From Blastocatellia bacterium (GTDB taxonomy: Bacteria; Acidobacteriota; Blastocatellia; UBA7656; JADIYM01): a DNA stretch of 64,000 nt. The position numbers and the translations under genes are program-made. The notes under the pieces were generated by a model that did no database searches, was not told the origin of the DNA, and was given only the letters and a program-made list of their open reading frames with translations. Location of the stretch: contig JAJTWZ010000014.1 in assembly GCA_021463145.1 (NCBI GenBank), forward strand, positions 1-64,000. Reading direction: 5' to 3'. Shown here one piece after another: positions 1 to 64,000 of this stretch; the first letter of the stretch is position 1; every line of letters starts with the position of its first letter.

Positions 1-368
1 CATCCTTCAGGAAATCCTGTAATCCTCTTCAATCCTGTAATCCTGTCTACTCTTTCTGAGGAGAAGAGTTGACAGGATTTACAGGATTTACAGGATTAAC
101 AAGATTGCTTGAAGGCTGTTCAGAAAGGCGCGATTCGAGTTTCATAGACGTCTTCATCCTTCAGGAAATCCTGTAATCCTCTTCAATCCTGTAATCCTGT
201 CTACTCTTTCTGAGGAGAAGAGTTGACAGGATTACAGGATTTACAGGATTTACAGGATTAACAAGATTGCTTGAAAGCTGTTCAGGAAGGCGTTCTTCGA
301 GCTTCATAGACGTCTTCATCCTTCAGGAAATCCTGTAATCCTCTTCAATCCTGTAATCCTGTCTACTC
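1..368. repeat. Tandem array of hairpin-forming repeat units
   Basis: Two full units and one partial unit begin at 1, 155 and 317, giving periods of 154 and 162 bases. Each full unit carries an inverted repeat: an arm with AATCCTGTAATCCTGTCT (31-54 in unit 1) faces an arm with AAGAGTTGACAGGATT (64-88), around a short TCTGAGGAG loop. The right arm also contains a 9-bp tandem motif, ACAGGATTT, in different copy number in the two full units, which explains the period difference. The third unit stops inside its left arm, next to the TAA stop of the neighbouring minus-strand gene. The array may act as a transcription end for that gene or be a mobile or REP-like palindrome array. It may continue left of the window. 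Confidence 0.85.
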
Positions 369-1685
369 TTACTTCGGGTAACCCGCCTGCGTCATCGTCC
401 GCTCGGTGGCAGCCTGCGCGGCTTCGAGCGCGGCGTCCACACTCGTCTGGCCCGCGAGCGCACCGGCCAGCGACTGGCCCACCTGGGTGCCGATGCCCTG
501 GAACTCGGGGATGGCCACGAACTGGACGCCAGTGTACGGAACGGGCTCGGCTGTCGGGTGGAGCGGATCGGCAGCCAGGATCGCGCTGAGCACGAAGCCC
601 GCGAACGGCGCGGCCTTCGCATACTCGGCGTTCTTGTAGGTGGAGTGGCGCGTGCCAGGCGGAACCAGCGCCCAACCGTCCGTCTGTCCGACCATGGCGA
701 TGTATTCCTTCGACGTCGCCCACTTCACGAACTGCTTAGCCTCCGCCGACTGCTTCGACGACGTGGGAATCGCGAGCCCCCATGACCAGAGCCAGCCCGC
801 GCCGTTCGGCACCCTGCCCGTCGGCGCCGCGGTGAAACCGGTCGTCTCGGCCACCTTGCTCTGCTTGGGATCGAAGACGTATCCGGCGGCCGACGTCGCG
901 TCGATCCACATCGCGCAGTTACCGCTCGCGAAGAGCGCGCGGCATTCGTTGTGGCCGTTCGAGCTCGATCCGGGCGGGCCGTACCTGGTCAGGAGCTCCG
1001 TGTACATCCCGACAGCCTCCTTCCACGCGGGCGAAGTCAGCTGCGGCTTCCACTCCATGTCGAACCAGCGGCCGCCGAAAGTGTTGACCATCGTCGTGAC
1101 GAACGCCATGTTCTCGCCCCAGCCCGGTTTGCCGCGGAGCGCGATGCCGTAGACCTTGTTTTCGGGGTCGTGCAGTTTCGAAGCGTACTCGCGAATCTGC
1201 TCGTAGGTCGGGTGCTCGGGCATCGTGATGCCCGCCTTCTCGAACAGATCTTTCCGGTAGAAGGTAAACGAGCTCTCGGCATAGAACGGAACCGCGTACA
1301 TCTTCCCGTCGACGGTGAAGCCCTTCCTCACCGGCTCGAGCAGGTCCGCGTAATCGTAGTCGTCGCCGAGGTCGTCGACGGCGACGAGCTTGCCCTGCTT
1401 GCCCCATATTGGAGTCTCGTAGGCACCGAGCGTGATGACGTCGAACTGACCGCCGCCGGTCGTGATGTCGGTCGTCACGCGCTGCCGCAGGACGTTCTCT
1501 TCGAGCACGACCCACTCGAGCTCGATCCCCGTCTTCTCCTCGAACTGCTTCGAGAGCCGCTGCATGACGATCATATCTGCGTTGTTGACGGTTGCGATCG
1601 TCAGCTTCTTCCTTGCAGGGCCGGTGTTGCAGGCTGCCAGAAGTGCGAATGCGATCAGCGTCGCGGCGAGTCGAAGTCGGATCAT
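369..1685 (-). CDS. Sugar (polyol-type) ABC transporter substrate-binding lipoprotein
   Basis: Predicted 438-aa extracytoplasmic solute-binding protein of family 1, most like mannitol/sorbitol or other sugar binders. It would capture substrate outside the inner membrane and hand it to an ABC permease. The start at 1685 gives a hydrophobic signal peptide ending in a lipobox (LLAAC, Cys about residue 19), and GAGGAG lies just upstream; a longer in-frame start at 1826 would bury the signal peptide. The segment DGKMYAVPFYAESSFTFYRK and the later GWLWSWGLAIP are typical of the family. No permease or ATPase gene lies upstream, so any partners would be left of the window. Substrate identity is inferred. 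Confidence 0.85.
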   Translation of the reverse strand: MIRLRLAATLIAFALLAACNTGPARKKLTIATVNNADMIVMQRLSKQFEEKTGIELEWVVLEENVLRQRVTTDITTGGGQFDVITLGAYETPIWGKQGKLVAVDDLGDDYDYADLLEPVRKGFTVDGKMYAVPFYAESSFTFYRKDLFEKAGITMPEHPTYEQIREYASKLHDPENKVYGIALRGKPGWGENMAFVTTMVNTFGGRWFDMEWKPQLTSPAWKEAVGMYTELLTRYGPPGSSSNGHNECRALFASGNCAMWIDATSAAGYVFDPKQSKVAETTGFTAAPTGRVPNGAGWLWSWGLAIPTSSKQSAEAKQFVKWATSKEYIAMVGQTDGWALVPPGTRHSTYKNAEYAKAAPFAGFVLSAILAADPLHPTAEPVPYTGVQFVAIPEFQGIGTQVGQSLAGALAGQTSVDAALEAAQAATERTMTQAGYPK

Positions 1686-1813
1686 GCTGGGTCTCCTCAG
1701 GCGGGAAGTACCGGGCGTCGGCAGTGTACACGGGATGCGGGGCAGGGCGATGGGTTGCTCTTGTCCGGTCGTGACTTGCCGGCGTATGGACACCCAATGG
1801 CTAACGCGCCTGT

Positions 1814-1843
1814 TTGACCTCGGCATGTGCTCCGTCGTAGTGT
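1814..1843 (+). promoter_or_regulatory. Candidate promoter for the amidohydrolase
   Basis: TTGACC (1814-1819), an 18-bp spacer and TAGTGT (1838-1843). Only 7 nt separate the -10 element from the ATG at 1851, so the transcript would start at or next to the start codon. Confidence 0.45.
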
Positions 1844-1850
1844 CGCGGCC

Positions 1851-3158
1851 ATGAAAATCGCTCGCCGCTCACTCGTCGCATTAGGCGCGCTCGTCCTGCT
1901 GTTCGGGGCGCCTTCCGTCCACGCCCAGTCGCCCGCAAAGCGCGCGACCGTTATCAAGGCCGCAAGGATGTTCGACGGGGTCTCGGCGTCGTTGATCCCG
2001 AACGCCGTCGTGATCGTCGAAGGCAACCGGATCGCACAGGCCGGCAGCGGTCTTCCGATACCGCCGACGGCGGAGGTGATCGACCTTGGCGACGCGACGA
2101 TCCTGCCGGGGTTCATCGACTGCCACGTCCACCTCACGATCGAGCTTTCGGGCGACTGGCCAAACCAGGCGCTCCGGCAGACCTCGGCGGATGCCGCAAT
2201 CAAGGCCACCCGTTACGCGCAGCGAACGTTGGAGGCCGGGTTCACCACGGTTCGCGACGTCGGCGGGGGCGACTTCGTGGATGTCGCGCTCGCGAGAGCG
2301 ATCGATGCGGGCACGATTCCGGGACCACGGATGTTTCCGTCGGGTCACGGCATCGGGATAACTGGCGGACACGGCGACGAGAACGGGTTTCGTCCGGGAC
2401 TGCTCGATCACGGCATCAGGGAGGGCATCGCCAACGGCGCTGACGAAGTACGCGCATCGATTCGGTATCAGGTGAAGTACGGCGCGAAGAGCATCAAGGT
2501 GATAGCCACCGGCGGCGTGCTGTCGGAGGGCGACGAGATCGGCGCGCAGCAGATGACGGACGACGAACTGCGCGCTGCTGTCGATGAAGCGCACAAGCTG
2601 GGACGCAAGATTGCGGCGCACGCGCACGGGACCTCGGGAATCAAGGCGGCGGCGCGAGCGGGAGTCGATTCGGTCGAGCACTCGAGCTTCCTCGACGACG
2701 AGGCTGTCGCGTTGCTCGTGGCTAAGGGGACGTTCGTCGTCCCCACGCTGCTGGCCGGATACACGGTCGAAGCTGGCGCGAAGGACGGGACGTTGCCGCT
2801 CTTTGCGCGCGAGAAGGCGCTGGACGCGGCGGCCAACATGCGGCGATCGTTCAGGAAAGCTGTCGATGGGAAGGTACGGATCGCGTTCGGGACGGACTCG
2901 GGCGTCTCGGCGCACGGAGGCAATGCGCGCGAGTTTGGATTGATGGTCAAGAACGGGATGTCGCCTGCTGGCGCGCTGTTTGCGGCGACACGCGAGGCCG
3001 CGGCGTTGCTCGGTAATGGCGACATTGGCGCGATCTCTGCCGGTAAGCTGGCGGACATCGTCGCGGTACCCGGCGATCCGCTCGTGGACATCACGGTGAC
3101 GGAGCGGGTGACGTTCGTGATGAAGGACGGCCTGGTGGTGCGAGGCGCTGGCCGGTAG
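1851..3158 (+). CDS. Exported metal-dependent amidohydrolase (imidazolonepropionase/prolidase-like)
   Basis: A 435-aa hydrolase of the amidohydrolase superfamily, likely periplasmic. Residues 1-26 form a signal peptide ending in VHAQ. The metal-binding HxH is in GFIDCHVHLT; the bridging-lysine region is KSIKVIATGGVLS; further ligands are in KIAAHAHG, DSVEHSS and IAFGTDSG. This order matches the COG1228 group, which includes imidazolonepropionase and Xaa-Pro dipeptidases. Exported members often cleave dipeptides or cyclic amides, but the substrate cannot be read from sequence. The start at 1851 is chosen because it opens the signal peptide directly and fits the promoter spacing; an in-frame start at 1827 is less likely. 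It diverges from the substrate-binding protein. Confidence 0.85.
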   Translation: MKIARRSLVALGALVLLFGAPSVHAQSPAKRATVIKAARMFDGVSASLIPNAVVIVEGNRIAQAGSGLPIPPTAEVIDLGDATILPGFIDCHVHLTIELSGDWPNQALRQTSADAAIKATRYAQRTLEAGFTTVRDVGGGDFVDVALARAIDAGTIPGPRMFPSGHGIGITGGHGDENGFRPGLLDHGIREGIANGADEVRASIRYQVKYGAKSIKVIATGGVLSEGDEIGAQQMTDDELRAAVDEAHKLGRKIAAHAHGTSGIKAAARAGVDSVEHSSFLDDEAVALLVAKGTFVVPTLLAGYTVEAGAKDGTLPLFAREKALDAAANMRRSFRKAVDGKVRIAFGTDSGVSAHGGNAREFGLMVKNGMSPAGALFAATREAAALLGNGDIGAISAGKLADIVAVPGDPLVDITVTERVTFVMKDGLVVRGAGR

Positions 3159-3180
3159 CCGGGGCTCTCAGGCGCAATTG

Positions 3181-3231
3181 AGCGAGCGGGTGGCGCGTCG
3201 AGGCGCGCTGCTCGGGGCCGACCCGCTCGCT
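3181..3231. terminator. Perfect 11-bp inverted repeat after the amidohydrolase
   Basis: AGCGAGCGGGT (3181-3191) pairs exactly with ACCCGCTCGCT (3221-3231) around a 29-nt loop, 22 nt after the stop codon. No T-tract follows, so it may be a Rho-assisted end or an mRNA-stabilising hairpin. Its right arm belongs to a short dispersed repeat also found inside ftsY. Confidence 0.5.
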
Positions 3232-3302
3232 GCCGCTCGCGGTGACGAGAGCACGAAAATCCGTTGCCGGCGACCGCCGAGAAGGCGCACTATGACCGGG
3301 CA

Positions 3303-3848
3303 ATGGCGATCTACTGTCCACAATGCGGGTCGCAGCGGATGTCGAGCGACGTCCGGTTCTGCTCTCGGTGCGGATTCAACCTCGAGAGCGTCGAGCATCT
3401 GGTCGCAACGGCCGGACTGGCGGCGGCTCCTGTGGCAGCGCCGGCCCCAATGCTTGCGCCAGTGTCTCCGCGCAAGCACGGAATCAGGGTAGGAGCCAAG
3501 ATCCTGTTCGCCAGCATCGTGTCATTTCCGGTGATCTTCGCGTTCGCCATCGCAGCGGGAACCCCGGGCCCGCTTTCGGCCACCGGATTGCTGTTCCTTC
3601 TTGGCGTTTCACGCATGATCTACGCGCGACTGTTCGAGGACGAATTCCCGCAACCGGCGGCGCCCCTGCCGCTCGTTGCTGCCCCACCCTCCGCCGCCGC
3701 ACTCCCGTCCTACCGGGCGCCAGTCTCGTTCGCTCCGCCGCGCGGCGCGACTACCGGCGAACTCCAGGCACCACCGAGCGTCACCGAGCATACAACCAAC
3801 CTGCTCGATCGACCCAATGTGGCCCACGCGGCCGAAGAGAACCACTGA
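3303..3848 (+). CDS. Zinc-ribbon membrane protein, function unknown
   Basis: A 181-aa protein starting MAIYCPQCGSQ. Residues 4-25 form a zinc ribbon with two CxxC pairs (CPQC and CSRC). An Ala/Pro-rich linker follows, then two hydrophobic segments (about 63-82 and 87-105) that look like a transmembrane hairpin, then a Pro/Ala-rich tail. The ribbon should be cytoplasmic. The start at 3303 puts the first CxxC at the N-terminus as usual for such proteins; an upstream in-frame ATG at 3264 adds an unrelated stretch. The next gene is convergent, so context gives no function. Confidence 0.65.
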   Translation: MAIYCPQCGSQRMSSDVRFCSRCGFNLESVEHLVATAGLAAAPVAAPAPMLAPVSPRKHGIRVGAKILFASIVSFPVIFAFAIAAGTPGPLSATGLLFLLGVSRMIYARLFEDEFPQPAAPLPLVAAPPSAAALPSYRAPVSFAPPRGATTGELQAPPSVTEHTTNLLDRPNVAHAAEENH

Positions 3849-3894
3849 ATCCGCCGATCGGGCCAACCATGCCAATCGGCGTCAATCCGCGGAT

Positions 3895-4242
3895 TCACCC
3901 GGGAGGCCACGCCAGCGGCCGTCCGCCAAGCAGGTGGACGTGCAGGTGGAACACCGACTGCCCGCCGTCCGGCCCGGTGTTGATTACCGTTCGATAACCG
4001 GAATCCGTCACTCCCAGCCGCTCCGCGATCTCGGCCGCGACGCGAAGCAGCCGTCCGAGCACCTCGGTGTGGCCATCGGTCGCCGAAGCGAGCGAGACGA
4101 CGTGCTCTCGCGGGATGATGAGCACGTGGTGGGGCGCCTGGGGATTCAGATCCCCGAAGGCGACGACGGCGTCGTCCTCGTGCAGGAACGTCGCGGGGAT
4201 CGCTCCCGAGGCGATCTTGCAGAAGATGCAGCTGGTATCCAT
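3895..4242 (-). CDS. HIT-family (HINT-like) nucleotide hydrolase
   Basis: A 115-aa cytosolic protein of the histidine triad family, which hydrolyses purine phosphoramidates such as AMP-lysine or AMP-NH2. The N-terminus has the typical CIFCKI(A) start with paired cysteines, and the C-terminus has the triad HLHVHLLGG. Length equals that of HINT proteins. It lies 22 nt downstream of murA in the same direction and is probably cotranscribed with it. Confidence 0.93.
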   Translation of the reverse strand: MDTSCIFCKIASGAIPATFLHEDDAVVAFGDLNPQAPHHVLIIPREHVVSLASATDGHTEVLGRLLRVAAEIAERLGVTDSGYRTVINTGPDGGQSVFHLHVHLLGGRPLAWPPG

Positions 4243-4264
4243 CGCCTGGTCCGTTCCTTTCCGG

Positions 4265-5524
4265 CTATTCGCGAAACCGTTCGATCTGTCCGCCGACCGA
4301 CCGCAGCTTCTCTTCGATCTTCTCGTAGCCGCGATCGATGTGGTAAACGCGGTCCACGATGGTCTCGCCGTCCGCGGCGAGCCCCGCGACGACCAATGAA
4401 GCGCTCGCGCGCAGGTCCGACGCCTGCACCTTCGCCCCCGTCATCCGCCCGCCGCCCTCCACGATCGCCTGCTTGCCCTGGATGTGGATCCGGGCGCCCA
4501 TTCGAGCGAGTTCCGAAGCGTGCATGAACCGGTTCTCGAAGATGTTCTCGGTGATGACCGAAGTGCCTTCCGCCCGCGTCATCAGCGCCATGTACTGCGC
4601 CTGCATGTCGGTCGGGAAGCCGGGGTACTCCTGCGTCACGATGTCGAGCGCCTTGAGCCCGCCGTTTGCGTGGACGTTCAACGTGAACTGGTTCGGCTGT
4701 TCGATGTGGACGCCAGCCTGGCGCATGTGCGCGATGACCGAGCCGAGATGATCCGGCCGGCAGTTGCAGAGCTCGAGTTCGCCTCCGGTAAGCGCGGCGG
4801 CTGCAAGGAACGTCCCCGTCTCGATGCGATCGGGAATGATCGTGTGACCCGCGCCGCCCAGCTTCTCCACTCCCTCGATGCGGATCGTCGACGTGCCGGC
4901 TCCAGTCACGCGGGCTCCCATCTTGTTGAGCAGTTCGGCGAGGTCCTCGATCTCGGGCTCGCGCGCGGCGTTGTCGAGCACCGTCACGCCCTCGGCAAGG
5001 GACGCGGCCATCATCAGATTCTCCGTCCCGGTAACAGTGATCTTCGGAAAGAAGACGTTGGCGCCTTTCAAGCGGCCGGCGCGGGCGACGATCGTGCCGT
5101 TCTCGAGCGAGATGACCGCCCCCAGCACCTCGAGCGCCCGAAGATGGAGGTCGACCGGCCGCTGGCCGATCGCGCATCCGCCCGGCAGGCTGACTCGCGC
5201 CTCGCCGAACCTGGCGAGCAGCGGGCCGAGCGCGAGAACGGACGCCCGCATGCTCTTCACGAGCTCGTATGGCGCCTCGAAGAACTCGATGTTCGAGGCC
5301 GTCACCTTCAGCGTAGCCTGTTCAGGCATCAGGACGCCGCAACCGAGGTCCTCGAGCAGGCGGCGCATCGTGATGATGTCGCGAACGTAGGGCAGGTTGT
5401 GGAAGGTTACGGTCCCCGAAGAGAGCAGGGCGGCAGCGAGGCACGGAAGCGCCGAGTTCTTCGCTCCGCTGATCTGAACGCGTCCTTCCAGAGGACGCCC
5501 GCCGACGATTCGAAATTTGTCCAT
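4265..5524 (-). CDS. murA: UDP-N-acetylglucosamine 1-carboxyvinyltransferase
   Basis: A 419-aa MurA, which transfers enolpyruvate from PEP to UDP-GlcNAc in the first committed step of peptidoglycan synthesis (cytosol). The N-terminus [14 protein letters not shown] and catalytic Lys22 (SGAKNSALP) are present. The active-site loop [14 protein letters not shown] carries Cys117, the residue attacked by fosfomycin. Full family length. The start at 5524 matches the family; the frame stays open far upstream but that extension runs antisense through another gene. Followed at 22 nt by the HIT gene. Confidence 0.97.
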
Positions 5525-5601
5525 GGTTCGAGCCGCGGATGCTACCACATCGCAACGTCGCCGGCCGGCCATCCTGTCGCCCCTTCGGTGCTGCGTCGGC
5601 G

Positions 5602-5610
5602 TGCTATACT
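5602..5610 (+). promoter_or_regulatory. Extended -10 promoter for the coiled-coil protein
   Basis: TGCTATACT matches the extended -10 form TGnTATAAT. No good -35 is seen, as is common with extended -10 sites. The start codon is 37 nt downstream, preceded by a GAGGTGAG ribosome site. Confidence 0.5.
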
Positions 5611-5647
5611 GCGCCCAAGTCACGCTTTTCTTCGCGAGGTGAGTGTT

Positions 5648-6529
5648 ATGTCCATACGCGCACTGTTGCCAGCAGCCGTGTTCGTGGCGCTGTTTTCGGT
5701 GAGCCCTGCTTTCGCGCAGGATCCCAAGAATCCACCGCCAGACGAACCGACTCCCACAATGACCACAGAGGACGTCATTCCCGTTCAGGTAGCTCCGGCC
5801 GCGGACCCGCAGGCGGCCGATGCTCCGGCAGCCGACGACTCGATGACGCCAGAGGAACGCGCCGACGCAGCCGCATCGGCCAAGGCTCCGGGCGGTGACG
5901 AAGGTCAGTCCGATGCAGCCGCCCCGAAAGGCAAAAAGGTTTCGCAGGCGGAGCTCGACTGGCGCAACAGATACTCCGAAGCCGACGAGGCCGCAAACGC
6001 GGCCGAGCGCGCCGCGCTCGATGCCGAGCTTCGCGCCAACCAGATGAAGAACGAGCTCGCTGGATCTTCGACCGTTGCGGAACGGAACAACGCGGCCGCC
6101 GCGCTCGAGGCTCAGGGCGAAGAGGTCCGCCGGCTGCGGGCAGAAGCAGCCGCAGCCCGCGCCGAGGCAAATCGAGTCAAGGCAGTTGGAGATCGTGGCC
6201 GATTCAAGCCTGACGCTGGCCCTTCCGCTACGACCAAGGACGGCGCGATCAATCCGGCCTACTTCGCTCTGGGTGTCCAGAACGCACGCACCAAGGTCGC
6301 GGATGCCGAACGTCGCATCGAGGTCTACCAGAGCCGAATCGTCGAACTGAGGGGACGAATCCTGCAGACGACCGGTTCTGGCGACAATTTCGCAGTCGCC
6401 AAGATCAAGGATGAGCTCGCACAGGCGGAGGCGGATCTTTCCGATGCACAGGCGGCCCGCGACGCGGCGCAGGTGCAACTCGACCAGGCGCAGACAGAGG
6501 CCAGCGCCGCGGGTGTGCGGGTTCCGTAG
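5648..6529 (+). CDS. Exported Ala-rich coiled-coil protein, function unknown
   Basis: A 293-aa protein with a clear signal peptide (MSIRALLPAAVFVALFSVSP, cleavage near AFAQ at residue 23). An acidic Pro/Ala-rich segment (about 25-105) is followed by long Ala/Glu/Arg heptad stretches (about 108-175 and 208-285), predicted coiled coil. Likely periplasmic or envelope-attached. A strong Shine-Dalgarno, GAGGTGAG, fixes the start. It diverges from murA, leaving an intergenic region of about 120 bp. No enzyme motif is visible. A structural role in the cell envelope is only a guess. Confidence 0.75.
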   Translation: MSIRALLPAAVFVALFSVSPAFAQDPKNPPPDEPTPTMTTEDVIPVQVAPAADPQAADAPAADDSMTPEERADAAASAKAPGGDEGQSDAAAPKGKKVSQAELDWRNRYSEADEAANAAERAALDAELRANQMKNELAGSSTVAERNNAAAALEAQGEEVRRLRAEAAAARAEANRVKAVGDRGRFKPDAGPSATTKDGAINPAYFALGVQNARTKVADAERRIEVYQSRIVELRGRILQTTGSGDNFAVAKIKDELAQAEADLSDAQAARDAAQVQLDQAQTEASAAGVRVP

Positions 6530-6623
6530 CGGAACCGGTTCGACTGTGTCCGGTTACTGTCGCGTGGCGCGAACGGGTCTTCGGGCGTCGAACCCGCGGA
6601 CCCGTTGATTTCAGGTCGCGCGA

Positions 6624-7994
6624 ATGGCAGACATACTGCTCGTCGAAGACAAGGACAGCCTGCGGCAGATGCTGCGGCTCACGCTCGAAAACGCTGGCCA
6701 CTCGGTCGAGGCCACCGGCGATCCGGCCGAAGCCATCAAGCGGCTCGAACGGGTGAGGTTCAGGTTGGTCCTCACCGACCTTCGAATGCCGGGAGCTTCC
6801 GGTCTCGACGTGCTGCGGTCAGCCCGCTCGGCCGACGGATTGCTGCCAGTCGTCGTGATGACGGCGTATGGATCGATCGACGAGGCGGTTCAGGCGATGA
6901 AGGACGGGGCCTACGACTTCCTTCAGAAGCCGGTCGACAGCCGCCATCTGCTGCTGATCGTCGAAAGAGCTCTCGAAGCGGGCAGGCTGCGAACCGAGAA
7001 CGTGTTGCTGCGGGAAGAGTACGCGAACCAGTACGACTTTCCCCGGATCATCGGGGACTCGGCCGCCATCAGGAACGCCGCGAAGCTCGTGCAGCAGGTG
7101 GCGCCGCGATCGTCGACGGTTCTGCTGCTCGGCGAATCGGGCACCGGAAAGGAGCTGTTCGCGCGGGCCGTACATCAGCTCAGCGATCGTGCCAAGGGGC
7201 CGTTCATCGCGCTCAACTGCGCGGCGATACCCGAAACGCTCATCGAGAACGAGCTTTTCGGTCACGAGAGAGGGGCCTACACGGGCGCCGATACGAGGCG
7301 GGCCGGAAAGTTCGAGCTTGCTCACGGCGGCACGCTGTTTCTCGACGAGATCGGCGAGCTGCCGCTTGCGGTCCAGTCGAAGCTGTTGCGGGCGCTCGAA
7401 AGCGGCCGTGTGACTCGGCTCGGGGGTTCCCTCGAGCTCGACGTAGACGTCCGAGTCGTCGCGGCGACGAATCGCGACCTGCCGGCGGCGGTAGCCGAAA
7501 AGGCGTTCCGCGAGGATCTCTACTTCCGGCTCGCGGTCTTTCCTGTCGAGATTCCGCCGTTGCGCGATCGCGGGAACGACGTCGAGCGGCTCGCGGAGTT
7601 TTTTGCGGCTTCGTGCGGAGCCGAAATTCGCGGAAAGGCGATGACGATAGGGACTGCCGCGCTCGCAAGTCTGCGCGCTTACGCCTGGCCGGGGAACGTG
7701 CGCGAGTTGAGGAACTGCCTCGAAAGGGCGTGCATACTCGCCAGCGGCGACGAGATCCGTCCCGAGGACCTCGACCTGCGGGGTTCTGCCGGACGCGTCG
7801 GGGAGGAGACCCTGGCGACGATGAACTTCGACGGCACCCTCCACGAAGTGAGTGCGCGGGCAGTGGCGATCGTCGAGCGAAGGCTGATCTCCGATGCATT
7901 GGCTGCCACGGGAGGCAATCGCACGCGGGCCGCAGAACGTCTCGGCGTCAGCACGAAGACGCTGACGTCGAAGATCCGGGAGCTTGGACTTTGA
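6624..7994 (+). CDS. NtrC-family sigma-54-dependent response regulator
   Basis: A 456-aa three-domain regulator. Residues 1-118 form a receiver domain with acidic pocket VEDKD and phospho-acceptor Asp52 (LTDLRMPG). Residues about 140-370 form an AAA+ sigma-54 activation domain with Walker A GESGTGKE (170-177) and GAYTGA (217-222), the Tyr variant of the sigma-54 contact loop GAFTGA. The C-terminus has a Fis-type helix-turn-helix (GGNRTRAAERLGVSTKTLT). It would drive sigma-54 promoters when phosphorylated. No histidine kinase is adjacent. Its TGA stop overlaps the TTG start of the following ABC ATPase gene, so the two are translationally linked. Confidence 0.95.
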   Translation: MADILLVEDKDSLRQMLRLTLENAGHSVEATGDPAEAIKRLERVRFRLVLTDLRMPGASGLDVLRSARSADGLLPVVVMTAYGSIDEAVQAMKDGAYDFLQKPVDSRHLLLIVERALEAGRLRTENVLLREEYANQYDFPRIIGDSAAIRNAAKLVQQVAPRSSTVLLLGESGTGKELFARAVHQLSDRAKGPFIALNCAAIPETLIENELFGHERGAYTGADTRRAGKFELAHGGTLFLDEIGELPLAVQSKLLRALESGRVTRLGGSLELDVDVRVVAATNRDLPAAVAEKAFREDLYFRLAVFPVEIPPLRDRGNDVERLAEFFAASCGAEIRGKAMTIGTAALASLRAYAWPGNVRELRNCLERACILASGDEIRPEDLDLRGSAGRVGEETLATMNFDGTLHEVSARAVAIVERRLISDALAATGGNRTRAAERLGVSTKTLTSKIRELGL

Positions 7995-8797
7995 GCGGGA
8001 AGAGCGTTCAGACCGGCTCCGCCGGAGACGCGCCGGGCGCCGCGATCGCTTCCGGCGAAGCGCGCGAATCGGCCTCGCCTCCGGTCGTCTCCATCGCCAA
8101 CGTTACGAAGCGCTACGGAGACCTGGTCGCAGTGGACGACGTGTCGTTCGAGGTCCACGGCGAGATCCTCGGACTGCTGGGCGCGAACGGCGCCGGGAAG
8201 TCCACTCTTCTGAAGATGCTGGTCGGGTTGCTCCGCCCCGATTCCGGCCGGCTTGCCATTGACGGGCACGACGTGCGCCTCGATGCGGTGGAAGCCCGCC
8301 GTCTCGTGGGGTATCTCCCGGAGGACCTCGAACTGTACGAGCGCCTGACGGGCCGCGAGTTTTTGCGTTTCGTCACGGGCATCAAGGGCAGTGCACCCGA
8401 CGACGCGGTCCTCGACTCAGCGTTCGACGAATTCGGTATCCTCGAGAAGGCGGACCATCTGATCAAGGAATACTCGCTCGGAATGCGAAAGAAGACCGGA
8501 CTGATCGCGGCGATGGCGGGCTCGCCGCGTTTGCTCGTGCTCGACGAACCGCTGAACGCGCTGGACGCCCAGACCATGCGGCTCGTCGAGCGGAAGCTCG
8601 AGGCATTTCTCGACGCGGGCGGCGCCGTGATCCTCTCTTCTCACGTAATGGGCTTCGTCGAGCGCGTCTGTTCGCGCGTCGTCGTGCTGCGAAACGGGCG
8701 GATCTCGGCGAACGATCGCCCGGATCGGCTGCGAGAGGCAACGGGCCTCGCCGGCGCGCCGTTCGACGACGTGTTCTTCCGGTACGCGCTTGGGTAG
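7991..8797 (+). CDS. ABC transporter ATP-binding protein
   Basis: A 268-aa ABC ATPase: Walker A GANGAGKST (64-72), signature motif as SLGMRKK (162-168), Walker B LLVLDE (181-186) and the H-loop in LSSHVM. The motif style matches ABC-2-type exporters (CcmA/NatA-like), whose membrane partner is a separate permease. No permease gene is adjacent, so it is an orphan ATPase here. The start is inferred as TTG at 7991, overlapping the upstream TGA (TTGA), because the frame has no ATG or GTG before the conserved core. Residues 1-32 precede the domain. Confidence 0.9.
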   Translation: MSGKSVQTGSAGDAPGAAIASGEARESASPPVVSIANVTKRYGDLVAVDDVSFEVHGEILGLLGANGAGKSTLLKMLVGLLRPDSGRLAIDGHDVRLDAVEARRLVGYLPEDLELYERLTGREFLRFVTGIKGSAPDDAVLDSAFDEFGILEKADHLIKEYSLGMRKKTGLIAAMAGSPRLLVLDEPLNALDAQTMRLVERKLEAFLDAGGAVILSSHVMGFVERVCSRVVVLRNGRISANDRPDRLREATGLAGAPFDDVFFRYALG

Positions 8798-8844
8798 GGA
8801 GGCACATCTCCCGGCCCCGATCTGACGTAGCGAGGGCTCGACCC

Positions 8845-9321
8845 TCAGGACTCGATCGATTCGTGGGTAGCGACCAGACGGTTCCAGGTATCGCTCGACT
8901 CGACGAGCCGCAGCCCCGCGCGGAGCGCTTCGCCGTCGTGCCACACGACTTCGACTATGGCGACGGCGTCGGCCGTTCCGTCCAGTGCCGCGATGTGGAC
9001 GACCGTGCCTGGCTCGAGCTCGGCGTTCGCGCGGATCTGGGCTCCGTTCTCGGAGATGTCTTCCGTAACGGTTTCCGCAAACGGGACACCGTCGGTCGAC
9101 TCGATTCGAATGGGAATCTGGGCCGGCACGCGGTGAACGCTTCGGCGGTCCTCGGCCTGCTGTTCGCGCGCTTCCCTGGCTTCTATGACGAGGTCTTCGT
9201 AGCAGCCAGGGCAGACGGTACGATATCCGAGATCTTTGAGGAGGTCGGTCAGCTGAGGATCGCCCAACGCGTCTACGGTGTGGTCCGCGACTTCGTTGCA
9301 CCGGTCACAATACGTGTGCAT
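8845..9321 (-). CDS. PilZ-domain protein with N-terminal cysteine pairs
   Basis: A 158-aa protein. Residues 1-40 contain CDRC and CPGC, forming a probable zinc ribbon. The PilZ domain (about 58-150) has the c-di-GMP binding signature: RSVHR (RxxxR) followed by DISENG (D/NxSxxG). It is therefore a likely c-di-GMP effector, possibly controlling motility, secretion or transcription. Start at 9321: an upstream in-frame GTG at 9444 lies upstream of the predicted transcript start (promoter at 9426-9454), so it would not be on the mRNA. Convergent with the ABC ATPase gene. Confidence 0.8.
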   Translation of the reverse strand: MHTYCDRCNEVADHTVDALGDPQLTDLLKDLGYRTVCPGCYEDLVIEAREAREQQAEDRRSVHRVPAQIPIRIESTDGVPFAETVTEDISENGAQIRANAELEPGTVVHIAALDGTADAVAIVEVVWHDGEALRAGLRLVESSDTWNRLVATHESIES

Positions 9322-9425
9322 ATCGGATGTTTCGACGACGGATCGCGGGACGTTCTCCGTCGCGCTCCAATGAACTGTGTGGCGTGGCTTCGGCTTCTTG
9401 AAAGACCGAGATCGAGACTGAGCCC

Positions 9426-9454
9426 AGTATAGACACAAGCCCACCGCGTCTCAA
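9426..9454 (-). promoter_or_regulatory. Promoter for the PilZ gene
   Basis: On the minus strand TTGAGA (9454-9449), a 17-bp spacer and TATACT (9431-9426). This places the transcript start near 9419 and leaves a leader of about 98 nt before the ATG. Confidence 0.55.
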
Positions 9455-9506
9455 CGAGATCGTTACCGCAAGCTTTACCGCGCGGCGGGCGGGGACGGCC
9501 GGCTCG

Positions 9507-10382
9507 CTACCGTTCCTGGAGCCGTTCCGCGATCGCGACGGCAATCGACCCGGCAATGCGCGCGTTGTTCTCGAGCAGAGACAGGTTTGCCGCAAGCGCG
9601 CGGCCACCGCTGCGTTCAGCGATCCTGCCTAGCAGGAATGGCGTAAGTGCAGGCCCGCGCACGCCCTGGACCGCGGCCTCCGCCAGCGCTTCGTCGACGA
9701 TGGAGTCGATTTCGCCCGACGCAATCGCCGCGGGCTCGGGACACGGCACTACGACCAGCACGGCCGTCCGCCCGCCCAGATCCCAGTGCGCGGCCGCGAT
9801 CCGCGCCACGTCCTCCGCGGTCACGACCGCCGCCGTGACGCCGAGACCGGTCGATCGGGTGTAGAAGCCGGGGAACGCGTCGGTCCGCCAACCAAGGATC
9901 GGGACGCCGAGCGTTTCGAGGACTTCCAGTGTTCGCGGCAGATCCAGGATCGACTTCGCCCCGCTGCAGACTGTCACGATCGGCGTCGTGCCAAGCGCCG
10001 TGAGGTCGGCCGAGACGTCGAAACTCGTCTCTGCGTTGCGATGGACGCCGCCTATTCCGCCGGTCGCGAACACTCGAATCCCCGCGCGCGCCGCGAGATG
10101 AGCCGTCGCTGCAACCGTCGTCGCTCCCCAGCCCCCCGAACCGCAGACCGAGGCCAGGTTCTGCAGGCTGACCTTCGCGACGGCGGTCCGTCCGGCGAGC
10201 GACTCGAGTTCGTGATCCGCCAGGCCGATCCGAACCGAGCCGTCCACGATCGCAATCGTGGCTGGCTCGGCGCCGGACTCGCGAACGGCTGCTTCGCAGG
10301 CTCGGGCCGACACAAGGTTCGCCGGTCGTGGCAGTCCGTGCGAGATGACCGTCGATTCGAGAGCAACGCGCACGGCCCGCAT
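9507..10382 (-). CDS. psuG: Pseudouridine-5'-phosphate glycosidase
   Basis: A 291-aa PsuG/IndA-family enzyme, which splits pseudouridine 5'-phosphate into uracil and ribose 5-phosphate. Diagnostic blocks are [12 protein letters not shown] at the N-terminus, [37 protein letters not shown], and TPFLLGRI near the end. Length is near that of E. coli PsuG. The ATG at 10382 is chosen; an in-frame TTG at 10409 would add nine residues. The partner kinase psuK is not adjacent. Divergent from kdsC. Confidence 0.92.
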
Positions 10383-10453
10383 CGTTTCACCGGCAATTCG
10401 AACGGTCAAGCGGGCGGGATGGACGGCTGCGGGTGCCAGCGGGCAGCCGCCTT

Positions 10454-10462
10454 TGCTATGCT
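10454..10462 (+). promoter_or_regulatory. Extended -10 element before kdsC
   Basis: TGCTATGCT (TGn plus TATGCT), with only 6 nt before the GTG start. This implies a leaderless or nearly leaderless transcript. Confidence 0.45.
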
Positions 10463-10468
10463 GGCGGC

Positions 10469-11014
10469 GTGACGACCTATTGCATCGACGCGGCGGACGT
10501 GACGGCGCGGGCCGCGCGCATCACACACCTTTTTCTGGACTGCGACGGAGTGATGACGGACGGAGCGATCATTTCGCTTCCGGACGGCCAGGAGGCAAAG
10601 CGGTTCGACATCCGCGACGGCCACGGAATCGTCTTGTGGCGCCGGGCGGACCGCAAGGTCGGAATCATCACCGGGCGTGGCGGCCCGGCGCTCGAGCGAA
10701 GGGTAGAAGAGCTGCAGATCGAGTATCTGATCCAGAAGACCTACGACAAGCTGGGGGCCTTCGAGGCGCTCGTTTCGCGCGAGGGCATCCACCACGACTC
10801 TATTGCGTACATGGGAGACGACGTCGTAGACCTGCCCCTGATGCGCCGGGTGGGCCTGGCGATAGCGCCTCCGAATGCGGTGCCGGAGGTACTCGAGCAC
10901 GCGCACCTCGTAACCGAGAGGTCGGGCGGGAACGGCGCCGTGCGCGAGGTCATCGAGTTGCTGCTCAAGATTCAGGGGCGCTGGGACGACTTGATGCAGC
11001 GGTATCTGGTCTAG
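10469..11014 (+). CDS. kdsC: 3-deoxy-D-manno-octulosonate 8-phosphate phosphatase (KdsC-like HAD hydrolase)
   Basis: A 181-aa HAD phosphatase of the small KdsC type. It removes phosphate from Kdo-8-phosphate to give Kdo for the LPS inner core. HAD motif I is [10 protein letters not shown] (Asp24 and Asp26), motif II ITGR, motif III the Lys in TYDKLGAF, motif [13 protein letters not shown]. The absence of a cap domain and the length both fit KdsC. The GTG at 10469 is preferred: an ATG at 10433 lies upstream of the -10 element. The related phosphatase part of CMP-sialate/CMP-Kdo synthetase fusions is an alternative. Confidence 0.88.
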
Positions 11015-11202
11015 GGCGTGTCGCGGATTTTCGGCCGCCGGCGGTTGTGGCCAACTTGAAGCGCCCGAGGCGAGGCTGACGGCGAACCGGGCTCGTTAGA
11101 GTCGCCCGTAACGCTGGGAAGTCGTACGTGGGAGGTCGTCGACAGGCTAGCCGTGACGACGCGCTCCTTGCCGGTCACCGACGGCACTACCGAGCGTGGA
11201 CA

Positions 11203-11218
11203 AGATCAGATCTGATCT
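11203..11218. promoter_or_regulatory. Perfect 16-bp palindrome
   Basis: AGATCAGATCTGATCT is fully self-complementary. It lies 25-40 nt beyond the stop of the minus-strand YkgJ-type gene in a gene-free stretch of about 230 bp. It could be an operator or a short transcript-end stem. Confidence 0.4.
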
Positions 11219-11242
11219 GTTCGCCGCGGGTAGTCCGTGGAT

Positions 11243-11809
11243 TCAGTTGTTCGAGTCGAACACGGGCCGGCGCTTGCGGTTCTTCCAGCTCTTGCGCGTC
11301 TTTTCGACAAGGTGCCTGGCGACAATCATCGCGAATTCCACGCGTGGAATCGGCTCAGGAGCGCCCTCGTAGTAGAACACGCAGCGGTTGCCGATCTCGC
11401 GCTGCAGCATGTGCAGGTCGAGCGGATCTATCGGGAAGTTCAGGCACGCCTGTGGCGCGTGATCGCTCTGGTAGATGGTGCAGTGCGTGAGGTTGTCTGG
11501 CTCCTGAACCATGAAAGAACACTGGAACTGAATCTGGCAGCAAGCGCCGCAGCGGTTGCACTCTCCCATCTGGTAGGGCTTCCAGCGGCGAAGCAACTCG
11601 TCAGGCAGAATCTGCGGAAGCACCGTCCGCCGGAGCGCGCCCCACGTGTGAATAGAGATCGGAGCCCGAATCACCTTCTTCGTAACGTTCCGGGCCATTT
11701 CCCAGTACAGGGACGGCCTAGAAGGCAAGGTGGCGTCGTCGATCAGTGGTGGAGGCGGGATCTCCCGAAGGACGGGAAGCGATCGCGGGGACCGTGAGAT
11801 ATCAGCCAT
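11243..11809 (-). CDS. YkgJ-family cysteine-cluster protein
   Basis: A 188-aa protein with the cysteine pattern of the YkgJ (zinc/iron-chelating) family: CNRCGACC followed by further cysteines in QFQCSF, HCTIY and QACLNFP. The family is thought to bind a metal or Fe-S cluster, but its biochemical role is unsettled. An N-terminal Pro-rich stretch precedes an amphipathic segment before the cysteines. The ATG at 11809 is chosen; a TTG at 11842 is possible, as GAGGAA lies between the two. No operon partner is evident. Confidence 0.75.
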   Translation of the reverse strand: MADISRSPRSLPVLREIPPPPLIDDATLPSRPSLYWEMARNVTKKVIRAPISIHTWGALRRTVLPQILPDELLRRWKPYQMGECNRCGACCQIQFQCSFMVQEPDNLTHCTIYQSDHAPQACLNFPIDPLDLHMLQREIGNRCVFYYEGAPEPIPRVEFAMIVARHLVEKTRKSWKNRKRRPVFDSNN

Positions 11810-12028
11810 TCGGTGTAGAGATTCCTCTTCCAAGGGTCGCAAGAACCCGGCGAGTCTACCACCCTCGGCAAACGCGGGCCAAGGTCATCGCCGAAAGAAT
11901 GGCGGCCGAGGAATCGCGTGTCCCAGAGCTGAGCTGCCTGTGCCGAGTGCGCGCTGGACCTCGGGACCGGCGCTCCGGGCGCGACTCCGCAGACCCGTCG
12001 ATAACCGGCAGGGTGCGTGCGCCGTCAG

Positions 12029-12949
12029 TCAATAAAGACCTGGCTCACCGGGCGGACGAGTCTTCCAACGCCGGTGTATCCAGATCCACTGGTCCGGATT
12101 GGCGCGAATCCACCCTTCGACGATGGACGTGAAGTTCTGCGTGTTCGCACGGATGTCTTCGTCTCGTGAGCCCGTCCGCAGGATCTCGAGCTCGGGCTCG
12201 AACTTCTGGACGTACCTGCGTTCGCCTTCGTCCCATCGTGTGTGAACGGGAATGACCGCGGCATTGGTCTTCAGCGCGAACGTGGCGAGACCGCCAGTCG
12301 TCGACGCCGGAACTCCGAAAAAGTCGACGAAGACGCCCTCGTTGTCGAGCGTGTTCAGGTCGGCCAGAATCCCGACCATTTCGCCGCGGCCGAGTGCCGC
12401 AAGCACCGGGCGCGCGGCCCGGCGCTTGTCGATCGTCCTGTTTCCGCACCGCGTGCGCAGTCTCTCGGCGAGCGCCTCCAGGCGTGGATTGTCGAGCCGC
12501 CGGACCAGGAAATTGACCGGCGGAGTGCCGGATATTCGCATACAGATCGGACTGATCTCCCAGGCGCCGAAGTGGCCGGTGAGAAACAACACCCCGCGCC
12601 CCGATGCGAGCACGTCGAGCGGGATCTCCCTGTTTTCCAGGCGGACCGTCCTGCGGGCGTCTTCCGGCGTTCGAAGCCGCGGAATCTGGCTGAACTCGCC
12701 GAGTTGGCGGCCGACGTTGCGGAACGCACCTCGAAGTATTCGCTCGCGCTCCGCAAGGGGCTTTTCGGGAAAGGCGATCTCGAGGTTGCGCCGCCCGGTT
12801 CGTGCGAGGCCTCGTGCGAGACGGTACCCGCTTTCGCCCACCCACTCGCCGAGCGTAACCGCCGCCCTGCGCGGGAGAAGTCCGAGCGCCGACAACGCCG
12901 TCCACGCCGCGGCATACTCGACGAACTCTCGGATGGGGCCGGGTTTCAC
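12029..12949 (-). CDS. LpxL/HtrB-family lipid A (Kdo-lipid) acyltransferase
   Basis: A 306-aa acyltransferase of the lysophospholipid acyltransferase superfamily. It probably adds a secondary acyl chain to lipid A at the inner membrane. The catalytic HX4E is His126-Glu131 in TGHFGAWE, and the family-specific C-terminus NPDQWIWIHRRWKTRP is present. An N-terminal hydrophobic segment anchors it. GTG start with a GGGA site upstream. It follows lepA by 22 nt and is the last gene of the kinase-lepA-acyltransferase operon. Which acyl position it serves cannot be told. Confidence 0.9.
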   Translation of the reverse strand: MKPGPIREFVEYAAAWTALSALGLLPRRAAVTLGEWVGESGYRLARGLARTGRRNLEIAFPEKPLAERERILRGAFRNVGRQLGEFSQIPRLRTPEDARRTVRLENREIPLDVLASGRGVLFLTGHFGAWEISPICMRISGTPPVNFLVRRLDNPRLEALAERLRTRCGNRTIDKRRAARPVLAALGRGEMVGILADLNTLDNEGVFVDFFGVPASTTGGLATFALKTNAAVIPVHTRWDEGERRYVQKFEPELEILRTGSRDEDIRANTQNFTSIVEGWIRANPDQWIWIHRRWKTRPPGEPGLY

Positions 12950-12971
12950 GTCCCGAGACTCACGGCCGCGC

Positions 12972-14771
12972 CTATCCGTTCACCTTCAGCACGGCGAGAA
13001 AGGCTTCCTGGGGAATCTCGACCCTGCCGACGCGCTTCATCCGCTTCTTGCCTTCCTTCTGCTTTTCGAGCAGCTTCCGCTTGCGCGTGATGTCGCCGCC
13101 GTAGCACTTCGCGATCACGTTCTTGCCGAGCGACTTCACCGTTTCACGAGCAATCACCTTGTTGCCGATTGCCGCCTGAATCGGAACCTCGAACAGTTGT
13201 CGAGGAATCAGCTGGCGCATCTTGTCGACAAGCGCACGGCCGCGATTGTACGCGCCGTCCTGGTGGACGATGGTCGAAAGCGCGTCGACCTGCTCTCCGT
13301 GGACCAGTACGTCGAGTTTGACGAGTTTCGACTCACGGTAGCCCTCGAAGTGGTAGTCGAACGAGGCGTATCCCCGCGACGCCGACTTCAACCTGTCGTA
13401 AAAGTCGAGCACGATCTCCGAGAGCGGCAGATCGTAGGTAAGCATCACGCGATTCGCCGATATGTACTCGAATCCGATCTGCGTGCCGCGCTTCTCGTCG
13501 AGCAGCGACAGGATCGGCCCGAGAAAGTCGTCGCGAGACATGATGGTGGCGCGGATGATCGGCTCGGCTATGTGCTCGATGCGTCCGGCGTCCGGCATCT
13601 TCGACGGAGAATCGATTTCGATCAGTTCGCCGTTGGTGAGCATGACCTGAAAGCGGACGTTCGGAGCCGTGGTGATCAGCTCGAGGTCGAACTCGCGTTC
13701 GAGGCGCTCCTGGACGATTTCCATGTGGAGCAGTCCGAGGAACCCGCACCGGAAGCCGAACCCGAGCGCCGAGCTCGTTTCGGGCTCGTAGAAGAACGAC
13801 GAGTCGTTGAGCCGCAGTTTCTCCAGCGCGTCCCGCAGTTCCTCGTATCGATTCGACTCGATCGGATAGAGGCCCGCGAAGACCATTGCCTTGATCTGCT
13901 GAAACCCGGGGCACGCTTCGGCGGTAGGCCGCGCGGGCTCGGTGATCGTGTCGCCGATCTGCACGTCGGCGACCGTCTTCACGTTGGCCACGACGAAGCC
14001 CACTTCGCCGGGACCGAGTTCGCCGATCTCGCGCATTTTAGGCGTCAGGACGCCGAGCTGCTCGACCTGGAAGTCGCGCCCGGCGGCCACGAACCGGATC
14101 TTCTGACCCGGCTTGATCGTCCCTTCGACGACGCGAACCATCACGATGGCGCCCCGGTATGGATCGAACCACGAATCGAATATGAGCGCCTTGAGCGGAG
14201 CCGACGCATCGCCCGCCGGTGGAGGCACGTCGCGGACGATGGCCTCGAGCACGTCCTCCATCCCGATGCCCGATTTTGCGGAAACGAGGACCGCGTTGTC
14301 TGTCTCGAGGGCGATTATCTGCTCGATCTGTTCGAGGACCTTCTCGGGCTCGGCGGACGGAAGGTCGATCTTGTTGATGACCGGGATGAGTTTGAGGTCG
14401 TTGTCGAGCGCCAGGTAGGTATTTGCCAGCGTCTGTGCTTCCACGCCCTGCGACGCATCGACGACTAGCAGCGCACCTTCGCAAGCGGCAAGCGATCGCG
14501 AGACTTCGTACGAGAAGTCGACGTGGCCGGGCGTGTCGATGAGGTTCAGGACGTAGTCGTTGCCGTCCTTGGCCTTGTAGTCTAGGCGGACCGAATGGGC
14601 CTTGATCGTGATGCCGCGCTCGCGCTCGAGGTCCATCGAGTCGAGCACCTGCTGCTCCATTTCGCGACTCGAAAGAGCGCCCGTCATTTCGAGAAGGCGA
14701 TCCGCGAGCGTCGACTTTCCGTGGTCGATATGCGCGATGATCGAGAAGTTTCGGATCCGGTCGACGTTCAT
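12972..14771 (-). CDS. lepA: Translation elongation factor 4 (LepA GTPase)
   Basis: A 599-aa LepA/EF4, a ribosome-binding GTPase linked to ribosome biogenesis and elongation under stress. G1 is [10 protein letters not shown]2 in [13 protein letters not shown]3 DTPGH, G4 NKID, G5 SAKSG. The LepA-specific C-terminal domain ends in [19 protein letters not shown]. Length is exactly typical. Its ATG overlaps the stop of the upstream ROK kinase gene by four bases (ATGA). Confidence 0.98.
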
Positions 14772-15766
14772 GCGGCAGCTTCGTCCCTGGCAAGCAGTCC
14801 CGCTCCGATCATGACCGATCTGTCGCCGTGGCCCGCTGTAACGATCTGACAGGCGGCGAACGCTTCCGGCGCCGTACGTGTCCGAGTGTGCTCCAGGACG
14901 GGATCGAGCAGCCAGCGGCCCGCCGCCGTGACGACCGACCCTCCAAGGACGACTGTTTCGACATTGAGAAGGCTGATCGCGCCCCCGATGGCGACGCCGA
15001 GATGCATTGCCGTCCTTTCCATGATCAGTTGCGCAAGGTCGTCTCCATTTGCGGCGGCTCTCGCGATATCGGTTCCGGCCAGTTCCCGGTCACGCGGAAT
15101 GACGAGCTTCGAGAGCGAGCTCGTGCGATCCCGGTGCAGCCGCTCGTTGGCCCGGCGCGCGATGTTCGGCGCGGAACAGACCGTGTCGAGGGCTCCCGGT
15201 ATTCCGCCTGGGCCGTCGATTCCCTCCGGATCAACCGTCATCGAGCCGATGCCGCCAGCAAGCCCGCTGGCTCCGCGCCAGATCCGTCCTTCGAGAATCA
15301 GCCCGGCGACAACTGCGGTTCCAATCTGAACGTAGAGGACGCTTTGCGATCCACGGCCCGCGCCGAAGCGGTATTCGCCGTATGCTCCGCAGGTTGCGTC
15401 TTCCTCGATCCTGATCGGAAGGCCTGTCGTCCGCCGCAACTCGCCGTGCACGTCTATTCCGGAAAGGTCGGGGAGCTCCGGCACCGGAATGGCGCGGTGG
15501 GAGCCGGGATTGACCGGCCCGGGCATTCCGACGCCAACGCCGGCGATCGACGATCGCGACGTTTCGTCGGACAGCAGTTCGCCGACGGCGTCCAGAAGTT
15601 GCTGGAAGAGCTCTTCGGGCTGCTCGCTTGCGTCGACGGCCTCGCGTTCGCGCACGACGCCACCCGAGGCGTCGACGAGGCCGGCCCGGACCTTCGATCC
15701 GCCGAGATCTACGCCGAGATAGAGCGAGAAGAGCGAGCCGTCGCCGCCCGGATTCGAAGAGGTCAT
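14768..15766 (-). CDS. ROK-family sugar kinase/regulator lacking the zinc motif
   Basis: A 332-aa ROK protein. The phosphate-binding motif [16 protein letters not shown] (residues 17-32), VGVGMPGPV (77-85) and the catalytic Asp123 ([11 protein letters not shown]) are present, consistent with a glucokinase-type hexose kinase. The zinc site that defines most ROK members is absent: where a GEIGH segment and a CxCGxxGC knuckle are expected, it reads AGGIGSM and [13 protein letters not shown]. There is no DNA-binding domain. ATG at 15766 with AGGAG 10 nt upstream; a GTG at 15784 is an alternative. First gene of the lepA operon. Confidence 0.85.
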
Positions 15767-16135
15767 GCCTGACGTGCTCCTCACGGTCGCGCGCGGGGCG
15801 CGACGCCATCTTGCCTGCGAACTGTCAAGGTATCAGACGGCTCGGTCGCGGGTCAATTTCGGGGCCAGTGGCGCGGGGCACGGGCGGCGCGGCGGTCGAA
15901 CCGCCGCGTTGCTCCAAAACGATCCGCGGCGCTTCACCGCAAGCCTACGGTGGGCCTGACTCCTGCGCCGCATCGGTTCGTTCTCGTCCGTTCGACCGGC
16001 GCGGCGGACTCGATTTGGCGCCGTGCCGCAGCAGATCCCCAGGCCCGCACCGGCCGGCATCGACGGGTCCGAGGCCTGTCAAATTCGCCGAGGTCTTGTA
16101 GAATGAGGCGCTCTCGCGACTGCAGCACCTCCTTC
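15767..16135. other. Gene-free spacer between the ROK kinase and DedA genes
   Basis: A divergent intergenic region of about 370 bp with no convincing ORF. A minus-strand TTGACA lies at 15828-15823 and may serve the ROK operon, though no good -10 follows. On the plus strand TAGAAT at 16099-16104 is a likely -10 for dedA. The rest shows no repeat. Confidence 0.5.
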
Positions 16136-16705
16136 ATGATTGACGAACTCCAAGGGTTACTGCGCCAGTACGGGCTGTGGGTCGTGTTCTTCGGAGCGAT
16201 GATCGAGGGCGACCTGACCCTTCTGCTGGCCGGCGTTCTGGCCCGATCCGGGCTCTTCACCTTCCAGGAAGCTTTACTCGTCGGAACCAGTGGCGGTGTC
16301 GCCGGAGACCTTCTCGGTTACTGGATCGGACACAGTTTCCGGGGCCGAGTCCGCACGATGCGCTTCTACATGCGCGCAAAGCCGCGAATCGAGCGCCTGA
16401 TGCGCAAGTTCGGTGGCTTCACCCTCTTCGTCGTCAAGTACACCTACGGATTGCGGACGGCGATGTCGGTCTTCTGCGGACTCGCGCACTTCGGACTGCA
16501 CCGCTTCGCGCCGTTGACCCTGTTGAGCTGTATGGTCTGGGTAACGCTGCTTGCTGGCATCGGCTACTTCTTCACGGGAAGCATCGAGCGGATTATCGGA
16601 GAGATAAAGAACGTCGAAAAGCTCGTCGTGCTGCTGGTGGTCGTTGCGGTTATCTTCTTTATCGTGAAGAAATACAGGCTTGGAAACCGCGTGATCGAGG
16701 AGTGA
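16136..16705 (+). CDS. DedA-family inner membrane protein
   Basis: A 189-aa DedA/VTT protein. These are inner-membrane proteins, several now considered undecaprenyl phosphate or phospholipid flippases. Features: N-terminal amphipathic helix, re-entrant FFGAMIEGD with acidic residues, GGVAGDLLGYWIGHSF, the basic segment RFYMRAKPRIERL, and GLRTAMSVFCG. It ends with a transmembrane helix and basic tail. The ATG at 16136 places the usual N-terminus; one at 16103 would sit in the -10 element. The GHMP kinase gene follows after 25 nt. Confidence 0.9.
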   Translation: MIDELQGLLRQYGLWVVFFGAMIEGDLTLLLAGVLARSGLFTFQEALLVGTSGGVAGDLLGYWIGHSFRGRVRTMRFYMRAKPRIERLMRKFGGFTLFVVKYTYGLRTAMSVFCGLAHFGLHRFAPLTLLSCMVWVTLLAGIGYFFTGSIERIIGEIKNVEKLVVLLVVVAVIFFIVKKYRLGNRVIEE

Positions 16706-16730
16706 CCCCCGCGCGCTTCCGCAAACCGAA

Positions 16731-17729
16731 ATGGTAATCGAATCTTCCGCACCGACCCGGATCGACCTCGCTGGTGGAACGATCGACATATGGCCGCTCT
16801 ACCTGTTCCACGGCGGCGCCCAGACGGTGAACGTCGCGGTGAACCTCTACGCGCGGTGCCGGATCGAGACCGGCGGGGAGGGTTACACGCTCGAATCGCG
16901 CGACACGGGTGCGCAAGTGACGACCGTGGCGCCGAGCGAGCTGGTGGAAAGCGGCACTCTTGAGTTGCTCGCGCGCCTCGTGCGGTTCTTCGACCCGCCG
17001 CCAGGATTCCGGATGGTCACGGAGTGCGCGGCGCCGCCAGGTTCCGGCCTCGGTGGGTCGTCGGCGCTCGGGATCGCCGTGGCAGGCGCGCTGGACCGGC
17101 TCGTCGGGACGAATTTCGGCCGCGAGACGCTCAGGACGATCACGACGAACGTGGAGACGGCCGTCATCCGCGTCCCGGCCGGACTGCAGGACTACTACCC
17201 TGCGATATTCGGCGGAGCGAACGCGCTCCATTTCGGAACACAGGGCGCAGCCGTCGAGCCGCTGCCGGTGGATCCGGGACTGCTCGAGGACCGGCTCGTG
17301 CTCGCGTACACCGGGATTCCTCACTTCTCGGGCACCAACAACTGGGAGATCTTCAAGGCGCACGTCGATGGATCGGCCGAAGTGTTCGACCGCCTGGACA
17401 GGATCCGATTGACGGCCGCCCGGATGCGCAGTGCACTTCTTGCGCAAGATCTTGACGAGGCTGGCCGGGTGCTCGGCGAAGAATGGAAAAACCGGCGCGA
17501 ACTGGCGCCCGGCGTGACGACGCCGCGTATCGAGGAGTTGATCGCCATAGCGCGGGCGAAAGGCGCCTCGACTGCCAAGGTCTGTGGAGCTGGCGGCGGC
17601 GGTTGTGTGGTCTTCTGGTGCGAGGACGGCCGGAAAGCCGACGTCGGCGCAGCGCTTCGGTCGTCCGGCGTCGACGTGCTCGACTTCCGGATCGACATGG
17701 ATGGCCTTCAGGTCGAGTCCGTGGACTGA
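16731..17729 (+). CDS. GHMP-family sugar kinase (heptose 7-phosphate kinase-like)
   Basis: A 332-aa GHMP kinase. Motif 1 is APTRIDLAGGTID (7-19), the ATP-binding motif 2 is PPGSGLGGSSALG (102-114), and motif 3 is KVCGAGGGGCVVFW. The closest named relatives by motif layout are D-glycero-D-manno-heptose 7-phosphate kinases (HddA) and galactokinase-like enzymes; a role in LPS or S-layer heptose supply would fit the LPS genes nearby. Substrate is inferred. It directly follows dedA and converges on the MBL gene. Confidence 0.85.
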   Translation: MVIESSAPTRIDLAGGTIDIWPLYLFHGGAQTVNVAVNLYARCRIETGGEGYTLESRDTGAQVTTVAPSELVESGTLELLARLVRFFDPPPGFRMVTECAAPPGSGLGGSSALGIAVAGALDRLVGTNFGRETLRTITTNVETAVIRVPAGLQDYYPAIFGGANALHFGTQGAAVEPLPVDPGLLEDRLVLAYTGIPHFSGTNNWEIFKAHVDGSAEVFDRLDRIRLTAARMRSALLAQDLDEAGRVLGEEWKNRRELAPGVTTPRIEELIAIARAKGASTAKVCGAGGGGCVVFWCEDGRKADVGAALRSSGVDVLDFRIDMDGLQVESVD

Positions 17730-17782
17730 CGCGGAGTGAACCGGATCGGTTTCAGTTCTTCATCATCCTCATCGGTTCGCGG

Positions 17783-18508
17783 TCAGAAGCCCATCGGCCG
17801 GCCCATCATCGCCATCCACCGTTCGAGCGACGGAATGTTCATGTAGGCGTTGTCGCGCTTCACGTCGCCGAGCGCGCCGGACGGAACGCTCCCGTAATCG
17901 TGGCCCGGGTACAGCACCGTGTCGTCCGGCATCTTCGCGAGTTTCTGCGTGAGGCTTTCGTACATATCGGCCGGATTGGCGCCCGGCAGGTCCACGCGCC
18001 CGCAGCCGTCGATGAACAGGGTGTCGCCGGAAACGAGCCGTCCATCCACAAGGAAGCACTGGCTGCCTGGCGTGTGTCCCGGCGTGTGAACGAAACGGAT
18101 GCTCACGCCGCCGACGTCGAGCACGTCGCCACCGGAATGTCGCACCAGGTCCGACTCCTCGAGTCCAGTAACGATCTTCACGCCGTCTCCTTCGTGCTCG
18201 TTGACGTGAAGCGGCACCGGCCTGAGCGAGAGAAGCGTCTCCATGCCCTCGACCGTGAATCCGAACATCGATCCGCCGACGTGATCCGGGTGGTAGTGGG
18301 TGCCAAGCGCGCCCACGAGCGACATCCCGTCGCTGTCGACGATGTCGAGTAGCCCCTGGATGTCCCACGCCGGGTCGACGACGACGCATTCCCTGGTGGC
18401 GAGGTCGCCGATCAGGTACACGAAGTTCACCATCCCGGCGGCAACGCGGTCGCTCCGCGCAAAATCACGGCCGGAAAGCAGTTGGCGGAAATAGAGTCCT
18501 TCGGGCAT
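17783..18508 (-). CDS. Metallo-beta-lactamase-fold hydrolase
   Basis: A 241-aa cytosolic MBL protein with the metal motif THYHPDH (His71, His73, Asp75, His76), then HTPGHTPGS, SGDTLFIDGCGRVD and a final PGHDYG. The segments SGDTLF(I)DGCGR and LYPGHDY resemble glyoxalase II and persulfide dioxygenases; detoxification of thioesters or sulfide is plausible. It ends with a non-conserved Met-rich tail. ATG start; a TATACT hexamer stands 7 nt upstream. Confidence 0.88.
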   Translation of the reverse strand: MPEGLYFRQLLSGRDFARSDRVAAGMVNFVYLIGDLATRECVVVDPAWDIQGLLDIVDSDGMSLVGALGTHYHPDHVGGSMFGFTVEGMETLLSLRPVPLHVNEHEGDGVKIVTGLEESDLVRHSGGDVLDVGGVSIRFVHTPGHTPGSQCFLVDGRLVSGDTLFIDGCGRVDLPGANPADMYESLTQKLAKMPDDTVLYPGHDYGSVPSGALGDVKRDNAYMNIPSLERWMAMMGRPMGF

Positions 18509-18515
18509 GCGCCGG

Positions 18516-18521
18516 AGTATA
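18516..18521 (-). promoter_or_regulatory. -10 hexamer 7 nt before the MBL gene start
   Basis: TATACT on the minus strand (18521-18516), 7 nt from the ATG. No good -35 is present. It suggests a leaderless mRNA. Confidence 0.4.
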
Positions 18522-18537
18522 CCGGAAGAACATGAGC

Positions 18538-18567
18538 TTGCGTCCGTCGGACGGGCTGGCCTAAAAT
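18538..18567 (+). promoter_or_regulatory. Candidate promoter for the radical SAM gene
   Basis: TTGCGT (18538-18543), 18-bp spacer, TAAAAT (18562-18567). The leader to the ATG at 18667 would be about 90 nt. Confidence 0.45.
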
Positions 18568-18666
18568 CGGCCGGTTACATTGAGTTGAACTTCAAGTGGC
18601 CGCGGCGCTCGTCGCCGTAGTTTGCGCGTTTTCCCGCTGACCTGGCCATCCGGTTCGGATTTATCG

Positions 18667-19698
18667 ATGATCACTGCGACCAAGAAGCTCTCCACGCGAT
18701 ACAACGTTGCGAAGTTCATGGCGAAGGGTCTGTTGTCGACGCGGCATCCGCTGCTCGCTCACATCGTCCCGATGCGCCGCTGCAATCTCGCCTGCACCTA
18801 CTGCAACGAGTTCGACGACGTCTCCAAGCCCGTTCCGATCGAGGAGATGCTCGCCCGAATAGATCGCCTCGCCTATTTCGGCACGAGCATCGTGACGATA
18901 AGCGGAGGCGAACCGCTCATGCACCCGGAGCTCGACGCGATCATCGCGCGCATCAGGCACCACGGCATGATCTCGGGCCTCATTTCGAACGGCTACCTGA
19001 TGAGCCCGGCGCGAATAAAGAAGCTCAACGAAGCCGGGTTGCAGTACCTGCAGATCTCGATCGACAACGTCGTTCCGGACGAAGTCTCGAAGAAGAGCCT
19101 CAAGGTGCTCGACAAGAAGCTGCGCCACCTGCGCGATAACGCCGACTTCAACATCAACATCAACTCGGTGATCGGCGGCGGAATCAAGAATCCGGAGGAC
19201 GCGATCGTCATCGCGAAGCGGGCCGTGGAGCTGGGGTTCACGTCTTCGATGGGCATCATTCACGACGGCACGGGAACGCTTCAGGCGCTCAGCGAGCGCG
19301 AAATGGCGGTGTTCAACGAGCACAAGAAGCTCGGCAAGCGCGGATATACGCGGGTCAACCACTTCCAGGAGAACCTCGCGAACGGGAAGCCGAACAATTG
19401 GAAGTGCAGGGCCGGCGGGCGGTACATCTACGTCTGCGAGGACGGACTGGTGCATTACTGCTCTCAGCAGCGCGGATATCCGGCGATTCCGATCGCCGAG
19501 TACACGCTCGAGGACATCCGTCGCGAGTACTTCACGAAGAAGTCGTGCGCGCCGCTGTGCACCATCGCCTGCGTTCAGCAGGTGGCAGTGTTCGATTTCT
19601 GGCGAGACGAGCAGACGCTCGAGGGCATCGGGCATCCACCGCGTCCGCTCGGCGAAGAGAACGAGGACGTTATCGACGGCGTTACCGAGATGCCCTGA
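18667..19698 (+). CDS. Radical SAM protein with SPASM-like C-terminus
   Basis: A 343-aa radical SAM enzyme. The [4Fe-4S] motif is CNLACTYC (Cys39, Cys43, Cys46) and the SAM-binding SGGEP is at 79-83. Six further cysteines at 247, 257, 265, 294, 298 and 302 cluster in the C-terminal region, the layout of a SPASM or twitch domain holding auxiliary clusters. Such enzymes modify peptides or proteins or act in cofactor synthesis. No candidate precursor peptide gene lies beside it, except possibly the 61-aa gene downstream, which looks like a membrane protein. The ATG at 18667 is chosen over a TTG at 18622. Confidence 0.88.
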   Translation: MITATKKLSTRYNVAKFMAKGLLSTRHPLLAHIVPMRRCNLACTYCNEFDDVSKPVPIEEMLARIDRLAYFGTSIVTISGGEPLMHPELDAIIARIRHHGMISGLISNGYLMSPARIKKLNEAGLQYLQISIDNVVPDEVSKKSLKVLDKKLRHLRDNADFNININSVIGGGIKNPEDAIVIAKRAVELGFTSSMGIIHDGTGTLQALSEREMAVFNEHKKLGKRGYTRVNHFQENLANGKPNNWKCRAGGRYIYVCEDGLVHYCSQQRGYPAIPIAEYTLEDIRREYFTKKSCAPLCTIACVQQVAVFDFWRDEQTLEGIGHPPRPLGEENEDVIDGVTEMP

Positions 19699-19807
19699 TT
19701 ACGGCGGTTCAGTAGCGCACTCCCCGGTTGAACGCAGGCCAAGGTAGGCCAAAGCCTCGGACTCGGCCGCCGATGGACTTCCAGTCTGGTCGGTTGACGG
19801 AAAGACC

Positions 19808-19993
19808 ATGGGCTACGAGACAATGCACGGCTTCTGCCGGACTTGCGGGAGGGCGTCGGTCTTCCAGCGCGAGGCCGTCAATCACATCCTGCACCTTCTG
19901 ATCACATTGTTTCTCTGTGGCCTTTGGGCGCCAGTCTGGCTCGTCCTGGTGATCCTGAGACCGTCGTACAGGTGTACGAACTGCGGCCGATAG
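19808..19993 (+). CDS. 61-aa zinc-ribbon transmembrane protein
   Basis: A small protein with CRTC near the N-terminus (residues 10-13), a hydrophobic segment with HLLITLFLCGLWAPVWLVLV (about 29-48), and CTNCG at the C-terminus. The two CxxC pairs could meet on the cytoplasmic side if the hydrophobic segment forms a hairpin. Short proteins with NHILHLLITL-type segments are seen in many bacteria without known function. It lies 109 nt after the radical SAM gene. Confidence 0.6.
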   Translation: MGYETMHGFCRTCGRASVFQREAVNHILHLLITLFLCGLWAPVWLVLVILRPSYRCTNCGR

Positions 19994-20136
19994 GATGGAC
20001 TCGGCGAGGTCAGTGGAGTTCTCGAACGAATTCGCCCGCAATCAGGACCGAAGCGCGGAGGTCCGGAAACATCGGCTCGCGTTGCGGGCTCCGCTTTCGA
20101 ATCGGGCGAATCCCCCTGGAATTCCCGCCGATCCTT

Positions 20137-20961
20137 TCAACTTGCCTTGCCCGGAAAGCGGGCGTTCAGATTCGAGTACGGCAACGACTCCGACATCTTC
20201 GTAAACGCACCTTCTTCCGCGATTTCCACTGCCGCGGCGAGGAATCCGGTCATCGCGGCGGCAGTCAACGAACTGCCGACGCTGACGCGGCGAACACCGA
20301 GCTCCTCGAGCTCTGCGACCGTGAACGTTGCGCCAGGCGTCAGTACGTTCACCGGTTTCGGCGCCACGGCCCCGACGACGGCGGCGATATGATCGCGCGT
20401 GTAGATGCCGGGTGCGTAGAGGCAGTCGGCGCCAGCTTCCGCGAAGGCCGTTAACCGCCGGATTGTTTCGTCGAGGTCAGGACGCCCACTGATGAAACCT
20501 TCTGTCCGGGCGGTCAGAACTGCACCGGTGCCGCTTTCGTCGATCGCCTGACGCGCGGCGGCGATACGCTCGACCGCGAGGCCGAAGTCGAAGAGCGGAT
20601 TGGCCGAGTCGCCCGTGGAGTCTTCGATCGAGAGCCCGGCAATGCCGGTCGAGACGGCGGCGGCGACGTTCGCCGCGACGCCAGCGGGCTCGATCGCGTA
20701 GCCGCCCTCGAAGTCAGCATTGACCGGAATTTCGACGCTCGCCGCTATCGCGCGGAAATGGTCGAGGAGTTGGTCGAGCGAAATCTGTCCGTCGCGGCGT
20801 CCTATGGACCACGCGAAGCCGGCGCTCGTGGTTGCCAGCGCTTGAAAGCCGAGGTCGGCGAGGAGCCGGGCGCTGCCCGGATCCCAGGGATTCGGAATGA
20901 CGAAGCACCCGGACTGGTGGAGTGCGTGGAAGGCGCGGCAACGGTCGTTCGCTGGATTCAT
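20137..20961 (-). CDS. Isocitrate lyase/PEP mutase-family protein
   Basis: A 274-aa TIM-barrel enzyme of the PEP mutase/isocitrate lyase superfamily, which makes or breaks C-C or C-P bonds in 2-oxo acids. Visible motifs: IPNPWDPGSARLL, ATTSAGFAWSIGR, VNADFEGGY (metal-binding Asp), GLSIEDSTGD and TARTEGF. The catalytic Cys of isocitrate lyase (KKCGH) is absent, so it is more like oxaloacetate decarboxylase, carboxyphosphonoenolpyruvate mutase or 2-methylisocitrate lyase-like proteins. ATG at 20961; the frame upstream runs into a repeat element. Confidence 0.85.
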   Translation of the reverse strand: MNPANDRCRAFHALHQSGCFVIPNPWDPGSARLLADLGFQALATTSAGFAWSIGRRDGQISLDQLLDHFRAIAASVEIPVNADFEGGYAIEPAGVAANVAAAVSTGIAGLSIEDSTGDSANPLFDFGLAVERIAAARQAIDESGTGAVLTARTEGFISGRPDLDETIRRLTAFAEAGADCLYAPGIYTRDHIAAVVGAVAPKPVNVLTPGATFTVAELEELGVRRVSVGSSLTAAAMTGFLAAAVEIAEEGAFTKMSESLPYSNLNARFPGKAS

Positions 20962-21009
20962 GACGCGGAGGGTATCACGGCCGTCCATCCTCCCCGCGCG
21001 CAGCGCCCT

Positions 21010-21118
21010 GGAGTGCGGCGTGAAGCAACGCTTCGGTAGTTGCCCAATCGAACCTGTTGCGCGGCCTCGAGCGTCATCCTGTCCCCGCACTCGATGAGCG
21101 GCGCTTCACGCGGCGTCC
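21010..21118. repeat. 109-bp dispersed inverted-repeat element, copy 1
   Basis: It starts GGAGTGCGGCGTGAAGC and ends with the near-complement GCGCTTCACGCGGCGTCC, so it has terminal inverted repeats of about 22 bp with some mismatches. It shares its interior (AATCGAACC, GTTGCGCG, CCTC) with a second copy at 23508-23616. It lies just outside the prmC stop codon. MITE- or REP-like. Confidence 0.75.
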
Positions 21119-21119
21119 G

Positions 21120-21962
21120 CTACCAGACTTTCGCCACCATCACGCGCGGGATGCCAGCCGAGTCGTCGAGCCGCTCTATTACCCGCACCCCGGCGCCGGC
21201 CGCAATCCCGGCGAACGCATCCGCCTGCCCCATCCCGATCTCGCAGAAAACCATTCCGTCCGCGTGCAGCACTCGACCCACGCCGGCCAGAAAACGCCGG
21301 TACACTTCGAGTCCGTCCGGGCCGCCCGCAAGCGCCAGATGCGGGTCGTGGTCACGCACTTCGCGCTGCAATGCCTGAATTTCGTCATCAGGCACGTACG
21401 GCAGATTCGCCGTCACTATCGCGACCGGCCCGCCAATCGCCACAAGCAGGTCGGATTCTACGAACCGGACTTCGGAACCGTGTCGTGCCGCGTTTCTCCG
21501 CGCGACCCTGAGCGCGTCCCGCGAAACGTCGACCGCCGCGACTCGCGCTCCCGCGCACGCCCGCGCGAGCACGACCGGGATGCATCCCGAGCCCGTCCCC
21601 ACGTCCACGATCCAATCGCCGTCGCGACCCGCGGCGCGCCAGCGCGCGATGGCCGCATCGGCCAGGATCTCGGTCTCGTGACGCGGGATGAGCACGTCCG
21701 GCGTAACTTCGAAGTCCAGTCCGTGAAACTCCTGCACTCCGAGCAGGTGCTGCAGCGGTACGCCCGCCGCGCGCAGATCGACCAGATTTTCGAAGGCGGC
21801 AAGCTCCGGAACGCCGAGTTCGCGTTCCGGGGACGCGGCCGCGGCCGCAGCCGACAAGCCCGCAACGTGCTCCAGCAGCCAGAGCGCCGTCCTGCGTGGC
21901 GCTTCCACGCCCGCTACGGTCATGCGGCGCGCGGCCCGGGCGACGGCGGCGTCCACGCGCAC
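21120..21962 (-). CDS. prmC: Peptide chain release factor N5-glutamine methyltransferase
   Basis: A 280-aa PrmC/HemK, which methylates the Gln of the GGQ motif in release factors. An N-terminal helical domain is followed by QEFHGLDFEVTPDVLIPR(H)ET, SAM-binding VDVGTGSGCIPV, and the catalytic motif as NLPY (TANLPYVP) instead of the usual NPPY. GTG start. It begins 3 nt after the prfA stop, so the methylase and its substrate factor are in one operon. Confidence 0.95.
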   Translation of the reverse strand: MRVDAAVARAARRMTVAGVEAPRRTALWLLEHVAGLSAAAAAASPERELGVPELAAFENLVDLRAAGVPLQHLLGVQEFHGLDFEVTPDVLIPRHETEILADAAIARWRAAGRDGDWIVDVGTGSGCIPVVLARACAGARVAAVDVSRDALRVARRNAARHGSEVRFVESDLLVAIGGPVAIVTANLPYVPDDEIQALQREVRDHDPHLALAGGPDGLEVYRRFLAGVGRVLHADGMVFCEIGMGQADAFAGIAAGAGVRVIERLDDSAGIPRVMVAKVW

Positions 21963-21965
21963 GCC

Positions 21966-23036
21966 CTACGCCGCCTCGTTCTTGAGCTTCTCGGCCTGCT
22001 CGTGCGACACGAGCGCGTCCACGAGGTCGTCGACGTAACCTTCCATGAACTGATCGAGCTGATGCGACGTGTAGCCGATCCGATGATCCGAGACCCGGTT
22101 CTCCTTGAAGTTGTAAGTCCGGATCTTTTCGCTTCGGTCGCCCGACCCAACCTGCGACTTCCGTTCGGCAGAGATCTTGTCGTGCTGCTCCTGTTCGGCG
22201 AGGTCCAGCAGCCGGGCGCGCAGCACTCGCATCGCCTTTTCCCGATTCTTGATCTGCGACTTCTCGTCCTGGCAGCTCACGACGACGCCGGTTGGCAAAT
22301 GCGTGATCCGGATCGCCGAGTACGTCGTGTTCACCGACTGACCGCCCGGGCCGGACGAGCAGAATCGGTCGATACGCAGATCCTTTTCGGGTACGTCGAT
22401 CTCGACGTCTTCGGCCTCCGGCAGCACCGCCACCGTCGCGGCCGACGTGTGGATGCGGCCCTGGGTCTCGGTCGCCGGAACGCGTTGGACGCGGTGGACA
22501 CCCGACTCGTGCTTCATGCGCGAGTAGACGCCGTCGCCTTCGATCAGCAGGACGGCTTCCTTCAGGCCGCCGGCCGACGACTCGGATTCGTCGAGGATCT
22601 GCACCCTCCAGCGCTGCCGTTCCGCGAAGCGCACGTACATACGCATGAGCTCGGCCGCGAATAGCGTCGCCTCGTCGCCGCCAGTGCCGGCGCGGATCTC
22701 GACGAGCACGTTCTTGTCGTCGTTCGGATCCTTGGGGACGAGGAGGATCTTGAGATCTGCCTCGAGCGCGGGCTCGCGCGTCTCGAGGTCGTCGAGCTCG
22801 GCTCGGGCCATCTCGCGCATCTCTTCGTCGGCCGATTCCGCGAGGAGTTCACGCGTCTCGACGATGGCGTCGCGAACGGATCGGTACTCGCGGTACTTGA
22901 GGACGATCTTCTCGAGGTCGCGCTGCTGCTTGGCGATCTTCTGGTACGACTTCTGGTCGGCCATAAGCTCGGGTGAGCCGAGCTCGGCGGTCAGTTCCTC
23001 GTAGGTCCTTTCGATGGCATCAAGTCTGTCGAACAT
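21966..23036 (-). CDS. prfA: Peptide chain release factor 1
   Basis: A 356-aa RF1, which reads UAA and UAG and triggers peptidyl-tRNA hydrolysis. The tripeptide anticodon PAT is in [13 protein letters not shown] and the catalytic GGQ in [12 protein letters not shown]. Length is normal. Followed directly by prmC. It lies 160 nt beyond rpmE with a hairpin between. Confidence 0.98.
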
Positions 23037-23135
23037 CCTGGCGTGCTCCGGTGGAGAGGAGAACCCGGTCGCCGTCGCTCCCGGCTCCGATGCTGAATGG
23101 GGCGGCGGTCCCGGGCCGCGCGTCCCTTGACGCGA

Positions 23136-23180
23136 GAAAGCCCAAGGCCCGCTTCGATGGGAAGCGATCCTTGGGCTTTC
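23136..23180 (-). terminator. Strong hairpin between rpmE and prfA
   Basis: On the minus strand a perfect 12-bp stem, GAAAGCCCAAGG with CCTTGGGCTTTC (23180-23169 and 23147-23136), encloses a second 6-bp stem (CGCTTC/GAAGCG). It starts 17 nt after the rpmE stop. There is no long U-run, so it may be a partial terminator or processing site allowing some read-through to prfA-prmC. Confidence 0.65.
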
Positions 23181-23196
23181 GTTGGGGCCGGGTGCG

Positions 23197-23409
23197 CTAG
23201 ACGTCGGCTGACTTGCGCTTGTACTTCTTGTTGAAACGGTCGACGCGGCCAGCGGTGTCGACGAGCTTCTGCTTGCCCGTGTAGAACGGATGGCACACCG
23301 AGCAGATGTCTACGTGGATCTCGCTCTTGGTCGCCCGCGTGGTGAAGCGGTCACCGCACGCGCAGATGACGGTCGCTTCCTGGTACTCCGGATGAATTCC
23401 TGATTTCAC
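23197..23409 (-). CDS. rpmE: Ribosomal protein bL31 (zinc-binding type)
   Basis: A 70-aa bL31. It starts [19 protein letters not shown] (GTG start) and keeps the zinc cysteines in CACG and [12 protein letters not shown], so it is the C+ form. A strong AGGAGGAG precedes the GTG at 23409, which settles the start against a longer open frame. First gene before prfA-prmC. Confidence 0.97.
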
Positions 23410-23507
23410 TGTCGCTGCTCCTCCTGGTCGCGTCTCAATCGCGCGACGAACGGGGCATAGTAGCCGCCGGCGCCGATCGCTGTCAAACCCGGCGAAGGGC
23501 GTCGTGG

Positions 23508-23616
23508 GGGTGCGGCGTGAAGCGACGCTTTGGTTGTTGCTGAATCGAACCGGTTGCGCGACCTCCGGCGTCTCCCCCTCCCCGCTCACTCAAAGCGGCG
23601 CTTCACGCCGCACTCC
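23508..23616. repeat. 109-bp dispersed inverted-repeat element, copy 2
   Basis: The left end GGGTGCGGCGTGAAGCGAC and right end GCGCTTCACGCCGCACTCC are inverted repeats of about 25 bp with one mismatch and one gap. The interior matches copy 1 at 21010-21118. It sits in the spacer upstream of rpmE. Confidence 0.8.
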
Positions 23617-23685
23617 AAGGCGCTTCGCGCGATCTGGCGTCGCGGCCGGCTGCGATTACAACGCGATACATTCGAAACCGCCATC

Positions 23686-23780
23686 TGCGCGACCTACGGC
23701 GTCTCCCCCTCCCCGCACCCTCAAAGCGGCGCTTCACGCCGCACTCCAAGGCGCTTCGCGCCGCACTCCAAGGCGCTTCG
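23686..23780. repeat. Partial third copy of the inverted-repeat element
   Basis: The interior and right end of copy 2 recur 131 bp later (TGCGCGACCTACGGCGTC to the GCCGCACTCC end) without the left terminal repeat. The last 20 bp (CCGCACTCCAAGGCGCTTCG) is then duplicated again at 23761-23780. This looks like local duplication and decay. Confidence 0.75.
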
Positions 23781-23875
23781 TGTCGCGACCGGACATGGCA
23801 ACCGCGACGGCTTCCGCCCCGGCCTCGTGTCACGTCGATCCTGAAATTGCTGTCAATCCCGTCCTCTCTCCTCTT

Positions 23876-25144
23876 ATGCTCCAGCGAATGGAACGGCTGG
23901 AAGTACTGCGATGCGAAGGCTGCGGCGCCCCGGTGCCGATTGGCACGGGCAAAGACGTTCATTGCCAGTATTGCGGCGTCGAGTTCCCGGTGCCGGACGC
24001 TTACGCGCAAATGCGCCAGGCGGAGATTCAGCGCGATGCGGGCCGCACCCAGGCCCACGCGCTTTTCCGGACTCTCTCGAGACCTCCGGGCGCGATCGCG
24101 CGGGCGTGGGGCTCGGTCTCGACCGGTTGCATCTGGCTGGTCCTCTGGCCACTGGCCTTTGTAGTCGACGCCCTGCTGATCGTGAAGGGCTTGGAAATAG
24201 TCAGCCGGAACATCGGCGTTACCCTCTACGAAGTCTGGTCCAACACACAGATTTTTACAGGTGTCGGCGCGGCAATGTACGTCACGCTAGGCGTCCCTGC
24301 TGTGTTCGGCATATACGGCAACAGGCGAACCAGGAGCAGACAGCAGTTGCAGGCCGCGCTGGCCGCACTGCCGCCCGACCGCGCGGGTGGCCCGGCCCGG
24401 TGCCGGTCGTGCTCGGCGCCTCTCGATTTTCCGGATGGCGCGACGGGCGTCGCCTGTCTCTACTGCAGCGCCGACAACCTGCTTACGATGCCGGAGGCCT
24501 GGGTGTCCAGGCTGCGCTCGTCGGCGTCGCATCTTGTGACGACCGTCGAAGAGGTCGCGCTGCAGGATCGCCACGTACGGTCGAAGGAGCGGCGAAGCCT
24601 GGCCTGGCAACTTGGGTGGCTCGCGATCTTCATTCCCGTGCTTGCGGGGTTCGGATTCGTCATCGATCGCGACACGTCGACGTTTCCCCCGCCCTGGAAG
24701 GTAGCGATCGCGGGTGACCGGACTATGATCCCGGCAATCAGGAAGGACACGGCGAAGTGGGACACCTACATTCCGCCCGACTGGTCCTCGAGAGCCGGCC
24801 TCACGTTTTTTGCGTTCGATAAATCGGAAAGGAATACGACCGCGAAAGGCACGGTGTATTTCACGCGGAGTTACCTGGTGCCGCTGCGCCGCGGAGAGAC
24901 CCTCGAGTTGACCGCCGGCGATTTTCCGGACGAGGCTCGGGCGCTCGGTTTCACGTTCCGGACTCAGGCGAGTGCCGTATTCGGCGACGCCTGGCATCAG
25001 GAAGGCGAGGACGTGTACCTCTATCCGGACAGGACCGCGTCCTACGTCGCGCCCCGCAGCGCGTGGTACCGCGTCGACATCCTGCTCGTCGACGACATTC
25101 CTCCCGGAAGGCAGTTCCGGGTGGGATGGAAAGTGGCGAGTTGA
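23876..25144 (+). CDS. Membrane protein with two zinc ribbons and an extracytoplasmic domain
   Basis: A 422-aa protein of unknown function. Zinc ribbon 1 has CEGC and CQYC (about 13-35). Two hydrophobic segments follow (about 85-105 and 125-147). Zinc ribbon 2 has CRSC and CLYC (about 178-205). A third transmembrane segment (LGWLAIFIPVLAGFGFVID, about 245-264) leads into a C-terminal region of about 155 residues with many Trp, Tyr and Asp, probably outside the cytoplasm. The frame is open upstream through the repeats, but the ATG at 23876 starts just before the first ribbon. Converges on the epimerase gene with 4 bp between stops. Confidence 0.75.
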   Translation: MLQRMERLEVLRCEGCGAPVPIGTGKDVHCQYCGVEFPVPDAYAQMRQAEIQRDAGRTQAHALFRTLSRPPGAIARAWGSVSTGCIWLVLWPLAFVVDALLIVKGLEIVSRNIGVTLYEVWSNTQIFTGVGAAMYVTLGVPAVFGIYGNRRTRSRQQLQAALAALPPDRAGGPARCRSCSAPLDFPDGATGVACLYCSADNLLTMPEAWVSRLRSSASHLVTTVEEVALQDRHVRSKERRSLAWQLGWLAIFIPVLAGFGFVIDRDTSTFPPPWKVAIAGDRTMIPAIRKDTAKWDTYIPPDWSSRAGLTFFAFDKSERNTTAKGTVYFTRSYLVPLRRGETLELTAGDFPDEARALGFTFRTQASAVFGDAWHQEGEDVYLYPDRTASYVAPRSAWYRVDILLVDDIPPGRQFRVGWKVAS

Positions 25145-25148
25145 CTCG

Positions 25149-26063
25149 TCAACTTTCCAGGTACTTCCGCAAACCAGTCTCGAGCGACATGAAGTCCCGG
25201 CCGAAGATGCGCCGGGCCGGGCCGATGTCGACAATGGCCTCCTGAAGGATGAAGTCGACGGCCGCGGGCGAAAGCGGCGGCCGGGGCAACAAGGCGAGCG
25301 GCGCGACGGCCAGTTTCACGAGCCACCTCGGCTGGTGAATGAGCCGTCGGCGCGTGCCCATCACCCTCTGCACGGTCTCGAGGATCTCGTCCATCGTGAG
25401 TTCTTCCGGGCCTCCCAGTCCGATAGTCTCGTTTATCGCCGCGTCGAGCAGCACGGAATCCGCCGCGGCGTCGGCCACGTCCCAGATCGCGACCGGCTGC
25501 ACTTTGTTCTTCCCGTCGCCAATCACCGGTACGACCGGAAGAAGCCGGATGAACGCCACGAACCGGTTGAGGCTGTGATCTTCCGGACCGTAAACCCACG
25601 ACGGCCTCAGTATGGTCCATTCGCACCCCGACTCGCGCACCGCGCGTTCGGCGACGACTTTCGCGCGGAACCACGGCTCTGGCCTGTCCTCTGAAGTTCC
25701 CGCGCCACTCAGGTAGACGATGCGGCGGACGGCGGACCTACGGCAGGCCGCGGCCAGGCGCCGAGTGCCCCCGGCGTCGATTTCGAGGTACGTGTGCCCC
25801 TTCGACGGGTTCTCGACAGGGTGATTCGGAAACTGGACGCAATGAACGGCGACGTCGACGCCCTCTGTCGCGCAAGCGAGCGAGGCTTCGTCACGCACGT
25901 CGCCGGCGACGAACGACACGCGCGGATCGCCGTGCGACTTTCCGCTCGCATCTCGGGTCATGCACCGGATCAGCGTGCCGTCGCCCAATCCTGGACGGCG
26001 GAGGATGGCGTCACGGATGTGTCCGCCGATGAAGCCCGTGCCACCGGTTATGAGGATGCGCAT
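25149..26063 (-). CDS. NAD(P)-binding epimerase/NDUFA9-like SDR protein
   Basis: A 304-aa extended/atypical short-chain dehydrogenase. The Rossmann motif GGTGFIGGH is at the N-terminus (MRILITGGTGFIGG). The usual YxxxK catalytic pair is not evident; instead WFRAKVVAERAVRESGCEWTI and RPSWVYGPED match the atypical NDUFA9/YwnB-like group. It may bind NAD(P) in a regulatory or quinone-related role. ATG at 26063. It follows the alpha/beta hydrolase gene by 14 nt in the same operon. Confidence 0.85.
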   Translation of the reverse strand: MRILITGGTGFIGGHIRDAILRRPGLGDGTLIRCMTRDASGKSHGDPRVSFVAGDVRDEASLACATEGVDVAVHCVQFPNHPVENPSKGHTYLEIDAGGTRRLAAACRRSAVRRIVYLSGAGTSEDRPEPWFRAKVVAERAVRESGCEWTILRPSWVYGPEDHSLNRFVAFIRLLPVVPVIGDGKNKVQPVAIWDVADAAADSVLLDAAINETIGLGGPEELTMDEILETVQRVMGTRRRLIHQPRWLVKLAVAPLALLPRPPLSPAAVDFILQEAIVDIGPARRIFGRDFMSLETGLRKYLES

Positions 26064-26077
26064 GACTCCGCCGGGCC

Positions 26078-27103
26078 TCAGGCCTCCGCGAGATGACGGT
26101 GCAGGTACTTCGTGATCAGGTAGCCGAGCTGGAATTTGAACGGGAACCTGCCGCTCGTGTAATGCCCGCACCTAAGGGTCGCGCGGTCGACCGGAATCTC
26201 GTGGTGACGGAACTCGGCGAACGCACGCTCCGAGAGGTGCGGCAGAAACGTCAGGTCGTATCGCGCCGTTATCATGAGTCGCGGACGGTGCGGCCGTTCG
26301 TGTTTCAGCCGATGTATGAAAGCGTTCGGGCTGATCGGCATCCACGCATCGCGAAGTGTCTCGAGGTCGATGCGCTGCTCGATACCGGCGCGGACGTGCC
26401 TGGTCGAGATTCCGGTCCAGACTACGTCTGCAAAGAAGCTCGACACGTGGTTGAAGACGCCGACGCGCAGTCGCGGCTCGTGCACGTAGGCGAGGAAGGC
26501 GATACAGGATCCAATGGACGTGCCGGTGATCCCAATCTGCGTGTAACCCCGGCGCTCGAGCCAGTCCACACAACGCCGAACGTCCATTACGGCCTGCCTG
26601 CAGGCCTGCAGCGTCCGCCCGACGTTTCCGCTGACCATGTAATCGGCGCGCTGGAGCTCTTCAGGCATCCGAACGTCGTGATAAGGCAACGAGAGCCGCA
26701 GCGCCGAGATGCCGAATCGCGCGAAGATCTGTCCGAGCGCGACGTGGCTCTCGGAATCGGCGTTCCATTGCGGCAACACGATCACCGCCTTCTTCGACGG
26801 CCGCCGTGACGGAATGTAGCGGGCCGTGACGGTGTTGTTAACTTCCCAGCGCGTCGACAGGGCGCTCGAAAACCGGAGGCGCTCGCCGTCGAATTCGGCG
26901 TCCTCGAGCGCAGGCGTCGCGAAATAGGCGTCGCTGTCCTCGAGGGCGCGTGCGACGAAACGTGAAACGCGGGCGTCTTCCGTCTCGCCAGGAATCGGGG
27001 CGAGGTCGAGAAACTCCGCGCCCCACTCGAAGGGACGGACGACGCGATTCGTGTCGACGGACGAGAGGTAACGTTCGCGGCGGTGGATGAACTTTCCGAG
27101 CAT
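26078..27103 (-). CDS. Alpha/beta hydrolase-fold protein
   Basis: A 341-aa protein with the nucleophile elbow GTSIGS (Ser in GITGTSIGSCIAF), a likely catalytic Asp in ARYDLTFLP and a His in RCGHYTSGRFPF. A long N-terminal region (about 1-100) precedes the fold. No signal peptide, so cytosolic. It may be an esterase or acyl-transfer enzyme; substrate unknown. It is the first gene of a pair with the epimerase-like gene. Confidence 0.8.
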   Translation of the reverse strand: MLGKFIHRRERYLSSVDTNRVVRPFEWGAEFLDLAPIPGETEDARVSRFVARALEDSDAYFATPALEDAEFDGERLRFSSALSTRWEVNNTVTARYIPSRRPSKKAVIVLPQWNADSESHVALGQIFARFGISALRLSLPYHDVRMPEELQRADYMVSGNVGRTLQACRQAVMDVRRCVDWLERRGYTQIGITGTSIGSCIAFLAYVHEPRLRVGVFNHVSSFFADVVWTGISTRHVRAGIEQRIDLETLRDAWMPISPNAFIHRLKHERPHRPRLMITARYDLTFLPHLSERAFAEFRHHEIPVDRATLRCGHYTSGRFPFKFQLGYLITKYLHRHLAEA

Positions 27104-27245
27104 TGCGCGAGAGATTGTAGCAAAGGCGACCGGACGAGTGTCCCGGCCGCCGGTTCGGCCAACCTGGTTTTGATTCGGACCACTTCATGGGCGTATTCTC
27201 TTCTCCTCTGCCCCACGATCCTGGCCCCCAGACCGGGACGTCACC

Positions 27246-29612
27246 ATGAAAAGAATCACTCCATTTGTCCTTTCGACGCTCGTACTCGCGTCGTTCATCG
27301 CTCCACTTCCGGTAGTTCGCGCCGACAATCCGGCGATCGCCATTGCTGTCGACGTGTCGGCCAGTCGCCGCCCGATCAATCCGCTCATCTACGGTCTGGC
27401 CTACGCCGATGCCGCTCAACTCGCCGATCTGCGCTGCCCATCCAACCGGCGGGGCGGCAACAACACTTCGCGCTACAACTGGCAGCAGAACTGCGACAAT
27501 CGTGGGAACGACTGGTACTACCAGAGCATTCCTTATGACAGCGCATCGGCTGGAGCGGACGCCGATGCATTCGTGGATTTGAACCAGGCGGGCAACGCCC
27601 AGTCGCTGGTCACCATTCCGACGGTCGGCTGGGTCGCCAGGATTGGGGCAGGCCGTACGAAGCTCTCCAGCTTCTCGATCGCCAAGTACGGTGCCCAGAC
27701 GGGTAACGACTGGCAGTGGTTCCCTGACGCCGGCAACGGAATCCGGGCCAGCAACAACCAGCCGATCACGGGTAACGACCCGAACGACGCCAGCGTGCCG
27801 TCGGACGTCAACTTCCAGCGCGGCTGGGTCCAGCACCTGGTTTCGGTGCAGGGAACCGCGGCAAACGGTGGCGTGCGGTACTACCTGCTCGACAACGAGC
27901 CTTCGATCTGGTTCGGCACTCATCGCGACGTGAAACCGACGGGACCGACGATGGAGGAAATCCGCGACAAGACGATCGCGTATGGCACGATGATCAAGGA
28001 TGTCGACCCCGGAGCGCTGGTAGTCGGTCCGGAGGAGTGGGGCTGGAGCGGCTACCTATTCAGCGGCTACGACCAGCAGTGGGGAGCGGAGCACGGATGG
28101 AGCAACCTGCCCGATCGCGCCGCGCACGGGGGCTGGGATTACCTTCCGTGGCTTCTCGATCAGCTGCGGTTGAACAACCAGAGCACGGGACGCCGGATAC
28201 TCGACGTCTTCACGGTGCATTACTACCCGCAGGGCGGCGAGTTTTCCGACGACACATCCGCGTCGATGCAGGCGCGGCGCAACCGTTCCACGCGCAGCCT
28301 GTGGGATCCCAACTACACCGACGAAACGTGGATTGCCGACAAGGTCAAGCTGATCCCGCGGATACGGGGGTGGGTCGACCAGTACTACCCGGGCACAAAG
28401 ACTGGCATCACCGAGTACAACTGGGGCGCCGAGAACCACATCAACGGCGCGACAGCGCAGGCGGACGTGCTCGGGATCTTCGGCCGTGAAGGCCTGGACA
28501 TGGCTAGCCGGTGGACGACGCCGGCGACTTCTACGCCGACTTACAAGTCCATCAAGATGTACACGAATTACGACGGCGCCGGAGGCCGCTTCGGAGATAC
28601 GAGCGTTTCCGCCACCGTGCCGAATCCGGACATGCTCTCGGCCTTCGCGGCTGAACGGTCGAGCGACGGCGCGCTCACGATAATGGTCGTCAACAAGCAG
28701 GCGGCGGGCGTGCAGCCCGTAAACGTATCGCTCGCCGGATTTGCGGGTACGGGTGTTGCACAGGTCTGGCAGCTCACCGCTTCGAACGCGATTACCCATC
28801 CGGCGAACGTCAACTACACCGGCTCGACGATGTCGGCGACGGTGCCGCCCCAGAGCATCACGCTCTTCGTGCTCGCGCCGGCCGCAGCCAAAGACACGGT
28901 CGGCATTTACATTCCTGCATCCGGCGCCTGGTTCCTGCGCAACGGGAACTCGCCCGGCCCGGCCGACACGGTATTCACGTACGGCGCCGCCGGAAGCGGG
29001 CTCGTGCCAATGACGGGAGATTGGAACGGCGACGGCGTCGTGACGCCGGGCCTTTACCAACCTTCGACCGGCGCGTTCTTCCTCAAGAACGGAAATGGTC
29101 CTGGCTCGGCGGACGCGCTCTTCGGATACGGCCCGGCCGGTCAGAGCTGGATGCCTCTTGCCGGAGACTGGGACGGCAACGGGACCGAGACCGTCGGACT
29201 CTACGATCCGGCCACCGGCGCTTTCTTCCTCCGAAACTCGAATGCTCCGGGGCCGGCGGACGTGGTGTTCTCTTACGGTCCAGCCGGACTGGGCTGGGTT
29301 CCCGTCGCCGGGGACTGGGATCAGAACGGCTCGGACTCTATCGGACTCTATGCGCCGTCGACGGCGGCGTTTTTCCTCAAGAACACGAACAGCCCAGGAG
29401 CGGCGGACGTGGTCTTCATTTACGGCCCGCCGAACGCGATTCCGGTCACGGGCGACTGGAACGGCGACGGCCGTGACACAGTGGGAATATACGTCGCCGC
29501 TTCCGGGGCGTGGTTCCTGCGCAATTCGAATGGCCCGGGCGTAGCGGACATGGTGTTCTCGTACGGTCCGCCGAATTCGACGCCAATCGTGGGGAACTGG
29601 GACGGGAACTGA
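27246..29612 (+). CDS. Secreted GH44 endoglucanase/xyloglucanase with five C-terminal repeats
   Basis: A 788-aa secreted glycosidase. Signal peptide 1-26 (cleavage near VRADN). The glycoside hydrolase family 44 domain (about 30-545) shows the two catalytic glutamates, Glu218 in LLDNEPSIW and Glu390 in GITEYNWGAEN, with VDVSASRRPINPLIYG near its start; family members cut beta-1,4-glucans and xyloglucan. The C-terminus (about 549-788) holds five tandem repeats starting at the GIY/GLY motifs at 552, 601, 650, 699 and 746 (period 49, 49, 49, 47), each with GAWFLRN or GAFFLKN and GDWNGDG-like loops. These Asp-rich loops resemble calcium-binding FG-GAP/VCBS-type repeats. Confidence 0.93.
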   Translation: MKRITPFVLSTLVLASFIAPLPVVRADNPAIAIAVDVSASRRPINPLIYGLAYADAAQLADLRCPSNRRGGNNTSRYNWQQNCDNRGNDWYYQSIPYDSASAGADADAFVDLNQAGNAQSLVTIPTVGWVARIGAGRTKLSSFSIAKYGAQTGNDWQWFPDAGNGIRASNNQPITGNDPNDASVPSDVNFQRGWVQHLVSVQGTAANGGVRYYLLDNEPSIWFGTHRDVKPTGPTMEEIRDKTIAYGTMIKDVDPGALVVGPEEWGWSGYLFSGYDQQWGAEHGWSNLPDRAAHGGWDYLPWLLDQLRLNNQSTGRRILDVFTVHYYPQGGEFSDDTSASMQARRNRSTRSLWDPNYTDETWIADKVKLIPRIRGWVDQYYPGTKTGITEYNWGAENHINGATAQADVLGIFGREGLDMASRWTTPATSTPTYKSIKMYTNYDGAGGRFGDTSVSATVPNPDMLSAFAAERSSDGALTIMVVNKQAAGVQPVNVSLAGFAGTGVAQVWQLTASNAITHPANVNYTGSTMSATVPPQSITLFVLAPAAAKDTVGIYIPASGAWFLRNGNSPGPADTVFTYGAAGSGLVPMTGDWNGDGVVTPGLYQPSTGAFFLKNGNGPGSADALFGYGPAGQSWMPLAGDWDGNGTETVGLYDPATGAFFLRNSNAPGPADVVFSYGPAGLGWVPVAGDWDQNGSDSIGLYAPSTAAFFLKNTNSPGAADVVFIYGPPNAIPVTGDWNGDGRDTVGIYVAASGAWFLRNSNGPGVADMVFSYGPPNSTPIVGNWDGN

Positions 29613-29621
29613 GTGCGTGAT

Positions 29622-29673
29622 CGAGCCTCGATGTGCAAGGCGGCCTTCATCGCGCACCGCACATCGAGGCTCG
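29622..29673. terminator. Bidirectional terminator between GH44 and folK genes
   Basis: CGAGCCTCGATGTGC (29622-29636) and GCACATCGAGGCTCG (29659-29673) form a perfect 15-bp stem with a 22-nt loop. It fills the space between two convergent stop codons (29612 and 29676). No clear T-tract on either side. Confidence 0.75.
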
Positions 29674-29675
29674 GG

Positions 29676-30170
29676 TCATCCGGTCCCGGACATCCGGCCT
29701 TCAGTCGCCTCGAGTGCCTGGAGCAGGTCCTTCGCGCTCGCTCGCAGCACTGGGTGGCGCGCCTCTGGCGCAAGGTCCACGAGCGGGCGCAACACGAACG
29801 CGCGCAAATGCATTCGCGGGTGCGGAAGCGTGAGCCTGTCGTCCGCCGAAACGCAGTCGCCGCAGAGCAACAGGTCGAGGTCCAGCGTCCTCGGTCCCTG
29901 TTCGATGTTCCGCTCGCGCCCCAGATCCTCCTCGATGCGGAGGCAGGTCGCGAGCAATTCTCTCGGCTCGGGGAGCTTGCCCCAAAGCTCGGCCACGCCG
30001 TTGAGAAAAGCGGGCTGGTCGAGATAACCCACTGGCTGCGTCTCGTAGAGGGGCGAGAGACGGACCCTGACACCGACGCGTTCGATGAGGAGCCGCACGC
30101 CGTCGTAGATGTAGTGCGCCCGGTCACCCAGGTTCGACCCAAGCGCGATGTAAGCCGTTTCCTGTATCAT
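29676..30170 (-). CDS. folK: 2-amino-4-hydroxy-6-hydroxymethyldihydropteridine pyrophosphokinase
   Basis: A 164-aa HPPK, which transfers pyrophosphate from ATP to the pterin in folate synthesis. N-terminal AYIALGSNLGDR and the signature GPRTLDLDLLLCGD followed by LPHPRMHLRAFVL are decisive. Length typical. It stands alone, divergent from rlmI with only 29 bp between the two start codons. Confidence 0.96.
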   Translation of the reverse strand: MIQETAYIALGSNLGDRAHYIYDGVRLLIERVGVRVRLSPLYETQPVGYLDQPAFLNGVAELWGKLPEPRELLATCLRIEEDLGRERNIEQGPRTLDLDLLLCGDCVSADDRLTLPHPRMHLRAFVLRPLVDLAPEARHPVLRASAKDLLQALEATEGRMSGTG

Positions 30171-30177
30171 CGCCGCC

Positions 30178-30183
30178 AGCTTA
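30178..30183 (-). promoter_or_regulatory. -10 hexamer 7 nt before folK
   Basis: TAAGCT on the minus strand, 7 nt from the ATG. It overlaps TTAGCT on the plus strand (30181-30186), a possible -10 for rlmI. Confidence 0.4.
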
Positions 30184-30199
30184 GCTCAGATCGCAGTCA

Positions 30200-31366
30200 A
30201 TGACCTCCACGCTCACCGTAACGAAGAAGGGCGCCGAACGCGCCCGGGCTCGCCACCACTGGATCTACCGGAGCGATGTTGCCGAAGCCGGCGACGCTCG
30301 TGGCGGGGATGTCGTACGGGTCGTCGATCCGAAGGGCCGTCCGCTCGGCAGGGCCTTCTACAGCGACGCGTCGCTCATCGCGGTCCGATTCGTAACCTTC
30401 GACGACATCGAGACCGGCCGTGCATTCTGGTCCAGGAGGCTCGATGACGCCATTGCGTTGCGAGACCGAGTGGTCGAGGGCACGACGGCGTATCGCGTAG
30501 TCCACGGCGAGGGCGATCTGATCAGTTCGCTCATCGTCGATCGCTACGGAGACTGCCTCTCGATCCAGACGCTCTCGCAAGGCACCGAGCGCCTCAAGCC
30601 GCTCTTCGTCGAGTTGCTCGCCGAGAGATTCGCGCCTCGCTCAATAGTCGAACGCAACGACGCCCACGTCCGCGACCTCGAGGGATTGCCGCGCCAGACC
30701 GGCGTCCTTCTCGGTGAACAGCCTTCGGAGCTCGAGATCGACGAACACGGCGTCAGATACCTCGCCGACATAGTAGGCGGCCAGAAGACCGGCGCGTTCC
30801 TGGACCAGCGCGAGAATCGCGTCGCGGCCGCCCGTTACGCCCGGGGCAGGGGCCTCGACGCGTTCAGCTTTCACGGATCGTTCGCGATGCACCTCGCGCG
30901 CGTTTGCGACACCGTTACCGCCGTCGATACATCCGGAGACGCTCTGCGGCGCGCGCGGCGCAATGCAGAGTTGAACGGAGTGTCGGAGCGCGTCGAGCTT
31001 CTCGAAGCCAACGTATTCGACGTGCTCAAGCAATGGGACGAGGCAAACGAGCGCTTCGACGCCGTCGTGCTCGATCCCCCCGCCTTCGTCAAGCGGAAGA
31101 CGGCGCTCGATGCGGGAGTTCGCGGCTACAAGGAGGTCAACCTGCGGGCGCTGAAGCTACTCGCGCCTGGAGGAACTCTCGTCACCTCGACGTGTTCGTA
31201 CCACGTTTCCGAGGAGATGTTTCTCGGAATCGTCCTATCGGCTGCAGCCGACGCCGGCCGCGACGTCCGAATCCTCGAGAAACGGACGCAGGCACGCGAC
31301 CATCCAGTGCTGCTGTCGATTCCCGAGACCTACTATCTGAAGTGTCTCGTGCTTGCCGTCGTCTGA
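30200..31366 (+). CDS. rlmI: RlmI-like class I SAM-dependent 23S rRNA methyltransferase
   Basis: A 388-aa protein with an N-terminal PUA domain (about 1-75, VTKKGAERARARHHWIYRSDV), a central EEHEE-type domain, and a Rossmann methyltransferase domain with KTGAFLDQRENR, DAFSFHGSFAMHLA (SAM site; FHGSF replaces the usual CYTGGF) and catalytic-region LDPPAF. A C-terminal TSTCSYHVS supplies the cysteine typical of m5C enzymes. E. coli RlmI makes m5C1962 of 23S rRNA. ATG at 30200 matches the family start. Confidence 0.9.
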   Translation: MTSTLTVTKKGAERARARHHWIYRSDVAEAGDARGGDVVRVVDPKGRPLGRAFYSDASLIAVRFVTFDDIETGRAFWSRRLDDAIALRDRVVEGTTAYRVVHGEGDLISSLIVDRYGDCLSIQTLSQGTERLKPLFVELLAERFAPRSIVERNDAHVRDLEGLPRQTGVLLGEQPSELEIDEHGVRYLADIVGGQKTGAFLDQRENRVAAARYARGRGLDAFSFHGSFAMHLARVCDTVTAVDTSGDALRRARRNAELNGVSERVELLEANVFDVLKQWDEANERFDAVVLDPPAFVKRKTALDAGVRGYKEVNLRALKLLAPGGTLVTSTCSYHVSEEMFLGIVLSAAADAGRDVRILEKRTQARDHPVLLSIPETYYLKCLVLAVV

Positions 31367-31392
31367 CGGCTGTCGCCGCGGTGCCGTAGAAG

Positions 31393-31803
31393 ATGTCCGA
31401 GAGATTTCCAATTACGGTCGCGGCATACGGCGCGCTCGTCGAAGCAGCGCGACAATCGGCGCCGGAGGAGTGCTGCGGCGTGATGTGTATGCGCGATGGC
31501 GCGGTGGCCGACGTGCTGCCGGTCGCAAACGTCGCGACGGACCGGCGCGCTTCATACGAACTGGACCCGGCCCAGCTGGTCGCGACGAGGTCCGCAGCGC
31601 GCCGAGACGGGCTCGAGATTGCGGGTTTTTATCATTCCCACCCCCGAACCTCGGCCGAACCCTCTTCGTACGACCTCGCGAACGCCTGGTACCCGGAGTG
31701 TGTTTATGTCGTCATCGGCCTCGATCCACGACCCGTCGTACGCGCATTCCGGATCGCCGATGGGCGTGCCCGCGAGCTCGAGCTCGAATTCGAAACAGCC
31801 TGA
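31393..31803 (+). CDS. M67 (JAMM/MPN+) metallopeptidase
   Basis: A 136-aa zinc protease of the Mov34/MPN/PAD-1 family. The JAMM motif is complete: Glu near 25-26 (PEECCG) and HSHP with His81, His83, Ser91 and Asp94 (HxHx7SxxD). Bacterial members cleave C-terminal extensions from ubiquitin-like sulfur carriers (MoaD/ThiS/CysO type). No sulfur-carrier gene is adjacent. It is 26 nt downstream of rlmI. Confidence 0.92.
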   Translation: MSERFPITVAAYGALVEAARQSAPEECCGVMCMRDGAVADVLPVANVATDRRASYELDPAQLVATRSAARRDGLEIAGFYHSHPRTSAEPSSYDLANAWYPECVYVVIGLDPRPVVRAFRIADGRARELELEFETA

Positions 31804-31852
31804 ACCCCACCCGTCCACTGGACCGGACGCCGGCAACAACTATCGGAACCCC

Positions 31853-32737
31853 GTGAAAAAGAAGCGCGCGAGACAGACGTCGCCCACCTCCGACCCGACC
31901 GGCGGGCTTGATCCTTTCGCTACCGTGCCGGACGGGCAACAGTTCGTCGAACAGGCGCGGCTTGCCGCCGGGCTCAGCGGGGCAGTCGACACGGAAGCCC
32001 CCACTCAACCGATGCAATTGGCGCCGCCTGAGGCGCGACTCGCGCCCGGAACGGATGAGGATGGGGGTCCCGACGCGGCTCGCGCGACCGGTGCCTCGCG
32101 GCATCAACTGGAAACGGACGCAATCGGCGAAGTGGATATGTCGCGCGGCGTCGAGACGTTCGGCCGGCGTGCCCAGAACGCCTACATGCCGCCATCGGAC
32201 CCTGGCTATGCTCCGACCCCCGACGCCTGGACCAACACGCCGCGGCTTCAGCCGTATCCCGAGCCCCCGCCGCACGCGTGGGCGAGTTCCGCGCCGTTGC
32301 CGAACGGTGGGCCTGGTTACGCGCAACACCAGCAGCCGGTGTTCGCACAGCCGAATGCAGGCTCCGGTATGTTGGCACAGAGGCCGAACAGCACGGCGCA
32401 ACTCGGCCTCAAACCGAACTTCGCCGCGATGCTCTGCTACCTTCCGTATCTAGGCATAGTCGGATCGATTCTCGTGCAGCAGAACGAGCCGAAGCAGAAC
32501 CGGTACCTGCACTACCACGCTCGGCAGTCGCTCGTCGCTCACATTGTCTTCTGGGCAATCACCGTGGCCTTTTCGATCGCCCAGGCCGCGGCACCCGGCA
32601 TCGCCGCGTTCGTGATAGGACTCGCGTCCTCGCTCTTCCACATTGGATCCGTAGTTGGGCTCGTCTGGATGATGGTGCGCGTCTACAACGGCAAAACGGA
32701 CCGCATTCCAGTCATCGGCGACCAGGTGGACGTCTAG
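31853..32737 (+). CDS. DUF4870-like membrane protein with long disordered N-terminus
   Basis: A 294-aa protein. About 175 N-terminal residues are Pro/Ala/Gly-rich and low-complexity. The C-terminal part (about 185-290) has NFAAMLCYLPYLGIVGSILV, then YHARQSLVAHIVFW and two more hydrophobic segments, the layout of DUF4870 proteins with three or four short membrane helices. Function unknown. GTG at 31853 is inferred because the frame overlaps the preceding protease gene before that point; the exact start is uncertain. Confidence 0.65.
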   Translation: MKKKRARQTSPTSDPTGGLDPFATVPDGQQFVEQARLAAGLSGAVDTEAPTQPMQLAPPEARLAPGTDEDGGPDAARATGASRHQLETDAIGEVDMSRGVETFGRRAQNAYMPPSDPGYAPTPDAWTNTPRLQPYPEPPPHAWASSAPLPNGGPGYAQHQQPVFAQPNAGSGMLAQRPNSTAQLGLKPNFAAMLCYLPYLGIVGSILVQQNEPKQNRYLHYHARQSLVAHIVFWAITVAFSIAQAAAPGIAAFVIGLASSLFHIGSVVGLVWMMVRVYNGKTDRIPVIGDQVDV

Positions 32738-32817
32738 ACGGCGCAAGCGGGCGTGCCGGCGAGCGCGCCGGCGCCGTCGTCGCCGGATGTCGCGAGCCTC
32801 CTTGCACCGGGAGACGC

Positions 32818-32823
32818 TATACT
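32818..32823 (+). promoter_or_regulatory. -10 hexamer before the STAS gene
   Basis: TATACT, 9 nt before the ATG at 32833. No -35 at proper spacing is visible. Very short or absent leader. Confidence 0.4.
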
Positions 32824-32832
32824 CTCGCCGAT

Positions 32833-33216
32833 ATGGAGCGCACTTTCACCCTCGTGCAGCAGCAGGTCGGCTCGGGGACGATCTTGTATCTGGACGGAGC
32901 CTTGCGCCTCGGCCACATCGAAGCCACCTCCGGCGAGCCACTGTCGGCCGCCGTGCGCTCGGTAGTCGCATCCGGATCGGCGCAGATCGCAATCGATCTT
33001 CGCGGGCTGGTAAAGACGCCGGACAGCAGCGGACTCGGCGAGTTGGTCGCCGCCCAGTCGGCGCTCAGGCCTCACGGCGAGACGCTCATCCTCGTGAACG
33101 TTCCGCCGAAGCTTCGAGGGTTGATCGGCACTATGGGCCTCGACGTGCTCTTTCGCATCGTCGACACCGAGGCCGAGGTCAACACGCTGTTTGGCGCCGA
33201 ACCCGCGGTCGAGTAA
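32833..33216 (+). CDS. STAS-domain anti-anti-sigma factor
   Basis: A 127-aa single STAS domain (SpoIIAA/RsbV-like). The phosphorylation site is TPDSSGLGELV, with Ser65-Ser66 matching the conserved serine pair. Such proteins bind anti-sigma kinases when unphosphorylated, releasing a sigma factor. No anti-sigma kinase or sigma gene is near, so partners are elsewhere. Ends with only 17 bp to the convergent thioredoxin-like gene. Confidence 0.88.
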   Translation: MERTFTLVQQQVGSGTILYLDGALRLGHIEATSGEPLSAAVRSVVASGSAQIAIDLRGLVKTPDSSGLGELVAAQSALRPHGETLILVNVPPKLRGLIGTMGLDVLFRIVDTEAEVNTLFGAEPAVE

Positions 33217-33233
33217 ACCGCCTCGAGCGGAAT

Positions 33234-33722
33234 TCAACCCACGGCTTCGACCGGCTGGCGGGACCGGCCGGCCAGCATACGCTCGAGAGCCGCGGACAGC
33301 ATCCCAAGTCCCCGCTCTCCAGCGGCAAAGCTCTTCAGCTTGCCGTGTTCATCGAACAGGTAGTAGGCGGGCACGTAGCCGGGCTCGTTCTGAAAGGCGT
33401 CCCGCAACGCGTGCATGTTGTCGATCGCGCACGGTTCGGTGAATCCGTGCTTCTCGATCGCAACCTTTACGGCTTCGACATCCGAGTCGATCGGATACCT
33501 GGGCATGTGGATGGCGATGACGCGAAGGCCTTCGTCGTAACGCCCATCGCGCCACTCGGCAACCTTCGGCATGTTCTCCTTGCAGATGCCACAGCTCACG
33601 GACCAGAAGTGAACCAGAGTCGGATGCCCTGCGATCGCGGCCAATGCCTCGGACTCGCTGCCCAGCGCCCATTCTGTGGCGCCAGAGAGCGATGGCAATT
33701 CGGTACCGATTCTCATTGGCAT
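33234..33722 (-). CDS. TlpA/AhpC-type thioredoxin-like protein
   Basis: A 162-aa thioredoxin-fold protein with active site WSVSCGICKENMP (Cys44-Gly-Ile-Cys47) and cis-Pro region GYVPAYYLFDEHGK. There is no signal peptide with the start at 33722 (an ATG at 33716 is equally possible), so it is probably cytosolic. It is the last gene of the group perR-peroxiredoxin-this gene, and may reduce peroxiredoxin or another thiol partner. Confidence 0.82.
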   Translation of the reverse strand: MPMRIGTELPSLSGATEWALGSESEALAAIAGHPTLVHFWSVSCGICKENMPKVAEWRDGRYDEGLRVIAIHMPRYPIDSDVEAVKVAIEKHGFTEPCAIDNMHALRDAFQNEPGYVPAYYLFDEHGKLKSFAAGERGLGMLSAALERMLAGRSRQPVEAVG

Positions 33723-33872
33723 ACTTGCGCCCCCAATACCGATGGTCCCCCGCAGGACACCCAATTTACTCGCAACACAGTCCACGGCTGCGAGCGACCT
33801 CCGGGAGCGGCTCCACGGAGCAGCCCCGCTGCTTCCGTGCATCCGCCCCCGGCTGCCACACCCCGACGGGTC

Positions 33873-34439
33873 TCAGACCTTGAGGTTCTCCTGGCCAGGC
33901 CGCCATTCGGCAGCACAAAGCCCCCCAGTCTGAAGCGCCGAAATGACGCGAAGCGTCTCGTCCGTCGAACGGCCGATGTTCAAGTCGTGGACGACCTTGT
34001 ACCGAAGCACGCCCTCGGGATCGATGACGAAGAGCCCGCGAAGCGCGATCCCCTTCTCTTCGATCAGCACACCGTAATCGCGCGAAACGGAACCGCCCAT
34101 GTCGGCAGCCAGCGGATAGCGGAGCCCCTCGATTCCGTTCTTGTCGCGCGGCGTCTGCAACCAGGCGCGGTGCGAATAGACCGAATCGGTCGAAACGCCG
34201 ACCAGTTCGCAATTCAGCGAAGTGAAGTCTTCGTAACGGTCACTGAACGCGGTGAGCTCCGTCGGACAGACGAACGTGAAATCGAGCGGATAGAAAACTA
34301 GGGCAACCCACTTGCCCTTGTAATCCTCGAGCTTGACGTTCTGGTTCAGCTTCTCGAGGTTTTTCGTGGACGGCATGTCGAAATTCGGCGCGGGCTGGCC
34401 GACTTTCGCGATTCCGGTAGAGATGGCTGCTGCTGACAT
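33873..34439 (-). CDS. Typical 2-Cys peroxiredoxin (AhpC/Prx1 type)
   Basis: A 188-aa peroxiredoxin that reduces H2O2 and organic peroxides. Peroxidatic Cys58 is in DFTFVCPTE and the resolving Cys175 in GGLCAAEW, where the usual motif is VCPA(N/G)W. The start at 34439 is set by a strong GGAGGAG; the upstream open frame runs into perR. It lies 80 nt after perR and is likely under its control. Confidence 0.95.
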   Translation of the reverse strand: MSAAAISTGIAKVGQPAPNFDMPSTKNLEKLNQNVKLEDYKGKWVALVFYPLDFTFVCPTELTAFSDRYEDFTSLNCELVGVSTDSVYSHRAWLQTPRDKNGIEGLRYPLAADMGGSVSRDYGVLIEEKGIALRGLFVIDPEGVLRYKVVHDLNIGRSTDETLRVISALQTGGLCAAEWRPGQENLKV

Positions 34440-34519
34440 TCGCTCCTCCAACAGGTAAGTGTGTAGATTCTTCAGTGAGACTGCCGGCTGCGCTTTTCGC
34501 CGCCCTGGCGCCCCAATCG

Positions 34520-34939
34520 CTAGTCGCTGACTACGAGGCGGCACCCCGAGCAAACACCCGTGAGCGTGAGGTGGATCGACTCTGCCTCGAAATCCGCCTG
34601 CTCGGCGGCGGCGCGCATTAGGTCGATCGTCGCCGGGATGTAAAGGTCGACCAGGGTTCCGCACTTGGTGCAGATAGCGTGGTCGTGTCGCGCCGTGTCT
34701 CGATCGTACCGGCTCGCGGCGTTGCCGAAGTTCAGCTCGCCAACCAGGCCGGCCTGCTTCAGATGACGGAGCGAGTTGTACACCGTGGCGTAGCTGATCG
34801 TGGAAAGTCGCCGTCGCGCTTCCTCGAAAATCTCGTTCGCCGTCAGATGACCCATGCTCGACCGGATCACCTCGAGAACGACGCGCCTCTGAGGCGTCAA
34901 AGCCTCGATTGCTGCGGAATCACTTGGATTGTCTTCCAT
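34520..34939 (-). CDS. perR: Fur-family peroxide regulator (PerR-like)
   Basis: A 139-aa Fur-family repressor with N-terminal winged helix (TANEIFEEARRR, ISYATVYNSLRHL) and C-terminal metal domain. Two CxxC pairs (Cys90/93 and Cys130/133) form the structural zinc site. His31, Asp79 or Asp81, His85, His87 and Asp98 line up with the regulatory site; Asp98 in GTLVDLYIP is typical of PerR rather than Fur. A PerR box overlaps its own promoter and a peroxiredoxin gene follows, both supporting peroxide sensing. Confidence 0.9.
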   Translation of the reverse strand: MEDNPSDSAAIEALTPQRRVVLEVIRSSMGHLTANEIFEEARRRLSTISYATVYNSLRHLKQAGLVGELNFGNAASRYDRDTARHDHAICTKCGTLVDLYIPATIDLMRAAAEQADFEAESIHLTLTGVCSGCRLVVSD

Positions 34940-34947
34940 AGATTGAG

Positions 34948-34979
34948 TTAGAGTAATTCTAATCTCTAAAACACGTCAA
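34948..34979 (-). promoter_or_regulatory. PerR box and promoter of perR
   Basis: On the minus strand TTGACG (34979-34974), an 18-bp spacer and TACTCT (34955-34950). The 15-bp palindrome TTAGAATTACTCTAA (34962-34948; 6 of 7 positions symmetric) covers the -10 and closely resembles Fur/PerR boxes of the 7-1-7 type. It ends 8 nt before the ATG. Autorepression is expected. The -35 overlaps the lpxD stop codon. Confidence 0.75.
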
Positions 34980-36007
34980 CTTGTTTTTTTGTCGATCTCG
35001 GTCAGGCGGCGCTCCAGTTCTCCAACGCGGGACTTGAGCGACGGCAGGTTCTGAACGAGGGCGAACACTTTACGAAATTCGCTCATGGGACGCGCTGGGG
35101 TTCCCCAGACCATTGTCCCCTTCCGGATGATCTTTCCGCTCGGGATGCCCGCCTGTGCTCCGGCGACGGCTCCGGCCTCGATGCGGACGTGATCCGCCAC
35201 TCCAACCTGACCGCCCAGCATCACGCCGTCCTCGATGGTTGTGCTTCCCGAAATGCCGGTCTGAGCGGCGATGACGCAATTCCTGCCGATCCGGACGTTG
35301 TGCGCAATCTGGACGAGGTTGTCTATCTTCGTCCCGTCGCCGATGACGGTCGAGTCGAGCGCGCCGCGATCGATAGTCGAATTCGCACCGATTTCGACGT
35401 CGTCGCCAATTCGAACATCGCCAACCTGCGGGAATTTGTGGAATTGCCCTCCGTCGGCCACGAAACCGAATCCGTCTGCACCGATGACCGCACCCGCGTG
35501 AACGACCACGCGGTTACCGATCCGCACCCCGTCGTAGATCGTCACGTTCGGATGGACGACACCGTCCGGACCGATCCTTACGCCGGCGCCGATCGAGCAC
35601 CCGGACCCGATGACGGTTCCATCGCCTACGCTCGAGCCCGGTCCGACCGTGCTCCAGGCGCCAATGGCAACACCGGTCCCGATCGTCGCCGACTCGTCGA
35701 CGATGGCCGTTTCGTGGACCCTCCGTTCGACAGCGCGTGACGGGACGAGCTCCGCGACCATCCGGGCGAATGCCAGCTTCGGGTTGGCTACGTGAACCAG
35801 CGGTTTCGGCCCCGAATTGCACGACGCTGGCGCCACGATGGCCGATGCGGCCGACGCGACGGCAAGCGAAAAGGACCGCTCCCCGTCCGCAAAGACGATC
35901 GTGCCGGGGACGGCGTTCTCGATGCTCGCGACGCCGTGGATGACTGTCGAGGCGTCACCGGTCACCGTGCCGCCCACGAGCGCAGAAAGTTGAGCGAGTG
36001 TCCGCAT
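34976..36007 (-). CDS. lpxD: UDP-3-O-acylglucosamine N-acyltransferase
   Basis: A 343-aa LpxD, which adds the N-linked hydroxyacyl chain to UDP-3-O-acyl-glucosamine in lipid A synthesis. A uridine-binding N-terminal domain (about 1-100) is followed by left-handed beta-helix hexapeptide repeats. The region [20 protein letters not shown] and then [10 protein letters not shown], with the catalytic His, is typical. The C-terminus ends in a helical segment ([13 protein letters not shown]). It follows the aminotransferase gene by 9 nt. Confidence 0.96.
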
Positions 36008-36016
36008 CGTGAACGA

Positions 36017-37147
36017 CTATCCGCCGAGTGCTGCAAGCACCTGATCCACTTCGTCGAGGGTGTTGTAGAAATGCGGCGATATCCGGATTCTCCCCGCGCG
36101 AGCGGCGATGGCGATCCGACGATCCTTCAGCCTCTGCACGATCTCGTTCGGATTCCTGGTCGGATGTGTCGCCGCAACGATTGCCGACCACTCTCCGTCG
36201 CTCCTGCCGCTTACGACCCGAAAGCCACGATCAATCAGTCCCGCGACGATCGTGTCGGAGAGGATCCGCAGCTGCCTCTCGATCGCCACTTCGCCTGCCT
36301 CGAGCAATATCGAGAGAGAAGCGCCCAGAGCGGCGATGCCGAACGGGTTCATCGTGCCGCACTCGAAGCGTTCGGCCCCGTCGCGGTAGCGCAGATCGAA
36401 TCCGCCGAACTTGATCCAGTCCCTGGTCGAGGTCCAGCCGACCTTTACCGGGTCGATCCGGTCTATGACGCGGTCGGAAATGTAGAGCAACCCGATACCT
36501 TCGGATCCACACAGCCACTTGTGCGCCGACGCCGTGATGACATCCACATTGTCTCGTTCCACGTCGACAGGAAGCGCTCCGAGACCCTGAATGCCGTCGA
36601 CGACGAAGAGGATGCCGCGTTCCCTGCAGAACTGCCCGATTCGCCTCAGGTCAGAGCGGTATCCGCTGGCGTACTGAACCCACGAGAGAGCGACGACGCG
36701 CGTTCGATCGTCGACGAGAGCGGCAAGGTCCTCGAAGTCCACGCGTCCGTCGCGTTCCTCGGCCATCCTGAAGGTGACGCCACGGTTCGAGAGCCGCATC
36801 CAGGGATACGCGTTGGAAGGAAACTCGCAGTTGGCGCCGACGACCGAGTCGCCTTCCCGCCAGTCCAGACCTGCGGAGACGATCGACAGTCCATCCGACG
36901 TGTTCGCGACGAACCCGACCTCGTGCTCGTGGCGCGCGTGCAGAAGTCGCGCCGCCATCTCTCGAACCCGGCCGACCTGGGCTACCCTGCCGAACCAACC
37001 GTCGTCGCCGGCCGTCGCAATCGAGTGAGCGACAGCGGCAATCCCGTTGACCGCCGTCGCCGGTAGCGGTCCTATCGCTGCGTGGTTCATGTAGATCCGG
37101 TTACGGGTAACCGGAAAGAGCTCTCGATACCGCTCAAGGTCGTTCAT
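36017..37147 (-). CDS. Class V aminotransferase (cysteine desulfurase/kynureninase-like fold)
   Basis: A 376-aa PLP enzyme of fold type I. The PLP lysine is in TASAHKWLCGSEGIG; GANCEFPSNAYPW and DGIQGLGALPVDV are typical of class V. It lacks a distinct active-site Cys loop of desulfurases, so an aminotransferase or isopenicillin-epimerase-like role is more likely. Substrate unknown. It lies just upstream of lpxD with 9 nt between, but a functional link to lipid A is not obvious. Confidence 0.85.
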   Translation of the reverse strand: MNDLERYRELFPVTRNRIYMNHAAIGPLPATAVNGIAAVAHSIATAGDDGWFGRVAQVGRVREMAARLLHARHEHEVGFVANTSDGLSIVSAGLDWREGDSVVGANCEFPSNAYPWMRLSNRGVTFRMAEERDGRVDFEDLAALVDDRTRVVALSWVQYASGYRSDLRRIGQFCRERGILFVVDGIQGLGALPVDVERDNVDVITASAHKWLCGSEGIGLLYISDRVIDRIDPVKVGWTSTRDWIKFGGFDLRYRDGAERFECGTMNPFGIAALGASLSILLEAGEVAIERQLRILSDTIVAGLIDRGFRVVSGRSDGEWSAIVAATHPTRNPNEIVQRLKDRRIAIAARAGRIRISPHFYNTLDEVDQVLAALGG

Positions 37148-37153
37148 GGACGC

Positions 37154-37159
37154 AGCTTA
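37154..37159 (-). promoter_or_regulatory. -10-like hexamer 6 nt before the aminotransferase gene
   Basis: TAAGCT on the minus strand (37159-37154) preceded by TG. Spacing to the ATG is 6 nt. No clear -35. Confidence 0.35.
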
Positions 37160-37225
37160 CAATTATGCGGCCGCAGTTTCACTCGGATCCGCACAGACCG
37201 AACCAGTGTTCGTCCGTGTCGCCAG

Positions 37226-38596
37226 TCAGCCTTCGAACAGGCTGTCGATGTACTGTCCGGCGTCGAAAACGATCAGATCGTCGACCTGCTCGCCGATGCC
37301 GACGTAACGGATAGGCACGCCCAGTTCGTTCACGATCGCGACGACGATGCCGCCCTTTGCGGTGCCGTCGAGTTTGGTGAGCACGAGGCCGGTCACGGGC
37401 GCGGCCTTCGTGAACTGGCGAGCCTGCTCCAATCCGTTCTGTCCGGTAACCGCGTCGATGACGAGCAGAACTTCGTGCGGGGCGCCGGGGACCTGGCGAT
37501 CCGCGACGCGCCGCATTTTCTCGAGTTCCTGCATCAGGTTCTGCTTGGTGTGCAGCCGGCCTGCCGTGTCGACGATAAGGACGTCGGTGCCACGCGCCTT
37601 CGCCGCCGCCAGCGAGTCATAGAGAACGGCGGACGGATCGGTTCCGGGCTTCTGCTGGATGAGCGGCACGCCCGAACGATCGGCCCATACGGCGAGTTGG
37701 TCGTTCGCCGCCGCGCGAAACGTGTCAGCCGCGCAGATGAGCACGTCGTAGCCGTCGTTCCTGATCCGGTTTGCGAGCTTTCCGATCGTGGTCGTCTTCC
37801 CCACGCCGTTCACGCCGACGACCATGATGACGTAAGGCGAGATGTCCGGGTCGATGTCGACTTCCGACGACACCGTGCCCTTCTTGAGCGACTTGGGAGT
37901 GAGAAGCATGTCTAGCAGGTGCTCGCGGATCACTCTCCGTAGCTCCTCGGGGTTCGAAAGCTCGTTGCGCGCGACGCGCTTCCGCGCGGTCTCGATGATA
38001 TCCAGGGCAGTCTGTACCCCGATATCGGCGCCGATCAGCGCCTCCTCGATGTTCTCGAGCAATTCGGCGTCGATTACCTTCTTGCCGCGGACGATGGAGT
38101 CGATCCGGTCGACGAGCGTGTGCCGCGTGGAAGAGACCGCCGTCTTGAGCCGGCCGACGATCGTTCGCTGCTGTTCGGCAATCTCTTCCGGCGTCGGCTC
38201 TTTCGCGACGTAGCCGCCGAACGAGAACTGCATGTCGACCTTGCGCAGGGCGGGCGGCGGGTCCGGCGCCGCTGCCTCCCGCTCGCTGCCGCTCGCGGTA
38301 CCGGTCCGGTCGGTCGGCGTGGGCCCCGACTGTGGCTGCTGCGAAGGAGCGGGCAACGGTGGCGGCTCTGGGGGCAGTGCCGGCCGCGGCGGCTCTGGCA
38401 GATCTGTCGACGTTGGCGAATGCGCGGGCTCGGCCAGTAGCGGCGATTGCTCGGCGGGCGCCGGCCTGGCAGCCCCAGTCTGCGGAGGTGTTGATGTCTG
38501 GGCCGCCTGCGAAGGCTGCGGCGACAGGATCGTCGGCGGCCAATGACTCGGCCGTTCGTTTTCGTCCTTCTTCTTTCGCTTCCAGAAAAGTCCCAT
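37226..38596 (-). CDS. ftsY: Signal recognition particle receptor FtsY
   Basis: A 456-aa FtsY. The N-terminus (1-120) has a basic start ([10 protein letters not shown]) and a Pro-rich linker. The N domain (about 135-235) is followed by the GTPase domain with P-loop GVNGVGKTT (261-269), DTFRAAA, VDTAGR and [10 protein letters not shown], ending YIDSLF. It docks SRP-ribosome complexes at the inner membrane. Residues 100-107 of the linker are encoded by a copy of a short dispersed repeat (38278-38299). Six nt after the peptidase gene. Confidence 0.96.
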
Positions 38597-38602
38597 TGCG
38601 GT

Positions 38603-40231
38603 TTACGAGGTGGCGCTCGAACTGTGAATGAACTGATTCGCGAAATAGTCGACCGAAAGCGCCTCGCCGGTCACACGTTCGACCGTCCGGTCCCACCGCT
38701 CCGTTGCGCCCGGCCGAAAAAGCTTCTCGCGCAGGTAAGCGCCTGCGGCCGGCCGGTTCACGAGGCCGCCGGCAACCGCGTCGAGGCGGTGCTGGATCTG
38801 CGACGCAAGCATCTCGCCGAGCATGTAGTTGTGGTAGTAGACCGGCGCAAGCGCGAGATGAATCTTCGCGGCCCAGTCCGGAGCCTGCCGCCCGCCGGGG
38901 CGACTCAGAAACTGAAAGCGCTCCACGTAGTCCCACCATAGCGAGTCCAGATCGGCTCGCTCCGGGTCGCGGTACAGGTCCCGCTCGAAGTGCGTCATTA
39001 CGAGGCACCAGCGCACGAAGACGATCATGTGCAAGCGTTGCTGCAGGGCGAGTGAGCCTCCGACTCGTTCGGCCTCGGCGCGGTCCAGACCGCGAACCTC
39101 GGCGAGCCACTCGGCCGACGTCGCCAGCCGCCCCATCAGCATCGCAACCGCCTCGGTGGCATTCGTGTGCGCCGGACCGCGTAACAGGTACGGAAGCTCG
39201 GCGTCCACTTCGACGTCGTAGATCGCGTGTCCGAATTCGTGCAGGTTCGTCTCCATCCAGCGGGCCGTGTCGCGCAGGTTGCAGAGCACCCGAACGTCGC
39301 CAGCACGTCCAATGTTGGCGCAAAATGCGTGTTGATCCTTGCCTTCGCGTTCGTAAAGGTCGCTCCGCTCGACAATCGGGCGGATGTCGAACCCCAGGCC
39401 GTCGAATGTCGCGAGCGTGAGCGCCTCGATGCCGGCGCCGGCGAAAAAGACATCGATATCGACTTCACCGGCCTCGGGACGCTCCTGGAAGAACGGATCC
39501 GAGTAGTTCCAGGGCTTCAGTTCATCGATCCGAACGCCCTGCACCGAGGCGATATGGGCATCGATCCCGGCCTTCGCAATCCGAAAGGGTTCGTCGGTGA
39601 GCTCGGCGAGCCGCGAGAGCGTGGCAAAGAGCCGCTCGCCGTCGATCTCCTGCGCCGCCAACTGCATGGCGTAGAAGTCGTCGAAGCCCGCGCGCCGCGC
39701 CGCGGCGTTACGAAGCCGAACCAGCTCCAGCACGTTCTCCCGCACGACGGCTCCTACTTCCTTCGAAGCCTCCCAGGCGGCGCGCCGCCTGGCCACATTT
39801 GTGGAGGACTTAAGGATTTCGTCGATGTCGTTCCCGGTAACCCGCTGGCCGTCGACCGTGCCGCGATGGGTGTTGAACAACGAAACCGTTTCGGCCTCGA
39901 GCGAAGCCAGTCTGTCGATCTCGTCGTCCGAGAAACGGAACTCGAGGAAGAGGTTGCGCAGAACTTCGAGTTGCCGATGCAGGCGCGCGTCGAATGGCTT
40001 TCCGTCTCGTGCTGCGGCGGTCGATGCCGCGAGAAACTGCTCGGCAGCAGCGCAGTCCGCCGAATCTGCAAGCAACCGCATCCACTGAGCCCGCTTTTCC
40101 GCGACCTCGGCCTCGGCCTCCGGATCGCCGGTCGTGTTCAGCCGCCACTCCGCGCGGCCGAGGGCCTCGTCGGCAGGCTGGAGGACCCGGTTCATCCGGT
40201 CCACGAACTTCTGGGCATCGAGTACGGTCAT
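38603..40231 (-). CDS. HExxH metallopeptidase (M2/M3-type oligopeptidase)
   Basis: A 542-aa cytosolic gluzincin with zinc motif HEFGH (331-335; Glu332 catalytic) and the third ligand probably Glu360 in HTNATEAVAML. Overall helical content, length and WRLNTTGDPEAE near the start resemble the M2 (ACE-like) and M3 (oligopeptidase F) families; assignment between them is not possible by eye. No signal peptide. It is cotranscribed with ftsY and probably trims small peptides. Confidence 0.85.
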   Translation of the reverse strand: MTVLDAQKFVDRMNRVLQPADEALGRAEWRLNTTGDPEAEAEVAEKRAQWMRLLADSADCAAAEQFLAASTAAARDGKPFDARLHRQLEVLRNLFLEFRFSDDEIDRLASLEAETVSLFNTHRGTVDGQRVTGNDIDEILKSSTNVARRRAAWEASKEVGAVVRENVLELVRLRNAAARRAGFDDFYAMQLAAQEIDGERLFATLSRLAELTDEPFRIAKAGIDAHIASVQGVRIDELKPWNYSDPFFQERPEAGEVDIDVFFAGAGIEALTLATFDGLGFDIRPIVERSDLYEREGKDQHAFCANIGRAGDVRVLCNLRDTARWMETNLHEFGHAIYDVEVDAELPYLLRGPAHTNATEAVAMLMGRLATSAEWLAEVRGLDRAEAERVGGSLALQQRLHMIVFVRWCLVMTHFERDLYRDPERADLDSLWWDYVERFQFLSRPGGRQAPDWAAKIHLALAPVYYHNYMLGEMLASQIQHRLDAVAGGLVNRPAAGAYLREKLFRPGATERWDRTVERVTGEALSVDYFANQFIHSSSATS

Positions 40232-40324
40232 CTATCTCGCTCCAATTCGAAGCGGGCATCATGGCGCACCGCGACAGAGCCAGTCAAACGAGGGCCAGGC
40301 GAGCCAACGGCCACATCACCAGCA

Positions 40325-40356
40325 AACGGCGCAGAGACTGCCGTCCCTGCGCCGTT
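40325..40356 (-). terminator. Intrinsic-type terminator after the LolA-like gene
   Basis: A perfect 10-bp stem, AACGGCGCAG and CTGCGCCGTT, with a 12-nt loop. On the minus strand it starts 22 nt after the stop codon and is followed by a short TTTG. It would end the Lol-like operon before the peptidase-ftsY genes. Confidence 0.65.
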
Positions 40357-40378
40357 ACGTTACGTTTCGTGCCGCGGA

Positions 40379-41068
40379 CTATCCGTTGACGACCTTTACA
40401 TCCTTCGGGACCGAGATGACGAACTTCTCCTCACCGAGCGTGACGTTCGGCTGGAGCGCCGTCAGCGTGATCGTCGTCTTGGAGCTCTTCTCGGTCACGA
40501 AGTACTTCACCGGAAGCCACGTCTTGTGATCGATCCAGAGAATGATGCCCTGAATTCCGTCCGACGTGTCTTTTGGATCCAGCTGGATCTGCGTGGCCAT
40601 CTGACCGTTCACCATGTCGTCGCCAAGCAGTGTGATCGTATAGCGGTCACGAAGCTGCTGCGCGGCGTCAGCGTAAGCGAGGCCAAGGAATCCGAGCGAA
40701 CGGTTCTTGCTTACGCCCGCCTTCCGGCTGGTCACGAAAAGCTGGTTGAGCTTCGGCTGATAAATGGAAACCTTCTCGCCAATTACCGATACGGTCTCGG
40801 GGATCGGGGAAGTGTAGGTGAGCAGGACGCGCTCGGTTCCGGCGGCACCGGCCTTGTAGAGCAGCGAGCCAGTCGAGTTCTCCTTCACGCCGAGGACCCG
40901 ATCCTGCTTCTGCTGGGTGATTCCGGCCTGGAGCGATTTGAGATTCTTACCCGCCTGCTCGAGCTTGAGAAGGACGGGCGGCATGACCTGCGCCTCCGCC
41001 GGGCGCCCGACGATGCAAACCGCCGCGACGATGGCGGCAACTACAATGGATAGAATACCTTTCTGCAT
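40379..41068 (-). CDS. LolA-like periplasmic outer-membrane lipoprotein carrier
   Basis: A 229-aa protein with a signal peptide (MQKGILSIVVAAIVAAVCIV, cleaved near AEAQ). It has the LolA pattern: SLQAGITQQKQDRVLGVKENSTGSL in the first strands, then LLTYTSPIPETVSV and IYQPKLNQLFV, with a final LQPNVTLGEEKFVISVPKDV. LolA carries lipoproteins across the periplasm. The start at 41068 directly opens the signal peptide. Genes upstream on the same strand encode a LolD-like ATPase and an FtsX-type permease, supporting a role in lipid or lipoprotein traffic. Confidence 0.85.
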   Translation of the reverse strand: MQKGILSIVVAAIVAAVCIVGRPAEAQVMPPVLLKLEQAGKNLKSLQAGITQQKQDRVLGVKENSTGSLLYKAGAAGTERVLLTYTSPIPETVSVIGEKVSIYQPKLNQLFVTSRKAGVSKNRSLGFLGLAYADAAQQLRDRYTITLLGDDMVNGQMATQIQLDPKDTSDGIQGIILWIDHKTWLPVKYFVTEKSSKTTITLTALQPNVTLGEEKFVISVPKDVKVVNG

Positions 41069-41157
41069 GAACCGATGTGTCTCCCATTCAGTACTTCCGG
41101 GCAGTATAGCAACGATAGTCGCCCGAAACATGTTGTGAAAGTCTTGTCGTGCTCCGT

Positions 41158-41469
41158 TCAGGGCAATGTCCAGACCCTGTAGGCCTGTACTTTCCCATCC
41201 GGCGACCTCAGAACTTCAACGCGGTGAACGATTCCACCGCCGGCAGCGGCCGAGAGGCTCTCGACCGAATCGTCTTTGACTGCATCGGCACGGACTCGCG
41301 TTTCCTTGAGCGCGCCTTCCCAGCGCGGACGCGCTTCCGGGTCGTCGAAAACCCGCGCCGGCACAAGAAAGATGAACCCGAGGATGGCGACGCACATCAC
41401 GTCGTACTGCCACGTTTCGCGCGGGTACGACCAGTACCAGATCTTTTCGAGTATCTCGAAGAGCTTCAC
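41158..41469 (-). CDS. Small membrane protein in the Lol-like module, function unknown
   Basis: A 103-aa protein: an amphipathic N-terminus ([20 protein letters not shown]), one hydrophobic segment (about 23-39, [17 protein letters not shown]), then a polar tail (about 65 residues) with a [12 protein letters not shown] strand. The orientation (polar tail in or out) is unclear. GTG start overlaps the stop of the ABC ATPase gene (GTGA), which indicates coupled translation. Confidence 0.75.
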
Positions 41470-42191
41470 GGGTGCACACCCTCCAACGCCGGGGAGACTG
41501 GCGGCGCCGATGGCCGCTCCTCCTTGACGACGTGTCCGTCTCTCATGTGGATGATCCGATCGGCGTACTGCGCTGCCTCCGGGTTGTGCGTGATCATCAC
41601 AATTGTCTGTTTCGTTTGCTTGTTGAGATCGCGAAGCATCGAGAGCACGACCTCGGAGTTTTCGGAGTCGAGGTTTCCGGTCGGCTCGTCGGCAAGTATG
41701 AGCGCCGGCTCGTTCACCAGCGCCCGCGCGATCGCCACACGCTGCTGCTCGCCGCCCGAAAGCTCGAGCGGCTTGTGGCGCATCTTCGCCTCGAGCTTCA
41801 GCAACTCGAATACTTTACGTCGCCGCTCCGGATCCCCGGATCCTTTTCCGAAAATCCTCTCGGCAAGCTTCAGGTTGCCTTCGGCGGTGAGTGTCGGAAA
41901 CAGGTTGAACTTCTGGAATACGAAACCGATCTTGCGCCGTCGCACGTCGGTGCGCCGGGCATCCGAGCTCGCCGTAATCTCTTCCCCGTCAACGAGGACC
42001 TTTCCCTCGGTCGGCGTCAACAACCCGCCGCACAGGTGCAGCAGCGTCGACTTTCCGCATCCGGACGGCCCCATGATCGCCAGAAATTCCCCACGATCGA
42101 CGTCCAGAGAGAGGCCGCGCAACGCGTGCACGTCCATCTTCCCGACGTGGTAGGTCATTCGAAGGTCGATAGTCTGGAGAATCGGGGTCAT
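41466..42191 (-). CDS. LolD/MacB-type ABC transporter ATP-binding protein
   Basis: A 241-aa ATPase of the LolD/FtsE/MacB class: Walker [10 protein letters not shown] (41-49), Q-loop [13 protein letters not shown], signature LSGGEQQR (144-151), Walker [14 protein letters not shown] (163-175) and switch His in MITHNPEAA. It pairs with the FtsX-type permease encoded just upstream, powering release of a lipid-linked substrate or a periplasmic mechanical step. Start at 42191 is chosen near the conserved core; an ATG at 42239 is possible. Confidence 0.92.
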
Positions 42192-42259
42192 CTTGCTGTC
42201 GTGCCGGCTCCTCGTTTCCAAACCGATAGTCTGGCGCATCGCGCCGCCGTCGCAAAGAG

Positions 42260-43396
42260 CTACTCGTAGCTTAGCGCGTGCACCGGGTCCTGATAGGCGG
42301 CCCTGATTGCCGGATAGAGCGCGCCGGCTACCGAACTGGTCAGTCCGATGATTGCCGCGATTCCGACCCAAGTCAGCTCAACGTCGACGTGCAGCGATGT
42401 CGCCGCTTCGACCGCGAACTTCCCGAGCACGGCGACGATCGTGCCGACCACGACGCCGAGAACGGCAATGAGCAACGCCTCCTTGACGATCGTGCCGACA
42501 ATGAACAACTTCGACGCGCCGAGACTCTTCAGCACCCCGATCTCGCGCGTCCGCTCGATGATTGTGGTGTACATCGCCAGCAGGATCACGAGGGTCGAAA
42601 CGACTGCCGCGAGCCGGACCACTACCTTGAGGAATACTTCGAGCGATCCGATCGAGCCCGATACGAGGCTCGGCAGGTCGCGCGACATTACGATCCGGTT
42701 CGACGGATACGTCGAACGCAGCGCGGCCGCGACCGTGTCCTGCTCGGCCGGGTTCTTGCACTTGACGAGCAGCAGCGAGCACTTTTCGGCCCCGTTGACG
42801 ACGAGCCGTTGGAGCGTGTCGAGCGGCAGCTTGAGACGGGCGCCCACCTCGGGTTCGTAGATTCCGACGATCGGAACCGGCCTTCCGAACAGGAGGATTT
42901 TCGACCCGAGAACGATCGGCTGCCCGTTGATATCCTTCTTGTCGGAAGCGTAACGGCGGTCGACGACGACCTCATCACCGACGGGCTCCCGGCCATCGAC
43001 GATCTTCAGCTCCGTCACCTTCGAGTACGTCGCGAAATCGATGCCTTCGACAAGCTCGAACCCAACACCGGTAACGCTGGTCTGAAGGTACTGCGCGACC
43101 GGTGACACTACGGCCACGCCGGGTATCGGCTGCACGCGGGAAGTCCCATCGAGGATCGCAGTCCCGTACAACGTGTCCAGGCCAAGCGCCTGCCCCGTCG
43201 CCGGCGAAAAGTCACCCGCCGCGTAGAACATTATCTCGGCCGAAACATTCGCCTGCCGCTCCGCGGTGTTCCGGAGCATTCCGTGGGCGAGGCCCACCGT
43301 CATCACCGTCAGCACGACACCGATGGCCACGCCGGCGAGGCTGATGATCGTCCGGAGGGGACGGTGACGGACGTTTTCGAAGACGAGACTGTCCAT
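42260..43396 (-). CDS. FtsX/MacB-type ABC transporter permease
   Basis: A 378-aa permease with the 1+3 topology of LolC/LolE/MacB: one transmembrane helix (about 17-38, [18 protein letters not shown]), a periplasmic domain of about 220 residues, and three C-terminal helices. The cytoplasmic loop [16 protein letters not shown] (coupling to the ATPase) is diagnostic, and the end [19 protein letters not shown] is family-typical. Only one permease gene is present, so a homodimer is expected. Confidence 0.93.
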
Positions 43397-43419
43397 GTGT
43401 CGGAATCGGCTGGCGCCCG

Positions 43420-44409
43420 TCAGGGGCGTCCGGATGCGGCGGGCTCGATCAAGTCCGCGCGCTTGTCGAGATCGATCACTTCGAGTTTTTCGTCATTATC
43501 GAGCGTGAACGCCTCGGCAGGAACGTCGCCGTCGAGCGTAACTGCGCCTTCTGCAAAAAGAACATCCACTGCGTAGAGGTCGTCGACCCTCTCGATGGAC
43601 ACGCGATCGACCCACGGCCGGCCATCCTCGGAGCGTAGCGTGCCTTCGTATCGAACCGTCGTCGCAAGCCGGCCATCCTCATAGAGGTCCTGTCTGGCAA
43701 GCGGCGTGCCCGTCCTGCAGCGATCGAACCAGAGCCGTCGAACGACTCGGGCTTCGGATCCGCTGCCGACACGCTCGAGGAGGGTGAGAACGTAATAGGT
43801 CCGAATGACCTGCTCGTCCTTCTTCGTGCCCGGCTCGAGCCGGCGCTCCTCGTCGAGCACGTAGACGCGCTCTGGCGATCCGATCTCGAACGGTTCCATC
43901 AGAAACGCCGCCGTCAGGTGCTGTGGCCGGATGTTGGCAAGCGAGCCTGCGCGCTGGAGGGACGGGTCGGCTGTCTGAGTGCCCGAATCCACTCGACGGT
44001 ACTTCCCCGTGTTGCTCCCGATGAGGAACTTGCGGTTGGCCTCTGGATAGAGAACCTTGACCGTGAACTTCGTGCCGTCAGACACCATGTCCGCAATGCG
44101 TTTTCCGACGAAAGGCGCCTTGATGAGCAGCCGAATGCTCGCGGGTCTCGAAAGCACGAGCGTCCCGTCGGCGCCGGGGTATTCCTTGTTCCTGCCCACG
44201 CCTGCGTCGCGGAGATCGCGGAAGCGCAGCGTGGCGACAGCCTGGATGCGGTTAACGTCAGTGAACGGTTTCAGCCGCTGCAGAAGGGCATCGGCACTTT
44301 GCGGAGAATCGACCGTCAATTGCCGTGGAACCTTGACGCTGCGAACACACGCCGACGAGAGGGCGGCAATCGCGAGGATGCAGGCCATCAGGGCTCGTCG
44401 GTTCAGCAT
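43420..44409 (-). CDS. Lipoprotein, LolB/DUF4292-like
   Basis: A 329-aa predicted lipoprotein: signal peptide from MLNRRALMACIL with lipobox ALSSAC (Cys about residue 21). The body has a beta-rich pattern: VNRIQAVATLRFRD, LVLSRPASIRLLIKAP, DMVSDGTKFTVKVLYPEANRK and a long C-terminal beta region. The LRLLIKAP and DGT-type segments are reminiscent of LolA/LolB-fold proteins. It is the first gene of the five-gene module ending with the LolA-like gene. An ATG at 44391 is another possible start. Confidence 0.75.
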   Translation of the reverse strand: MLNRRALMACILAIAALSSACVRSVKVPRQLTVDSPQSADALLQRLKPFTDVNRIQAVATLRFRDLRDAGVGRNKEYPGADGTLVLSRPASIRLLIKAPFVGKRIADMVSDGTKFTVKVLYPEANRKFLIGSNTGKYRRVDSGTQTADPSLQRAGSLANIRPQHLTAAFLMEPFEIGSPERVYVLDEERRLEPGTKKDEQVIRTYYVLTLLERVGSGSEARVVRRLWFDRCRTGTPLARQDLYEDGRLATTVRYEGTLRSEDGRPWVDRVSIERVDDLYAVDVLFAEGAVTLDGDVPAEAFTLDNDEKLEVIDLDKRADLIEPAASGRP

Positions 44410-44441
44410 TGGTCGCAAATCCACCGCAAACGCAATCACGC

Positions 44442-44471
44442 ACCGTACCAGAGCGTTCGACGGGGTGTCAA
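44442..44471 (-). promoter_or_regulatory. Promoter of the Lol-like module
   Basis: On the minus strand TTGACA (44471-44466), an 18-bp spacer and TACGGT (44447-44442). It lies about 33 nt upstream of the first ATG of the module. Confidence 0.55.
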
Positions 44472-44517
44472 AACCGAGTCGCCAGGACCACGCTGCCGGA
44501 GCAAAACGGGCCGCTCG

Positions 44518-45456
44518 TCATTCGACCGCCGTCAGCCACCGGTGCGTGTCTTCCGTTCTGCCCTTCGTCGCGTCGAAGTAGGCGTTCTGTAGCCGCTCGG
44601 TGATGGGCCCTCGCCGCCCCTTACCGATCTGGATCCGGTCGATCGATCGCACCGGCGTCACCTCCGCCGCCGTTCCGGTAAAGAACACCTCATCCGCCAC
44701 GTAGAGCAGTTCTCGAGGCACTCCCTTCTGAATGACAGGGATTCCAAGGTCCGAGCACAAGGTGATGATCGAATCGCGGGTGATGCCCGGAAGGATCGAA
44801 GCGTGGAGTGGCGGCGTGTGCACGAGCCCGTCCTTCACGACGAAAATGTTCTCCCCACTGCCTTCGGACACGTAGCCCTGGACATCGAGCGCGATTCCTT
44901 CGACGTAACCGTTCGTGATCGCTTCCATCTTGATGAGCTGCGAGTTCATGTAGTTCGCGCCCGACTTCGCCATCGCCGGAAATGTGTTCGGCGCAAGGCG
45001 CGTCCAGCTCGAGACGCACACGTCGACGCCCTGCTCGAGCGCTTCGTCTCCCAGATACTGCCCCCACGCCCACGTAGCGATGTAGACCTCGACGGGAGCC
45101 GGAAAAGGGTTTACCCCGAACGTGCCGTACCCCCGAAAAGCTATCGGCCTGATGTAGCAAGCGGAGAAGCCATTCGTTCTCACCAGATCGCGGCACGCGG
45201 CAGTCAGCAGTTCGTAGTCGTACGGACACGGCATCCGGTAAATGTGGCACGAGTTCAGCAACCGCTTCACGTGGTCGCCAAGCCGGAAGATGGCCGGCCC
45301 TCGCTCGGTCTCGTAGCACCGGATTCCCTCGAAAAGCGACGAGCCGTAGTGAACCACGTGCGACATCACGTGGATGTTCGCGTCTTCCCAGGGCACGAGT
45401 TCGCCGTTGTGCCAGATGAGCTTTCCGACCTCGACGTTTCCGACTTCTTTCGCCAT
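44518..45456 (-). CDS. ilvE: Branched-chain amino acid aminotransferase
   Basis: A 312-aa class IV PLP aminotransferase that makes Leu, Ile and Val from their 2-oxo acids. SHVVHYGSSLFEGIRCY, YIRPIAFRGYGTFGV, TRLAPNTFPAMAKSGANYMNS (PLP lysine region) and EGSGENIFVVKDG are strong matches to IlvE. A GAGGAAAGG site precedes the ATG. It stands alone with its own promoter. Confidence 0.95.
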   Translation of the reverse strand: MAKEVGNVEVGKLIWHNGELVPWEDANIHVMSHVVHYGSSLFEGIRCYETERGPAIFRLGDHVKRLLNSCHIYRMPCPYDYELLTAACRDLVRTNGFSACYIRPIAFRGYGTFGVNPFPAPVEVYIATWAWGQYLGDEALEQGVDVCVSSWTRLAPNTFPAMAKSGANYMNSQLIKMEAITNGYVEGIALDVQGYVSEGSGENIFVVKDGLVHTPPLHASILPGITRDSIITLCSDLGIPVIQKGVPRELLYVADEVFFTGTAAEVTPVRSIDRIQIGKGRRGPITERLQNAYFDATKGRTEDTHRWLTAVE

Positions 45457-45533
45457 TGTCTGCCTTTCCTCGAAGGTGGTTGGTTGCGAGCCCGAACCCG
45501 GACGGGCGCCCTCGGAGCGCGAATGGGACGGCC

Positions 45534-45562
45534 ACTCTACGGCAGAGGTCCTTAGGCGTCAA
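45534..45562 (-). promoter_or_regulatory. Promoter of ilvE
   Basis: TTGACG (45562-45557 on the minus strand), 17-bp spacer, TAGAGT (45539-45534). Transcript leader about 70 nt. It lies beside the divergent dusB promoter. Confidence 0.6.
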
Positions 45563-45580
45563 CGGAGGCGTCCGGGAGCA

Positions 45581-45589
45581 TGGTAAGCT
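45581..45589 (+). promoter_or_regulatory. Extended -10 element before dusB
   Basis: TGGTAAGCT fits TGnTAnnnT. It ends 11 nt before the ATG at 45601, implying a leader of only a few nucleotides. Confidence 0.35.
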
Positions 45590-45600
45590 CCGAAGTTGGC

Positions 45601-46683
45601 ATGACGTCGAGCTTTTCCATCGCAGACCGGGTTCGAATCGAACCCAACCTCATCCTTGCACCGATGGCTGGGGTAACCGATTCGCCGTTCCGCCGTCTCA
45701 TCAAGGAACTGGGTGGCGTCGGGCTCATCGTGACGGAGTTCGTCAGCGTAGAGGGCCTGACGCGCGGCAATCTGCGAACGCATCGGCTGTTGAAGTTTCT
45801 GGAGGAGGAGCGGCCCATCTCGATCCAGATCTTCGGGTACGACGCGGAGCGAATGCGGCAGGCAGCGGAGGTCGTCGAGGAAGTGGGCGCCGACGTGCTC
45901 GACGTTAACTGCGGCTGCCCGGCCAGGAAAGTCATCAAGGGCGGGGGCGGCTCCAACCTTCTCAAGGATCTTCCACAGCTCGAGAAAATCCTTCGAGGGA
46001 TCTACCGGTCGATCTCGATACCGATGACCGTGAAGATCCGAACGGGATGGAACGAGGACTTCATCAACTGCGTCGAGGTTGCAAAGTTGATCGAGGATTG
46101 CGGCGGCCAGATGATCGCCGTGCACGGCCGGACGAAGGAGCAGGGATACAAGGGCTGGTCCGACTGGAATCGCATTGCCGCGGTAAAGCGCGCGGTCTCG
46201 ATCCCTGTCGTCGGATCGGGCGATGTCGTCACGCCCGCGGGCGCATTGGCTCGGCTCGACGAGACTGGCGTCGACGGTGTGATGATCGGACGAGGCGCGA
46301 TCGCAAATCCGTTCATCTTCCGTGAGGCCCAGGCACTGCAGAACGGAGAGGCTGCGCCGATTCCGTCGCTCGACGAGAAATACCGCGTTATCCGCCGCTA
46401 TTACGAACTCATCAAGGACGACCTGCCCGAGAAGGCGATTCCGGGTAAGCTCAAGCAGCTCTGCAACTACTTCACGAAGGGACTGCCGGGGGGCTCGGAT
46501 TTCCGCCAGGGCCTGTTGCGGTCTCAGTCGATACCCGAACTTCTCGGACGGGTCGAGACTTACTTTTCGGACGAGCAGGTGATCGAAGCGGCGGCGGCTA
46601 TCGGGTCGATAGGCGCCATCGACTCTCTCGGCGAACAGGAGTGGGCGTGCGACACGTACTGCGATCAGTACAGCGAGCAGTAG
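45601..46683 (+). CDS. dusB: tRNA-dihydrouridine synthase (DusB-like)
   Basis: A 360-aa flavoenzyme that reduces uridines in tRNA. N-terminal LILAPMAGVTDSPFRRL binds FMN, the catalytic Cys is in DVNCGCPARKV, then HGRTKEQGYKG(W) and IPVVGSGDV, GVMIGRGAIANPF. Somewhat longer than E. coli DusB because of a C-terminal tail with DTYCDQY. Two starts are possible: 45580 has a GGAGG 11 nt upstream, while 45601 fits the -10 element and the family start. Confidence 0.93.
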   Translation: MTSSFSIADRVRIEPNLILAPMAGVTDSPFRRLIKELGGVGLIVTEFVSVEGLTRGNLRTHRLLKFLEEERPISIQIFGYDAERMRQAAEVVEEVGADVLDVNCGCPARKVIKGGGGSNLLKDLPQLEKILRGIYRSISIPMTVKIRTGWNEDFINCVEVAKLIEDCGGQMIAVHGRTKEQGYKGWSDWNRIAAVKRAVSIPVVGSGDVVTPAGALARLDETGVDGVMIGRGAIANPFIFREAQALQNGEAAPIPSLDEKYRVIRRYYELIKDDLPEKAIPGKLKQLCNYFTKGLPGGSDFRQGLLRSQSIPELLGRVETYFSDEQVIEAAAAIGSIGAIDSLGEQEWACDTYCDQYSEQ

Positions 46684-46821
46684 CCAGCCGGTGCGCCTCG
46701 AGCGACGCGCACTCGACACTGCGCCGGCTCGCTGCCGTTTGCGGAATTGATCGGCGGCGCGAGCGGGTTGAGCGCGCGCCTTTGATCATTTCGACACGCA
46801 CGTCCTCGCCGCTCGGACGGC

Positions 46822-47583
46822 TCAACCCTGCGGCGCGGCGATTTTTCCCATCGTCACATGAATGTCCTCTGACTCGAGCGTGAAAGTCGACGTGACCTGC
46901 TTACCGGCCGTGACGCGAACCGAACGCGGCAGCGGGTTCGTGAAGCCACCAGCCGTCACCGATAACGTGTACACACCCGGCCTTACGCCATCGAAGCGGT
47001 ACTGACCCGGCGCTTCCTGCTCGGCAAACTCGGCCTCGCCGGTTCGCGGGTTCGTGAGCACGACCTCGGCTCCGATCAGCTTCACTCCGTTCTGGTCACG
47101 AACGTTCACCAGGATCGTCTCTCCGCGACGCGCCGGAGCGACGATTCCCATCTTGATGCGCACGGGAGGAGGCGCTATCCCGCCCTGCAGCAGCTGCGGG
47201 CTGCACGACTCGGGCTTGCCGTTCTGCTGACCGGCGGCCGCGGTGTCCGACTTCCAGCTGAAGACAGGGACGATCCCAAACGCTGCCGTCAGAGCCACCC
47301 CGGCCGCTCGCGTCACGCGCCGTACACGTGAGCGGAATCCCACCGGACAATCCCGAGTCAGAACAGTTCCGTCCGCACGCTTGTACAACCGCACGCAGAT
47401 CCGGCCTTCGGCGCTCTCGACGAGCTTGGCGGCGTCGTTGGCCCGCATTCCGGAGATGTTGTAAACGTGAAGCTGGCAATCGCCGCAAAAGCGCTTCGTA
47501 TCGGTGCCGGTCATCTGGTCCCAGCTGGCCGTGCAGGGTGAGGCAATGCGGATGTCGTCGAGAAGGCGGTTGGATTCGGACAT
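46822..47583 (-). CDS. Protein with cysteine-rich N-terminus and carboxypeptidase-regulatory-like domain
   Basis: A 253-aa protein. Residues 1-85 carry CTASWDQMTGTDTKRFCGDC, HVYNISGM, then CVRLYKRADGTVLTRDCP, a four-or-more-cysteine module found in several phyla with no known role. A hydrophobic segment at about 90-108 (RAAGVALTAAFGIVPVFSW) may be a membrane anchor. The C-terminus (about 145-245) is a CarboxypepD_reg-like beta sandwich with PGQYRFDGVRPGVYTLSV. The cysteine part would be cytoplasmic and the sandwich outside. Confidence 0.75.
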   Translation of the reverse strand: MSESNRLLDDIRIASPCTASWDQMTGTDTKRFCGDCQLHVYNISGMRANDAAKLVESAEGRICVRLYKRADGTVLTRDCPVGFRSRVRRVTRAAGVALTAAFGIVPVFSWKSDTAAAGQQNGKPESCSPQLLQGGIAPPPVRIKMGIVAPARRGETILVNVRDQNGVKLIGAEVVLTNPRTGEAEFAEQEAPGQYRFDGVRPGVYTLSVTAGGFTNPLPRSVRVTAGKQVTSTFTLESEDIHVTMGKIAAPQG

Positions 47584-47701
47584 TGACGGGTCTCCAGGGG
47601 TCTGTCGCAGGATGGCGCCGGAGGCGCAGTGCCCCTAGAGACGCTGCCGGCCGAATTCGGTTCCCAGTGCGGTCGAATCCCGATCGGAAAGTCGCGTCGG
47701 G

Positions 47702-48673
47702 CTACCCGCCGGTCACCATCTTGCAGCGCTCGATAGACTCCTGCAGCTGCGCGCTCGGCCTGATGACGTTCGCCTTCTCGTACGCCGTCTGTGCCTCGGC
47801 GTACTTTTTCAGCGATTCCTGCACGTAGCCGAGTTCGGTAAGTGCGTCGGCGTTCTTGCCGTCGAGTTCGACAGACTTGAGGAGCGCCGGTTCCGCCTTC
47901 GCAAACTGGTCCGATCGCGACAACGCCAGTCCGTAGTTGAACCACGCGACCGCGTCAGCGGGAGTGGCCGTGGTCGCCTTTGCAAAGTGAACCGCGGCTT
48001 TTGCGAACTCCCCTGCATTCAGGTACGCGCTCCCGAGCAGCATCGCCGTCGCGCCGTCATCCCGAAGCACTCGCAGTTGTTCCCCACGAGCGATCGCCGC
48101 CTGATAGTCCGCCGGCTGCTGCGACTGAATCGCCTTTGTCAGAAGTAGGCGCGTCAGTGCGTCGAGCGTGAAAGTGTCCTTCGGATTGATCTTCAAGGCC
48201 CCGGAATACGCCGCGACTGCGTTATCGGTGTCCTTGAGCTTCTGGTATGCCACGCCCAGATAGTAGAAATTCACGGCGTCGTCGGCGATCTGCTGTGTCG
48301 CGAGCGTAAGCGACGTGACCGCCTTCTGCGGATTGTCCGTGAACAGGTAAGCGCGTCCGATGGCCGCGCGTGCACCGGGATCGACCTTCGACTTCGATTT
48401 CTCCGAGAGCGTGACGTACTTGGTGAGTGCGACTATCGACTTCCCGTATTCCTTCAGCCTGAAATGGGAAAGTCCGACGAAGAAGTAGGTCTCGGGGAAA
48501 TCGGGATGCGCCTCGACGACGTACTGGAAATCCGAAATCGCTTGCCGGAAACGCTGCTGTTTGTATGCAGCGACCGCGGCACTCCACTCTGGTGAACTGT
48601 TCTGGCCAAACGCCGGAACGGCGCAGCTTGCGAGCGTTACGGTCAGCGCGACCGCGGCGATTCGTCCCTTCAC
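47702..48673 (-). CDS. Exported tetratricopeptide-repeat protein
   Basis: A 323-aa periplasmic TPR protein. Signal peptide 1-23 (cleaved near AFGQ). About seven TPR motifs follow, for example AAVAAYKQQRFRQAISDFQY, YYLGVAYQKLKDTDNAVAAY and ELGYVQESLKKYAEAQTAYE. Such arrays scaffold protein complexes. GTG start with GAGGTGGAG upstream. It lies downstream of the large TonB-receptor gene in the same direction and may assist envelope assembly. Confidence 0.85.
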   Translation of the reverse strand: MKGRIAAVALTVTLASCAVPAFGQNSSPEWSAAVAAYKQQRFRQAISDFQYVVEAHPDFPETYFFVGLSHFRLKEYGKSIVALTKYVTLSEKSKSKVDPGARAAIGRAYLFTDNPQKAVTSLTLATQQIADDAVNFYYLGVAYQKLKDTDNAVAAYSGALKINPKDTFTLDALTRLLLTKAIQSQQPADYQAAIARGEQLRVLRDDGATAMLLGSAYLNAGEFAKAAVHFAKATTATPADAVAWFNYGLALSRSDQFAKAEPALLKSVELDGKNADALTELGYVQESLKKYAEAQTAYEKANVIRPSAQLQESIERCKMVTGG

Positions 48674-48819
48674 GACTCCACCTCACGAGATTCGGAGAGT
48701 TTCCGGTTGCGGCAGTCTGATGTTGCCGAGCGTCGAGTCGTTGCGTCAACGGCCGAGGCCGCGCCGGATGCCACAGGGGCGGACCGGCGCGGCCTCGGGA
48801 AATGACCGATGCCCAAAGC

Positions 48820-51800
48820 TCAGAAGGAGAGTTTCGCTCCGAACTGGAACTGCCTCGGATCGGCGGCCGCCGTCGGAATCCCTGCGGCCTTGAAGTTGTT
48901 GTTCACGTCGATGATGTTGACGCGATTGAAGACATTGAAGCATTCGCCGATGAGTTCGAGCGTGACGCGTTCGTTCAGAGCGATCCGGCGCGTCAGCCTG
49001 AAGTCGAAGCTCGCATATCCCGGCCTCGTGCCCGTCGTCCGGCCGACCGATCCGGCCTGACCCTCTCCCGGCAGATAGAACGTGCCCGCCGAAGTCGTGA
49101 ACACATCGACGCCGGACGGCGCGGACGATCCGCTCGCCACTACGTTCGGGCGATCGGTCTGGCTGGAGAAGTCGAAATTCGTGTCGACGGCGGAGTGGAC
49201 GTTGAAGGGACGCCCCGCCGACAGCTCGACGATGGGCGAGAAGGTGAAGTCGGCGAGGATCTTCTTCCACGCGCCGTCGTCCTTCCAGGAGTATGGGCTC
49301 ACGAAGACGCCCGAGAAGACGAAGCGATGACGCTGGTCGAAGAACGAATTGCCGCGCTCGAGGTCGAGGCGATTGTTGTCCTGCGGCGCGAGCAGCGTCT
49401 GCAAGTCTGTCGAGTCGTCGATCGCGTGCGACCAGGTGTAGCTCGCCGAGAACTGGTAGCCGTGCGAGAAACGCTTGTTCAGTCCAACCGTAAGCGCGTG
49501 GTAGTCGGAGCGGCCGGTCGAATCCTGCGCAATGACGGGACCGAACGGCACGAAGACTCCAGGTCCAACCGGAAGCCCAAGCGACGAAGCGATGGCGGCG
49601 AGCTGCGCCGCCGGAATGCCGATCGTTTCGCCATATCCATAGTTAGGGCCTGAAGGACGGAAGAAGTTGAACAGCGCTGCGGGAACGACGCCTTGTGCCG
49701 GCGCGAATACGGTAACCGTAGATGGATTCGTTCCGGGCGGAACGAGGCCGAGCGCTACAGCGCGGTCGCGATTCCGGATGAGCAGGTTGACATCCGGAGT
49801 GTTGCGGTCACGAGGGCGATTCTGGTGCAGGCCGCGGACGAACAGGTAGGCGGCCGAAACGGAGAAGTCTTCGTAGACCTCTCGCTCGACCGTAAGGTTC
49901 GCCTGCTGCGAATAGCCGTACTCGAAGTCACGGTCGATGGGCAGAGTAAACGGGAGAAGCGGCGAGAAACTGCCCGGATAGACCGCCGGATCGAATCGCT
50001 GCTGGTCGAGCAACTGCGAGCCCGGAGGAAGTCCCGGGATTGGAATTCCCTGAAACACGCGTGCCGAGGTACCGGGATCCAGCACCAACTGCGGCGCCTG
50101 GGCGCCGTCGGCGATATTCGAGTTGAAGGCGACCGCAAGTAGCGGGTGATCGTAGAAAAGGCCGTATGCGGCACGAATGACCGTCTTGCCGTTGTTCCAC
50201 GGATCCCACGCGATTGCGATTCGCGGCTGGATGTTGTTCTTGTCGGTCGGGAAGCCCTGTTGCACGTTCAAGGCTTCTTCCGCAAGTCCGCAAGTCGGAC
50301 ACTCGGCAGTCAGCGCCGGGAACTTCGGTGGCGTCTCGAGGTCGTAACGAACGCCGTAGTTCAGCGTGAAGTTCGGGCGGATGCGCCACGAATCCTGCGC
50401 GAAGAAACCGATCTGGTTGTTGGAGAAAGTACTCGTATCGTCGCCGAAGCCCTGGATCAGGTTCTGCGGCACGCCAAGTCCGTATGCCTGAATCGCCGTC
50501 AGGCTGGGGACCGACGATACTATCTGGAAACCGACCGATCGCGAGATTGCAGCTGCCTGATCCGGCGGAACGCCGTTGCCGATCAGGGCTGCGGCGAGTC
50601 CCTGCGTGATCAGGGTGAGTGCGTTCGACGCGCTCGTACCCGGCTGGAAGAACACGCTGCCTGGCAGTTCGCCGAAGTTGTAGACGCCGCCGAAGTTCAG
50701 TTGGAAAATCGCGTTGACCGGGATGTGGTTGTAGTCGCCACCAAACTTGAAGCTGTGACTGCCTTTCAGCCAGGAGAGGTTGTCGGTGAACTGGATGCGT
50801 TTCTCGGTGCGCAGGACCGGAGCAAACGGTTCCCGGCCGAAATAGCCAACACCGTTGATGTTCACTGCAACCTGGCTTGCGTTGAAGTCGGTGCAATCGG
50901 GGTTGTCGCCGCATTCGGGCAGGAAGTCCACGCGACGGTGCGCGAACTGGAACCGGGCCTCGTTGATGAAGGCGCCGTCGCCGAACGTGGTGATGTTCGA
51001 AGCCGCAATGGCGTGATCCGCCGAATCGTTGCGCGCGGTGCGCGAGAGCGCATTCTGCCCGTACACCTGATTCTGTGCGTTCGACTGGTTACCTGTCGAA
51101 TCGTTCGGCACGTAATTGTAGCGAGCCGAAAAATTGTTGTTGATGTTGAACTGGTGATCGAAGCGAACAGAGAAAAGTGTCGTTCTGTCGCTGATCGGGA
51201 ACTCGCCATTGAGCGGGAAGCCGGTGGCGGGATCGTAACCGGCAAGCGGCACGTACGTGCGCGGAATGGGCGCGCCCGAAGGGAAGAATGCGCCGTTCGG
51301 GCCGTAGCCGTTGGCGGCAATGAATGACGTCAGGCCGAAGGCCCCCGTGAGGCCCGTCTCCGCGTTTCCACGAAGCAGTGTGAGGGGTGCCGTGAGAGGC
51401 GCAAGCGCCGCCTGGTTGAGTCCAAGCGTGGCAAGAAACTCGTCCGTGAGTCCGAATGCATTGAACACGTTTGGATTTCCCGCGAAAGCGAGTTGATCGT
51501 TCGTATACCCGAAGATTGCGGGATCGCGTGCGATGACGGAGAACGCCGTTTCCTGACGACGCGACTGTTCGAACGCGAGGAAGAAGAACGTCCTGTCCTT
51601 CTTTATCGGCCCGCCGATGGTCGCACCGTACTGCGTTCGGGTGTAAGCCGGATCGTCCGTGATCGCGAATGCGTTCTTCGCCTGAAACGAACTGTGACGG
51701 AGGAAGCCGAACAGGTTTCCGTGGAAGTCGTTCGAGCCGGACTTCGTGATGATGTTCACCACGGCGCCGGACGCGCGGCCGAATTCCGGCGCGTATGAAT

Positions 51801-52494
51801 TCGTGATCAGCTGGAATTCCTGGACGGCCTCCTGACTGACCGCGCCGCGCACCCCGTTGACCGAATTGTCATTGTTGTCGGCTCCGTCGATCGATACGTT
51901 GTTCGAACGAGCGCGCTGGCCGCCGGCGTTGAGTCCAGCTGTCGGAGCGGGACCGATGGACGGCGAATTGTCGCGCACGATCGTCGAGCTCGTCAGCGTG
52001 AAGTTGAGAAAGTTCCGGCCGTTGATCGGGAGGTTCTCGATCTCGTTGCGATCCACCGTCGATGCAACCGAGGTTCGGGTCGTTTCAACGAGCTCGGCGC
52101 CAGCAACGATCGTGACCTCGGTATCGCTCCCTCCAAGGGCCACTTCGAGCGAAAGATCCAGTTCGGCGGCCTGGCCGACTGTCAGTTGCAGCCCGGTTGT
52201 CTGCAGCTTCTTGAAGCCCTGCGCCGATATGGTCAGCTCGTAGTTTGCCGGTGGAACCCCTGACAGCGTGTACCTGCCTTCCGAGTTCGTCGCGACGGTG
52301 CGCTCTATGTTCGTGTCAACGTTTCGCAGGGTCACGGATGCACCGGGAACGACAGCACCCTGTTGATCCGTGACGACGCCTGTCAGGTCCGCTGATGCGA
52401 CGCCCGACTGAGCAATCGCAATGCTGGACGCCAGCAGCAGGAACCCAACGGCAGCAACTGAGCGTTGAAGCAGCCTAGATGCTGTAGGTCTCAT
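48820..52494 (-). CDS. Oar-like TonB-dependent receptor with carboxypeptidase-regulatory domain
   Basis: A 1224-aa outer-membrane protein. Signal peptide about 1-28. Residues about 30-115 form a CarboxypepD_reg domain (LTGVVTDQQGAVVPGASVTL, EGRYTLSGVPPANYEL). The plug region (about 130-250) has NLPINGRNFLNFT, INVSIDGADNNDNS-type loops and EFGRASGAVVNIITKSGSN. The remainder is a large beta barrel with many aromatic loops. This size and order match Oar/adhesin-like receptors abundant in Acidobacteriota and myxobacteria. No ExbBD/TonB genes are near. The ligand is unknown. GAGAGG ribosome site precedes the ATG at 52494. Confidence 0.93.
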   Translation of the reverse strand: MRPTASRLLQRSVAAVGFLLLASSIAIAQSGVASADLTGVVTDQQGAVVPGASVTLRNVDTNIERTVATNSEGRYTLSGVPPANYELTISAQGFKKLQTTGLQLTVGQAAELDLSLEVALGGSDTEVTIVAGAELVETTRTSVASTVDRNEIENLPINGRNFLNFTLTSSTIVRDNSPSIGPAPTAGLNAGGQRARSNNVSIDGADNNDNSVNGVRGAVSQEAVQEFQLITNSYAPEFGRASGAVVNIITKSGSNDFHGNLFGFLRHSSFQAKNAFAITDDPAYTRTQYGATIGGPIKKDRTFFFLAFEQSRRQETAFSVIARDPAIFGYTNDQLAFAGNPNVFNAFGLTDEFLATLGLNQAALAPLTAPLTLLRGNAETGLTGAFGLTSFIAANGYGPNGAFFPSGAPIPRTYVPLAGYDPATGFPLNGEFPISDRTTLFSVRFDHQFNINNNFSARYNYVPNDSTGNQSNAQNQVYGQNALSRTARNDSADHAIAASNITTFGDGAFINEARFQFAHRRVDFLPECGDNPDCTDFNASQVAVNINGVGYFGREPFAPVLRTEKRIQFTDNLSWLKGSHSFKFGGDYNHIPVNAIFQLNFGGVYNFGELPGSVFFQPGTSASNALTLITQGLAAALIGNGVPPDQAAAISRSVGFQIVSSVPSLTAIQAYGLGVPQNLIQGFGDDTSTFSNNQIGFFAQDSWRIRPNFTLNYGVRYDLETPPKFPALTAECPTCGLAEEALNVQQGFPTDKNNIQPRIAIAWDPWNNGKTVIRAAYGLFYDHPLLAVAFNSNIADGAQAPQLVLDPGTSARVFQGIPIPGLPPGSQLLDQQRFDPAVYPGSFSPLLPFTLPIDRDFEYGYSQQANLTVEREVYEDFSVSAAYLFVRGLHQNRPRDRNTPDVNLLIRNRDRAVALGLVPPGTNPSTVTVFAPAQGVVPAALFNFFRPSGPNYGYGETIGIPAAQLAAIASSLGLPVGPGVFVPFGPVIAQDSTGRSDYHALTVGLNKRFSHGYQFSASYTWSHAIDDSTDLQTLLAPQDNNRLDLERGNSFFDQRHRFVFSGVFVSPYSWKDDGAWKKILADFTFSPIVELSAGRPFNVHSAVDTNFDFSSQTDRPNVVASGSSAPSGVDVFTTSAGTFYLPGEGQAGSVGRTTGTRPGYASFDFRLTRRIALNERVTLELIGECFNVFNRVNIIDVNNNFKAAGIPTAAADPRQFQFGAKLSF

Positions 52495-52796
52495 GATCCT
52501 CTCTCCCTTGCACGGACGTGATGGACTCTTCGAGCGCACCGTCCTGAAGTGCTCGCGTTGTAGATGGACGGGGCCGACCTCCTCGGTGGGAGGAAGCGCA
52601 ATCGACTCGGTTGTCAGGAATTGCCAGCGAAGATGCAAGAGAGATACACGAAGCGGCAGGAATCCGCAAGACTGCGGGAATTTGCAGTGTGCGGCGAAAT
52701 GACCTCCCGAACGGGAGGAGGGGCCGGAGTCCTTCATTGGCGCTGCCGAAATGAAGTAGCCGGCCCCTCGGATCCAGATCTCCGTGAGTTGCTATA
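52495..52796. other. Intergenic region between the PPC gene and the TonB-receptor gene
   Basis: About 300 bp with no ORF worth noting. It holds the TonB-receptor leader (52495 onward) and, near 52700-52770, two hairpins close to the end of the PPC gene. Confidence 0.5.
52720..52767 (-). terminator. Two-part hairpin downstream of the PPC-domain gene
   Basis: Outer stem GGGGCCGG/CCGGCCCC (52720-52727 and 52760-52767) and inner stem CTTCATT/AATGAAG (52732-52738 and 52750-52756) form one long interrupted hairpin 30 nt after the minus-strand stop at 52797. A small CTCCCG/CGGGAG hairpin follows at 52704-52717. No T-tract. Confidence 0.55.
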
Positions 52797-54203
52797 TCAG
52801 TTGATGACCCCGGGGTTCGACCGTCGTCCATCCGGATTGACGACCGTGATCACGTCGTCCGGGTCCGTCTCGACTCCAGGCCTTACCTTGATGGCGGTTG
52901 TCGGCTTGTTCGGCGAATTGAAGCTGTTGACCTCGAACGAGTTCAATTCCGCGTACGCGCCGTCACCCGCCGACTGGAATCCAATGCCACGAACCTGTTT
53001 CAGGATGTCGAAGTTCGTGAACTTGAACGACGTGACGCGGGGTGCGAGCGCTCCGTTCTGCACCGATACGTTCATCGAGTAATAACTCGAGTCCGTTCCG
53101 ACTCCCTGGGCGTCGAACACGGCGATGAAGTAGACGCCAGTGTACGGAAGGAGGATGTTGAATCGCGGGTCCAGTCCGTCAGCGTCGTCGACGCCGAACA
53201 GGAATCCGCCTCCGTCATCGTAGAGCTCCACCACCGGGTCCATCGACGAAAAGAAGAGTTCCGCGTCGACATCGATTATGAGCGACTCACCGGCGAAGCC
53301 CTCGATGAAATAGACGTCGAGATCGTCCGTGAACTGGGCGTCGGCGAACATGAAGCCCGGGATCGGAATCTCGTCGGAGTTGTTCGTCGTGTCGTTGGGC
53401 TCTACCTCGACGAGGTCGGGCGACTCGGCGATGGTGACATTCAGAACGTAGTCGAACGACGAGCCGCCGGCACCGCCGAAATCGGTAACGGCGATGAAGT
53501 AGACGTTGTTGCCGCCGGCAGGCGGGTCGAATCGGATGAAAGAGTCGCGGCTTTCGCCAAAGAAGTCGTCATTCGAAGCGAGCGTCGTTTCGCCATCGTC
53601 GTCCAGCACGAACAGAAACGAGTCGAGACTCGAGCCGAAGATCCTGTCGGCGACGATCTCGAGGCGGACGGTCTCGCTGGAATCCGCGGTGATAGCGAAG
53701 AAGTCGATGTCGTCGTTGAACGAGATCTCTCCTACGACATTCACGGGCACGTCATCGAGTATGTGCGCGACCGAGTCGTTCGGCTCGTCTTCGAAGATGT
53801 CGCCAAGTCCGGTCCCGTTCCGTCCGATGAACGACGTGCCCTTTGCGTCCGGAAGCGACGCGCGGCGAGGACTTGCGGCTGTCCACGGGGCTCCCTTGGC
53901 CGAGGCCTCGGTGACGGCCGGAGAGGATCCGGCACTTGCGGCTCGCGACGAGAACGCGGAAGCGCGCTTCGCAGAGGCGAGCTTCTCGGCAGCATCGGCA
54001 ACGCGGGCCGGAGGGTTCACGCGCTTCGCGACCCCTTTTCCGTTGGCGGCGATTCGCGGCTTCATCTTCGAAGTGAGTACCGGGGTCTTGGCGGGCGCCT
54101 TCTTCTGAGCGGCGTTGACCGTCGTGAAGGCGGGAATCAGGAGAAGTGAGAAAGCGGCCAAAGTAGCCGCAGCGGTGGTCGCGAATCGAGAAGCGTTTGA
54201 CAT
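52797..54203 (-). CDS. Exported protein with two pre-peptidase C-terminal (PPC) domains
   Basis: A 468-aa secreted or surface protein. Signal peptide about 1-31. An Ala/Lys-rich segment (32-125) precedes two PPC-like beta sandwiches: FEDEPNDSVAHILDDVPVNV with DIDFFAITADSSETVRLEI (about 137-255), and VEVEPNDTTNNSDEIPIPG with DDLDVYFIEGFAGESLIIDV (about 265-380). Asp-rich motifs suggest calcium binding. A last region (385-468) is a predicted beta domain with no clear match. No protease domain is attached. GGGAGGG ribosome site at the ATG. Confidence 0.88.
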   Translation of the reverse strand: MSNASRFATTAAATLAAFSLLLIPAFTTVNAAQKKAPAKTPVLTSKMKPRIAANGKGVAKRVNPPARVADAAEKLASAKRASAFSSRAASAGSSPAVTEASAKGAPWTAASPRRASLPDAKGTSFIGRNGTGLGDIFEDEPNDSVAHILDDVPVNVVGEISFNDDIDFFAITADSSETVRLEIVADRIFGSSLDSFLFVLDDDGETTLASNDDFFGESRDSFIRFDPPAGGNNVYFIAVTDFGGAGGSSFDYVLNVTIAESPDLVEVEPNDTTNNSDEIPIPGFMFADAQFTDDLDVYFIEGFAGESLIIDVDAELFFSSMDPVVELYDDGGGFLFGVDDADGLDPRFNILLPYTGVYFIAVFDAQGVGTDSSYYSMNVSVQNGALAPRVTSFKFTNFDILKQVRGIGFQSAGDGAYAELNSFEVNSFNSPNKPTTAIKVRPGVETDPDDVITVVNPDGRRSNPGVIN

Positions 54204-54675
54204 CGTTGAACCCTCCCGGCCGATGCTACGCCGGCCTGGTAAAGAATACGCGCTGCAATCGAGTCTGCGAATCGTATGCGTGACGAGTCGCAGTTGTATC
54301 GCTCGCGCCGGGTGACGCGATGAACGGCCCTACGATGTTCCCGGTTGGCGATCCGTTCGCCGCGACGATTCGCTCCGCAGATCGAAAGTCAGGGTAGGAG
54401 ACCGAAGGCGATCGGCCGGAGCCTGCTCGGAGTAGGGCCGATGCAGGAGTCCGGCGATCGGGTCAGGTAGCCGGATTCCGGAGCTGAAAGACAGAGCCAG
54501 CTGCCCATTCGCGCGTGCTGCGTGAAGGCGAGACCCTGCCTCCTAAACGGTTGCATTCGATTGTCGGGGGACCGCGAAGCTGTTGAATCCTCTCTCAATG
54601 ACTTGCTCAGGGTCGGTCCGCAAGAACCGCACCGCAATGCGCCGCCCGCGTTCCACGCGACCGCCGCTCGACAGG

Positions 54676-54784
54676 GATCGGGTTGGTTGCCCGTTCCGTC
54701 GCAGCGATACGTGAGCCCCTCGCAGGCTCGGTGGAGGGCTCGTGTCCCGATCGGGTTGGTGGACGTTTCCGTCGCAGCGATACG
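54676..54784. repeat. Direct repeat pair of 36 bp, period 73
   Basis: Two copies begin GATCGGGTTGGT and end TTCCGTCGCAGCGATACG, with a variable 6-bp middle, at 54676-54711 and 54749-54784. They lie in a gene-free stretch. Confidence 0.7.
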
Positions 54785-55245
54785 CAGGGTGTCGACCGGC
54801 GGGGGCCTGTACCCGCCGGGAGCTAGTATCCAGCGGGAGTCCGCGTGCGACGGGACGCCGTGCACGATCGGTCACTGCATGCGCCTGGACGCAGCGCGCG
54901 ATGTGCCCTGTGCGCGAGTGGACGGCGCGCGATCGGATGCCGTGTGCGAGGCGGAGCGTCCCCGTGGCCGGACGGCCCTCGGGAGTCGTACCCGGAGCGC
55001 ATCGGCCGGGTGTCGTGCTCACGTCGTCGGTCGGCTGCGGTCCGTATCCGGCGGGAGTCCGTGTGAGACGAGAAGCCGCGCGTGATTTGGCTTGAACGCG
55101 ACTGGACGCAACGTGCCAGGCGGCCTGGGTGCGAGAGGACGTGCGCGCATTCGGAAGCGAATCCACAGTCTGCGGTTGCAGCGCGCGGCCAGGACCACCG
55201 CTACGACCCAGTGGTTTCGTCCTCGGCCTTTCGCGACCCCGCCTA

Positions 55246-55491
55246 CTAGTCGGCCGTGAGTACCGCGGAGACGGATCGCCTAACCCTCGGGCCACGGGAC
55301 TCGCGCCCGAGCAATCGCACGATGAATAGCCGGTTGACCAGTGCCTCTTCATCCGCAGTAACCGGCGCACGGAGTATCGAGAGCAATAGAGACAGGTTTT
55401 CTGGTCGCGGCTCGGACATCGGTGGCATCGGCAACGGTTCGACGCGTGCGAACCGTCGATGTGTTGAGAACTGCCAGTCGCGCCTCTGCAT
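55246..55491 (-). CDS. Weak candidate small ORF
   Basis: An 81-aa frame whose later part (SLLLSILRAPVTADEEALV) reads like a real helical protein. Third-position GC is lower than in neighbouring genes, and no good ribosome site precedes the ATG at 55491 or at 55419. It could be a gene remnant. No family recognised. Confidence 0.25.
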   Translation of the reverse strand: MQRRDWQFSTHRRFARVEPLPMPPMSEPRPENLSLLLSILRAPVTADEEALVNRLFIVRLLGRESRGPRVRRSVSAVLTAD

Positions 55492-55647
55492 AGAATCCCC
55501 GTCCGAAGAGTTGCAATGCGGATGTAGGTGCCGGTTGTCGGCCGAGGGGGTTGGCCCTTGATCAGCCGGCAGCCTACTCCACGCTTACTTCCTAAGGACG
55601 CAGTCCGTCGCCAAACGGTGTCACAAAAAAATTCGGCAGGTCCTGTT

Positions 55648-55663
55648 GGAGCTGAACAGCTCC
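55648..55663. other. Palindromic hairpin
   Basis: GGAGCTGAACAGCTCC is a perfect 7-bp inverted repeat with an AA centre, in the gene-free region upstream of lexA. Confidence 0.5.
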
Positions 55664-55698
55664 GGATACCAATCATCAACGCAATGGGCAAGGAAGGC

Positions 55699-55724
55699 GG
55701 CGCGACGGCCCGTACCGTCGCGCC
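55699..55724. other. Strong 10-bp GC hairpin
   Basis: GGCGCGACGG and CCGTCGCGCC (55699-55708, 55715-55724) pair perfectly around the loop CCCGTA. It is a possible terminator or part of a structured RNA. Confidence 0.55.
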
Positions 55725-56119
55725 GACACGTGGCAGTCCAGCGTGACTGGAAGGAGGGGCGATGGCCCGTGGAGCAGGGCCAACGCCGTCACACCGGATA
55801 CTGCCGGAAGAACTTAACCAATTGCACCGACGCTGACTGCGAACGCGGTCTACCCCCAGACCGGACACTCCCCGTTGTGTCCGGCCCACGCTGGCGAGTC
55901 ACTCGCTCGAGCGACTTCTTCGCCGTTTTCCGCGCCCGCACGGCGACAAACCATCGCCAACCCCTAACTCATCGGACAATTGACCGGTTGACAACGACCG
56001 GCACGAACGACACCAACCGGCCGACCCCGATCAGATGCTCACGTCCTGGACGGCTTCGTCACGTCCGTCAATCGATCGATCGCCTACTGAACGCGACAGA
56101 CTTTCACATCGTCAGGAAA

Positions 56120-56311
56120 TCACGCCGTGCGCCGAAGCCCCTCGAATTTCGTCGGCCATTCTACTTCGTGCAGCGTCCGGCCACTCCTGGCCAGCAGTTC
56201 GCGCTCTAGATCGTTGACGCGAGCTTCGAGAACCGACACCCTTGCAAAAACGCGCTGGACGGTGCGCACGAGCCTATCGAATTCATCACGGGTTGCCTGA
56301 TCGTTGGTCAT
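56120..56311 (-). CDS. 63-aa coiled-coil protein divergent from lexA, probably SOS-controlled
   Basis: A small charged protein starting MTNDQATRDEFDRLV; residues about 8-45 have a heptad pattern (FDRLVRTVQRVFARVSVLEA), predicted coiled coil, and the end is basic (KFEGLRRTA). A strong AAGGAG lies 7 nt before the ATG at 56311, making it a probable real gene. Its promoter carries a candidate LexA site, so DNA damage may induce it. SlyX-like or cell-division-inhibitor roles are possible but unsupported. Confidence 0.7.
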   Translation of the reverse strand: MTNDQATRDEFDRLVRTVQRVFARVSVLEARVNDLERELLARSGRTLHEVEWPTKFEGLRRTA

Positions 56312-56343
56312 CGCTACGCTCCTTCTCGATCTATTTCTCGTGT

Positions 56344-56397
56344 AGGACAAATGTCCAGTGTCCGGCCATATTGCGCTCGAGTCGTAAGTACTGTCAA
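56344..56397 (-). promoter_or_regulatory. Promoter and LexA-type operator of the 63-aa gene
   Basis: On the minus strand TTGACA (56397-56392), an 18-bp spacer and CAATAT (56373-56368). Just downstream, at 56344-56359, is AGGACAAATGTCCAGT (plus-strand reading), whose GGACA/TGTCC arms form a palindrome. The same 16-bp motif recurs at 56433-56448 before lexA. Confidence 0.6.
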
Positions 56398-56424
56398 GAA
56401 GTATTTTTCTGAGCGAGAAACCTG

Positions 56425-56453
56425 TTGATTTCAGGACGATTGTCCAGTATCGT
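56425..56453 (+). promoter_or_regulatory. lexA promoter with LexA-type operator in the spacer
   Basis: TTGATT (56425-56430), 17-bp spacer, TATCGT (56448-56453), 7 nt before the ATG. The spacer is filled by AGGACGATTGTCCAGT (56433-56448), nearly identical to the site at 56344-56359. The GGAC-N4-GTCC form resembles the GAAC-N4-GTTC boxes of other LexA proteins. Autorepression is expected. Confidence 0.65.
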
Positions 56454-56460
56454 GCCGGCT

Positions 56461-57144
56461 ATGGCAGACCTGAACCCGACACAGCGCGCGATTTTGATGG
56501 CGATTTCCAAGGCAGCCGGCGCCGGAATGCCACCCACGGTTCGTGAGCTCGCCGACCAGCTCGACATGAAGCGGTCTACGGTGCATTACCACCTGCTGGC
56601 GCTTCGGAGGGCGGGCTATGTTTCTGGCGAAGGACGCCATCGCGACATCGCCCTGACTGACGCTGCGCTGGGCGCATCGAGCAAGTCTGGCCTTCGCCTC
56701 GCGGGACGTTCGACGCCGGCTCGTGCATCGTCGGCTATCGAGCCGTCATCCGGTATTCCTATTCTCGGCAAGGTCGCGGCCGGAACTCCAATCCTGGCAG
56801 CGGAGAACCACATTGGCGAGCTGTCACTTGGAGCGATGTTCGATGGCAAGGGGCCATTGTTCGCGCTCGAGGTGACGGGAGACTCGATGATTGACGACGG
56901 AATCCACGAGGGCGACTATGCCATCGTTCGCCAGCAACCGACGGCCATTCCAGGCGATACCGTCATTGCAATGATCGCTGACGGCGAAGAGGGCGAAGCT
57001 ACGATCAAGCGCTATCGCAAGGATCGCAACGGAGTCGTGCTCGAGCCCGCAAACGCTTCTTACCGGCCGCTCCGGTTCGAGGGAGCAGATCTCGACCGGC
57101 TAGTCATCCTCGGAAAGCTCATCGGGCTCGTGCGAAAGGTCTGA
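56461..57144 (+). CDS. lexA: LexA repressor (SOS regulator)
   Basis: A 227-aa LexA. The winged-helix domain (1-65, PPTVRELADQLDMKRSTVHYH) is followed by the self-cleaving S24 peptidase domain: cleavage site Ala107-Gly108 (GKVAAGTPI), Ser142 (VTGDSMIDDGI) and Lys183 (EATIKRY). It represses SOS genes and autocleaves on RecA filaments. ATG at 56461 matches LexA N-termini. A duplicated LexA-type site stands in the region shared with the divergent small gene. Confidence 0.95.
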   Translation: MADLNPTQRAILMAISKAAGAGMPPTVRELADQLDMKRSTVHYHLLALRRAGYVSGEGRHRDIALTDAALGASSKSGLRLAGRSTPARASSAIEPSSGIPILGKVAAGTPILAAENHIGELSLGAMFDGKGPLFALEVTGDSMIDDGIHEGDYAIVRQQPTAIPGDTVIAMIADGEEGEATIKRYRKDRNGVVLEPANASYRPLRFEGADLDRLVILGKLIGLVRKV

Positions 57145-57194
57145 TCCGTCTGTAGCTGGTGCCGGCTCCATCCGGGCAGCACCCTCGATCGCCG

Positions 57195-57203
57195 TGCTAG
57201 ACT
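57195..57203 (+). promoter_or_regulatory. Extended -10 element before ispH
   Basis: TGCTAGACT (TGn + TAGACT), 7 nt before the ATG at 57211, in a 66-bp gap after lexA. It suggests a leaderless ispH transcript. Confidence 0.45.
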
Positions 57204-57210
57204 GCGGCCG

Positions 57211-58161
57211 ATGATCGAGACGCTTTATCTCATCAAACCTCGTGGGTTCTGCGCGGGAGTGGTTCGTGCCATCGACATCGTGGAGCGCGCTCTCGCCCTC
57301 TACGGCGCCCCCGTTTACGTACGGAAAGAGATCGTCCACAACCCGATAGTCGTAAACGACCTTCGCGACAAGGGCGCGGTATTCGTGGAAACGCTGGCCG
57401 AAGTGCCCGCCGATTCCGTGGTCATCTTCTCCGCGCACGGCGTCGCGCCGGACGTCTACGAAGACGCGGCCGTCCGAGGTCTCAACGTCATCGACGCAAC
57501 CTGTCCGCTCGTTACCAAAGTTCACATCGAGGCGCGCCGCTTCGCGGCCGAGGGCCGGACTATTTTCCTCATCGGCCACGAAGGGCACGACGAAGTAATC
57601 GGCACGATGGGGGAGGCGCCCGACAAGATGATACTCATTGAAAATGTCGACGATCTCGACCGTATCTCCGACCTCGACCCCGCGAATGTGGCATTCCTCA
57701 CACAGACGACCTTGAGCGTAGACGACACTCGCGAGGTCATCGATGCCGTTCGAACCCGCTATCCGGTAATCAAAGCGCCCGCGAAGGACGATATCTGCTA
57801 CGCAACGCAGAATCGGCAGGAAGCCGTGAAGGCGCTGGCTCCACGAGTCGACTTGGTGCTCGTCGTCGGCGCCGCCAACAGCTCGAACTCGCTTCGGCTC
57901 GTCGAAGTGGCAAAGCAGAACGGCGTGAGCGCGCATCGCATCGACCGCGCTTCCGAGATCCGGCCCGAGTGGCTGGACGGCATCCGCTCAGCAGCAATCA
58001 CGGCTGGGGCCTCAACCCCGGAACGCCTCGTCGAGGAAGTCGCCGACGTGTTCCGGGCACGCGGAGTCGCCCGCGTCGAGCAGTTCGAGATGGTCCGGGA
58101 GAACGTCGTATTCCCGCTTCCCCGGGAGCTCGACGTCGAGCCCGTCGCCGAGCCGACCTAG
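57211..58161 (+). CDS. ispH: 4-hydroxy-3-methylbut-2-enyl diphosphate reductase
   Basis: A 316-aa IspH (LytB), the last enzyme of the MEP isoprenoid pathway. The three cluster cysteines are Cys14 (RGFCAGV), Cys98 (DATCPLV) and Cys196 (DDICYATQNRQ). VYVRKEIVHN and IFSAHGV are family blocks. The last codons and stop are partly duplicated just downstream (58191-58224). The gene follows lexA but has its own likely promoter. Confidence 0.97.
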   Translation: MIETLYLIKPRGFCAGVVRAIDIVERALALYGAPVYVRKEIVHNPIVVNDLRDKGAVFVETLAEVPADSVVIFSAHGVAPDVYEDAAVRGLNVIDATCPLVTKVHIEARRFAAEGRTIFLIGHEGHDEVIGTMGEAPDKMILIENVDDLDRISDLDPANVAFLTQTTLSVDDTREVIDAVRTRYPVIKAPAKDDICYATQNRQEAVKALAPRVDLVLVVGAANSSNSLRLVEVAKQNGVSAHRIDRASEIRPEWLDGIRSAAITAGASTPERLVEEVADVFRARGVARVEQFEMVRENVVFPLPRELDVEPVAEPT

Positions 58162-58224
58162 TCGCTGCGCCCTTAAACCCAGGACTCTGGCCCGTCGCGG
58201 AGCCGACCTAGTCGCTACGCCCTT
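58141..58224. repeat. Duplication of the 3' end of ispH
   Basis: A 34-bp segment spanning the ispH stop codon (58141-58174) recurs at 58191-58224 with two mismatches (period 50). Both copies share GAGCCGACCTAGTCGCT. It suggests a short tandem duplication event. Confidence 0.85.
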
Positions 58225-58939
58225 CATCAGGTTCAGTCGTTGGCTTCCCGCCACCGGTAAGTGATGCCCTCGTGAAGTGCCGGAGGCACGATTAAGCCGT
58301 AGCCCTCTCGAGAAACTTCCCCGTAAGCTGTTGATTCCAGCTTCGACGGATTCCGAGTTTCAGCCTGCCCTGTCAGGGCGAAACAATGAGATGAACTCCG
58401 CCTTCGCAACTGATGTCCGCGACGTGCGGACCGCGAATCCCGCAGGACACCGAACCGGACGCAGCGCTCTCCGTGGTTGCTGACGATGCCCGTGACGCGG
58501 TGACCGCGAAGCGGTCAACGCCGTAACCCTCGGCCCGCTTCTCCGGTCAATCCGCGGGCTAAGCCGTGACCCACGGCGTGCGTCTCTGACCAGTCCGCGG
58601 TCACCGCCGTGACCCACGGCCGTTTCATCGACCGTCCCACGGTCGCAGAAGTCGTGACTCTCGAAAAGCCAGACACGCGGGCCGCGAAAGAAACGGAAGC
58701 GGTCCTGGACTCTATCGCCCTTGTTGGAGCTCCGATGTCCTCGTGACGTGACACCCATGTCCTGCGTCGTGGGCTCGGGTACTCTCGCGTATTTTCAACC
58801 TGACAGAAAGCACCGTTGCTACGGCGCTCGTCGGATGGCGATGCAACCACACAGTCAAATCCGAACCGACTTCATATCGCCTCGACAGGAATGCACATCC
58901 CGCCAAAACAATCACAAACAACAAGGTCTACGACACGCC
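58225..58939. other. Gene-free region with several mini-hairpins
   Basis: No convincing ORF. The stretch 58502-58650 is dense in short palindromes: GACCGCGAAGCGGTC (58502-58516), GCCGTGACCCACGGC at 58563-58577 and 58606-58620, and GACCGTCCCACGGTC at 58630-58644. It could be a structured RNA or a protein-binding array between ispH and cax. The cax gene points into it from the right. Confidence 0.5.
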
Positions 58940-60046
58940 CTAAATCGGCAAATAGAAGAACGCGATGCCGAGGATGACGTAGACCGACAACAACTGCACC
59001 CCCTCCATCCAGTTCGACTCGCCGTCCTGCGAGATGAGCGCCATGATCGCCGTAGACATCACTATCGAAAGCACCTCGAGATTCGTGAACAACAGGTCCA
59101 TCGGCCTGGGCCCGATCACGTAGCTAAGGAACAGAAGCACCGGTGCGACGAACAACGCAATCTGGATCGACGAGCCGACCGCGATGTTCACCGCGAGGTC
59201 CATCTTGTTCTTGCCCGCCATGAGCACTGCCGTCGAATGCTCCGCCGCGTTGCCGATGATCGCCACCAGGATCACCCCGACGAAGACTTCCGTCATGCCA
59301 AGAGACTTCGCCGCTTCGTCGACGGCTCCGACCAGGAACTCCGACATCAGCGCGACGAGCGCAGTCGCACCAAGCAGCACACCCAGCGACTTGCCGCGTG
59401 ACCAGCCGTGAGTTCCAAGCGCCTGATCAGCCTCGGCGCTTGGCTCGCCGACGTAAAGGTGCTTGTGGGTCTTAAGCGTGAAAAGAAGGCTGAGGATGTA
59501 CGTCACGATGAGGACGATCGCAATCTCCAGACTCAACTCGAGCTCGTCGTGAACGACTGCAGCCGACGAGGTTCCCTGAACGAGGAAATGGAAGATTGCC
59601 GGGACGACGAGGCCAATCGAGCTGAGTACGAGAAGAGTCGAGCCGAGGCTGGCCGCAGTCCGGTTGAACTTCTGCGATTCGAACTTGAGACCGCCGTAGA
59701 GGACGCTGAGGCCGAGCACCAGAAGTATGTTGCCGATTATGGATCCGGTGATCGACGCCTTCACCACATCGTAGAGTCCCGCCCTCAGCGCCATGATCGC
59801 GATGATCAACTCGGCTGCATTCCCGAACGTCGCGTTCAGCAGTCCACCGATGCCCTCGCCGAGCGTTTCCGCCAGATGCTCCGTTGCCTTTCCCATCAGG
59901 CCCGCGAGAGGAATGATGGCGATGCACGACGCGATGAAGATCGCGAGCGGGCTCGCGTGCACGACGTACTCGAGCACCACTGCGATCGGGACGAAGACGA
60001 GAAGCAGGTTGAGAATGTTCTCTACGGCGAAGAGCTTCTTGATCAT
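58940..60046 (-). CDS. cax: Calcium/proton antiporter
   Basis: A 368-aa inner-membrane Ca2+/H+ exchanger of the CaCA superfamily (YfkE/ChaA/VCX type). It has about eleven hydrophobic segments and the two alpha-repeat motifs [13 protein letters not shown] and [13 protein letters not shown], which carry the cation-binding glutamates. A charged loop in the middle (about 195-215, [16 protein letters not shown]) separates the halves. AGGAGA precedes the ATG. Single gene with its own promoter. Confidence 0.95.
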
Positions 60047-60075
60047 GGAATGTCTCCTGAGTGGAAGGCGTCGCG

Positions 60076-60104
60076 ATTATCCGAATGTGTCTCATGGGTG
60101 GCAA
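60076..60104 (-). promoter_or_regulatory. Canonical promoter of cax
   Basis: On the minus strand TTGCCA (60104-60099), exactly 17 bp, GATAAT (60081-60076). It is one of the best sigma-70-type matches in the window. Leader about 25 nt. Confidence 0.7.
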
Positions 60105-60146
60105 GCCACCCGGGAAGTGCCTGACGCGGTTACCCCAGGTACGAAG

Positions 60147-60932
60147 TCAGCCAACGCCTCCCAACCGCACGCGCGCGGCCGTCAACGCGACGACGCGCGC
60201 TGCTCCCGCACTCCGCAAGGCCCCGGCGCAGGCGCCGAGCGTCGCTCCGGTCGTGAATACGTCATCCACGAGCAACAACCGTCTGTCGGCCACGAGGCGA
60301 GAGGCGGCAGCGAACGCGCCAGACGACTGCGCCTGCCGCTCTTCGCGGCCGGCTCCAATCCTTCGTCGCACACCGGCGCGCACTCGGGTGAGGCCGGAGA
60401 GCACTACAGGCAGTCCAATACGCTTCGCCAACGCTTCCGCAATCAACTCGGCCTGGTTGAAGCCGCGCTCGGCGCGCCTGTCCGGATGCAGCGGAACCGG
60501 TACGACAATGTCGACGTCGCGGAGCACGTCAGAGCCGATCCACACCAGTTCGAGAAGGTCCGTCAGCCGTTTCGGCACGATCGGAATCCGCTTCGCGTGC
60601 AGTAGCGCCGCCCGAAGAGCACCAGCGTACTCTCCGGCCGAGCGCGCCGCCTCCAACGTCTCCGGCGCACAAGTCAGACACCGGCCGGTTCCCGGCAATC
60701 CGCAACGCCGGCACAACGCGCGATCCAGGTAGAGCGGAGTGACGGCGGGATCTTCCCAGCAGGACTCGCAGGCGACCCCCGACGCCTGCTCGCGCACCGA
60801 AGCGCGGCATACGTGACAGCCTTGTGGAAAGACGGTTGCGACGAGCGCATCGGTGACGCGCCGCGCTATTCGTCGTCCTCGAGAAGGCCGCGTTCCTGAA
60901 GGTCCTGGCAGGTGATGCAGTGTCGAGCCCAC
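60147..60932 (-). CDS. comF: ComF-family phosphoribosyltransferase-like protein
   Basis: A 261-aa ComF/GntX-type protein with N-terminal zinc fingers (CHVC, CESC, CRRCGLPG, CLTC) and a C-terminal PRTase domain with PRPP motif LLLVDDVFTTGAT and PVPLHPDRRAERGFNQA. Related proteins act in natural transformation. The start is uncertain: the only candidate, GTG at 60932, would overlap the upstream DksA-type gene by 67 bp; no ATG or GTG lies between. Confidence 0.85.
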   Translation of the reverse strand: MGSTLHHLPGPSGTRPSRGRRIARRVTDALVATVFPQGCHVCRASVREQASGVACESCWEDPAVTPLYLDRALCRRCGLPGTGRCLTCAPETLEAARSAGEYAGALRAALLHAKRIPIVPKRLTDLLELVWIGSDVLRDVDIVVPVPLHPDRRAERGFNQAELIAEALAKRIGLPVVLSGLTRVRAGVRRRIGAGREERQAQSSGAFAAASRLVADRRLLLVDDVFTTGATLGACAGALRSAGAARVVALTAARVRLGGVG

Positions 60933-61231
60933 GGTACGGCCTCGAGCCGTTTGTCCTGAATCGGCTCCTCGCAGTTTGCACAGATTCCGTATTCGCCGCC
61001 ATCGAGGCGCTGAAGGGCTTCCTCAACGAGCTTGAGAATCGTTCGCTCGTTAACGCTCTGACTGAAAAGCAAATCCTTCGTGTATGCGTTCGATGCGATG
61101 TCGGCCGGATCCTGAGACGTGTCCGCCCCTGCCTCGCGCTCGTAATCTTCAGTGGAGATCACCACACCAGCGAGCGCGTGCCGCTTGGCCGTCAGTCGTT
61201 CCTGGAATTGCTTCAGCCGCTTCTTTTCCAT
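60866..61231 (-). CDS. DksA/TraR-family zinc-finger protein
   Basis: A 121-aa protein. The N-terminal coiled coil carries DPADIA, matching the DxxDxA tip of DksA that enters the RNA polymerase secondary channel, and the C4 zinc finger is CANCEEPI(x)n with CITC. It probably modulates transcription initiation with ppGpp. Its 3' end overlaps the comF start region. Part of the obgE-to-comF gene row. Confidence 0.9.
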   Translation of the reverse strand: MEKKRLKQFQERLTAKRHALAGVVISTEDYEREAGADTSQDPADIASNAYTKDLLFSQSVNERTILKLVEEALQRLDGGEYGICANCEEPIQDKRLEAVPWARHCITCQDLQERGLLEDDE

Positions 61232-61270
61232 ATCGCTTTCCTGAAGTCGTCACCCGCCCCCGGTTCGTTC

Positions 61271-61744
61271 TTACTTCTGGTACGGACTCCCCGACAGAAT
61301 CGTGAGCGCTCGATAGAGTTGCTCGGCCAACAGGACCCTTGCCATTTCGTGTGTGAAAGTCATCCGCGACAACGCTAGAGACTGGTCTGCACGCTCCCGG
61401 ATTCTCGCGGATACACCAAGATAACCACCGATCACGAACACCATGCGGCGCGTGGACCGCGTTTGGCGTTCGGAGATAATGCCCGCGAAATCCACGGAAC
61501 GCAACTGCGTCCCGGTCTCGTCGCACAACACCACGAAGTCGCCGTCCTCGAGGCTTTCGAGCATCGCATCCGCTTCGCGTTCGAGCACCAACGGCTCGCC
61601 TTTCGACGTCGCCGCGCCGCCCCGATCGCGCAACGTGACGACCTCTATTCGCGCCATGCGCCGGGCCCGCTCGAGGTACTCGTCGACAAGCGCCGCAAGC
61701 CGGCGGTCACGCGTCTTGCCGACCCACATGAGCACGATCCGCAT
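61271..61744 (-). CDS. rlmH: 23S rRNA pseudouridine-1915 N3-methyltransferase
   Basis: A 157-aa RlmH (SPOUT family), which methylates pseudouridine 1915 of 23S rRNA in assembled 70S ribosomes. FVIGGYLGV and LALSRMTFTHEMARVLLAEQ are the diagnostic C-terminal blocks; the last residues are GSPYQK where most homologues have PYHK. ATG at 61744 matches the family start. Usually next to rsfS, but here a sigma-54 activator gene lies between them. Confidence 0.95.
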   Translation of the reverse strand: MRIVLMWVGKTRDRRLAALVDEYLERARRMARIEVVTLRDRGGAATSKGEPLVLEREADAMLESLEDGDFVVLCDETGTQLRSVDFAGIISERQTRSTRRMVFVIGGYLGVSARIRERADQSLALSRMTFTHEMARVLLAEQLYRALTILSGSPYQK

Positions 61745-61784
61745 CGAAGTCAGTCTCCCGGCCCAGTGTTCGAATGCGAACAGG

Positions 61785-62726
61785 TCACGACACGCCGCGA
61801 TCCCCTGGCGAGTCGCGGCGAAGGCGCTCGTATAGGTTCTTCCGGCTGATGCCCAGGACGCGAGCCGCCTCCGACTTGTTTCCTCCAACGTCGTCGAGTA
61901 CCGACCGGACGTAGGCAGCTTCCATCTCCGCAAGTGTCGGACGGCCCGGCTCGGCCGCGGAAGCGAATGCCCGAATGCTGTCCGGCAGATCCTCCGCTGC
62001 GACTCTCATTCCGTCACCCCTCACGACCGACTGCTCGATCACGTTGCGCAACTCGCGCGCGTTTCCAGGGAAGCTATAACGGCACAGCAGGTCGAGCGCA
62101 TCGGCACGGACGATCGCCGAGCCGGCTCTCGCGCGGTGAGCGAATCGCTGCGCGAAGAGCTCGGCCAGCGGCGCAATTGCATCGGGTTGTTCCCGAAGCG
62201 CAGGCATTCGGATCGATATGACGTTGAGCCGAAAAAACAGGTCCGGCCGAAATGCTCCGGCCTCGGTTGCGCGCGCGAGATCGGCGTTGGTGAGCGCAAC
62301 GATGCGGGCGCCGAGTTCCATGGTCCGGTTCCCGCCGAGCCGCGTGAATCGTCGCTCGTCGAGCAGACGAAGGAGCTTCGCTTGCGCTTGCGGCCGCATC
62401 GCGGCGACCTCGTCGAGCACCAGCGTGCCCCCGCGTGCGGCCTCGAGCCTTCCGGCACGGGCCTCGGTTGCTCCCGTGAATGCGCCCCGCTCGTGGCCGA
62501 AGAGCTCGCTCTCCAGCAGCGCTTCCGGCAGCGATGCGCAGTCGATCGTGACCAGGGCGCCGTCGGCGCCGCTTCTATCGTGGATGATCCTCGCCAGCAG
62601 GTCCTTGCCCGTTCCGGTTTCTCCAGTGACGAGAACCGTCGTCGTCCGTGGTGCATCGGCGGCCCGGATGGCAAGGTCGACCGCGCTCCGCATGGCCGCG
62701 CTCTCGATGACAACTTCGGCGGGCAT
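61785..62726 (-). CDS. Sigma-54-dependent activator without regulatory domain (PspF-like)
   Basis: A 313-aa enhancer-binding protein: AAA+ domain from the N-terminus with Walker A GETGTGKD (35-42), intact GAFTGA (81-86), Walker [10 protein letters not shown], and a C-terminal Fis-type HTH ([22 protein letters not shown]). It has no receiver or sensory domain, so activity would be controlled by another protein or be constitutive, as in PspF. It is inserted between rsfS and rlmH. Confidence 0.92.
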
Positions 62727-62742
62727 TCAAGTCGGCGGCACG

Positions 62743-63153
62743 CTACGGCCGCTGCTCGGCCTTCAATGCATCCGGCAGCTCGACACGGTCGGCGTCGCGC
62801 CACAAGCGCTCGAGTTGATAGAAGTCGCGCGCCTCCTCGGTGAAGATATGCACGATGAGGTCGCCGTAGTCGAGCAGCACCCAGCTTCCGGCCTCGTAGC
62901 CTTCCGTGTGCAGCGGACGTGAGTTCCGATCTTTCTTCAACCGGTCCATCACTTCGTCCGCAATTGCCTGGACCTGGCGAGTAGACGAACCCGAACAGAC
63001 GAGGAAGAACTCGGCAAACGACGCGACCTTGCGGATGTCGATCGCCGTCATCTGCAGAGCCTTTCGCGATGCCGCTGCTTCGACAGCGAGCATCAGCTTC
63101 TCGACATCCTGTGCGTCTGGTTGCTTGTACTCGAGAATTTCGTTCGTACTCAT
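62743..63153 (-). CDS. rsfS: Ribosomal silencing factor RsfS
   Basis: A 136-aa RsfS (Iojap), which binds uL14 on the 50S subunit and blocks subunit joining in slow growth. ASFAEFFLVCSGSSTRQVQA and GYEAGSWVLLDYGDLIVHIF are diagnostic. Its ATG overlaps the nadD stop by four bases (ATGA). Confidence 0.95.
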   Translation of the reverse strand: MSTNEILEYKQPDAQDVEKLMLAVEAAASRKALQMTAIDIRKVASFAEFFLVCSGSSTRQVQAIADEVMDRLKKDRNSRPLHTEGYEAGSWVLLDYGDLIVHIFTEEARDFYQLERLWRDADRVELPDALKAEQRP

Positions 63154-63812
63154 CGTGACCCTGTGTACAGCTCCTGCTTTCGAATGTAGGCGGCAACGGA
63201 ATCGGCAACCAGACCGTCGAGCGGCGCACCGGCGCGGGTGCGCTCGCGAATCGTCGTCGACGAGACGTCTGTGTATGCGTCGTCCGTCAAATAGATCCTG
63301 GTAGAGGCATCGGTGGATTCGAGCGGAACCGCGTCGGCGGCGACGCCTCGAAGGTCAACGATTCGCGACCGCACATTCCCGGGAAGGTGACCGGCCTCGA
63401 GATCGAATCCGGGGCGCGCCGTGACGATGATATGGCAGCTCTCGACGAGCCGCAAATAATCGTGCCAGTGCGGCAGGTCCTCGAACGAATCGGCGCCAAT
63501 GACGAACGACAGCGGCGCCGCATCTGGATTCAAGTCGTGGAGCCGGGCGACGGTATCGACCGAGTAGGCGGGCGCCGGCGCATCGAGCTCCACCGTAGAG
63601 ATCACCGCACGGTCCAGGTCGGCGACTGCAAGCGCCATCATCGCGACCCGGTGGCATCTGTTCGAGATGGTGACATTGCGCTTGTGCGGAGGAATGTTCG
63701 CCGGCACGAGAAGCAGTCGATCGAACCGGAACCGTTCGAGCAGCCCGTCGACGACTGCGCGATGGCCGGCGTGAAACGGATCGAACGTCCCCCCGTAGAC
63801 CCCGAGCTTCAC
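63150..63812 (-). CDS. nadD: Nicotinate-nucleotide adenylyltransferase
   Basis: A 220-aa NadD, which makes nicotinate adenine dinucleotide from NaMN and ATP in NAD synthesis. GVYGGTFDPFHAGHRAV holds the (H/T)xGH nucleotidyltransferase motif, LLVPANIPPHK follows, and the C-terminal VSSTTIRER (ISSTxIR) is intact. GTG start overlaps the obgE stop (GTGA). Upstream of rsfS, as in many bacteria. Confidence 0.95.
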   Translation of the reverse strand: MKLGVYGGTFDPFHAGHRAVVDGLLERFRFDRLLLVPANIPPHKRNVTISNRCHRVAMMALAVADLDRAVISTVELDAPAPAYSVDTVARLHDLNPDAAPLSFVIGADSFEDLPHWHDYLRLVESCHIIVTARPGFDLEAGHLPGNVRSRIVDLRGVAADAVPLESTDASTRIYLTDDAYTDVSSTTIRERTRAGAPLDGLVADSVAAYIRKQELYTGSR

Positions 63813-64000
63813 TTCTCGACGTCCCCGGCGCCGGCCGAGCGGTCAGACGGCACGACTGGCTGACCACCGGCTCCCTCCCGCTGAGACGACGCGAGCTCCT
63901 CGGCCCTGATCGTGTCGAGCAGCGCGCCGACCCGGTACTTCAGCTCGTCGAGCCCCTCACCGGTTACCGCCGAAATAGCGAAGAACTCGCGTCCCGTAGC
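63809..64000 (-). CDS. obgE: Obg GTPase, C-terminal fragment (cut by window edge)
   Basis: The last 63 codons of a gene entering from the right. REFFAISAVTGEGLDELKYR is the G5 region of Obg-type GTPases (ribosome assembly and stress), followed by a short acidic/Ala-rich tail ending DVEK. The obgE-nadD-rsfS order supports the call. The start is outside the window. Confidence 0.85.
   Translation of the reverse strand, partial: ATGREFFAISAVTGEGLDELKYRVGALLDTIRAEELASSQREGAGGQPVVPSDRSAGAGDVEK

Follow-up and report, generated by a model that had tools for sequence, protein, structure and literature searches.

The LexA/DinR repressors of Bacillus, Staphylococcus, and Mycobacterium recognize the Gram-positive box CGAAC-N4-GTTCG (PMC9578287, PMC3323433), and the genes for SosA, YneA, DivS, and ChiZ are small, LexA-controlled, and divergent from or adjacent to lexA (PMC6851548). 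LexA boxes shift during evolution; duplication is thought to drive this change, lexA duplication has been linked to divergence of the motif and loss of the regulon, and 17 reported LexA motifs have been counted (PMC8565304). In the window analyzed here (the whole 64,000-nucleotide stretch of Blastocatellia DNA), a 149-bp gap separates a true lexA gene from a divergent 63-aa open reading frame (Table 1). A lexA gene paired with a small divergent gene is a familiar arrangement, and the recognition sequence found between them, GGAC-N4-GTCC, is an unusual one. We consider it probable that GGAC-N4-GTCC is the operator of the window LexA, with copy 2 repressing lexA, copy 1 blocking the 63-aa gene, and the regulon as a whole being small.

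Table 1. Features of the lexA region of the window and clean motif sites elsewhere in the genome.
Feature	Position	Strand	Basis and remarks
63-aa ORF	56120..56311	-	ATG at 56311; AGGAG ribosome site; long helix predicted at residues 3-43; orphan
Operator-like copy 1, AGGACAAATGTCCAGT in + strand orientation	56344-56359	-	Sequence; immediately follows the -10 proposed for the 63-aa gene
Putative -35 of the 63-aa gene, TTGACA	56392..56397	-	Sequence; -10 weak
Likely lexA -35, TTGATT	56425-56430	+	Sequence; weak match, scanner reports none
Operator-like copy 2, AGGACGATTGTCCAGT	56433-56448	+	Sequence and shuffle test; in the lexA promoter spacer
Likely lexA -10, TATCGT	56448-56453	+	Sequence, inferred; seven bases before the ATG
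lexA, 227 aa	56461..57144	+	ATG at 56461; A107-G108 cleavage site, S142, K183; recognition helix RSTVHYHL
Clean site	C47:3680		Upstream of a DUF1579 gene
Clean site	C89:3696		Follows a purL-like gene and lies upstream of a 93-aa ORF; intergenic by judgement
Clean site	C121:1992		Between a divergent panE-like (ketopantoate-reductase-like) gene and a 128-aa ORF; intergenic by judgement

Judged by its sequence, the lexA product is a real LexA. It scored 138 bits against TIGR00498 (cut-off 111), its LexA_DNA_bind and Peptidase_S24 domains (an N-terminal winged helix and an S24 peptidase) both exceeded the Pfam cut-off, and the Ala-Gly cleavage site and Ser/Lys dyad were placed by alignment to solved LexA structures and to E. 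coli LexA. The likely lexA promoter, TTGATT-17-TATCGT, matches 8 of 12 consensus positions; because our strict scanner required 9 of 12, it reported no lexA promoter, and it reported none for the 63-aa ORF. The 17-bp spacer of the likely lexA promoter contains copy 2, as had been proposed for one of the two motifs in an earlier note on this DNA; the copy overlaps TATCGT by one base. No ribosome site was found between this -10 and the start codon (window 56448-56463). Because the ATG follows a TANNNT-like -10 by only seven bases and lacks a ribosome site, the lexA mRNA is probably leaderless.

The earlier note had described two nearly identical 16-bp motifs in the gap; both were confirmed at the positions in Table 1, with mismatches at 2 of 16 positions. 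GGAC-N4-GTCC by itself is common in the GC-rich window (4 observed versus 2.2 expected). In dinucleotide shuffles, at least one copy per 149-bp gap occurred in 0.125% of cases and two copies in 0 of 20,000, and a pair of 16-mers with two or fewer mismatches appeared in 0 of 400 shuffles of the lexA gap. The pairing in this gap is not chance. A distance of 8.48 helical turns places the copies on opposite helix faces, which suits a pair of independent promoters better than a single loop. Two related strings occur elsewhere in the window: GGACAATTGACC at 55974-55985, a one-mismatch relative of the operator past the end of the 63-aa ORF, and GGACGAGTGTCC at 27132-27143, probably by chance, in the gap between divergent ORFs at 26078-27103 (-) and 27246-29612 (+).

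In its recognition helix, the window LexA belongs to the Gram-positive type (STVHxHL). With this helix class defined as ST-V/I-H/Q-x-HL and sites counted up to 200 bp upstream of the fetched LexA genes, GAAC-N4-GTTY-like sites were found for 13 of 22 genes with a helix of this type, compared to 0.2 expected from shuffles of this group, and for 8 of 114 others (Fisher 1.2e-7, which is no true probability because the LexA rows are related). The genomes sampled as relatives belong to the class or the phylum and all to other families. Upstream of lexA in a genome of the same class (G008) and in another of the same phylum (G121), GGACAAATGTTC and GAACAAATGTTC, respectively, share the spacing and inner bases of the window motif; the exact GGAC-N4-GTCC motif was absent from the closest lexA genes of the class among the sampled relatives. 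Because the helix is of the Gram-positive type and the box geometry is equal, GGAC-N4-GTCC is best read as a variant of GAAC-N4-GTTC with one base changed per half-site, and it is likely the operator of the window LexA. GGAC-N4-GTCC strings had no match in the literature text searched, a search that would overlook differently written LexA boxes and most subscription papers. The lexA promoters of class relatives L044-L047 contain TTTCGG-like elements in repeated copies, which may represent a different, direct-repeat LexA box of the class.

The proposal that GGAC-N4-GTCC is a LexA SOS box survived in part. A putative LexA-type operator pair shared by lexA and the 63-aa gene is well supported by its position, symmetry, and statistics and by the helix type. 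The regulon fared worse in the refutation test that the earlier note had set, namely a lack of the motif upstream of other SOS genes, which went against it. No GNAC-N4-GTNC site was found within 300 bp of recA, the motif was absent upstream of uvrA1, uvrA2, and lexA2 and from the approximately 200 bp that precede the DnaE2 homology, and the genome contains no Y-family polymerase. An SOS regulon under GGAC-N4-GTCC is not supported by these searches of the genome, which combined pattern scans with inspection of single genes. A full regulon in which the 63-aa protein serves as effector is favored by lexA and the operator pair and by the precedent of small divergent effectors such as SosA, YneA, DivS, and ChiZ (PMC6851548), but recA, uvrA1, uvrA2, lexA2, and dnaE2 lack the motif and the other clean sites lie away from repair genes, making it very unlikely.

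Genome-wide, the excess of the motif over expectation is modest. Exact GGACRAWTGTCC occurs five times, twice at lexA, versus an expectation of 1.1 for one strand. TGGACANNTGTCCA occurs three times versus 0.20 expected, with a P of about 0.001 that is optimistic because the pattern was picked after the sites were known. Only three other clean sites exist in the genome (Table 1), and none has a repair gene beside it. An automatic gene caller predicted low-scoring frames that span the C89 and C121 sites; we judged these frames to be over-extended or spurious. The genes next to these three sites have no known role in DNA damage, and the site in C121, TTGGACAATTGTCCAA, lies within a divergent promoter region and is perfectly palindromic over 16 bp. 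Both facts would suit a different regulator that controls lexA together with a few unrelated genes (DUF1579, panE-like/128-aa, and 93-aa). We regard such a regulator as improbable, as the motif has the geometry of the LexA box class expected from the window LexA helix and occurs in two copies at lexA only.

Looser matches were rejected as regulon members. A search allowing one mismatch gave 52/59 matches versus 9/5 for the control, mainly coding background, with most of those inspected lying inside genes, and the GGACAACTGTCC sites in C14, C131, C139, and C159 all fall within coding frames. C14 (L143:11680-12684) contains coding repeats in tandem, spaced mostly by 249 bp, and every repeat carries GGACAACTGTCC. 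At the end of C139 (L172:1501-1641), a RecA-like fragment joined in frame to the end of a cysteine-desulfurase-like frame is likely an assembly chimera.

The genome encodes a second LexA on contig C162 (184 bits to TIGR00498), about 2 kb from dnaE2 (NF004225, 1252 bits; G000:C162, L144:79-3336 and 5268-5888). This error-prone polymerase of the DnaE2 type appears without its usual partner, as ImuB was not found in this genome, which has no Y-family polymerase. In the tree, the window LexA is left without a stable neighbor by its very long branch, and no close ortholog was detected in 396 genomes of the phylum. The window copy is fast-evolving. Two LexAs, one of them evolving fast, fit a picture in which the motif diverged and the regulon shrank after duplication, and the regulon of the window LexA is probably very small.

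The evidence for the divergent gene is mixed. Its AGGAG ribosome site is good, as the earlier note held, and the ORF has the highest codon (coding) score among the 152 short ORFs of the window; the antisense frame has a similarly high score. The promoter suggested for it just upstream of copy 1 was upheld for TTGACA but not for the putative -10, CAATAT, which lies 18 bp away and is poor. No acceptable ortholog was found in the 396 phylum genomes, where three of four weak matches fall within longer frames of 286-319 aa, and conservation of the gene next to lexA, which the earlier note had proposed as a check, was seen in none of the relatives examined. The missing orthologs, the poor -10, and the antisense score favor a reading in which both copies serve lexA alone, as a strong and an auxiliary operator, with the 63-aa ORF being either no gene or an unregulated one. 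We nevertheless think this unlikely, given the ribosome site and top codon score and the location of copy 1 near the ORF, far from the lexA promoter, and on the opposite helix face.

One candidate ortholog, a G020 match (45% over 44 aa), was rejected: it lies about 25 kb from the G020 lexA, in a 67-aa frame overlapped by other ORFs. An identity with BMFP/UbiK (PF04380) was also rejected (21.6 bits versus a cut-off of 37.2, coil part only), and the BMFP, reovirus sigma-1, and PHROG matches are generic coil matches. No NCBIfam, plasmid, or viral relative was found, and inspection revealed no hydrophobic stretch that could form a transmembrane segment. Single-sequence AlphaFold predicted one long charged helix (pLDDT 85), as expected of any coil-like sequence. 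Shared LexA control of this small divergent gene is plausible. The 63-aa protein may also be an SOS-induced effector, a plausible role suggested solely by position and by analogy to SosA, YneA, and DivS, whose lexA/small-gene layout is similar.

In the mechanism that we favor, a LexA dimer on copy 2 would cover the lexA promoter spacer and repress lexA (autoregulation), and a dimer on copy 1 would block the divergent 63-aa gene at its start, if that gene is expressed. DNA damage would then lead to RecA-stimulated cleavage at A107-G108 and release both genes. A bolder extension, which we hold as doubtful, is that the duplicated LexA switched to GGAC-N4-GTCC and now mainly controls itself and a lineage-specific, soluble, helical DNA-damage effector of 63 aa and of a new kind (such as a division inhibitor lacking a membrane anchor), with recA and the repair genes outside its control. 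If the 63-aa protein is induced, an unrelated member would be added to the divergent lexA/effector layout. GGAC-N4-GTCC on a Gram-positive-type helix would be a clean one-base step in the GNAC-N4-GTNC series, making the helix-to-box code testable.

Several likenesses and differences to known systems emerge from these comparisons. First, as in Gram-positive LexA/DinR, the window motif is a palindrome of 4-base half-sites with an N4 spacer, the helix is of the STVHxHL type, and the sites lie near the lexA promoter; unlike in those systems, the second base of the half-site is G/C rather than A/T, and a repair-gene regulon was not found here. Second, GTAC-N4-GTAC boxes, which are cyanobacterial and LexA2-type, are equal in geometry to the window motif and different in the second base; in this class, AGTACAAATGTACT immediately precedes the start of two Pseudomonas protegens lexA relatives (L122 and L126), which have another HTH (ASRSVARKHV) and belong to another lineage than the window LexA; the inner bases ACAAATGT of AGTACAAATGTACT are common to copy 1. 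Third, an earlier report from the phylum of the window, by Mazon in 2006, reportedly assigned Acidobacterium capsulatum LexA an alphaproteobacterial-type direct repeat as its box, in contrast to the palindrome here. Finally, as with YneA and SosA, a small gene faces away from lexA across a gap that contains LexA-type operators; SosA, YneA, DivS, and ChiZ have a transmembrane segment and several of them LysM, whereas the 63-aa protein, an orphan, looks like a soluble helix with neither apparent.
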